Below are positions 1-31,250 of a stretch of DNA of 31,250 nt, one piece after another. The notes beneath the pieces were generated by a model. That model had not been told where the DNA came from. It searched no databases and was given only the letters and a program-made list of their open reading frames with translations. Positions within the stretch are counted from its first letter, which is position 1. Each line of letters begins with the position of its first letter. Source of the DNA: a virus; the IMG/VR virus record IMGVR_UViG_3300005264_000138, positions 1 to 31,250 of that record; one strand, 5' to 3'. The translations under genes and the position numbers were made by a program.

Positions 1-185
1 TATTCGTGACTAAAAAAACAGGAAAAAGTTTTATTATTATTTAATTCTATATATGTCCCATCATCCCAAGCACCCTTAGCCCATATAGCTTTACCAAAAT
101 CATCGACCATGGCGTTAATTGTTGCATTTGATGCCATGCATGCTTCTGTTCTTTTTCTGTTGTTGTGTTTGTTTGTCATCTTCAT
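1..185 (-). CDS. Partial hypothetical protein, 3' end outside the window
   Basis: An open frame starts at an ATG at 185 and runs without a stop to the left edge (61 complete codons). The start is supported by an AAAGGGAG ribosome site about 7 bases upstream. The N-terminus is basic (KHNNRKR), followed by TINAMVDDFGKAIWAKGAWDDG. It is too short to name a family. It sits downstream of the three palindromic operators at 225-350, and two of them overlap its likely promoter, so it is probably a repressor-controlled gene. The cysteine at residue 16 and the tryptophan-rich middle are the only notable residues. Function unknown. Confidence 0.45.
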   Translation of the reverse strand, partial: MKMTNKHNNRKRTEACMASNATINAMVDDFGKAIWAKGAWDDGTYIELNNNKTFSCFFSHE

Positions 186-224
186 TTTATTTTCTCCCTT
201 TTAGTTAAAAGTTAAATTGTTTTC

Positions 225-243
225 TTGTATACTATATATGCAA
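225..243. promoter_or_regulatory. Palindromic operator O1
   Basis: TTGTATA-CTATA-TATGCAA: two 7-bp half-sites around a 5-bp spacer, with one mismatch to a perfect inverted repeat. Its centre is 20 bp from O2, about two helical turns, as expected for co-operative repressor binding. It lies 40 bp upstream of the ATG at 185 and overlaps a plausible -10 region for that gene. Confidence 0.6.
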
Positions 244-244
244 A

Positions 245-263
245 CTGCATACCATGTATGCAA
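245..263. promoter_or_regulatory. Palindromic operator O2
   Basis: CTGCATA-CCATG-TATGCAA: the inner TGCATA-N5-TATGCA is a perfect inverted repeat with the same 5-bp spacer as O1 and O3. Read on the minus strand, TTGCAT (263-258) could be a -35 box with a 17-bp gap to CATATA. The operator would therefore block a leftward promoter serving the gene that starts at 185. Confidence 0.6.
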
Positions 264-331
264 TTTAATCGAAAATAATTACACATTTCAGCATTAACGC
301 ATCTTTCAGAACTTTGGGAATTTGGCATGGC

Positions 332-350
332 TTGCATATAGTGTATGCAA
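332..350. promoter_or_regulatory. Palindromic operator O3
   Basis: TTGCATA-TAGTG-TATGCAA is a perfect 7-5-7 inverted repeat. It is separated from the O1/O2 pair and faces the plus-strand remnant that starts at 425. TTGCAT (333-338) and TAATAT (354-359) could form a rightward promoter with a short 15-bp spacer. The arrangement resembles a divergent phage repressor switch. The protein that binds is not identified. Confidence 0.6.
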
Positions 351-424
351 TGGTAATATGATTGTGTATAAATAACCAGTGGTGGATATATTTAGCCAAA
401 AGTAATTAATAGGGGGATTGAAAA

Positions 425-594
425 ATGATAGCAATAAAAATTATACCAGGGAAATTATATTAGAGAATTATATTAGAGAAGTTATGTCCGGAGAAATTAC
501 ACCAAGCAAAATTATTTATTAATCTGAAAATGAATATGATCTTGCATCTTCGGAAGTTTATAAAATTTGGAAACAGATTGGGCAACACCGATAA
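425..594 (+). pseudogene. Decayed plus-strand reading frame downstream of O3
   Basis: An ATG at 425 with an AGGGGGATTG ribosome site opens a 12-codon frame that stops at 463. A second frame from 451 reads protein-like sequence (ENYIREVMSGEITPSKIIY), meets a TAA at 520-522, then continues with SENEYDLASSEVYKIWKQIG to a TAA at 592-594. A 13-bp tandem duplication (455-467 and 468-480) lies at the junction. I read this as a small gene broken by frame changes and one stop. It is the only stretch on the plus strand that looks like former coding sequence, and it converges on the truncated M23 gene. Family unknown. Confidence 0.3.
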
Positions 595-761
595 CGGTGC
601 CTTGGGTTACAGGAGATATACATATTAAAAGGGGCTATTACGTTTTGGCCTTTTTTACATAGATAATCAATGCCGTTGTGTTTTCGGGATCCCCTGCTGG
701 CTCCGTAGTTGCCATCGCCTTCTGAATCTTTTCTAATTCCTAAACCTGTGGGTGAAATCAT
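558..761 (-). pseudogene. Truncated M23-type peptidase (endolysin-like) fragment
   Basis: The likely start is the ATG at 761, which has an AAAGGAAAAC ribosome site. Residues 1-40 read like the beginning of a phage M23 peptidase: GLGIRKDSEGDGNYGASRG, then KHNGIDY with the first zinc ligands (His and Asp), then GQNVIAPF. After about residue 45 the sequence no longer resembles the family, and the frame ends at 67 residues. The second zinc motif (HxH) and most of the beta fold are missing. M23 enzymes cut peptidoglycan cross-links, and this position at the end of the late operon fits a lysis role, but this copy should be inactive. The break at about 620-630 is probably a deletion junction with the plus-strand remnant. 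Confidence 0.55.
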
Positions 762-806
762 ATTGTTTTCCTTTTTTAAATTAATTCTTTTACTACATTT
801 ATTAAC

Positions 807-945
807 CTCGAGATTGTAAATTTCCCAACCAACATCAAGTTTTATAGGGTTATAAAATTTACAAAGTAACATCGATATTGTAAATTTCCCAACCAACATC
901 AAGTTTTATGGGGTTATCAAATTTTACAAAATAACATCGATGTTG
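807..945. repeat. 64-bp tandem repeat, two copies plus a partial third
   Basis: Copy 1 (807-870) and copy 2 (871-935) match almost completely; 813-845 and 877-909 are identical. A third copy begins at 936 and dies out after about 10 bases. Each copy carries the coding-like peptide NPIKLDVGWEIYN on the minus strand, but in frames broken by stops. This suggests decayed coding repeats rather than a regulatory array. It fills most of the gap between the M23 fragment and the membrane protein at 979. Confidence 0.8.
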
Positions 946-978
946 ATTCCAATTAATCTTTTTAAATTTTACTCCTCT

Positions 979-1317
979 TTAATGAGCATTTTTTTTTTGT
1001 AATTCGGCTACTTGCCTGCAAATATCTTTATACTCATATTCGTATTTTAATTTAAAAGAATTATGGGAGGCTTCCAGGACAGGAACCGCTAACCAAAGGG
1101 ATTCCATTTTATCAATTTTATTTGCAATTGTGGTAAAATCTTTTTGCAAAGCTTGGGTGGTAAGGTTAATTGTCATCCATGCACCAAAAAGTATGCAAAC
1201 AACTGAAAAAACAGCTATAACAGTGTTGATCATTTTATGGGGGTCTTGCTTTTGCTGTTTTTGCAAGTCTTGTAATTGCTTTATGCCAGCCATTATATTG
1301 TCTAATTCTTCAGGCAT
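979..1317 (-). CDS. Small single-span membrane protein, possible lysis accessory
   Basis: 112 residues from the ATG at 1317. This start overlaps the stop of the PAS-domain gene by one base (TGATG), and a GGAGGAG ribosome site lies in the end of that gene, so the two are translationally coupled. Residues about 9-28 are Gln/Lys-rich and hydrophilic. Residues about 31-53 form one hydrophobic helix (INTVIAVFSVVCILFGAWM). The C-terminal half is an amphipathic, coiled-coil-like helix ending in basic residues. Small single-helix proteins at the end of a late operon are often holin, antiholin or spanin-type proteins. Nothing specific proves that here, and a membrane anchor for the adjacent PAS protein is equally possible. 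Confidence 0.6.
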   Translation of the reverse strand: MPEELDNIMAGIKQLQDLQKQQKQDPHKMINTVIAVFSVVCILFGAWMTINLTTQALQKDFTTIANKIDKMESLWLAVPVLEASHNSFKLKYEYEYKDICRQVAELQKKNAH

Positions 1318-1964
1318 CACTCCTCCCGTGGAATAAAATTATTATTATTTAATAATGGCACGGCTGTTTTAGAAATGTAATAGGCCACGATATCTTTTTT
1401 ATAAGAGGTTGGATCTAAATTTTCTACCCAGCCGTTTTTTGCGTAAATTTTCAATTCCTCTTGAATAACTTTTTTATTCCTGCTTCTGTCTCGGGCAAAG
1501 CCGACCGTGCCAATTAATTGTCCGGAGTTATCTTTTACAGGAGTTTTAACCACATCCAATATAAATATTTGTTTTGCGATGTAGCCTATTTCTACATATC
1601 GACAGGTTTTATCTTCTGCCATGCAGTGTGCATCTGTGCCGACGCACATTTCGCCGTAAGTGTGTTCGTTGTTTGTTTTTGTTCTGTATTGATTTAATAA
1701 ATCAATATCGTTTTTACCAGCTATGTTAAAGGTTTCGGGTAGATCGAAGAAAACTTTTATCCAGCGGGGGGATGCGTATTTATATATGCCGTTTTCGTCT
1801 TTAAACCAAATATAGCCATCCATAACTGAAGATATAGAATCCATAATTTGCAATCTGGTAAATTCTGTGGCCAGATTGGCAATGCCGGTGGAAATCTCTT
1901 CTAATACTTTTATTTTTGTTTCAGCCAATTGCCGTTTTATTTGGTTTTTTTTGCGAAAAAACAT
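1317..1964 (-). CDS. PAS-domain protein encoded in the phage late operon
   Basis: 215 residues. The ATG at 1964 has an AAGGGA ribosome site, and the upstream gene ends 2 bases before it. A basic N-terminus and a short amphipathic helix (1-45) lead into a PAS-like domain (about 45-160). Its signs are YIWFKDENGIYKYASPRW at the start and VVKTPVKDNSGQLIGTVGF.RD at the end, the usual last two strands of a PAS fold. Cys107, Cys114 and Cys121 are spaced exactly seven apart in the middle, a pattern that could bind metal or respond to redox. No kinase, GGDEF, methyl-accepting or DNA-binding output domain is present. The protein could sense a small molecule or redox state, or be a recruited structural fold. 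Coupling to the membrane protein downstream suggests they act together. Confidence 0.65.
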   Translation of the reverse strand: MFFRKKNQIKRQLAETKIKVLEEISTGIANLATEFTRLQIMDSISSVMDGYIWFKDENGIYKYASPRWIKVFFDLPETFNIAGKNDIDLLNQYRTKTNNEHTYGEMCVGTDAHCMAEDKTCRYVEIGYIAKQIFILDVVKTPVKDNSGQLIGTVGFARDRSRNKKVIQEELKIYAKNGWVENLDPTSYKKDIVAYYISKTAVPLLNNNNFIPREE

Positions 1965-1965
1965 A

Positions 1966-2448
1966 TTAATCCCTTAAAATATAAATAGGTTGCTTCCCCA
2001 TAATATCAGTAAAATTATATCCTTCATACAGCCAGCTATCCCAATATGTAAATTGCCATGGTGCCATGGTGTAATACCAATTTCCCAGCCATGTAATTTT
2101 ATATATATTTCCCGTGTAGTTATTTTGGATTTTTAAAACTTGGTTATTTAAATTAACAAAAAAACAACCTGTATTAACCATTTTATTAAACATTACAAAT
2201 TGATCTTGAAAATCAGTAAATTTATTATCTTTGAAAGTAAAAGTTTGTAATGATAATAACATGTTAGCTGTTATTTTCATAACTATTAATTGTGTTGGAT
2301 ACCTGAAATCACCTACCCATAAATTAATTGTTTTACTATCTTGGACCTGAACAAAAGTCATAAATCCATCAGGTGCGGTGTGTTCGGTAAAGGCATGGGC
2401 TTGTATGCTAATAAATATTAAAATTATCGAAAATAATACCTTTTTCAT
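1966..2448 (-). CDS. Secreted protein of unknown function
   Basis: 160 residues. The ATG at 2448 follows a strong AAGGAGATAT ribosome site. Residues 1-19 form a typical Sec signal peptide ending A-H-A, with cleavage before FTEH. The mature part is rich in aromatic residues (WLGNWYYTMAPWQFTYWDSW) and in beta-forming residues, with a single cysteine in the mature region. No family is recognised. Its place between a lipoprotein and the PAS protein suggests an exported accessory or host-altering (lysogenic conversion) product rather than a virion part. An envelope-directed lysis factor is another possibility. Confidence 0.6.
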   Translation of the reverse strand: MKKVLFSIILIFISIQAHAFTEHTAPDGFMTFVQVQDSKTINLWVGDFRYPTQLIVMKITANMLLSLQTFTFKDNKFTDFQDQFVMFNKMVNTGCFFVNLNNQVLKIQNNYTGNIYKITWLGNWYYTMAPWQFTYWDSWLYEGYNFTDIMGKQPIYILRD

Positions 2449-2450
2449 TC

Positions 2451-2723
2451 TTATATCTCCTTTTTTATTGGTTTAACCGATGTTTTTTTTAACACCTCTT
2501 GCTCTAATTCTTGTATAGATTGTTCGGGATAATCTTGATGGGCATCTTCCCACCTTTGGGCAGAGTGGTAAACATGGGTGGAGTTATCCCCGAAAAACCC
2601 TAATATTTCTGAAAAAACAATATAGTGGGGTTTAACTGCATCATACGCCTGTATAAGATGCGAACAACCAGTACAAGCCAACATAAAAACTAATAATACC
2701 AATATACAACATGTTTTTTTCAT
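2451..2723 (-). CDS. Small lipoprotein
   Basis: 90 residues from the ATG at 2723, supported by an AAGGAAAGG ribosome site. The N-terminus is a lipoprotein signal: MKK, a hydrophobic core (CILVLLVFMLA), then CTGC, where the last cysteine (or the one three residues before) would be acylated. The mature protein is short and mostly helical, with a Glu/Lys-rich tail (SIQELEQEVLKK). Lipoproteins of this size at the end of a late operon can be outer-membrane spanins, but there is no nested inner-membrane partner, so the role is open. This frame continues upstream without a stop into the phospholipase-like segment. The internal start is preferred because the signal peptide and ribosome site fit exactly. 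Confidence 0.6.
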   Translation of the reverse strand: MKKTCCILVLLVFMLACTGCSHLIQAYDAVKPHYIVFSEILGFFGDNSTHVYHSAQRWEDAHQDYPEQSIQELEQEVLKKTSVKPIKKEI

Positions 2724-2969
2724 AATCCTTTCCTTTTTATAAGTGTTTACAATTGGGAAATAAATAAACTTCCCACGGGATAAAATCTTCCGGCTTATAA
2801 ATGACTTCCAGCGTTGCCATTCGCTACCACCCTTCCAGTGGCCGTGGTCGTGGTGATTACATGAGGCTTTGAAAAATATCTTTTTTGGTGGTCTAACAAA
2901 ACCTGACTTGGCCCCACATCCGTTACAAATGTATGCTTTCTGTTTTTCTGTCAAATATTCATATTTCAT
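2451..2969 (-). CDS. Phospholipase A2-like N-terminus running in frame into the lipoprotein
   Basis: An uninterrupted 172-codon frame starts at an ATG at 2969 (AGGTAAAG upstream). Residues 14-50 contain CNGCGAKSGF, then an aromatic FF, then SCNHHDHGHWKGG. The Cys-x-x-His-Asp pattern with a following glycine-rich segment resembles the active-site helix of small prokaryotic and phage phospholipase A2-like proteins. After about residue 55 the family likeness ends and the frame runs into the lipoprotein that has its own start at 2723. Either the phospholipase gene lost its 3' part and its stop, or a read-through fusion is made. A degraded lysis or membrane-damage enzyme is the simplest reading. 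The family call is tentative. Confidence 0.4.
   Translation of the reverse strand: MKYEYLTEKQKAYICNGCGAKSGFVRPPKKIFFKASCNHHDHGHWKGGSEWQRWKSFISRKILSRGKFIYFPIVNTYKKERIMKKTCCILVLLVFMLACTGCSHLIQAYDAVKPHYIVFSEILGFFGDNSTHVYHSAQRWEDAHQDYPEQSIQELEQEVLKKTSVKPIKKEI
2737..2820 (-). CDS. Possible 27-residue small ORF
   Basis: An ATG at 2820 with an AAGGGTGG site upstream opens MATLEVIYKPEDFIPWEVY and eight more residues before a TAA. It overlaps the phospholipase-like frame in another frame. Its composition is more protein-like than the overlapping frame at this point, so it may be the surviving tail of a different gene joined here by a deletion. Low confidence. Confidence 0.2.
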   Translation of the reverse strand: MATLEVIYKPEDFIPWEVYLFPNCKHL

Positions 2970-2977
2970 AACTTTAC

Positions 2978-3649
2978 CTATATTAATGTTAGGGTTTCGG
3001 GGTCTGCAATATTCTGTGCTACATGTTGGCGGAATTGACCATCGAAAATTAATTGGGAATTTGGGATAGATGCGTTGTAGGTTGTGTCGGTTATGGCATC
3101 GGTGGAAATGTAGATTTTTGTGTTTTTTACACCTTTTGTCGTGGTTGTACCACTATTATGCCCATTAATGATTTTTACACCATCAAATGTTTGCAATTCA
3201 TTAAACACACAAATTAAGCGTTGGTTGGTTATGATGTTGCTTGCATAACCATTTATATTACTACCTATTTTTGACAATGAAATATCGAATGCTTTATTAG
3301 GTGTAAATGATGAGAATGTATTAGTTGCATAACAAGTGATATTCGTCGAAAGAATGTTTAAGATTTGCTCTTGGTAGTACAATTCAAATGCCCTAATATC
3401 GAGATATTGGCTATCACCCCAATTATCAGCAATATCCAAAATAACGCTTTTAGCCTCATAAACATCGGCAGAGGCAAACAATGTCTCCCCAGACTCAACC
3501 ACCCACCGCCAAGCATCCGCCCCAATTTGAACAGTCCTAAAAACCCCAATTTCCCCCAATAATGGACTACGTTTTTTAAAATTAAACCCTGCACCTTTAA
3601 CAACATAATCAATTATCGGTATTACCCCATCCCCACTTTTAAAAACCAC
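2978..3649 (-). CDS. C-terminal part of a frame-split tail fibre protein with a discoidin-like domain
   Basis: Up to 223 residues counted from a GTG at 3649, with no ribosome site of its own. Residues 1-60 (VFKSGDGVIPIIDYVVKGAG, later GADAWRWVVESGE) look like a phage fibre domain. Residues 66-223 form a discoidin (F5/8 type C)-like module, with AKSVILDIADNWG at the start, KAFDISLSKIG in the middle and GVKNTKIYISTD near the end. Related modules occur in the proteins at 6742 and 12283. Deleting one copy of the 7-bp duplication at 3653-3666 joins this frame to the one starting at 3854 (…QYDHIGH-DVVFKSGD…), giving a 289-residue protein. So this is probably the downstream half of one gene, not a separate gene. 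Confidence 0.6.
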   Translation of the reverse strand: MVFKSGDGVIPIIDYVVKGAGFNFKKRSPLLGEIGVFRTVQIGADAWRWVVESGETLFASADVYEAKSVILDIADNWGDSQYLDIRAFELYYQEQILNILSTNITCYATNTFSSFTPNKAFDISLSKIGSNINGYASNIITNQRLICVFNELQTFDGVKIINGHNSGTTTTKGVKNTKIYISTDAITDTTYNASIPNSQLIFDGQFRQHVAQNIADPETLTLI

Positions 3650-3650
3650 A

Positions 3651-3854
3651 TCATGCCCTATGCCCTATATGATCATACTGAAAAACCATACTCATTTCAG
3701 CACCTGCAACCGGCAAGGTTAATTCAATATCTTCTGTCTGTCCGTAATTGGAGATAACAGAGTTTTGCATATCTTGTGCAGTAAGATTACCGGTAGTGTT
3801 TTTTGTTAAATATTGCATGCCGGAGCTTGTGTTACCACTTTGCCAAATTCCCAT
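3651..3854 (-). CDS. N-terminal part of the frame-split tail fibre protein
   Basis: 67 residues. The ATG at 3854 lies after an AGGT ribosome site near 3863. The sequence MGIWQSGNTSSGMQYLTKN, followed by a beta-rich segment (IELTLPVAGAEMSMVFQYDHIGH), is typical of phage fibre or tip accessory proteins. The last two residues before the stop (RA) come from the shifted frame: the 7-bp tandem duplication ATGCCCT ATGCCCT (plus-strand 3653-3666) ends the frame early. Without one unit the frame continues into the discoidin-like segment. Confidence 0.6.
   Translation of the reverse strand: MGIWQSGNTSSGMQYLTKNTTGNLTAQDMQNSVISNYGQTEDIELTLPVAGAEMSMVFQYDHIGHRA
3653..3666. repeat. 7-bp tandem duplication that breaks a tail fibre gene
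   Basis: ATGCCCT occurs twice in tandem inside the coding sequence of the discoidin-like fibre. Two units put the downstream half out of frame; one unit would give a single continuous open frame. Slipped-strand loss or gain of a unit could restore or remove the adhesin domain. Confidence 0.75.
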
Positions 3855-3869
3855 ATTATACCTCCAAAT

Positions 3870-4190
3870 TTAAATTACTATTTCAATTTTCACTGTACCT
3901 GACGTTCTAACCAAACGAATTGCTGTAACGGGAGATAGTAAACCATCGGTTGTGTTTTCTGTGCAAGAACCAGGTGCCCAATCTTGCCAAACAGCAGAAG
4001 ATAGATCTTCTTCGGCAGATGTGGTTATTTGGATTTTTCCATTTCCGCCGGTGGTTAGTAAAGTTATCGTGATATTTCGATTTCTTCCCAATGGTGGTAT
4101 GGGAATTGGTTCGGAATTTGTGCCGGTTAATAGTGTTTCTTGATATTGCCAACCATCGAATTTGCCTTCTCTTGTGTTTAATGTACCCAT
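3870..4190 (-). CDS. Small baseplate/fibre accessory protein
   Basis: 106 residues from an ATG at 4190 (GGAG-type site upstream). Almost entirely beta-forming: IPPLGRNRNITITLLTTGG, KIQITTSAEEDL, then a Trp-containing turn (AVWQDWAPGSC) and two terminal strands (AIRLVRTSGTVKIEIVI). A compact beta-sandwich is likely. It belongs to a string of five closely spaced small genes (5211 to 3651) in the distal tail module, so it is probably a virion or fibre-assembly protein. No named family recognised. Confidence 0.55.
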   Translation of the reverse strand: MGTLNTREGKFDGWQYQETLLTGTNSEPIPIPPLGRNRNITITLLTTGGNGKIQITTSAEEDLSSAVWQDWAPGSCTENTTDGLLSPVTAIRLVRTSGTVKIEIVI

Positions 4191-4202
4191 AATTTCACTC
4201 CT

Positions 4203-4523
4203 TTATGCCCCTTCAATAATTTTAAAAGTAGAATTTGCAACGGAATATACGTTACTGGTGCCGTTATTTATTATTATACGAAAATAGTATTTACCCTTTT
4301 CAATATCGGTATCAACCGTAGTTAATGGCACTTGGATTTTTCCGGCTGGTCCATCTATTACTATTCCTGTATTTTCAATTAATGGATCCAGATCTGAAAG
4401 ATTTTTTTTCACACGCAAGGTTACAGTATAGCCGGTGCAGTCGAAAGGGGTTTTGTTGCTGTCTGTAACTGTAACGGCAATTTGCCTTGTATCTTTTTGT
4501 ACAATGTCTTTTATAGTTTCCAA
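4203..4523 (-). CDS. BppU-like / Ig-like baseplate protein
   Basis: 106 residues. The sequence has the style of the N-terminal domain of BppU-type phage upper baseplate proteins: TRQIAVTVTDSNKTPFDCTG, then YTVTLRVKKNL, a segment IDGPAGKIQVPLTTVDTD, and GKYYFRIIINNG near the end. Such Ig-like domains attach fibres or receptor-binding proteins to the baseplate. The start at 4523 overlaps the preceding gene by 13 bases, which suggests translational coupling. The protein consists of this domain alone, without the extended C-terminal fibre usually fused to it; its partner may be one of the neighbouring small proteins. Confidence 0.55.
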   Translation of the reverse strand: METIKDIVQKDTRQIAVTVTDSNKTPFDCTGYTVTLRVKKNLSDLDPLIENTGIVIDGPAGKIQVPLTTVDTDIEKGKYYFRIIINNGTSNVYSVANSTFKIIEGA

Positions 4524-4780
4524 TTTACATCCCCTTTTATGGTTTGGTTAATTTTGCCGGTTAGATTATTGTCGGGTTTTATGATGCCGGCAAGATTATC
4601 TGTTGCAATTGTGCCGGAAATAGAACTTGTAATTTCCGATTCAAAACTATTATCGGTTACTGTGGCCGTTAAGCTTTCTACCACTTGCCCAGTACCTGCC
4701 TGATTTGGATTGTTAAGATGCTGATAGGCATCGGCTGTGGTCAGGGAGCTGTTATTTTTTAATGTATTCCATGTATCCAT
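4511..4780 (-). CDS. Small fibre/baseplate protein of unknown family
   Basis: 89 residues from the ATG at 4780, overlapping the upstream stop by one base (TAATG). The middle is Ser/Thr-rich and repetitive in style (SLTATVTDNSFESEITSSIS, then GTIATDNLAGIIKPDNN), like the linker or shaft segment of a fibre. It overlaps the BppU-like gene by 13 bases. The tight coupling of the genes at 5211, 4780 and 4523 suggests their products are made in fixed ratio and assemble together. Confidence 0.5.
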   Translation of the reverse strand: MDTWNTLKNNSSLTTADAYQHLNNPNQAGTGQVVESLTATVTDNSFESEITSSISGTIATDNLAGIIKPDNNLTGKINQTIKGDVNWKL

Positions 4781-5211
4781 TATCGTTCATACCCCCATAC
4801 ATCTTCTGGAATATTAAATAATTTATCATGTTCTGCAGATGATAATCCGGACCCTGAAGAAATTGTAATAACAGGGCTGTCCGATACTTTATAAGAAACT
4901 GCACCATTTTCTGTAACGATAAATGGAAAGGTATTGGTATTGCTTGCCTGTTCGCAATAAATATTTAGTTTAAACTCTACGTTTATGGCAGAAACGGCTA
5001 TTTTCCAGTTGTTCATTAAAAAAAAATAGGCGGGGGATGCCTGGCCGGAGCCTATGGCATCCCCACCCACTGATCTTAATGCCTGCTGGTATTTAGCGTT
5101 ATCGGTTTGCAATGCCCAGCTTTTCCATGCAGAATAGATGTCTTTTTGTACGTCTATTTCTGTAACTGAAGTTATTATTATTTTTTTATTTATGCCATCA
5201 AAAACAACCAT
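4780..5211 (-). CDS. Distal tail/fibre protein
   Basis: 143 residues. The N-terminus follows a pattern common in phage tail fibre accessory proteins: VVFDGINKKIIITSVTEIDV, then IYSAWKSWALQTDNAKYQQA, LRSVGGD, and YFFLMNNWKI. The C-terminal third is beta-rich and ends in an acidic helix (LSSAEHDKLFNIPEDVW), a motif often found at the end of phage baseplate or fibre subunits. The next gene overlaps it by one base. It is likely a structural part of the receptor-binding apparatus; no enzymatic residues are seen. Confidence 0.6.
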   Translation of the reverse strand: MVVFDGINKKIIITSVTEIDVQKDIYSAWKSWALQTDNAKYQQALRSVGGDAIGSGQASPAYFFLMNNWKIAVSAINVEFKLNIYCEQASNTNTFPFIVTENGAVSYKVSDSPVITISSGSGLSSAEHDKLFNIPEDVWGYER

Positions 5212-5261
5212 AAATATACCCTTTATATCATTTTATTGTGGCGTATTATTCGCCGTAGCGG

Positions 5262-6632
5262 TTATGCCGGATCGGTATATGTTAATTCATCATTTGCCAC
5301 GAATGAAAAGTTATTCGCTTTGGTTCGGGTAATTGTGCCGGTTAGAAGTACGTATTGTGCTGTTTCCAAACCAATAGCCACAAGGGTAACCGGTACATCA
5401 GTTCCGGCACTTGCCGCGCCCCTTTGTGTATTGCCATCATAATCATAATCAAAACTAATTGAAGAGGCAGCTGCTATGGCACCTGCTATGGGATCTCCAC
5501 TGTTATCATTTACCACAATTGCGTCATCTGTTCCAAAATCTGCACCTGCATCATCACCGGCATCATCGTTGGTGAAAAACATTCTGTATATGGCATCACC
5601 ATCATTTTGTAATGCCGCATTAAATGCCAAAGTACCGGCAGACGCATAAGGATATTGCCTGTCAATTCCGCCATCGTCTTTAAAAACAATTCTATTCATA
5701 TCAACCGAAGATATGTTATCGACAAAGACACCTTGTTTCGTATAAAGTGTATCGCCTACAAAATATAATAACTCGTCGGCGGTATCACCTCGGACGGCTC
5801 CGGCTCCTTCGTCTATGTCTGTGGTTTGCCTTAACTGATATTGTATTTTTTCGTAAACTTCTTCCAAAGTTTTTCCATCAGCCTCAATAATAATGGTAAA
5901 ATCGTAATCAGTGCCGCCTATATTTTGGGCTTGGGGGGAACTATAATAGGTTATATCTATATTGGTATATGGTGCTACTGCAACTTCTGCGTCTGTATGT
6001 GTAATTTTAATTGCATCAGATGCGTTTGATAATGGAAGAGCATATTTTTTATAGGTTAATGCAGATATATTTTGTTCGGTTAGCAAATCATACTGGTCAA
6101 ATGTTTTTGCCTCTTCCCTTAAAAATATAATAAAATCTCCACGATAATCAAAATTGCCATGGGTGCTGTCACCATATATTTTTATAGCTTGATTGACCTC
6201 TCCGGATAGGATTAAATCTGTAGGATTGTCGGCATCTCCTTGGGTGTAATATGCTTTATCCGTTCCGCTATTATGGAATGCACCAAGGGAGGTTAAATTC
6301 ATGTACTCTTCCAAAGATACACCGGCACCATCTTTAAGGGACCAGCCACCATCTCTTAATAATTCCCTTGTGGTTGTGTCTTCCCAATCCCAGCCACCTA
6401 TCATATCGAATTGGGTTCCTGATGGACCATCAATTGCTTTCATGGGGAATGGTTGTTTGATTAAATTGGCGTCGGTTTTCCATTGGTCCTTACAAAAAGA
6501 ATAGACACATTGAATAGTTACGCCATCGGTGCTTAGATTGCCGGCCACCAAAAGCTGGATTGTTTTATTCGTTCTGTCAAATACAATTTCGGTGCCCTGA
6601 TTTAGATCGTCTAAATCAATAATTTTACCCAT
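5262..6632 (-). CDS. Baseplate/tail fibre-like structural protein
   Basis: 456 residues. The frame can be opened 16 codons earlier, but the ATG at 6632 (MGKIIDLDDLNQ) has an AAGGAGATG ribosome site and is preferred. The upstream start would read through the REP-like element. The protein is mixed alpha/beta with no membrane segment: ITIQC-type strands at the start, a Trp-rich part (IGGWDWEDTTTRELLRDGGWS), a regular central region with Asp/Gly-rich loops (GDDAGADFGTDD), and a beta-rich C-terminus. Similar long proteins accompany tail spikes in environmental phages, but I cannot name the family. It follows the 1042-residue spike and precedes the small fibre genes, so it is probably a shaft or attachment subunit. 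Confidence 0.55.
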   Translation of the reverse strand: MGKIIDLDDLNQGTEIVFDRTNKTIQLLVAGNLSTDGVTIQCVYSFCKDQWKTDANLIKQPFPMKAIDGPSGTQFDMIGGWDWEDTTTRELLRDGGWSLKDGAGVSLEEYMNLTSLGAFHNSGTDKAYYTQGDADNPTDLILSGEVNQAIKIYGDSTHGNFDYRGDFIIFLREEAKTFDQYDLLTEQNISALTYKKYALPLSNASDAIKITHTDAEVAVAPYTNIDITYYSSPQAQNIGGTDYDFTIIIEADGKTLEEVYEKIQYQLRQTTDIDEGAGAVRGDTADELLYFVGDTLYTKQGVFVDNISSVDMNRIVFKDDGGIDRQYPYASAGTLAFNAALQNDGDAIYRMFFTNDDAGDDAGADFGTDDAIVVNDNSGDPIAGAIAAASSISFDYDYDGNTQRGAASAGTDVPVTLVAIGLETAQYVLLTGTITRTKANNFSFVANDELTYTDPA

Positions 6633-6655
6633 GTTTTCATCTCCTTTTTTTATGT

Positions 6656-6726
6656 TGGGGCGGATTCCATATCTGCCCAATCATTTTATTTATGGGGAAG
6701 GGCAGACACATAGGTCTGCCCCTACG
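6656..6726. repeat. REP/REPIN-like paired palindrome element
   Basis: Two GC-rich stem-loops of the same kind lie in opposite orientation in an AT-rich intergenic gap. 6657-6677 has near-perfect GGGCGGAT/ATCTGCCC arms with one mismatch. 6700-6721 has perfect GGGCAGAC/GTCTGCCC arms around a 6-base loop. A TAGGGGC border is seen on the minus strand. The sequence resembles chromosomal REP or MITE-like elements. It could also act as a transcription attenuator or an mRNA-stabilising hairpin between two virion genes. Confidence 0.6.
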
Positions 6727-6741
6727 ATTTAAAAAATAATA

Positions 6742-9700
6742 TTATAAATCCAGATATGCCGTATCCTGAATTTGCTGGATTGGTATTGTTAAATTATCTT
6801 CCGTTATGGTTACATTTTCTAATCTAATATATTGGTAATTAATATGGTGGATTACAATATCGACATTAAAATCGGCACCCGGATAAGTTATATTTGCAAA
6901 AAAATCTCCGGAAGAGTTTTCAACCCCTGCAATTTCGGTTTCGTCGGAAACTTTATATACACGAATTTCGGTATTATCGTGGATGCCGGTAAGGGTTAGG
7001 GTTATTTCGTTTTGGTCGATTGGGTATAAATTTGCTTGTTGTGCAGTTAATGTAGTTGTGGTTTCTACAAGTAACATACTCATGGAAGTTTGTGTGCCGG
7101 TGGCGGTAAGTTGGAATTTAAATTTAATTCCCTCTTCTGTATCTCCTGTTATAGCTGTCCAGTTGGATGCTGTTCTAACATCTAACCAAGTGCCGTTCCA
7201 TGAACCACCTTTTAATTGATATTGAAAAGCCAGGGAAACATTTCCCCACTCATCATTTCCCAGATTACTACTTCCGGTTGCCGCCGTAAAATTTCCAGTA
7301 AAGCCGGTATGGCCAGTCATAAAATAGCTTTGTTCAAATTCTATTACATCACCATTTACCATATCCAAATCACCATCTTTATAAAAAAGAGGGTTTCCGG
7401 CTGTAATGGTAGTTTCATTAATGGTGGCAGATGGTGTAATAAATACCAGGCCGATAGCTCCTGTGGTATCGGATTTAAAACAATCGTGGATATTGTGGCC
7501 ATACGATGCTGCAAGTAAATCTTCCCAGCCATCGGATGCACTTACATTGCCTGAACCACCATGCACACCTTTAAATAAAATACCATCATTGCCTGTTAAT
7601 TGGATTTCGGAATTATATGGCATGGAGCAATTTTGAACTAATACATTTTTTGCGGTTACAGGTGCAACTGTTACGTTTCCACTTGTTCCACCTATTCCAT
7701 CCTTGCCCCATAATCTTGCCAGATCTATATTAGAACAAAGCCCGGTCAAATAAACCAATCTTTCTCCATCAACTCCAAAACTTACTTTATTATCAATTTG
7801 CCCCATACATCGTACTTTTATATTAATACAATCGGTAATTTGCATCATATAATTACCTTGTGTGGCATTTCCAATAAATTCAAGGCCGATAAATTCACAA
7901 TCATTTGAAAACGCTGACAATAAAATACCATTTTTCTCTTGTGTCTGTTCAATTCCTGCTTGGGAACAACACATTTTAAAATTTTTTACTTTTACTTTTG
8001 GTGTACCATTTAGATTAAACATACCATCAAACTCTGCATGGTCGCTACCCACCGCTACATTATTTTCAAAAACAACATCCTGGGATCGTGAAAAGTAGTA
8101 ACAATATATAGAGTTAGTACTCCATTTAGCCCCTATATGAAGTGTACTTATACAACCTTTAACCTCAACTCCGATATTGGTTTCTGCACCTATCGGGCAT
8201 CTTTCAGATTCACACATGATCCCCAAACAATCTATAATAGAGGTACCTGAAATTAAATCTAAACCTCGAAAAGCGTATCTTGTGGAAGCTGCATGTCCTA
8301 TTGGATCGGGGCATCTTACGCAATTTTTAAATGTTGTTTTAGAACCTGCGTTATTACTGCCTATATCCACATTACAGCCTACATATTCAGCATCGTATTT
8401 ACTTGCATTTGTACTACCAAACCAAGCAGAACCTACATTGCAAACTTTTAAATCAACTTCTCCGGCGTTTGTTGTAATTAATTGGAAACGCTCGGTTTCA
8501 TTGTTTCCGGTAGCCGTGTCTGACATAAAATGTACGTTTGGTATTCTAATATTGCAACCGGAAGGTGGTTTAAAACCTCCTGTTGCACCTGCCGAACTTC
8601 CGAAAGTTAAAGATGTAGATTGATATTGGTTTTCAAAGACGAAACCGCCTACTCCGTGATGAAATCCGCTTATATAACTTGTACCATTTGCCACGCAATT
8701 ACCAAACTCTTGGTAAATTCCTGCTTCTTTTATATCTCCTAACGCATTATCTATGTTTGCCGTAAATGATGTTTGTAAATCTGGTCCAGCATTATCTACT
8801 AATTTTCGTACAAAAACTGCATCATTGTCTGCTAAAGTTCCTGTTAAAAATCTTACAACAATAGAAACAGACATGCTTAGTGCAACATCTTGGTCATCAG
8901 CAACATCCGAACCAGTATGTTCAGGTAAATCACCATTAAATATAAGTGTGCTATTAGGAACAGCATTTCCATAAGCTGTATCTGTAATGGTATCAGTTGA
9001 AACATATATTTTAGTAGCTTTCACACCGACATCGGTTCTTTTACCAGTGTTATGTGAATTATTAATCCTTATGCCCTTAATATCTTGGGCTGTATTAAAA
9101 ACAACAATAAGTCTAAGGTTTGTTACTTCGTCATTCCCCCCCAACCATTGTTCCTCCCACCAATCACCTGTTTTAAGTGTGCTTGTATCAAAAGCATGGT
9201 CGGCATTAAATCCCACCTCATCATATTCTGACGTGGCATGAGTTGTAAAATCCGATGTTGATAATTCTATTACCTCATCATCTAAACCGATAAATTCAAT
9301 TTGCCGAACACCCATATAAGAACCGTACCCGTAATTATCTTCAAAATCGAATACAACACTTTTAATACCACTTAAACTTCCGCCACCAGCACCAGCTTCA
9401 ACACTTACAATTCTCCCCATAACTTTTTCATCTGATGCTTTATAAATCCAATCATCTTTGACTGGATATTCACCATCTATGTTATCAAGAATTAACTTCC
9501 TGCCTGTTTCAACTTGTACCATGGGGATTACATCGGGATTTTCAGAAAAGGTGATTACTTGGGAGTCTGTGCCGTCTGTGGTGCCTATGGTGTGCCAATC
9601 GCCTATGGCTTGTAACTTTCCTTGTCCGTTTACGTTTATTTCCTGGAGGTTATTGCCTTTAAACCAGATGATATTGCCGGATGTTATGTTTTCACCGTCT

Positions 9701-9870
9701 ATTTTTAGGATGCCGTTGTTTATGTCCACCTGGTCAATAATTATGGATGGGGTTTGGGTGCAGGTTATTATTGCACCGTTATTGATTGTAAGGTTGTCGC
9801 CTGTTACCATGGAGCCGGCTGTTATGGCTTCTTCTAAGGTCATGTTTGTGGTTGCGGTGTAGTTTGGCAT
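6742..9870 (-). CDS. Large tail spike protein: beta-helix with a discoidin-like module
   Basis: 1042 residues, ATG at 9870 after an AAAGGAT ribosome site. Residues 1-130 are beta-helix-like (ITAGSMVTGDNLTINNGAII, and later strands with hydrophobic ladders). Residues 169-330 form a discoidin-like module (KSVVFDFEDNYG, HAFDTSTLKTGDWW, GVKATKIYVSTD). Residues about 380-770 have repeated short strands with Cys and Asn ladders (VKVCNVGSAWF, VEVKGCISTLHIG, VKVKNFKMCC), typical of a right-handed parallel beta-helix of the kind used by polysaccharide-degrading spikes. The C-terminal 200 residues contain Ig-like beta-sandwich segments. It is likely the main receptor-binding or depolymerase spike. No catalytic pair can be assigned by eye. 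Confidence 0.7.
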   Translation of the reverse strand: MPNYTATTNMTLEEAITAGSMVTGDNLTINNGAIITCTQTPSIIIDQVDINNGILKIDGENITSGNIIWFKGNNLQEINVNGQGKLQAIGDWHTIGTTDGTDSQVITFSENPDVIPMVQVETGRKLILDNIDGEYPVKDDWIYKASDEKVMGRIVSVEAGAGGGSLSGIKSVVFDFEDNYGYGSYMGVRQIEFIGLDDEVIELSTSDFTTHATSEYDEVGFNADHAFDTSTLKTGDWWEEQWLGGNDEVTNLRLIVVFNTAQDIKGIRINNSHNTGKRTDVGVKATKIYVSTDTITDTAYGNAVPNSTLIFNGDLPEHTGSDVADDQDVALSMSVSIVVRFLTGTLADNDAVFVRKLVDNAGPDLQTSFTANIDNALGDIKEAGIYQEFGNCVANGTSYISGFHHGVGGFVFENQYQSTSLTFGSSAGATGGFKPPSGCNIRIPNVHFMSDTATGNNETERFQLITTNAGEVDLKVCNVGSAWFGSTNASKYDAEYVGCNVDIGSNNAGSKTTFKNCVRCPDPIGHAASTRYAFRGLDLISGTSIIDCLGIMCESERCPIGAETNIGVEVKGCISTLHIGAKWSTNSIYCYYFSRSQDVVFENNVAVGSDHAEFDGMFNLNGTPKVKVKNFKMCCSQAGIEQTQEKNGILLSAFSNDCEFIGLEFIGNATQGNYMMQITDCINIKVRCMGQIDNKVSFGVDGERLVYLTGLCSNIDLARLWGKDGIGGTSGNVTVAPVTAKNVLVQNCSMPYNSEIQLTGNDGILFKGVHGGSGNVSASDGWEDLLAASYGHNIHDCFKSDTTGAIGLVFITPSATINETTITAGNPLFYKDGDLDMVNGDVIEFEQSYFMTGHTGFTGNFTAATGSSNLGNDEWGNVSLAFQYQLKGGSWNGTWLDVRTASNWTAITGDTEEGIKFKFQLTATGTQTSMSMLLVETTTTLTAQQANLYPIDQNEITLTLTGIHDNTEIRVYKVSDETEIAGVENSSGDFFANITYPGADFNVDIVIHHINYQYIRLENVTITEDNLTIPIQQIQDTAYLDL

Positions 9871-9886
9871 TTAATTATCCTTTAAA

Positions 9887-12283
9887 TCATGTCATACTTA
9901 ACAATATTGAATGATAAGCTGAGGGATCTTCGTGGGGATATGCAGCAGTAGGCGAATCTTCAGGGATTCGACCTGGAAAGCTTGCTATGCTTTGTACTGT
10001 ATTCCCCTCCACATCTATAAACTCTATTTGCTCTTCTCTGCGAGATGTATATTCGTAATTGTCAAGTGGCGCCGACCTCATAAAAGTAGTCGCGATATTG
10101 CTACCACATGCTACTATAGAATCCGGCCAGTTATAACGTAGGATTTGCCTCAGAAACTTAAACTTTCTACGACCTTCTACATTTACGTTATGACGATACT
10201 TATCTGGCATTTGGAATACTTTTATATATCCTCTTTTGACGTAGCCTCTTTTGTACCCATTTGAATCTTCACCTGAAGAGGTTGAAGAATAGTCCATATA
10301 AAGATAGAATATTTCATCATTTATACATGCTAATTTATTTGATTGGGATTGTTCATGAAGGTGGGATATGTCTGGATGGGGGTCTAACTCTGGGAGGGTG
10401 TATTGATCGGGAGGTGCTTGTAAATTAGATATGTCCCAAACGCTGATTCGTGCTGTCAATCTGAAAGAATCGATTTGAGGGGGAAGTACAGAAAATAACT
10501 CTGACACGAAAAGGTAGTTATTATATACGCATATGCCGTTAGGGACTCCTATAAAGTTACCTTGTGATGTAATATCTCTGTAATAATAATCGTAACCGGT
10601 GTAAGTCTCATGGTGCTTAAATTGATTAGACAGTATTGTAGTTTTACCTGATCGTACATCGGTGTACCCTACGTGTCCAACACCACCGGCATAATTACCA
10701 GTAACTACGCCCCAATAGAAAAAGATGTAATCCTCGTAACATATAAATCTATTTACCGGAAATTTAATCTGATAATGATAATCCCAATGAGCAAGGGCGG
10801 GCATTACTATTGTACGAACTTTTTTCTGATTCTCCCACAACGTCAACTCTGTATTGATTATCTGCGAACCTTGCCCTCCATCTCTCAACCAAAACTTATC
10901 AAAAGACCGCCAGATGCCGTCTCTGGAAGCAGATAATGCATAAAGCGTGCGATTGAGGCCTCCGAAAGAGGACGTAGATTCGAGAGGTTCATTTGCGTAT
11001 ATTTCGGAGGGTATTCTCCAAGATTCGTCATGCCTTGATATTACCATACAATAAGTCAGCTCATCAGGGTTGTCTTGTCGCCATTGTATAGGTCGTAAGA
11101 AGTTTTGAAAATCCATAAAAGAAAATAACATCTTATCACAAGATTGAGGGTTACTCTGAAAGCCTATTAGTTTGGGGGTTTCCCAACTCCTGTCAGGGAA
11201 AGACACTACAACGATATCACCCTCTTTAAAAATACTTGCAGGACAACTCATGTAATCAATAGGTACGCTTTCCAGTAACTTCTCATCTGTTTTGATTTCG
11301 TACCATGTTCCCCCGACCAGCCTGCTTATCCATTTATAGCCTTTGTTTTTGGATAGTTTAGGACCCTGCGAGTCATTATCTAATACGTATGTGCCCTTGT
11401 TCGTGTCGATTGTTAGAACTGCATGCCCCACCAGCTCACCATCATCTTTTACTTTAGCACAAACTGTTACTTTTAAAGCACTTGCAGAAACACCCATCTC
11501 AATCAATCTATCTGCCTTGGTCAACGCAAAATCTTCGCAATCTCCGGAATATGAATCTGGTGGGTTTGTATCTTCAGTTCCTTCAGGTAGTCTCTCTGGA
11601 ATTATTTTCCAGTTCTCTTCCACATCAGCCGAGTAGGTGTATTCGTTATTTACCTGATTATTTACATCAATTATTTTCTTCCAGTCGGCTGATGTGGTAC
11701 TGACAGTGGTGTCTCCGGTGTTGGTAACAATGGGATGCCCTGCATAGTTGGAAGCAAAACCTATCCAGCCTGCCAGCGGATCAACTTCTTCGCCTTGCTC
11801 CATAACTTCCTGAATAGGAACGTCATTTATATTTAGAAACATACGCGCACTGGTTGCGGCAAATATATTTATATCACAAGTGTCGTCTTCTAAGTTTACA
11901 GATATTACTTCCCCTATTCGATATGTCGGTTGCCATTTTTGCCATCCGGGTAATAAAATAAGATTACGCAAAACAGTATAATCACTTAACCTTTTGCTTT
12001 TACGAAGTTGACCTAACCCCTCTTTTCCACCCGGCATAATAATAATTTCTTCATTATTATTTAATTCAATTGTGCCTACTTTTCGCCCATCTTTTGGCAT
12101 GTTTCTTTCTAAACCGATTGTTAAATCTGCACACCAGACATCATCTCGTAAATATGATTTTTCCTCCTCTTCTCTTTCCGCCCCCGACATGGTGGCATCA
12201 TATTCTATTTCATCTGCATATAATAATTTAATATTATATTGTCCCGGATTGGTACCTTTTGATAAAATCAATGCTTGACCCAT
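9887..12283 (-). CDS. Tail tip protein with an embedded LapG/BTLCP-type cysteine protease domain
   Basis: 798 residues; the ATG at 12283 overlaps the upstream stop by one base (TAATG). Residues 1-165 look like a baseplate or tip scaffold. Residues about 207-310 match the bacterial transglutaminase-like cysteine protease (BTLCP, LapG-type) pattern: VNNEYTYSAD, then SGDCEDFALTKADRLIEMGV with catalytic Cys249, GHAVLTID with His287, and YVLDND with Asp302. Residues 370-798 form a beta-rich, propeller-like region (repeated short strands with Trp/Tyr, e.g. YEDYIFFYWGVVTG). LapG proteases cut surface adhesins at the cell envelope, whereas tail tips usually carry NlpC/P60 or lysozyme domains at this point. 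The domain may help penetrate the envelope or strip host adhesins. Confidence 0.65.
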   Translation of the reverse strand: MGQALILSKGTNPGQYNIKLLYADEIEYDATMSGAEREEEEKSYLRDDVWCADLTIGLERNMPKDGRKVGTIELNNNEEIIIMPGGKEGLGQLRKSKRLSDYTVLRNLILLPGWQKWQPTYRIGEVISVNLEDDTCDINIFAATSARMFLNINDVPIQEVMEQGEEVDPLAGWIGFASNYAGHPIVTNTGDTTVSTTSADWKKIIDVNNQVNNEYTYSADVEENWKIIPERLPEGTEDTNPPDSYSGDCEDFALTKADRLIEMGVSASALKVTVCAKVKDDGELVGHAVLTIDTNKGTYVLDNDSQGPKLSKNKGYKWISRLVGGTWYEIKTDEKLLESVPIDYMSCPASIFKEGDIVVVSFPDRSWETPKLIGFQSNPQSCDKMLFSFMDFQNFLRPIQWRQDNPDELTYCMVISRHDESWRIPSEIYANEPLESTSSFGGLNRTLYALSASRDGIWRSFDKFWLRDGGQGSQIINTELTLWENQKKVRTIVMPALAHWDYHYQIKFPVNRFICYEDYIFFYWGVVTGNYAGGVGHVGYTDVRSGKTTILSNQFKHHETYTGYDYYYRDITSQGNFIGVPNGICVYNNYLFVSELFSVLPPQIDSFRLTARISVWDISNLQAPPDQYTLPELDPHPDISHLHEQSQSNKLACINDEIFYLYMDYSSTSSGEDSNGYKRGYVKRGYIKVFQMPDKYRHNVNVEGRRKFKFLRQILRYNWPDSIVACGSNIATTFMRSAPLDNYEYTSRREEQIEFIDVEGNTVQSIASFPGRIPEDSPTAAYPHEDPSAYHSILLSMT

Positions 12284-14526
12284 TACTCTTTGATCTCCAT
12301 TCTTTGTGAAGAGGTGTCTATTGTATAGGTAATGTTATTAACATTCATGGAAGTATCATCAAAAAAAGCAATATCACCGACCTGCAAAAACAGATTAACA
12401 CTGCATCGTACATGACGTTTACCCTGAGCATCTACCTTGATATATGTAACGCCTTCCAAATTTACATTTTTACCTACGATTAGATTGTCTTGTTTATCAC
12501 CGGTCACAATTAATGATTTGGAATTGTGACCCTTATGTTTTTGAACATCCCGGAAAGCTACCGTGAAAAGTTCTGAATAATTATCACCTATATACATTCT
12601 AACAATTAAAGAACCTGCTAATCTGTATAGTATTTCGTTGAACAACTCTATGCCAGGGATAACTGCACTGAAAAACGATTTATCACCGGCAGACATTTGG
12701 GCAGAAAAAGATTGCATGGGAAGTATTATATTATCAGTGCCGTTTTCTGTTCCTGTTAGTATTAACTGAAACCATTTTTTTAAGTGGTGGTTGTTTTCCG
12801 GCAAGTTCCATACTTTACTTGTCTGGTTTGATTTAAGTGCAATGTGTTTTGTTGGAATAAAGGCTGCTAAAAAATCAGGGTATTCGGCATATCCCCCGAA
12901 TGGTAATATGTTGATAGAATGGGTGCCCATGTAACTTATCATGGCAGAACCTATCCCCCTGATAGAAATTACTGCGGGTGCATCGCAATAAGTTTTAACC
13001 TCATCTCCGATATACGTTTCTACTTGTTGTGGAGTGATTTTAAAGGTAGAAACCGGTATTATATTGTTACTTGGGAGCAATGGCGTAGATATCGGGATAT
13101 GGGATCTGTTGTAAGCTCCGGAAGGGCGTGGTTCCAGTCGTAGATTAGATATTAAGAAAAGGCTATCTAATTCAGATTGATATGCAGTATTATCAACCTC
13201 TTCTAATGTGCCATATATTTTAATATTACCAAAACCTTGCGGTTGAGAGCTTGAGGAGATGTTCAAAGAGTTGATTATTCTAATTTCATCAAATTGCATC
13301 ATCTCATCAGGAATAAGGATAATACGAACGCCCGCCTCATCGTCATTGGAGTGGTATTCTCTTTCGCGCGCGTCTCCAGTCGTCATCGTTTGAACATCGA
13401 AAGCATATATAGCCGCGTAATCAAAATGCTCATGATTTGTACTTAAAGCAGTTGCGTTATATTGGGTAATATACAGCTCCTCACCTTGATAAAAGAATGC
13501 AATCTCTCGAACACATTTTGAATGCTCCAACCACCCATCTGCTCTATCGAGAATATCAATAACGATTCTACTGGCATTGATAGTGGTGGGTTTCAAACAA
13601 GGTGCAATATTATAGTTATTCTTTTCAACGGAGCTTTCAAAAAAACTATTTTGGTATAGATAATACACCGAAGAAACTGACCCCTGATACGATGTACTGG
13701 TGGTATTTGTCATGGAAAGTTTAATAGAAACACTTTCCACTGAGGATTTAAAGAGGGCAATTGCTGCAAAGGTCAACGCAACATCAAAATTAATTACAAT
13801 CCTTTGCCTATAATCTGATGAACTTGTCCAGCTTGTCGCTCTATCCATATCAGTCAAATATGAAATATCAGTACCCGGGTGGCTTACAAGTACTTCGTAA
13901 TCAAGGGTAGAAAGATCTATAAAAGAACCATCTGGATTTAAAAAGAAAAGATTGCCTATACTTAGATTTGTAGTTGAACACGACTCTATATCAAAAACCA
14001 CACTTTTAGCAGTGGTGGTATCATATTCAATAAGTGTTATATCTTCCGGTTCTTCTCCGGTGGTGGTGGAATGTTGTAAAAAACAGCCATCAAAAACAAG
14101 AATAGAATCGTACTCCATGTAGCTGTAATCTGTCGGATACTCCATATCTGCAAGATCTACTTGGGAAAAGTATATCTTGCAATTTTTAACGCCTCTATCA
14201 TCCTCGCTACCGTAATAATAATTTTCAATTCTAAAAAATTTGATATCTATAGGCGTGTTAAAGGTTATGGTGACCCTTTGCGGACCTTCGCCGTTACTCA
14301 TCCATGCGGTATAATTCGCGGTTCCTGTTTTAGCAAGGGAGGTATCGAATATTTTTTCAGGGCTACGGCTTGATGAGTATTGGGATGTGGCTACAGCATC
14401 AAAATCAGATAAAGAGAGAGGAATAACTTCCCTGTTTATATCCATGAATTCTACGGCTCTCAAAGCGTAATAATAATCATGGCCGTAGTTTGTGTCAAAG
14501 TCGAATATCACACTTTTCGTTAGCAT
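12283..14526 (-). CDS. Tail tip/hub-like protein with three discoidin-like modules
   Basis: 747 residues from the ATG at 14526. Residues 1-168, about 173-325 and about 318-475 are three successive discoidin-like modules. Each begins with a KSV(I/V)FD-type strand; the first and third carry the fullest matches (KIFDTSLAKTG, GVKNCKIYFS; GFGNIKIYGTLEE). Residues 476-747 look like a baseplate hub or distal tail domain: WFQLILTGTENGTDNIILPM, then a FFSAVIPG-type strand and KSLIVTGDKQDN. This tip protein therefore combines a conserved hub domain with a stack of carbohydrate- or surface-binding modules. Module 2 is the most divergent. Confidence 0.6.
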   Translation of the reverse strand: MLTKSVIFDFDTNYGHDYYYALRAVEFMDINREVIPLSLSDFDAVATSQYSSSRSPEKIFDTSLAKTGTANYTAWMSNGEGPQRVTITFNTPIDIKFFRIENYYYGSEDDRGVKNCKIYFSQVDLADMEYPTDYSYMEYDSILVFDGCFLQHSTTTGEEPEDITLIEYDTTTAKSVVFDIESCSTTNLSIGNLFFLNPDGSFIDLSTLDYEVLVSHPGTDISYLTDMDRATSWTSSSDYRQRIVINFDVALTFAAIALFKSSVESVSIKLSMTNTTSTSYQGSVSSVYYLYQNSFFESSVEKNNYNIAPCLKPTTINASRIVIDILDRADGWLEHSKCVREIAFFYQGEELYITQYNATALSTNHEHFDYAAIYAFDVQTMTTGDAREREYHSNDDEAGVRIILIPDEMMQFDEIRIINSLNISSSSQPQGFGNIKIYGTLEEVDNTAYQSELDSLFLISNLRLEPRPSGAYNRSHIPISTPLLPSNNIIPVSTFKITPQQVETYIGDEVKTYCDAPAVISIRGIGSAMISYMGTHSINILPFGGYAEYPDFLAAFIPTKHIALKSNQTSKVWNLPENNHHLKKWFQLILTGTENGTDNIILPMQSFSAQMSAGDKSFFSAVIPGIELFNEILYRLAGSLIVRMYIGDNYSELFTVAFRDVQKHKGHNSKSLIVTGDKQDNLIVGKNVNLEGVTYIKVDAQGKRHVRCSVNLFLQVGDIAFFDDTSMNVNNITYTIDTSSQRMEIKE

Positions 14527-14532
14527 TTTTAC

Positions 14533-14979
14533 CTACCCGTCAAAACTAATAATACCGCTTGCTGACCACACGATGGTGTAATCTACTCCTACAACAGTAA
14601 CATCTTGAGCCACTCCGCTACTATTTTCATCTAATGCTATTTTCGCAATAATAGGTTGAACAACTCCATCTACTGTTTCATCAATATAAACTACTGCAAA
14701 TTGAAATGTGTTAGTTAAAGATGTCCAAACAATATCATGGGCATCCCACTTGGTGTCATATGCGGTATTGGACAACGCTAAACCCGTGACGGCTTTACCA
14801 CCTCCGGTATATCCACCACCTGCAATTTCATTTATCATATCACCCCAAACTTGTTCACCGTCAATATCTCCCGGATTTTCACTATGAAGTGAGATTTTTA
14901 TATTGGTATTTTCTAAATTAATGATAGATTTTGCCATCCTTGTAACCATGGCCGCTGGTATATACATCGACGAACCCAT
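14533..14979 (-). CDS. Tail-region structural protein, paralogue of the C-terminal half of the HTH chimera at 26095
   Basis: 148 residues. The ATG at 14979 (MGSSMYIPAAMV) is chosen because AAGGAG lies 6 bases upstream; an ATG at 14997 would place that site inside the gene. Key stretches are NIKISLHSENPGD, VWGDMINEIAGGGYTGGG, AHDIVW and YTIVWSASGI. This pattern is common in small phage virion proteins. About 40% of residues match the C-terminal half of the protein at 26095-26808. The gene lies between a small tail protein and the three-module tip protein, so a tail-completion or tip role is likely. Confidence 0.6.
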   Translation of the reverse strand: MGSSMYIPAAMVTRMAKSIINLENTNIKISLHSENPGDIDGEQVWGDMINEIAGGGYTGGGKAVTGLALSNTAYDTKWDAHDIVWTSLTNTFQFAVVYIDETVDGVVQPIIAKIALDENSSGVAQDVTVVGVDYTIVWSASGIISFDG

Positions 14980-14989
14980 AAAACTCTCC

Positions 14990-15343
14990 TTATTCAATAA
15001 TTAAAATCGTGCATTGATAACCACTTTCAGTTTGTGTAATATTGGTAATAGATGCTTGGAAAACTCCTAAACGAGTGGAAATATTAACTATGCCATAGTT
15101 AAACATTAACTCTCTTACAATAAACGCTTTTTCCATTGCTTTGTGTTGTATTATTATATTGATTATTAAATCTGACGAGGTGATACCACAATCGACCAGG
15201 ACAGATTTATTATCTAATGTTTTAACCCGACTTCCTCTTCTGGTCATATTATAAATTGTCTGCATGGAATCGGGTGTCATATCGTCTTGTTTTAATACGA
15301 CAAATCCATTTAAATCTGCTTCGATTGCAGTAATACTTATCAT
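14990..15343 (-). CDS. Small tail protein following the tape measure
   Basis: 117 residues; the ATG at 15343 has an AAAGG site. The fold looks alpha/beta: ITAIEADLNGFVVLKQDD, then a Met/Arg segment (MQTIYNMTRRGSRVKTLDNK), and a beta-rich C-terminus (LGVFQASITNITQTESGYQC). Position directly after the tape measure corresponds to the tail-tip-initiating gene (lambda M/L-like), but sequence similarity cannot be judged by eye. Confidence 0.55.
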   Translation of the reverse strand: MISITAIEADLNGFVVLKQDDMTPDSMQTIYNMTRRGSRVKTLDNKSVLVDCGITSSDLIINIIIQHKAMEKAFIVRELMFNYGIVNISTRLGVFQASITNITQTESGYQCTILIIE

Positions 15344-15354
15344 AATTTCGCCTT

Positions 15355-18300
15355 TTATGTTTCCATGCCAACAAGATAATCTTGAACGCTTTCATTTGCC
15401 CTTACACTTATCGCTCCGAGAATTTCCCACATAAAACTTTCAAGATGTGGTTGTAATCCATCGCCTTGTACTTTAATAAGTGCATCTCCTTTTTCCATGG
15501 CTTTTATTTTCGCTTCAGCCATTCTGTTTTGAATTTCCATATTTTTTACCGTGGCATCGGTTAATTTAGTTTGTTGTTCCAAGGCTTTTTCCCTTAACTC
15601 CATCTCTTTGCCGATCCACCGTTCAAGATCCATTTTGGACGACATGTCTGCATCTGCCCATAAACTAAAAAGACCGCCCATAACATCGCCTGTGCTTTTA
15701 AAAATTTCACCTATACTCGTGGCTATAGCTTCTACTTTTTTCGCATCTGCTTCTACCTGTGCAATATTTATCTTTGCATCCCACTCTAATTTAGCTTGAA
15801 TTATTTCAGAGGTTTCTTCAATTTGTTTAATGTCAACCTTGGCATCAAACTCAAACTGTTTTTGAATGATGTCGGTTTTGGATTTTATTTCGGCTATTTT
15901 TAGATTATCGGATTTTACTTTTACGTCTATTGTTTTTTCTTTAGGGATGTCTTTTTGAAGTCTTTTTGCAAGGGCTGTTAAATCGCCGGTTTCTTTGGCT
16001 TTTATTTCTATCTCTTTTAGGGTGGGGATCTCTTCTACTGCTTTTTTTATACTGCCGTCTGTTTTACCGGAGATATTTATTTCCTTGTTGTCGGGCATGG
16101 CTTGAATATCTTGTAAAATAGATGCCAGTTTTGCATCTCTGTTGCCGGAAACTTTAATATTTTTTTGGCCGGGGACATCTTCTATATCTTGTAAAATCGT
16201 GGTTAGATTTGTGTCTTTTTCAGCGGAAATATTAATATCTTTTTGAGCAGGGATTTTGTTTTCAATTATTCCCATTTTTTCAGCAAAATCATCTTTTTCC
16301 TGAACAGCCAAGGCTATAATTTGTTCTTTAGTTAATCCCTCTAAATCATGCCCCAAATCTGTTAAGGACTTTGAAATTTTTACAAAATCGGGCTGAGTAA
16401 TATCAAAATCACCATCTGGTATATTTTGTAATCCTGCAATTAATTTAGCAACCGCCAGATCAGCTTTAAATGTCTCTTCGGCAAGTTCTGCGGTTTCTGC
16501 GGTAACAGACCAATCACTTGTAAAACCCATTGCACTTGTAATATTATTAAGTAAACTTGCAAAACCACCGGCAAGATCATCTACAAGAGGAATGTTTTCT
16601 CTTGCCCATGTTCCTATTGCCCAGCCAACACCAAAGGCCGCGGCTGCTACCCCAAATTTACCTACGGTGGTATTTAAAGCCCCCATAGACTTCTGGACAA
16701 GTCCTGTATTTTTTCCAAGAGCAAGCAAGCTTACTCCTGCATTAACCGTGCTACTTCCTGCAATAACTGTTAGCCCTAATTTTAATAAATCCAATGTACC
16801 GGAAAGAGAAGTAATCATTTTTCCAACACCAAGAAACATTCCAGCCAACTTTTGACCTTCTGCATCCATTTTGGAAAAATGCTCGACACCCTCGCCAATC
16901 ATTTGGAATAAAGGCCCCATGCCTTTTATTATACCATTTGTTAAATTGACTAACCCTGTAAATCCATCGGTAACTTTTTGTATTGCAGTAGCTAATCCTT
17001 CAGGGGTGGTAATATCAATATCTCCCCAAAGTTCAGAAAAAGCTGTTCCAAACTGCCCTCCAAGATTTTTTAATGATTTGATAAATTTGGAAAAATCAAC
17101 TTGTTCCAAAGCTTCCGGCATATTTTTTGCCACATCTTTTAATACTTCTTCAACATCTTCAGAAAAAGTATTCAAAGCATCAAAAATTGGCTTAAAGCTA
17201 CCGTCGTTTACGGCTGTTTCCAAGGCATTTTCAATCGCCGTGGCTCCGTTAATCGCTCCGGTTGCTGCGATTCTAAATTGATCACCAACTGCAATGCCAA
17301 GGTTTTCAAAACCTGTTTTAAATCTATCAATGGCAACTTGACTTGTTTGCAGTTTTTTAGCTATTTCTTCAGCTATGGAACCTGCAGAACCCATTGCAGT
17401 TGCAGTTATAGCCAAAGTTTTATTAAGATTATTAAAAACAATTTGCATTTTTGCAGCTTGATTCTTACCGGCAATTTGCTGAGTGATAAACATTTTTTGT
17501 TCTGGATTTAAAGTTTGGTAAGCTTTTTGAACATCTAATAAAATATCTTTTCCACTTCTCAAGTTACCATTAGCTTCATATTGTGCAACTCCAATTGCTT
17601 TTAAACCATCCTGAACCGGTTTGGTATCCGAGATTAATCTAAGTAAACCGGTTTTTAAACCTATAGCCGCCTCATCACCTGATCGAAAAACTTCAATTAC
17701 AGGCGTTAAAATACCGGCAGTCTCTTCAAAAGACATTCCCATAGTGCCGGCGATAGGCGACAGCTTTGCCATACCAGCACTAAGTTCAGTTACAGATGTT
17801 GCATACTCATTTGATACTTTATTTAAAATATCTGTTAAACGGCCAGCCTCGGTAGCTGGAGCATTAAAGCCTTTTAAAGTCGCAATAATAGCTTCACTGG
17901 CTTGGGCAACTTCAAACTCTGCTTCGGCTGCGCCAATAACAAGACCAATTGCTTTATCAGCCAACTGCAAGGATTCATCCACGTCAAACCCTGCACGTTT
18001 AAAGTTTGTTGCGGCATCCATAACCGAAGTTGAAGCAATACCGTATTGATTCGATAGTTTCTTTACAGAATCTTCAACTTCTTTTATTTTATCAACTTCA
18101 TCCCCAAGAATTTTGGCTAAATTTACAGATGAGGTTTCAAAATCCATGGACTGTTTAAACGCATAGGCAAGACCACCTACGGCAAGAGCTGCAAGAGCTG
18201 CGTCTAATTTTAAAACAGCGTTGGCCATGTCGGCAAAAGGTGATGCAACTTGACCAATATCACCAACCGTCTTATTAATATTTCTGCCGATTGTTTTCAG

Positions 18301-18363
18301 GGATGCGGAGACCTTGTCATCTCCCTGAAACAGTACCTTAACTGTTTTTGTTAAATCTGCCAT
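15355..18363 (-). CDS. Tail tape measure protein
   Basis: 1002 residues. It is the longest helical gene of the tail shaft, in the standard place after the tail chaperone pair. The first 350 residues resemble the TP901-type tape measure core (VASPFADMANAVLKLDAALAA; MDFETSSVNLAKILGDEV; MGMSFEETAGILTPVIEVF). Hydrophobic, Gly/Ala-rich segments around residues 500-620 are the probable membrane-active part. Residues about 703-816 contain about five copies of a roughly 26-residue repeat beginning (I/V)P-x-x-K-x-I-x-(I/V). The C-terminus is coiled coil. The protein sets tail length and is ejected during DNA entry. At about 0.15 nm per residue it predicts a tail near 150 nm. Confidence 0.85.
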   Translation of the reverse strand: MADLTKTVKVLFQGDDKVSASLKTIGRNINKTVGDIGQVASPFADMANAVLKLDAALAALAVGGLAYAFKQSMDFETSSVNLAKILGDEVDKIKEVEDSVKKLSNQYGIASTSVMDAATNFKRAGFDVDESLQLADKAIGLVIGAAEAEFEVAQASEAIIATLKGFNAPATEAGRLTDILNKVSNEYATSVTELSAGMAKLSPIAGTMGMSFEETAGILTPVIEVFRSGDEAAIGLKTGLLRLISDTKPVQDGLKAIGVAQYEANGNLRSGKDILLDVQKAYQTLNPEQKMFITQQIAGKNQAAKMQIVFNNLNKTLAITATAMGSAGSIAEEIAKKLQTSQVAIDRFKTGFENLGIAVGDQFRIAATGAINGATAIENALETAVNDGSFKPIFDALNTFSEDVEEVLKDVAKNMPEALEQVDFSKFIKSLKNLGGQFGTAFSELWGDIDITTPEGLATAIQKVTDGFTGLVNLTNGIIKGMGPLFQMIGEGVEHFSKMDAEGQKLAGMFLGVGKMITSLSGTLDLLKLGLTVIAGSSTVNAGVSLLALGKNTGLVQKSMGALNTTVGKFGVAAAAFGVGWAIGTWARENIPLVDDLAGGFASLLNNITSAMGFTSDWSVTAETAELAEETFKADLAVAKLIAGLQNIPDGDFDITQPDFVKISKSLTDLGHDLEGLTKEQIIALAVQEKDDFAEKMGIIENKIPAQKDINISAEKDTNLTTILQDIEDVPGQKNIKVSGNRDAKLASILQDIQAMPDNKEINISGKTDGSIKKAVEEIPTLKEIEIKAKETGDLTALAKRLQKDIPKEKTIDVKVKSDNLKIAEIKSKTDIIQKQFEFDAKVDIKQIEETSEIIQAKLEWDAKINIAQVEADAKKVEAIATSIGEIFKSTGDVMGGLFSLWADADMSSKMDLERWIGKEMELREKALEQQTKLTDATVKNMEIQNRMAEAKIKAMEKGDALIKVQGDGLQPHLESFMWEILGAISVRANESVQDYLVGMET

Positions 18364-18399
18364 TTGTTATTTAATACCTTTTTTTTGCCGTTTCTCTTC

Positions 18400-18992
18400 T
18401 TAATTTTTATTTAAATTTTTATAATACAAGTTCCACAATTCAAATTCGACCGGTGTCTGGTAACCGTGTGGAAAAATATCGGGTCTGGCCTCAAACATAA
18501 ATTTATTTTTCGCATGGCAAAGTGTTAGACTTGCTCTGACGGTGCTGTCTTGCCAGAGCTTTTGAGCTCCCCCGGCTTCATGCCTTGTCCTGTTAAAATA
18601 AGAATTTTATTTGTAATATTATAAAAATCTACCGGGTAGCGTTCGCAAAGAAGTACGGCTATTTCTATGTCGATTTGGGGTTCTATACTACCTGTTACAA
18701 GTTGTTCTATTCTTTCAGCCAAATTATCGGAAATATCCCCAATACCAAGGGCGGTTTTTATACCCTCGACTTTATCTTTGCTGTTGGTGGAAGATATTGC
18801 ATCTATCATAGCCGCAAAGTTTTTATTTTTTTGGGCGGCCTCTTTAGTGTTACCAAGTTCCTGCCCTGTTAAGCCTGCTATTTTCCAGACAGGTTTTTCA
18901 CCTTCCGGAAAAAATTGAGCAAGATCAGGAACATCAATATCTTCTGTACGTTTTGTGTATTTTGTTTTTCTGAATTTTTTGGCATCAAACAT
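18400..18992 (-). CDS. Tail assembly chaperone long form (gpGT-like, -1 frameshift product)
   Basis: The frame of the gpG-like gene can shift by -1 near its end into a second frame that is open down to a TAA at 18400-18402. The second frame reads LWQDSTVRASLTLCHAKNKF, then MFEARPDIFPHGYQTPVEFE and LWNLYYKNLNKN. This is plainly coding sequence of the kind found in T extensions. It has no convincing start of its own. A candidate slippery site is GGGGGAG at 18573-18567, where the P-site GGG codon can re-pair after slipping. The fusion would be 197 residues. This arrangement is conserved in many long-tailed phages and supplies a minor long chaperone that recruits the tape measure to tail tube subunits. 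Confidence 0.75.
18525..18992 (-). CDS. Tail assembly chaperone (gpG-like)
   Basis: 155 residues. The ATG at 18992 is preferred over upstream starts because GGAGGTAAC lies 9 bases before it, partly within the stop of the tail tube gene. The protein is mainly helical and charged (MFDAKKFRKTKYTKRTEDID; PVWKIAGLTGQELGNTKEAA), with a C-terminal Cys/Arg segment (VLLCERYPVDFYNITNKIL). The length and the position between tail tube and tape measure fit the short tail chaperone. The final residues after the slippery site are used only in the short form. Confidence 0.75.
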   Translation of the reverse strand: MFDAKKFRKTKYTKRTEDIDVPDLAQFFPEGEKPVWKIAGLTGQELGNTKEAAQKNKNFAAMIDAISSTNSKDKVEGIKTALGIGDISDNLAERIEQLVTGSIEPQIDIEIAVLLCERYPVDFYNITNKILILTGQGMKPGELKSSGKTAPSEQV

Positions 18993-19002
18993 AATTAGCT
19001 TG

Positions 19003-19698
19003 TTACCTCCACTGCGGACTCTGTGGCAGATCAAATTCTGGTTCAAAGTAGGATGCGTAAACAGATTTAGTAGTATTTCCTGTATGGATTGTTGGCAGGG
19101 GTGCATTAAATTCAATACCTGCTTCGGTTAAAATACCGGCTTCCACGTTTATTCTTTTCTCTTCCCATGTTGGAAAATCAAATCTTTCCTGAGAGGATCC
19201 TGCTATTTGTTTAATTTCGGATGTGGTAAAAACAGCGGATGCAGAGTTTGAAATATGTACCTGGCCGATTTCGATTTGACCGACCGGAATAATTGGCGGA
19301 CCTCCGGCAACTCCCCTGTCGTTTGCAAGGGCTGTGTCGGATTCTGTGCCTGCAAGGGCTACAATGGTTTGACTATCGTTGATAACTATAGAATATTTTA
19401 TAAAATCGTCTGTGGGTCTTGCTATTGCAAGGGCAGGATTGGCGGACACTGCTTGTAGTATTCCTGCTTGATAACAAGTTAATGCTGCAACAGCAACTTG
19501 ATCGGCGGTATCTGATGGGGTTATGGTTGCACCTGTAATAAGGCCATCGGGTCGAACTACGGCTTCTGCACCATCGGCGTTTGACCATAGGTCATCAAAC
19601 GATTTAAAATTTTGATGATTGCCATCGTCGATTAGTTCCGCCATATCCACGGCGTTTTGGGACGCTTCGTACATAATTACTGCATTATCATTGGCCAT
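19003..19698 (-). CDS. Major tail protein (tail tube subunit)
   Basis: 231 residues; the start at 19698 lies a few bases after an AAAAGGAGACC ribosome site. It is rich in Ala, Thr, Ile and Val, with several likely beta strands (ALAIARPTDDFIKYSIVIND; IIPVGQIEIGQVHIS) and a C-terminal region ending FEPEFDLPQSPQWR. This matches tail tube proteins in length and in position (after the tail terminator and before the chaperone pair). The middle contains hydrophilic loops (NADGAEAVVRPDG) suited to subunit contacts. It polymerises around the tape measure. Confidence 0.65.
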   Translation of the reverse strand: MANDNAVIMYEASQNAVDMAELIDDGNHQNFKSFDDLWSNADGAEAVVRPDGLITGATITPSDTADQVAVAALTCYQAGILQAVSANPALAIARPTDDFIKYSIVINDSQTIVALAGTESDTALANDRGVAGGPPIIPVGQIEIGQVHISNSASAVFTTSEIKQIAGSSQERFDFPTWEEKRINVEAGILTEAGIEFNAPLPTIHTGNTTKSVYASYFEPEFDLPQSPQWR

Positions 19699-19730
19699 TT
19701 TTTTTGGTCTCCTTTTAAAATTGTAATCGC

Positions 19731-20189
19731 TTATTGAGTGTAAGGTTTGCCGGTTTTATAAGAGTATTGAATATTAAAAGTAACTCCTATGCCGGTTATG
19801 GTTTCGCCTCCGCTTGGAAAATCTTCGGGTCCGCCATTGGTGTAACTGATATCTTCAATTAATGGGAATGGATTTTCAGGATCGGTAAAAGCTGAAATTA
19901 CATCTCCGAGCATTTGCTCCTGAATAACTGAAGGGTTGGTGGTATCGAAAAACCTGAATGCTTCGATTTTAATTGTCATCTCGCATTTTGTACGACCATA
20001 TTGCTTTTGTGCATCTGTATCTTGCCCGGGCCAAACAACCATGCAAGGCAGATCTGGTATTTCAATATTTTTTCTTGCCCTAAAAATATTATCGTAATCG
20101 AAATTAAATGTTGGTGATGTGGCAGTTGTGGATATTGTGGCACAACGTGTTTCTATATTTTGTATTATTTGTTCTCTTATTGTGTCCAT
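19731..20189 (-). CDS. Tail terminator / minor tail U-like protein
   Basis: 152 residues with an ATG at 20189. An N-terminal helix (MDTIREQIIQNIETRCATIS) is followed by alternating strands including LPCMVVWPGQD, CEMTIKIEAFRFFDT and TGIGVTFNIQYSYKTG. This is the usual pattern of gpU/gp6-type terminator proteins, which end tail growth and join the tail to the head. Its place between the Z-like and tail tube genes agrees with lambda order (Z, U, V). Confidence 0.65.
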   Translation of the reverse strand: MDTIREQIIQNIETRCATISTTATSPTFNFDYDNIFRARKNIEIPDLPCMVVWPGQDTDAQKQYGRTKCEMTIKIEAFRFFDTTNPSVIQEQMLGDVISAFTDPENPFPLIEDISYTNGGPEDFPSGGETITGIGVTFNIQYSYKTGKPYTQ

Positions 20190-20208
20190 TTTTACCTTTT
20201 AATTTCAA

Positions 20209-20754
20209 TTAACCAAATCTTTTTAAAATATCATCCACGGCTTTTAAAACATTTTGGGGAAAGATATGTGCGGCTTGAATTTGAATTGGCTCTAATACTT
20301 TTGGGCTTGCCAATATATCTTCAATTCGGGGGCCGTGTTTGGCGTGGATTTCATATCGTTCTTTGCCTTTTCTCCAAAAAACATGTAAATTCTGATTTCT
20401 TCCGTGTTGAATAAAAGCATGTTTAATTAATTTTTTAGTTCCTGCTTTTTTTGTTTTTACCTTTACACCTTTTTTGGTTTGCGTCGCTTTAAATTGAGTT
20501 AACCCCACCGGCTGACCGGATGCCACAACTCCACCGTTTAAATTGTTATAAGATGCTTTTATTATTCTTAAATCTTTTTCAATTCGCGCGGCGGTTAGAT
20601 TAAGCTCGTTGCCCAGTCGTGCTTTAATCTGGGTTTTCATTGTTTTTGTTGTTTTATTTAAAGCTTGGGTTAAGGCTTTTGGAGTGCCGTTTTTTATGCC
20701 GGTTAGCATTTTTTTTACGCTGGCAATATCGGCTTTATCAATATTAACGTTCAT
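20209..20754 (-). CDS. Minor tail protein Z-like (head-tail joining)
   Basis: 181 residues. The ATG at 20754 (MNVNIDKADI) is chosen because GGAGAAATTG lies directly upstream; the frame can be opened 10 codons earlier without a site. The protein is very basic, with the start ASVKKMLTGIKNGTPKALTQ followed by ALNKTTKTMKTQIKARLG, the middle ASGQPVGLTQFKATQTKKGV, and the C-terminal part HAFIQHGRNQNLHVFWRKG. These are hallmarks of the minor tail Z family, which acts at the head-tail joint. Confidence 0.75.
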   Translation of the reverse strand: MNVNIDKADIASVKKMLTGIKNGTPKALTQALNKTTKTMKTQIKARLGNELNLTAARIEKDLRIIKASYNNLNGGVVASGQPVGLTQFKATQTKKGVKVKTKKAGTKKLIKHAFIQHGRNQNLHVFWRKGKERYEIHAKHGPRIEDILASPKVLEPIQIQAAHIFPQNVLKAVDDILKRFG

Positions 20755-20804
20755 CAATTTCTCCAAAAAATCAAAAAAAACCAAATCAAAATTAACTTTT
20801 CTGT

Positions 20805-21122
20805 TTATTTTACGATTACAGTAATTAACGTTTCATCATTGTCGATAATATTTGCAACGGTAAAAGTGTCGCCACCAACTATCTGGAATGTGGAACCCCT
20901 TTGAGGGGTACCAACATCTTCACACTGTGCGGTTATGGTGGTTTCCGTGGTGGTAACTTGTGCATCGTAATTATCAGGTTGTAATAAAACATCGTAATCA
21001 ATTAAAATTGTGCAGGTTACGGCAGTGCCTGTAACAGGTGTGTAAACTGCACGGTCGCCAAACTCTTCGGGGTTTAAGAAGATGTTTAAATCTTCCTGGA
21101 TTTGTTCCTTAAAGCTTGTCAT
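20805..21122 (-). CDS. Head-tail connector protein (gpFII-like)
   Basis: 105 residues. The start at 21122 overlaps the stop of the upstream gene. An N-terminal helix (SFKEQIQEDLNIFLNPEEFG) is followed by beta strands, and the C-terminal half reads TTETTITAQCEDVGTPQRGS, then FQIVGGDTFTVANIIDND. This fits the FII-type connector family in length and layout. Its position directly after the capsid block and before the Z-like gene supports a role in joining the tail to the portal. The family assignment is moderate. Confidence 0.6.
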   Translation of the reverse strand: MTSFKEQIQEDLNIFLNPEEFGDRAVYTPVTGTAVTCTILIDYDVLLQPDNYDAQVTTTETTITAQCEDVGTPQRGSTFQIVGGDTFTVANIIDNDETLITVIVK

Positions 21123-21316
21123 TATTTTTTGCCTTCCGACTTACCTGCTGATTTACCTTCCGATTTAGTTTTTACATCCAAGACCGGTTCGGCTGCATCT
21201 TTATCAATTAATTCATTGGCAATTTTTTCCGCCCAAACATGAATGGATTCGGGCGGGTAATGCTTTCCTTCTACTACTGCTGTTTTAAGCAGTATTATTT
21301 TTTTTGTGCCTGCCAT
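21122..21316 (-). CDS. Small head completion protein (gpFI-position)
   Basis: 64 residues. The ATG at 21316 (MAGTKKIILLKTAV) has an AAGGAATTAT ribosome site. The frame is open 49 codons further upstream, into the capsid gene, but nothing supports starting there. A short structured part (ILLKTAVVEGKHYPPESIHV, then WAEKIANELIDKDAAEPVL) is followed by a Lys/Ser/Gly-rich tail (SEGKSAGKSEGKK). It lies between the major capsid and connector genes, the place of lambda FI. Similar short proteins in other phages are head-tail accessory factors. Function inferred from position only. Confidence 0.5.
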   Translation of the reverse strand: MAGTKKIILLKTAVVEGKHYPPESIHVWAEKIANELIDKDAAEPVLDVKTKSEGKSAGKSEGKK

Positions 21317-21357
21317 TTTATAATTCCTTTTTAAAATCATTTTATTGTCGGTTAAAA

Positions 21358-22383
21358 TTAATCTACAACTTGCACTTCGACAATAGATTCCGGTTGCCAA
21401 ACAACTGGAAGAGGACGGGATTCTGCAAGCATATTTAAAGCAGACGGGTCTTTTTCCATCCATGATTTAGAAAAAAGTTCTCCCATAACTTCCGCTCCGG
21501 CATCAAGGTCGGTAATTAAACCAAACTCGACTGAAAAACGTGCTTGGGTGGCTATAAGATAGATTTTATTTGAAGGGATTAAACTTACATCTGTGCCTGC
21601 ATCGTCTTCAAATTTTGAGCCGTATCTATAAAAATCAATTCCGCCGGCTTTTCCAAGGAAGTTTGAAGATGCTTGCCAGCTAAAATCGCCTGCATGAAGA
21701 GATCGGGCATCAAACCATTTGTCTTCGGATAATCTGTCAAATAATGCGGTGGCTGCATCCGATCCACAAATACAAATAGTGGGACCGTAACCCATTTTAT
21801 CAATAATCATTTGAGCAAATGAGTTAATGTCTTTTCGTGGAGTTGCACCGGCTTCTGACCATCTATCTCCTGCTGTTAATACTATTTGATTTTCAGAGGG
21901 CATCAAATAATCAACTTGAAACGATATATTATCCTGAGTTACAGACATGGAGCCGGTTAAGGCCTGGGCACACATCCACTCAATTCTGTTTAAGATAATA
22001 TTTTTCAAATCCTGTTGTTCCATGGCAATTTTCTTTTTTCTTGCCGTATGAATATCGGAAATACCACCTGCATAATATGTTTGTCCTGCTGTTTTAGAGC
22101 CTAACAAATCATCAGCGGTTAATATTTTTTTAGGACGGATACGTGGGGTTTTAATGGTACGGTTTTGGTGTCTGGTACCCTCTACGATAGTGCCGCCTTC
22201 CAAATCTGTAACAAATGGTGCAAGTTTTTTTCCACCCTTAATTATATCCACTTCGATATATTTTGTAGGTCGGGGCGTTCTGGTTTTAAATATAAGATCC
22301 TGCAACATCTTAGGAGGTGTAGGCATTTGTTCTATTGCTCTTGTTTGAACTCTCCAGTCAATTCCGGGAATTTCTAAGGCCAT
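21358..22383 (-). CDS. Major capsid protein (lambda gpE family)
   Basis: 341 residues, the same length as lambda E. The start at 22383 follows AAAAAGGAAAC. Features of the family include the N-terminal PPKMLQDLIFKTRTPRPTKY, the glycine-rich FVTDLEGGTIVEGTRHQNRT, RIRPKKILTADDLLG, DLKNIILNRIEWMCAQALTG, and a C-terminal spine with RFSVEFGLITDLDAGAEVMG. It directly follows the decoration protein and the protease/scaffold gene, the standard capsid order. It forms the shell of the head. Confidence 0.9.
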   Translation of the reverse strand: MALEIPGIDWRVQTRAIEQMPTPPKMLQDLIFKTRTPRPTKYIEVDIIKGGKKLAPFVTDLEGGTIVEGTRHQNRTIKTPRIRPKKILTADDLLGSKTAGQTYYAGGISDIHTARKKKIAMEQQDLKNIILNRIEWMCAQALTGSMSVTQDNISFQVDYLMPSENQIVLTAGDRWSEAGATPRKDINSFAQMIIDKMGYGPTICICGSDAATALFDRLSEDKWFDARSLHAGDFSWQASSNFLGKAGGIDFYRYGSKFEDDAGTDVSLIPSNKIYLIATQARFSVEFGLITDLDAGAEVMGELFSKSWMEKDPSALNMLAESRPLPVVWQPESIVEVQVVD

Positions 22384-22468
22384 AATATTGTTTCCTTTTT
22401 ATTAAGTTTTAAGGTTTTTGGCTTTTTACTTTTTTACGTATTATTCGCCATGGCAATTATTTATTTAA

Positions 22469-22831
22469 TTATTGAATGTAAATGCCTTTAGTTATCAGCT
22501 GGGCAATGGCTGTATTTTTTTCACCGGAGGTAATACCGGCCGGCCATGTTAAATACATTCCCATAACTACGCCGTGTTCAACAAAAATGCCGGGTTCATC
22601 TCCGGCGGATGCGTCCAAATCGCCGAAAATTACCGTGGATGCTGTTTCCGAACCATCAGATGCGGTAAGATCTAACTGTGTGTTTTTCCCCGATGCGGTA
22701 ATGGTGCCTACCACTGTACCGGAAATTAAATTTTGTCCGGACACTAATATACCAGCGAGAAGAATAGGTGGGTGACCGCCGAGCAGTGGTTTGTCTTGGT
22801 ACTCTTTTGTGCTAAAACCGAAATCTTGCAT
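22469..22831 (-). CDS. Head decoration protein (gpD-like)
   Basis: 120 residues; the ATG at 22831 follows TTTGGAGGT. Compact beta-rich protein with PPILLAGILVSGQNLISGTV, then TITASGKNTQLDLTASDGS, VIFGDLDASAGDEPGIFVEH and a C-terminal helix (AIAQLITKGIYIQ). This is the pattern of lambda D-like trimeric decoration proteins, which stabilise expanded heads, and it lies between scaffold and capsid genes as expected. Confidence 0.85.
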   Translation of the reverse strand: MQDFGFSTKEYQDKPLLGGHPPILLAGILVSGQNLISGTVVGTITASGKNTQLDLTASDGSETASTVIFGDLDASAGDEPGIFVEHGVVMGMYLTWPAGITSGEKNTAIAQLITKGIYIQ

Positions 22832-22892
22832 TTTATACCTCCAAATAAATTGTTAATTATTGCACTTATGCAAATATGTTTTAATCAAACAG

Positions 22893-23330
22893 TTAAGCTA
22901 CGAGATCTGAATAACTTTTAGCCTCTTCCTCAACTGTTTGGTTAGCCTTATTGGCTGTGCCGGTTTGCTGGTTTACGCCATCGGAATGTGCGTTTTCCAA
23001 GCCTGTTAAAATTGCTTGTCGTGATGCATTATCTGCATTGGCATTGTCGGCATTGGCATTATCTGCATTGTCGGCTTGAAAGCTTGATTGCAAAGCTTTT
23101 ACAACATCGACCGTTGCACCGGTGTCGATAATTGTTTTGATTTTATTACTGATTTTCTCCCCGGCTATAATGGTGGCAATGCCAAGGATTTTATCCGTTG
23201 TTGCAGCGGATAACTGTTCTTGTGCTTTTTCGGCATCGGTTGTGGCTTGTGCAACACCTTCTTTAATGCCAAGGGCCTTGACTTGATCATACAAATCTTT
23301 ATGATCGTTTTTTAAACTTGTTAGATCCAT
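22893..23330 (-). CDS. Nested scaffold protein (Nu3-like internal start)
   Basis: Inside the protease gene, the ATG at 23330 (codon 270, MDLTSLKNDHKDLYDQVKAL) has an AAGGAG ribosome site 6 bases upstream, far better than chance. It gives a 145-residue acidic helical protein identical to the C-terminus of the protease, as with lambda C and Nu3. The middle carries a Gln/Asn/Asp repeat (ADNAN type, DNA 23026-23070). It would serve as the internal scaffold and be removed by the protease. Confidence 0.65.
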   Translation of the reverse strand: MDLTSLKNDHKDLYDQVKALGIKEGVAQATTDAEKAQEQLSAATTDKILGIATIIAGEKISNKIKTIIDTGATVDVVKALQSSFQADNADNANADNANADNASRQAILTGLENAHSDGVNQQTGTANKANQTVEEEAKSYSDLVA

Positions 23331-24137
23331 AAGTTTCTCCTTCTTTAAAATAAAATTAAAATATGTTGAAAAATCTTGGGTAATTCTATCTATTAAGCCT
23401 TTTTCTTTTGCTTGTTCTGCAAGGAAAACTTGACCATCGGCCATAGATAGTGCTTTTTGGGTATTTACTTTGCGGTTTCGGGCAACTGAATTTACGAAAA
23501 TTGAATATAGTTGGTCTAATCTATCTTGAAAAACATCTTTGGCTTGTTTGCTTAAAGGTTCATCTTCATTGCCAAGAGTCTTATATGCTCCTGCTGCAAG
23601 GTGGGTGAATTTTAGACCGGCTTTTTCATTCCATTTTGACCAATCTATGTGCATGGTGCGAACGCCAATACTTCCTATATTTGCAGTAATTGGTGCTGCA
23701 ATATGTTTTGTGGCGGAACCTATCCAGTAAGCTGCACTGCACATGGTGCCGTCTGCATAGGCGTAAATATTTTTTTGTTTTTTGGCGTTGTAAATAAAAT
23801 CTGCAAGTTCGTTGCATCCGGAGACCGTTCCACCGGGGGAGTTTATTTTTAGAACTATGGCTTTAACATCCGGGTGGGTTAAGGCTTTTTGAATATTAGC
23901 TTGTATGTAGCTATAATCATAAATGTATAAAGCATCTCGAATTGAAATAATTGCTATATTATTTTTAATATCTGACTTAATATTATTCAAAGGTTTTTCT
24001 GCAAAATAATCGGCGGTGGTTTGTGGTTGGTCGGCATTTGTCGGCAAATGTAGTAACATACATTCGAGGGCATCTTCTGTCATGGCCCAGGGTTCTGTAA
24101 AGTGTGTGTATGCGAATTTATTATCAGGAAGTTTCAT
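22893..24137 (-). CDS. Prohead protease with C-terminal scaffold (S49/ClpP-like, gpC family)
   Basis: 414 residues; the ATG at 24137 follows AAAAGGAT and lies 3 bases after the portal stop. The protease domain spans about 55-260: LKINSPGGTVSG (oxyanion strand), DGTMCSAAYW with catalytic Ser134, ANIGSIGVR, and AYKTLGNEDEP with the general base Lys186. This is the signature of S49/signal-peptide-peptidase-A-like head proteases. Residues 270-414 are the scaffold part. It processes the prohead during maturation. Confidence 0.9.
   Translation of the reverse strand: MKLPDNKFAYTHFTEPWAMTEDALECMLLHLPTNADQPQTTADYFAEKPLNNIKSDIKNNIAIISIRDALYIYDYSYIQANIQKALTHPDVKAIVLKINSPGGTVSGCNELADFIYNAKKQKNIYAYADGTMCSAAYWIGSATKHIAAPITANIGSIGVRTMHIDWSKWNEKAGLKFTHLAAGAYKTLGNEDEPLSKQAKDVFQDRLDQLYSIFVNSVARNRKVNTQKALSMADGQVFLAEQAKEKGLIDRITQDFSTYFNFILKKEKLMDLTSLKNDHKDLYDQVKALGIKEGVAQATTDAEKAQEQLSAATTDKILGIATIIAGEKISNKIKTIIDTGATVDVVKALQSSFQADNADNANADNANADNASRQAILTGLENAHSDGVNQQTGTANKANQTVEEEAKSYSDLVA
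23026..23070. repeat. 15-bp tandem repeat coding for ADNAN units
   Basis: Three 15-bp units (23026-23040, 23041-23055, 23056-23070) with two or three differences in the middle copy. They encode the Asp/Asn/Ala-rich linker of the scaffold segment. The length is a multiple of three, so copy number can change without breaking the frame. Confidence 0.75.
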
Positions 24138-24139
24138 TT

Positions 24140-25705
24140 TTATCCTTTTGTATTATCATTACTGGACTGGTTATTATTATTTTCAGGTTCGGCGTTTTGG
24201 TTTTGTTCCTGCTTAACTTCTGCAGGTGGGGTTAAACCTAACTCTTTTTCTTTTGTTTTTTCTCTGTTTCTCTGTTCAAGATTGGTTTCATAATCGCCCC
24301 CGCCACTTTCTGCTGTTACATTTGCAAGGGTAGAGATATTATGCTGTATGGCCAGAATATTGGCTTTAATTTCTTTTAATGGATCTACATTACCTTTTTT
24401 GGGAGGTATCCAGTTGGATTTTGTGTAGGCATGGCTTTGTTCGTACCAGTCCGGGGAATTTTTCGGCAGTTTTATCATACCCCTTAACCATGCTTCTTCT
24501 AATACCATACGCCAAACAGGTTGGCAGAATCCGTCTATCATCCATTTTTGATATACTGCATAAACTCGCCAGGCTTCCAAAAGTGCCGCACGGGCAGATG
24601 AGTAATTTGTTTTGGAAAAATCTTTTGCGATAACTTCGTAGGGCATGCCTATAGATGCACCAATTGCCCTTAAAATCCTTTCCACAAAAGAGTCGAAGGA
24701 ATTTGAAGGGCGATCCGATTTTAAGATATGGGGTTTTTCGTTTACGTTACCGTACAAAATAGCACCGGGAGCGGTTTCCTGATACTTATTTTTAGGGTCG
24801 TTTTCATTACTGGTATTAAATCCTTGTGCTACTCCCTGGGGATCTACTGTTTCTATAAAAACAGGGAAAGAAGATGCTATAATGGCACCTACCAGTTCAA
24901 AGTCTAAATAATCGTTTAAATCTTTGAAAAACTTCATGGCAGGTGCTAATATGGAAACGCCCCTTACCTGCTCTTCGGATTTTGTTACAAAGTTATGGAT
25001 TAAACCAGGGCGGTGTCCGGCATGGGCGTTGATTTTTGTAAAATTTTGAGAACTTAGATCATGGTCGATAAATCCGTCTTGGGGATTGGCTACCCAATAA
25101 GCTGTTGGTCTGCCGTGTTTGCCGTATTCTATGCCGTCCTTAATATTGTTTTTTTCGGTTAAATCTGATGGTGTGTAAACCCTTAGAGGATCCACCGATT
25201 GCAGTTTCATGGAAAATTTTTGATTTGGGTAGTTGGTCATAATGGGGATGCGGAAAAATTCCCCTTTTACCAACATGGTTCTTACAGCTACAAGGCAATT
25301 TTGCCAAAACTTTAAACGACCGGCCGCATCTGAATCATCTTGCCAAATATGCCAAGCCCATTCGGCTTGGGTTTGGAAATCCTTAACCTGGTCGGGAGTC
25401 CAGTTTAAGATTTTGGCGTTCGGCGTGGATTGAGGTAGTAATCCTGTGCCGACGCTATTTATGGCAATGGAATCAATGGCAGATGCGGCGTGGGGGTCAT
25501 TGGCGGTAAGGTCTTCTGCCCTGTCGGTTATTAACTGCCTTTCAGTTCTTCTGGTAAACTCTTCGGTGTTTCTGGATACAAACCAGTTGGATAAGGTGCC
25601 TCTTAAACCACCTGCCAAACGTGATACTTCAGAGGTGCCGTAAGGGTTTATATTGGATGGCTTTAGGGGTTGGTTATTTGGTCCGTATAGTATAGGAGTT
25701 GTCAT
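24140..25705 (-). CDS. Portal protein (lambda gpB family)
   Basis: 521 residues; the start at 25705 overlaps the stop of the gpW-like gene (ATGA). Recognised by SRLAGGLRGTLSNWFVSRNT near the N-terminus, ARDLTANDPHAASAID-like residues (AEDLTANDPHAASAIDSIA), IWQDDSDAAGRLKFWQNCL, the acidic FELVGAIIASSF segment, GAILYGNVNEKPHILKSDRP, and ASIGMPYEVIAKDFSKTNYS with the SARAALLEAW helix. The C-terminus (after 480) is a Gln/Asn-rich tail. It forms the dodecameric DNA channel and docks the terminase. Confidence 0.92.
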   Translation of the reverse strand: MTTPILYGPNNQPLKPSNINPYGTSEVSRLAGGLRGTLSNWFVSRNTEEFTRRTERQLITDRAEDLTANDPHAASAIDSIAINSVGTGLLPQSTPNAKILNWTPDQVKDFQTQAEWAWHIWQDDSDAAGRLKFWQNCLVAVRTMLVKGEFFRIPIMTNYPNQKFSMKLQSVDPLRVYTPSDLTEKNNIKDGIEYGKHGRPTAYWVANPQDGFIDHDLSSQNFTKINAHAGHRPGLIHNFVTKSEEQVRGVSILAPAMKFFKDLNDYLDFELVGAIIASSFPVFIETVDPQGVAQGFNTSNENDPKNKYQETAPGAILYGNVNEKPHILKSDRPSNSFDSFVERILRAIGASIGMPYEVIAKDFSKTNYSSARAALLEAWRVYAVYQKWMIDGFCQPVWRMVLEEAWLRGMIKLPKNSPDWYEQSHAYTKSNWIPPKKGNVDPLKEIKANILAIQHNISTLANVTAESGGGDYETNLEQRNREKTKEKELGLTPPAEVKQEQNQNAEPENNNNQSSNDNTKG

Positions 25706-25923
25706 CTGGCCACTACTCCTTGATTTATATACATTCGGTTACTACCGGTTGTTTTAGATTGTTGGGTTTCTAACCATTCAAGGTGGGTTCTGATTTCGGA
25801 AAGATCGGCACGGACAAGACTACGAGCGCCTATTGTATATTGTTGTCCTTTGGTAATGGCGTTAAGTGCGGCTTTCCACTCGGCAATTTCGTTATTAATT
25901 TCATCTAATGTGTAGAGTGCCAA
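25702..25923 (-). CDS. Head-tail joining protein gpW-like
   Basis: 73 residues. No ATG fits; the start is a TTG at 25923 preceded by an AGGGGGG ribosome site. The two-helix-plus-hairpin pattern of gpW is visible: YTLDEINNEIAEWKAALNAI, TKGQQYTIGARSLVRADLSE, then RTHLEWLETQQSKT. gpW plugs the portal and begins tail docking. It overlaps the portal start by 4 bases. Its ribosome site lies at the edge of a 12-bp hairpin (25930-25985), so its translation may be kept low. Confidence 0.75.
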   Translation of the reverse strand: MALYTLDEINNEIAEWKAALNAITKGQQYTIGARSLVRADLSEIRTHLEWLETQQSKTTGSNRMYINQGVVAR

Positions 25924-25929
25924 ATTGCC

Positions 25930-25985
25930 CCCCTGATATTAAAAAGTAAATATTATTATTTAATTAGGTTTTATAATATCAGGGG
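25930..25985. promoter_or_regulatory. 12-bp hairpin adjoining the gpW ribosome site
   Basis: CCCCTGATATTA (25930-25941) and TAATATCAGGGG (25974-25985) are perfect inverted repeats with a 32-base AT-rich loop. In the mRNA (minus strand) the 3' arm ends with the G-run that forms the Shine-Dalgarno of the TTG-start gpW gene. No U-run follows, so a terminator is unlikely. A translational brake is the best reading. Confidence 0.5.
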
Positions 25986-25998
25986 AATTGGAGAAAGT

Positions 25999-26043
25999 CA
26001 TGCACGCTATGCACACTATGCACACTATGCACACTATGCACAA
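25999..26043. repeat. Tandem array of five 9-bp ATGCAC-containing units
   Basis: Units catgcacgc, tatgcacac three times, then tatgcacaa, in register at 9-bp steps, each holding the hexamer ATGCAC. The array sits in the 170-bp gap between the HTH chimera gene and the gpW-like gene. It resembles a small iteron-like binding array. The same half-site appears in the palindrome at 26828-26843. Confidence 0.75.
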
Positions 26044-26094
26044 AATATTTTTATAATATAAAAAAAGTTTTGGGGATTTAATAAAGGCAAGTAA

Positions 26095-26808
26095 TCACAT
26101 CTGAAAATGAAATATACCTGCCGGAGACCATGCTATAGTATAATCATTATCTTCAATACAGCAATTCTGAGCTATGTCATTAACAACTTTCATAGTAAGT
26201 ATTGCTATAATCGGTTTAACAAGCCCATTAACCGTTTCATCTTGATAAATAACAGCATGTTTAAAAGTAGCGTTTAAATTCGGCCAAACGGCATCGTGAG
26301 CATTAAATATCATACAATTATCTTGGCTTTCCTGATATTCACATTTTTTCCCAGTCAATAAAATACCTCCGGCTGTGTAATTAGTACCTATCACTGATAT
26401 TTCATTTGTTAAATCACCCCAAACCATATCATCACCAATCACCTTAGGCATATCTGTATGTAAAGAAATTTTTATATTAGGGCTCATTAAATTAATATTC
26501 TTATGTGTTAACTTATACATTAAATTGGGAGCAATAACTTGGAAACCTATTTTTTTATCAGGAAAGATAATTTTTTTTTTAATAAATGCGATAACGTCAT
26601 TTATGGGGTAAGCTACTGTATTACCTATAATAAAGCTATTTTTAATACCGATGCCTTTACGATCTAAATTTTTATGATAAGATCCATTCAATATGCCTCC
26701 TGTTTTTGTTTTTAAGTCTGTCCTTAAAATCAAACCATAAGGATTATTTTTAATAATTCTTTCGCAAATAACATCTACGATGTTTTTTTGAATTAAATTT
26801 TCTGACAT
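26095..26808 (-). CDS. Chimera: HTH DNA-binding domain fused to a phage structural domain
   Basis: 237 residues; the ATG at 26808 has AAAGGAG 7 bases upstream. Residues 20-80 follow the AlpA/excisionase-like HTH pattern: RTDLKTKTGGILNGSYHKNL, DRKGIGIKNSFIIGNTVAYP, then DVIAFIKKK. Residues about 88-237 align with the tail-region protein at 14533-14979 (shared NIKISLH, VWGD..NEI, AHD.VW, DETV.G.V.PIIA, DYTI.WS..GI), about 40% identity. It lies between the large terminase and gpW, where a virion tail domain is not expected. A virion-sensing regulator or a morphogenesis timer are possible roles; a relic of recombination is the simpler alternative. ATGCAC-type sites bracket the gene. Confidence 0.65.
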   Translation of the reverse strand: MSENLIQKNIVDVICERIIKNNPYGLILRTDLKTKTGGILNGSYHKNLDRKGIGIKNSFIIGNTVAYPINDVIAFIKKKIIFPDKKIGFQVIAPNLMYKLTHKNINLMSPNIKISLHTDMPKVIGDDMVWGDLTNEISVIGTNYTAGGILLTGKKCEYQESQDNCMIFNAHDAVWPNLNATFKHAVIYQDETVNGLVKPIIAILTMKVVNDIAQNCCIEDNDYTIAWSPAGIFHFQM

Positions 26809-26827
26809 AATAAACTCCTTTGATAGT

Positions 26828-26843
26828 AGTGCATTAATGCACT
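26828..26843. promoter_or_regulatory. Perfect 16-bp palindrome upstream of the chimera gene
   Basis: AGTGCATTAATGCACT is a perfect palindrome 20 bp upstream of the chimera start. Each half contains ATGCAC, the same core as the tandem array downstream of the gene. It is a likely operator for autoregulation by the HTH domain or by the HTH protein encoded at 26927-27124. No clear promoter boxes can be assigned around it. Confidence 0.5.
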
Positions 26844-26926
26844 GTTATAAGTTACAATTTATTTATTTATTTATAATCTTTTAACATCATTAGACAACTC
26901 ACCTCTCTTTTTATTAATTAAAATTA

Positions 26927-27124
26927 TTATAAATTACAATCTTTTTCCATTTTATTAAGAAAAAAATTTAAAACACTTAATCTTACTCTAATACCATGTT
27001 TTTTCCCAATTCTTAAAGCAGGCAAATCACCGGCATCAATTAAATTGTAAACATGACGACGGGAACAACTTAACTTGCTTTTTACCTGTTCTACATTTAA
27101 CAACCTGTCTTGTTTTAATGCCAT
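26927..27124 (-). CDS. Small HTH DNA-binding protein (excisionase/MerR-like, helix_turn_helix_17 type)
   Basis: 65 residues with an AAGGAAAAA ribosome site; it starts 10 bases after the terminase stop. The pattern LLNVEQVKSKLSCSRRHVYN, LIDAGDLPALRIGKKHGIRV is a classic winged HTH of excisionase/AlpA-like proteins. The C-terminal tail is basic. Such proteins bind DNA as excisionases, repressors or terminase partners. Located directly behind the large terminase and before a second HTH-carrying gene, it may control late genes or assist packaging. Which of these is unknown. Confidence 0.7.
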   Translation of the reverse strand: MALKQDRLLNVEQVKSKLSCSRRHVYNLIDAGDLPALRIGKKHGIRVRLSVLNFFLNKMEKDCNL

Positions 27125-27133
27125 AATTTTTCC

Positions 27134-29131
27134 TTATCGTTTGTTAAACCATGCAGGGCGTGACGCTGTGCGTGGTTTTGGTTGGGGTTCGGGTTTATTG
27201 TCGGTGGCCTCTTCGGGCATTTTTGAGCTTATAAAAGATAGCGACGGCATCCACTCGGGATCGGCACATGCGGCGGCTATATTTTCGCAATCCAATAAAT
27301 GATTATCTCGTCGGGTTTGAACCCATTCGGCTTTACCGGTTCGGTTCTTCTCTTTTCTTTCAGCTAAAATTTGCCTGGCGTAATCTATGCCTGTATCTGC
27401 ATTTAATGTTATATGCTGGGTCTCTTTTGTTGTACGATTTAATCGCCAATGCAACTGATCCTTAAATTTATTTACATCCAAGAAAAAGAGGGTGATACCT
27501 CCGGGGATCGGGCGGTTTCCCCGTGACATCTTATCTATTACCCTTGGAATTACTTTTTTTACTTGTGGGTGAGATGCCCCTTTTATGGCAAAAACCACAC
27601 CACGGCCGTTTTTCCTTACCCAATCATATACTTCCTCGGTTTTTGACCAGTCGTCATCCTTAGCTTTTCCGCCACCTGAATCGATACCGGCTCTCCAAAT
27701 TCCCATTTTTATTGCTGGGTCTTTGCCTTCGATTTGGTATCTGGTATTAAAAACAAGATTTTCTACATCTTTCCAAGTGGTAACATAGCCGTATTGGATT
27801 AAATGACTGTTTAAATGTTTATCCCATGCACGAATCACAAACCAGAACCCCCTTAATTGAACGTCTATTCCCATTGTAAGTGCCACAGCATCCTTTGGTA
27901 CTACACCAGCCGGCAAATGGTTTTTATGGGCAAGGATTTCGTTTTCATCTTTTTTTACAATCAAATCTTTCCATGGGAGGGCACAGTAGGAATTTAGGAA
28001 ATCTTGCATTTTTATGGGATCGTTTAAGCCAAGCAAGAAAGCAGATGCAATTTCACTTAGACTTACAAAATAGGATATCCATGAGGGGATATGAAAGCCT
28101 ATTGTGGCGGGTCGGAATGTTTCTAGATAGGTTTGCATGGAAATATTTTTCTCTCTTGTTTTCCAAGAGCCGTTTTGCACGGCAAGATTGCGGATATGGT
28201 CATCCCAAACACCTTTACAATGGGCACATTCGTACCATGCAAGGTTTTTATTTCGTATCTCTTTAGGATCGGCTTTTGAACGTCCTTCCCATTTTATTCC
28301 CTTAAAATCCATCAGTTGCGTTATGTTGCAAAGGGGGCATCTTACATGATAATCGAAAATAATATCTGCGTTATTTAACTCTTTCCAAACATTACCGGAT
28401 TCCACCGTGGGTGTGGAGATTTTAAAGAATTTGGATACCTGCCTAAAGGTTGTTAAGCGTTTATCAATTAATTCTATTACACCGGTTTCCTTTTGCCCCG
28501 GTTCAAAGCCGGGTTTATCAACTTCATCAGCGATAGCGTATTTTATGGGTTTATTTGCAAGGGATGCAACTGATCTGCCCCAGCCAAAATAGATAATCAT
28601 ATGTTGCAGGTTTATTCTTGAAGAGCTTTTATCTTTTTCCAAGCCTGTAAAGTAGGAACGTAGGCGTGGGGATGCTTTTATCATGGGCAACACTCTATCT
28701 TGGGAATTTTCTTTGGCTGTTTTTTCGTCCGGATAAACATACAATACAGGTCCGGGGCTTCTATCTATGCAGTAACCAACAAAATTATGCACAGCTTCTG
28801 ATCCACCTGTTTGTGGGGTTTTGCAAAGTGTTATTTCTCGTACAAATGGGAGAGCTGCGGCATCCATAATGCCGGTTAGATATGGGGTTACTTTGTTATG
28901 CCATAACCCTGGAAGAACCGACATTGTAAGAACACGGTGCTGTTCCGCCCACTTTGATACTTTTATGGGCTTGCGTTTTTTCATTACTTTTTTTTCAGCA
29001 CGGGAAAATTGAAATTGGAAATTTAATTTTCCGTTGTGCATAATGTTGGTAAGGTTCTCCCATAATTTGGAGCTGCACCAGTTGGGTTTTTTTTGAATGT
29101 GGTATTTTATCGGCTCTTTAAATAGTTGCAT
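27134..29131 (-). CDS. terL: Large terminase subunit (GpA family)
   Basis: 665 residues from the ATG at 29131. No clear ribosome site precedes this start, and the gene overlaps the upstream zinc-ribbon gene by 14 bases, so coupling is likely. The ATPase half has KWAEQHRVL, a deviant Walker A (KTPQTGGSEA, residues 104-113), Walker B (YAIADEVDKP, 199-208) and a coupling segment FKISTPT. A four-cysteine zinc knot (CPLC at 265-268, CAHC at 302-305) is a GpA hallmark. The nuclease half begins near 415 (LTMGIDVQLRGFWFVIRAW), followed by GIDSGGGKAKDD. It cuts and translocates DNA into the prohead. Confidence 0.93.
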   Translation of the reverse strand: MQLFKEPIKYHIQKKPNWCSSKLWENLTNIMHNGKLNFQFQFSRAEKKVMKKRKPIKVSKWAEQHRVLTMSVLPGLWHNKVTPYLTGIMDAAALPFVREITLCKTPQTGGSEAVHNFVGYCIDRSPGPVLYVYPDEKTAKENSQDRVLPMIKASPRLRSYFTGLEKDKSSSRINLQHMIIYFGWGRSVASLANKPIKYAIADEVDKPGFEPGQKETGVIELIDKRLTTFRQVSKFFKISTPTVESGNVWKELNNADIIFDYHVRCPLCNITQLMDFKGIKWEGRSKADPKEIRNKNLAWYECAHCKGVWDDHIRNLAVQNGSWKTREKNISMQTYLETFRPATIGFHIPSWISYFVSLSEIASAFLLGLNDPIKMQDFLNSYCALPWKDLIVKKDENEILAHKNHLPAGVVPKDAVALTMGIDVQLRGFWFVIRAWDKHLNSHLIQYGYVTTWKDVENLVFNTRYQIEGKDPAIKMGIWRAGIDSGGGKAKDDDWSKTEEVYDWVRKNGRGVVFAIKGASHPQVKKVIPRVIDKMSRGNRPIPGGITLFFLDVNKFKDQLHWRLNRTTKETQHITLNADTGIDYARQILAERKEKNRTGKAEWVQTRRDNHLLDCENIAAACADPEWMPSLSFISSKMPEEATDNKPEPQPKPRTASRPAWFNKR

Positions 29132-29318
29132 TTTGTTTTTTTTTTATGTTTTTTAAGGTTTGGTTTATTATTTGTTCTCTCTCTTTTTCTAACTCTTCTA
29201 TCTCTTCGTTTGTGGCTTGGCGGTCTTCATGCTCGCAATGGTAGCAATACCAAATCCACCCTTCCCATTCGCTAATAATTAGTGGGGCTTGGCAGATTGG
29301 GCAGAGTGGATTGGTCAT
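29118..29318 (-). CDS. Small zinc-ribbon protein
   Basis: 66 residues from the ATG at 29318 (MTNPLCPICQAPL); an AGGA site is 8 bases upstream. Two CxxC pairs, CPIC and CYHC, are about 24 residues apart and form a typical zinc ribbon. The C-terminal half is a charged helix (EEIEELEKEREQIINQTLKN). It directly precedes the terminase and overlaps its start by 14 bases. Small zinc-ribbon proteins in this place are common in phages but have no fixed role. Confidence 0.55.
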   Translation of the reverse strand: MTNPLCPICQAPLIISEWEGWIWYCYHCEHEDRQATNEEIEELEKEREQIINQTLKNIKKKQNATI

Positions 29319-29333
29319 TTTAAGATTCCTATC

Positions 29334-29370
29334 AACAGCCATGGGATAGTATTAATTTCCCATGGCTGTT
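29334..29370. terminator. Perfect 13-bp inverted repeat between packaging and preceding genes
   Basis: AACAGCCATGGGA (29334-29346) and TCCCATGGCTGTT (29358-29370) flank an 11-base loop. A T-rich tract follows on the plus strand; on the minus (coding) strand no U-run follows. It might be an attenuator or processing site ahead of the packaging genes, or a weak terminator for plus-strand transcripts. The function is a guess. Confidence 0.35.
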
Positions 29371-29384
29371 TATTATATTAATTA

Positions 29385-29783
29385 TTAATTTTTCAAACCA
29401 ACGCCGTGATACCAAAGATTACCACGTTTTTGTGTTTCAAAACGTTCACGGAACCATTCAGTAAAACGTTTTTGTAAAGGAACACGTTGAGACAAGTTTG
29501 CTTTCCACCACTTTAAAAAAACAGGATATAACTCATTATGTGATACTTTTTGAGCTGTATCCAAAATACAGCATTCATTTAAAAACAAATCTATATTGTC
29601 GGAACAGGATTCTTTTGGGAAATACCAAATTCCTACTACTAATTTTAGTGGATCGCCATCAGGAACAATCGAGTCATTTTGTACAACATGCTCAACTGAA
29701 ATAAATGGATTTTGTTTTAACCACAAATTTACCTCATCTTCCAACACTGCACCCACCGTTCCAGAAAAAAGTTTTAATTTCAT
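29385..29783 (-). CDS. Small protein with a Cse60-like N-terminus and primase-like C-terminus
   Basis: 132 residues; the ATG at 29783 follows AAGGAGATTA. Residues 1-60 (MKLKLFSGTVGAVLEDEVNL, ISVEHVVQNDSIVPDG) resemble short phage and Cse60-like proteins. Residues 65-132 (LFLNECCILDTAQKVSHNEL, YPVFLKWWKANLSQRVP, RGNLWYHGVGLKN) resemble the winged-helix C-terminus of phage/D5-type primase-helicases, without the helicase itself. It may be a replication or DNA-binding adaptor, or a detached domain left by gene loss. Neither half can be assigned with certainty. Confidence 0.45.
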   Translation of the reverse strand: MKLKLFSGTVGAVLEDEVNLWLKQNPFISVEHVVQNDSIVPDGDPLKLVVGIWYFPKESCSDNIDLFLNECCILDTAQKVSHNELYPVFLKWWKANLSQRVPLQKRFTEWFRERFETQKRGNLWYHGVGLKN

Positions 29784-29874
29784 ATTAATCTCCTTGTTAT
29801 AAAATTATTATTATTTACTTCAAAAATACTATCATGTTATAATTTTTTACTTTATTTTTTTATACCACCTCCTT

Positions 29875-30171
29875 CTAACATCTTTTTCCTCCATGCCTGT
29901 AAGAACGGTTCGTATTTTTTCTATGCTTTTTTAAAATTTCTTCCATTAAGTTGATATCCCATGCCTCGCAAGCATCCAGCAAACGTATCGCAATATCTGC
30001 CAACTCCTCCCTAAAATTATCATCATCTTTTTTCCGATATGCCTCTAAAGCCTCCGAAACTTCGGAGTGTATTAAACATAAAACCGTTGGAACATCTGGC
30101 TTTGGTTCATCCCACCAGCCTTTACTCTTTGCATTCTTGTGTAGCATTTCTTGTAGCATTAGCATCTTCAT
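29875..30171 (-). CDS. MazG-like nucleotide pyrophosphohydrolase
   Basis: 98 residues. The ATG at 30171 overlaps the upstream stop as ATGA, which decides the start over an upstream ATG at 30207. The all-alpha NTP pyrophosphatase pattern is clear: CLIHSEVSEALEAYRK, then FREELADIAIRLLDACEAW with the acidic metal-binding residues (E-x-x-E and E-x-x-D), and a C-terminal RKNTNRSYRHGGKR loop. MazG-type enzymes hydrolyse NTPs or dNTPs. Phages may use them to adjust nucleotide pools or to blunt the stringent response. Confidence 0.85.
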   Translation of the reverse strand: MKMLMLQEMLHKNAKSKGWWDEPKPDVPTVLCLIHSEVSEALEAYRKKDDDNFREELADIAIRLLDACEAWDINLMEEILKKHRKNTNRSYRHGGKRC

Positions 30172-30494
30172 ATTTCGACCTCCACTTCTTCCATAAACAA
30201 TAAACACCAGTTCTCTTTTTGTTTATGATCCATGCATCCTTTGTCATGGGTGCATATTTTCAAAATATGCTCAGCCCATTCGCAATTATAACAGCTTTTT
30301 TCAGGCAATAATTCAACAGGTGTCTTCATTTTCATAATTTCGTCGTAATTGTAGCCCATAAAACAACTAATACATATTTTAGGCATGCTTGAACAATTGC
30401 CATGTACGCAAGTTTCACATGATTTTTCTTTTTTTTCTGTAAGTTCTTTATGTAAAAGACCGATATATCTGCTGTTTCTGGTTTCTTCTTTCAT
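30168..30494 (-). CDS. Cysteine-rich zinc-binding protein
   Basis: 108 residues. The ATG at 30494 overlaps the stop of the upstream gene by one base (TAATG). Ten cysteines occur in paired motifs (CETCVHGNC, CISCF, CYNCEW, CTHDKGC), suggesting two or three zinc sites. The sequence is otherwise charged. Found next to MazG and before terminase; similar cysteine-rich proteins are frequent in phage early or middle regions and may be DNA- or RNA-binding. No family is named. Confidence 0.6.
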   Translation of the reverse strand: MKEETRNSRYIGLLHKELTEKKEKSCETCVHGNCSSMPKICISCFMGYNYDEIMKMKTPVELLPEKSCYNCEWAEHILKICTHDKGCMDHKQKENWCLLFMEEVEVEI

Positions 30495-30655
30495 TACTCA
30501 TCCTCTCTTTCTTCGATGGTGGCATACCAGCCGATTTTTGTTTTTAATTCACAGTTGGGGCACTCCCAGTCAATACTATCGCAAACAAGCTCTGGCAAAT
30601 CATTGCCGTCAATTTCGACTTCTTGCCTACAATGAGGACATTCAAATTCTAACAC
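30494..30655 (-). CDS. 53-residue zinc-ribbon protein (short ORF)
   Basis: A GTG at 30655 with AGAGG 5 bases upstream opens LEFECPHCRQEVEIDGND, then DWECPNCELKTKIGWYA. CPHC and CPNC form a zinc ribbon. It ends with TAA overlapping the ATG of the next gene. An alternative GTG at 30661 adds two residues. With the genes at 30494 and 29318 it forms a set of three cysteine-rich small proteins around MazG. Confidence 0.6.
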   Translation of the reverse strand: MLEFECPHCRQEVEIDGNDLPELVCDSIDWECPNCELKTKIGWYATIEEREDE

Positions 30656-30698
30656 ATTCACCTCTCTTTCGATTTTAAATTTCTTTTTTTTAAGGTAA

Positions 30699-31250
30699 TT
30701 ATGAAACTTCGTTATTTTGAAATAATACCTGAAACGTTTTTATACTGGCAAAACCGGTTAGTTGTTCGTCTAAGACAGTATTCAAACTTTGCAGGAACTC
30801 AGCTGATTTGTCGGGCTTTCCGCTTACGATTGCTATCCATTCTCTTGCGTGAAGATTAAAAGCATGGCGGAATCCTATGTCGAAAATTGCGGATCGAGAT
30901 GCAAGCTCGGCTTCAAAATCACTTTTTAGAATATATTTCCCCTCGTCTTTTTCCCTATCAAATTTAAGTTTTGCGATTTGCTCTTCAAGCTTTATTACTT
31001 CTTTTGTTGTTTTTTGAATGTGAATATCGTTCAAATCATCAAGATTGCCCTCTTTTCGCTCTAAAGTGGACGCATACGCACGAACTTCTGTTTCTAAAAC
31101 ACTATTATCTTTGTTGATTTTTATTTGGTTTTTATCTTTATCCCTGTAAATTTTGGATTTTGAAATTCTAAATCCGGCTTTATTCAGGTGATCCACAACG
31201 GAAAGCAGGCTGGGAAAAGAGGGGCCGGTTGTTTCAGGGAAATATTTATT
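30699..31250 (-). CDS. Small terminase subunit, 5' end outside the window
   Basis: 183 codons are visible up to the right edge with no start. A GTG at 31196 is an internal valine, because the frame continues upstream with protein-like sequence (FPETTGPSFPSLLSVVDHL). The N-terminal part seen (DHLNKAGFRISKSKIYRDKD) is a winged-HTH/Nu1-type DNA-recognition motif. A long charged coiled coil follows (LEEQIAKLKFDREKDEGKYI), and the C-terminus is helical. This matches the layout of phage DNA-packaging Nu1-like proteins, which recognise the packaging site and recruit the large terminase. The gene order (small terminase, accessory genes, large terminase) supports this. Confidence 0.65.
   Translation of the reverse strand, partial: NKYFPETTGPSFPSLLSVVDHLNKAGFRISKSKIYRDKDKNQIKINKDNSVLETEVRAYASTLERKEGNLDDLNDIHIQKTTKEVIKLEEQIAKLKFDREKDEGKYILKSDFEAELASRSAIFDIGFRHAFNLHAREWIAIVSGKPDKSAEFLQSLNTVLDEQLTGFASIKTFQVLFQNNEVS

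Follow-up and report, generated by a model that had tools for sequence, protein, structure and literature searches.

A phage gene that fuses a winged helix-turn-helix domain with a duplicate tail-tip protein

Introduction

Phage regulators and tail parts are normally separate proteins. In a 31,250-nucleotide stretch of viral DNA from a virus that infects sulfate-reducing bacteria (positions 1 to 31,250 of IMG/VR record IMGVR_UViG_3300005264_000138, hereafter the window), a gene placed between the terminase and the head-tail adaptor genes seemed to encode both in one chain. An earlier note, made from the letters of the sequence alone, had described the product as an AlpA/excisionase-like helix-turn-helix (HTH) regulator fused to a duplicate of a phage structural protein, and had left several outcomes: a DNA-binding protein carrying a virion domain and able to link assembly to transcription or packaging, a decoy or assembly regulator, or a neutral product of recombination. 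The locus raises the question of whether the two halves are what they seem and, if so, what such a protein might do. The features considered are collected in Table 1.

Table 1. Features of the window discussed in the text, with coordinates, strand and basis of assignment
Feature	Coordinates	Strand	Basis or remark
Fusion ORF, 237 aa, ATG start, stop included	26095..26808	-	sequence
N-terminal domain, winged HTH, residues 1-84	26557..26808	-	homologs and model
Probable flexible linker, residues 81-100	26509..26568	-	model pLDDT under 50
C-terminal domain, duplicate of tail-tip protein, phrog_644 family, residues 92-237	26098..26535	-	profile, alignment, structure, tree
Shine-Dalgarno AAGGAG of the fusion gene	26815..26820	-	sequence
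Perfect 16-bp palindrome AGTGCATTAATGCACT, candidate operator, between HTH_17 gene and fusion	26828..26843	.	the window's only one of at least 14 bp
Array of five 9-bp tandem units (plus strand ATGCACACT, minus strand TGTGCATAG)	26000..26044	.	hexamer in common with palindrome
Promoter-like hexamers (ATGACT, 17 nt, TATTAT), immediately past the array and directed toward the adaptor gene	25973..26001	-	promoter scan, weak
Inverted repeat; predicted RNA hairpin hiding the adaptor's Shine-Dalgarno	25930..25985	-	13-bp stem, -18.8 kcal/mol, z -4.1
Head-tail adaptor, opening the downstream structural operon	25702..25923	-	phrog_118, E 1.2e-11
Small HTH_17 protein between terminase and fusion; alternative binder of sites	26927..27124	-	PF12728, E 2.8e-9
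Terminase large subunit, gpA type	27134..29131	-	PF05876/PF20454
Stand-alone paralogue, a phrog_644 tail-tip protein encoded downstream of a large tail gene read as tape measure	14533..14997	-	profile, alignment, tree

The fusion gene and its product

The open reading frame is intact, has a good Shine-Dalgarno sequence, and was confirmed to encode a two-domain fusion of a DNA-binding domain with a second copy of a tail-tip protein. By sequence comparison the gene is apparently an in-frame joining of two complete proteins, and both halves were judged complete, since the N-half's relatives are entire proteins and almost all of the tail protein is retained in the C-half. An AlphaFold model of a single sequence was discarded (pLDDT 28) in favor of one built from an alignment of 29 sequences (mean pLDDT 76); fragments of the window protein served as anchors in the combined alignment of the relatives of both halves. 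The structure prediction that the earlier note had called for shows a winged HTH (residues 24-83), a low-confidence stretch (81-100) and a beta domain. The whole fusion protein had no match in Pfam at E values up to 1.

A winged HTH domain of excisionase type

The N-half was compared with 86 genomes of the family to which the nearest bacterial relative of the window's terminase belongs (a Desulfobacteraceae MAG, 77%). Small HTH proteins about 44-49% identical were recovered there, with E values down to 6e-15; these are complete proteins of ~75-120 residues, and the homology spans residues 16-86 of the fusion around an HTH core at about residues 24-83. There was no passing match for the N-half in Pfam or NCBIfam, including the Pfam families AlpA and HTH_17, and one of its relatives (L065) reached HTH_17 with an E value of 0.0011, below the cut-off. 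Several viral relatives adjoin integrase-like and primase-like genes, three of them (L105, L107 and L108) lying beside integrase-like genes, and one genomic relative precedes an AAA-type gene, all of these gene names being read by eye. No integrase was recognised within the window, which is incomplete.

In the AlphaFold model, the HTH block had pLDDT values of 81-90. It matched the RdfS excisionase with a Foldseek probability of 0.95, though an E value of only 0.56, and in the structural aligner it gave Z 6.3 to the same protein (rmsd 3.0, 55 residues), Z 6.4 to a DNA-bound MerR protein and Z 5.4 to the HTH of a packaging motor (7lw0). Foldseek, the structural aligner and the helix-strand pattern of the model thus all place the N-half in the excisionase/MerR winged-HTH fold, which bears out the first half of the earlier description. 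From this fold the domain very probably binds DNA, and its source appears to be one of the small winged-HTH regulators of excisionase/AlpA type that Desulfobacterota phages and integrating elements carry. The N-half shares its fold with excisionase/AlpA/MerR-type proteins (RdfS 8dgl; HTH_17), and its viral relatives stand beside integrase- and primase-like genes; it differs from these proteins in having no Pfam match of its own, in adjoining the terminase and in being joined to a tail domain.

A duplicated tail-tip domain

Homology to the tail protein begins at about residue 92 of the fusion. Pairwise alignment of the C-half with the product of 14533-14997 gave 56 identical residues of 146 (38%, E 2e-28), in agreement with the 40% or so first estimated by eye, and when all proteins of the window were compared with one another (E 9e-26) the two formed the sole related pair besides the discoidin-like tail domains. 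Profile search sustained the homology, since phrog_644 was matched independently by the fusion (E 4.7e-13) and by the 14533 protein (E 5.7e-11), and residues 99-237 of the fusion cover positions 15-144 of the 174 of the profile, which places it in the family. Single proteins and an alignment of the two copies, used as queries, found no relative in the viral contigs searched. As for the discoidin-like (DUF4457/F5_F8-like) domain, it is repeated in three tail proteins (2978-3649, 6742-9870 and 12283-14526), apparently twice in the last, with 35-38% identity among the main copies.

The family phrog_644 is widespread, occurring in actinophages, in the satellite phage MiniFlayer and in at least 50 viral contigs, as stand-alone proteins of ~140 residues; in annotated actinophages most of these lie near minor-tail or lysis genes. 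The 14533 copy and all 50 of the 50 viral relatives examined are stand-alone proteins, and none of the known members examined carries an HTH. The fusion is not a stand-alone gene of a tail or adsorption module; it has two domains and adjoins the terminase, and so it represents a phrog_644 domain in a new architecture and no ordinary member of the family. MiniFlayer, a satellite, attaches to the neck of its helper phage. Its gene 6 (L007:5186-5620) encodes the phrog_644-like protein, after the capsid gene and near a tail-fibre gene, and this protein is possibly part of the adsorption apparatus.

In a tree of 34 sequences, the C-half of the fusion and the 14533 protein were sisters with 100/99 support; they share a stem of 1.4 changes per column, from which the end branch of the fusion extends by 1.0 and that of the tail copy by 0.7. 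Such long end branches, together with the joint stem, suggest that the duplication is old and took place within the lineage of the window's phage or its close kin. Residues conserved across the family were kept at 20 of 33 positions in the fusion and at 22 of 33 in the tail copy.

When the phrog_644 profile (27 members) was compared with 177,635 PDB sequences, there was one leading match, the Bxb1 gp31 'tail wing arm' (PDB 9d93 chain Ra, E 0.018). The structural aligner ranked a T4 baseplate chain first (Z 8.9) and the same gp31 chain second, with Z 7.7, below the level of 8 that the tool takes as clear (rmsd 3.5, 99 aligned residues). A tail-tip role is likely for the phrog_644 domain because the sequence profile and the structural aligner, each marginal alone, name the same gp31 chain, and there is little doubt that the C-terminal domain folds as a tail-tip domain. 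For the 14533 product, earlier named 'structural protein', tail-tip protein is the better term.

A variable slot beside the terminase

The fusion gene and the neighboring HTH_17 gene form an AT-rich island of 24-32% G+C, against mostly 38-46% on either side, and the third-position G+C of the fusion is the lowest among the window's genes save that of this neighbor. Relatives whose terminases are 71-77% identical have other content between terminase and adaptor. In L064 and L003 the slot holds only a small protein of 66-69 residues (HTH-like by eye), and in L004 and L005 it adds a 134-residue protein (L004:5562-5966; L005:2762-3166) with a C-terminal ribbon-helix-helix domain, whose RHH_3 match in L004 (E 5.1e-5) is above the family cut-off. 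The slot is therefore variable and, where filled, holds DNA-binding proteins. The 134-residue protein resembles the fusion in occupying the same slot and in being two-part with a DNA-binding domain, whereas the domains themselves are unrelated. A search of defence families found no match for the fusion.

Elsewhere in the window, the tail-region protein encoded at 9887-12283 has at residues 171-331, within the chain, a transglutaminase-like cysteine peptidase domain (PF06035, E 1.4e-24), and a 64-bp tandem duplication at 803-945 (2.2 copies, 91% matches) overlaps the start of the 558-902 ORF. The product of 1317-1964 resembles by eye a PAS sensor domain, unusual for a phage, and had no match in Pfam.

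As for the distribution of the fusion, a search in other phages, proposed in the earlier note, found none. It was absent from 50,697 phage records, from 72,556 plasmid records, from 58 viral loci carrying either half and from ~800 Desulfobacterota genomes, drawn in three sets of 395, 389 and 86 that overlap in part, so that the fusion rests so far on one metagenomic contig, a weakness that the earlier note had foreseen. Among the titles and abstracts listed from the open-access literature there was no report of an HTH/tail-tip fusion. The two protein families are known and their combination is new among the collections searched; we class the product among the accessory DNA-binding proteins of phages, as one whose tail-tip domain is borrowed.

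Candidate sites on both sides of the gene

The flanking ATGCAC sites pointed out earlier are real, since 7 of the 24 copies of the hexamer in the window fall in 840 bp around the fusion gene, including those of a 16-bp perfect palindrome. This palindrome lies 7 bp upstream of the Shine-Dalgarno sequence of the fusion gene, and the probability that a gap as long and of like composition would contain one of 16 bp was 0.007. The hexamer of the palindrome is repeated in the array between the fusion and the adaptor gene, where five copies are spaced 9 bp apart. Palindrome and array, as candidate sites, would fit a regulator that acts at an operator of its own and at one further target; the HTH_17 neighbor could be an alternative binder.

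No palindrome of this kind was found upstream of the N-half's relatives. Tandem arrays with 11-bp units occur in the gap upstream of the adaptor in L003:2679-2727, L005:3378-3420 and L064:2910-2959, and only two such units in L004; they differ in sequence from the 9-bp array of the window, and since these relatives have no fusion, arrays do not need it. Moreover, the unit TGTGCATAG occurs exactly in an unrelated viral contig (L128:4873-4891), beside a primase-like gene and with more TGTGCA copies nearby, a placing such as replication iterons would have.

Promoter-like matches in the region were fewer than in shuffled sequence, and the promoter scan was set aside as evidence. The 5′ arm of the hairpin predicted in the adaptor leader contains the promoter-like TATTAT; should this act as a promoter, RNAs initiated at it would avoid the stem, unlike read-through transcripts, as has been described for T4 gene e (PMC3014915). 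Rfam gave no match. In the leaders of T4 genes e and soc, a hairpin hides the ribosome-binding site and a promoter lies inside one arm (PMC3014915), an arrangement that the adaptor leader resembles in both respects, although the hairpin of the window is a predicted one and concerns the adaptor gene, not the fusion.

Proposed function and alternatives

The homology of both halves upheld the reading of a DNA-binding protein that carries a virion domain. Its function is tentatively proposed, as a reading that may well prove right but falls short of an even chance, to be that of a self-regulated accessory regulator of the structural operon in the terminase/adaptor slot. The N-terminal domain would bind GTGCAT sites; at the palindrome before its own start codon it would limit its own expression, and at the array before the adaptor/portal operon it would control structural genes, while the tail-derived domain might offer a surface for oligomerisation or docking, perhaps for the tail-tip protein from which it was copied. 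Homology and full domain content of both halves, the sites and the variable slot were observed; DNA binding (from the fold), site choice, regulation and the role of the C-terminal domain we infer. The proposal is favored because the sole palindrome of at least 14 bp stands directly before the gene and has its hexamer in common with the array on the opposite side, because the same slot in L004 and L005 holds another DNA-binding protein, because tandem arrays likewise precede the adaptor in L003, L005 and L064, and because a long frame has stayed open at 30% G+C despite deep divergence, with 20 of 33 conserved positions kept. It is weakened by the single assembly, by the HTH_17 protein, by the arrays of relatives without the fusion and, in L128, the occurrence of the array unit next to a primase-like gene, and by the upstream regions of the N-half's relatives without palindrome and the paucity of promoter-like matches. 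A stronger version, in which the protein senses tail assembly through a tail-tip domain that docks on the tail-tip protein or competes for it, and the HTH switches the structural operon accordingly, is distinctly unlikely; its checkpoint logic is comparable to that of flagellar FlgM control.

The neutral recombination product contemplated at the outset, recent or drifting in a moron-like island, with weak or no expression and no selected function, is disfavored and considered unlikely. The single assembly, the extreme third-position composition, the variable accessory slot and the other duplicated tail domains of this phage would all suit it, but the copies are only 38% identical and a neutral frame that long at 30% G+C would gain stops, whereas the fusion has kept the core residues of the family almost as well as the tail copy, possesses a good ribosome-binding site and joins whole domains through a linker. 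It is rather unlikely that the array is instead a packaging or replication site at which HTH_17, possibly together with the fusion, plays the part of a terminase small subunit or of an initiator and not one in transcription. The adjoining gpA-type terminase, the relatives in which a small protein after the terminase is followed by an array, the N-domain's match to the packaging-motor HTH about as good as that to excisionase, and the array unit near a primase-like gene speak for such a site; yet the viral relatives of the N-half are excisionase-like and stand beside integrase- and primase-like genes, not terminase, and a palindrome directly before the ribosome-binding site resembles an operator. 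We also know of no terminase small subunit with a tail domain.

Two further roles start from the tail-tip domain itself. A decoy that poisons or redirects tail assembly, of its own phage or of a competitor, with the HTH serving mainly for autoregulation, would accord with a diverged copy of a structural protein in an AT-rich cargo island, and a phrog_644 protein is also found near a tail-fibre gene in the satellite MiniFlayer; it is quite improbable, as the fusion matched no defence family and no competitor with a closer tail protein was found, its nearest relative being the phage's own 14533 copy. That the C-terminal domain places the fusion in the tail tip, while the HTH is either a passenger or a binder of DNA inside the particle or following entry, is highly improbable: the tail-tip domain is complete, but the gene lies apart from the tail genes and next to the terminase, a normal copy is present at 14533, and there is no sign of incorporation.

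For the family, this work provisionally ties phrog_644, very common in phages and unnamed, to a tail-tip component in a solved structure. For phage regulation, a fusion that has kept conserved residues, lying upstream of a structural operon and flanked by matching candidate sites, would be a simple test case for the feedback of assembly status into expression.
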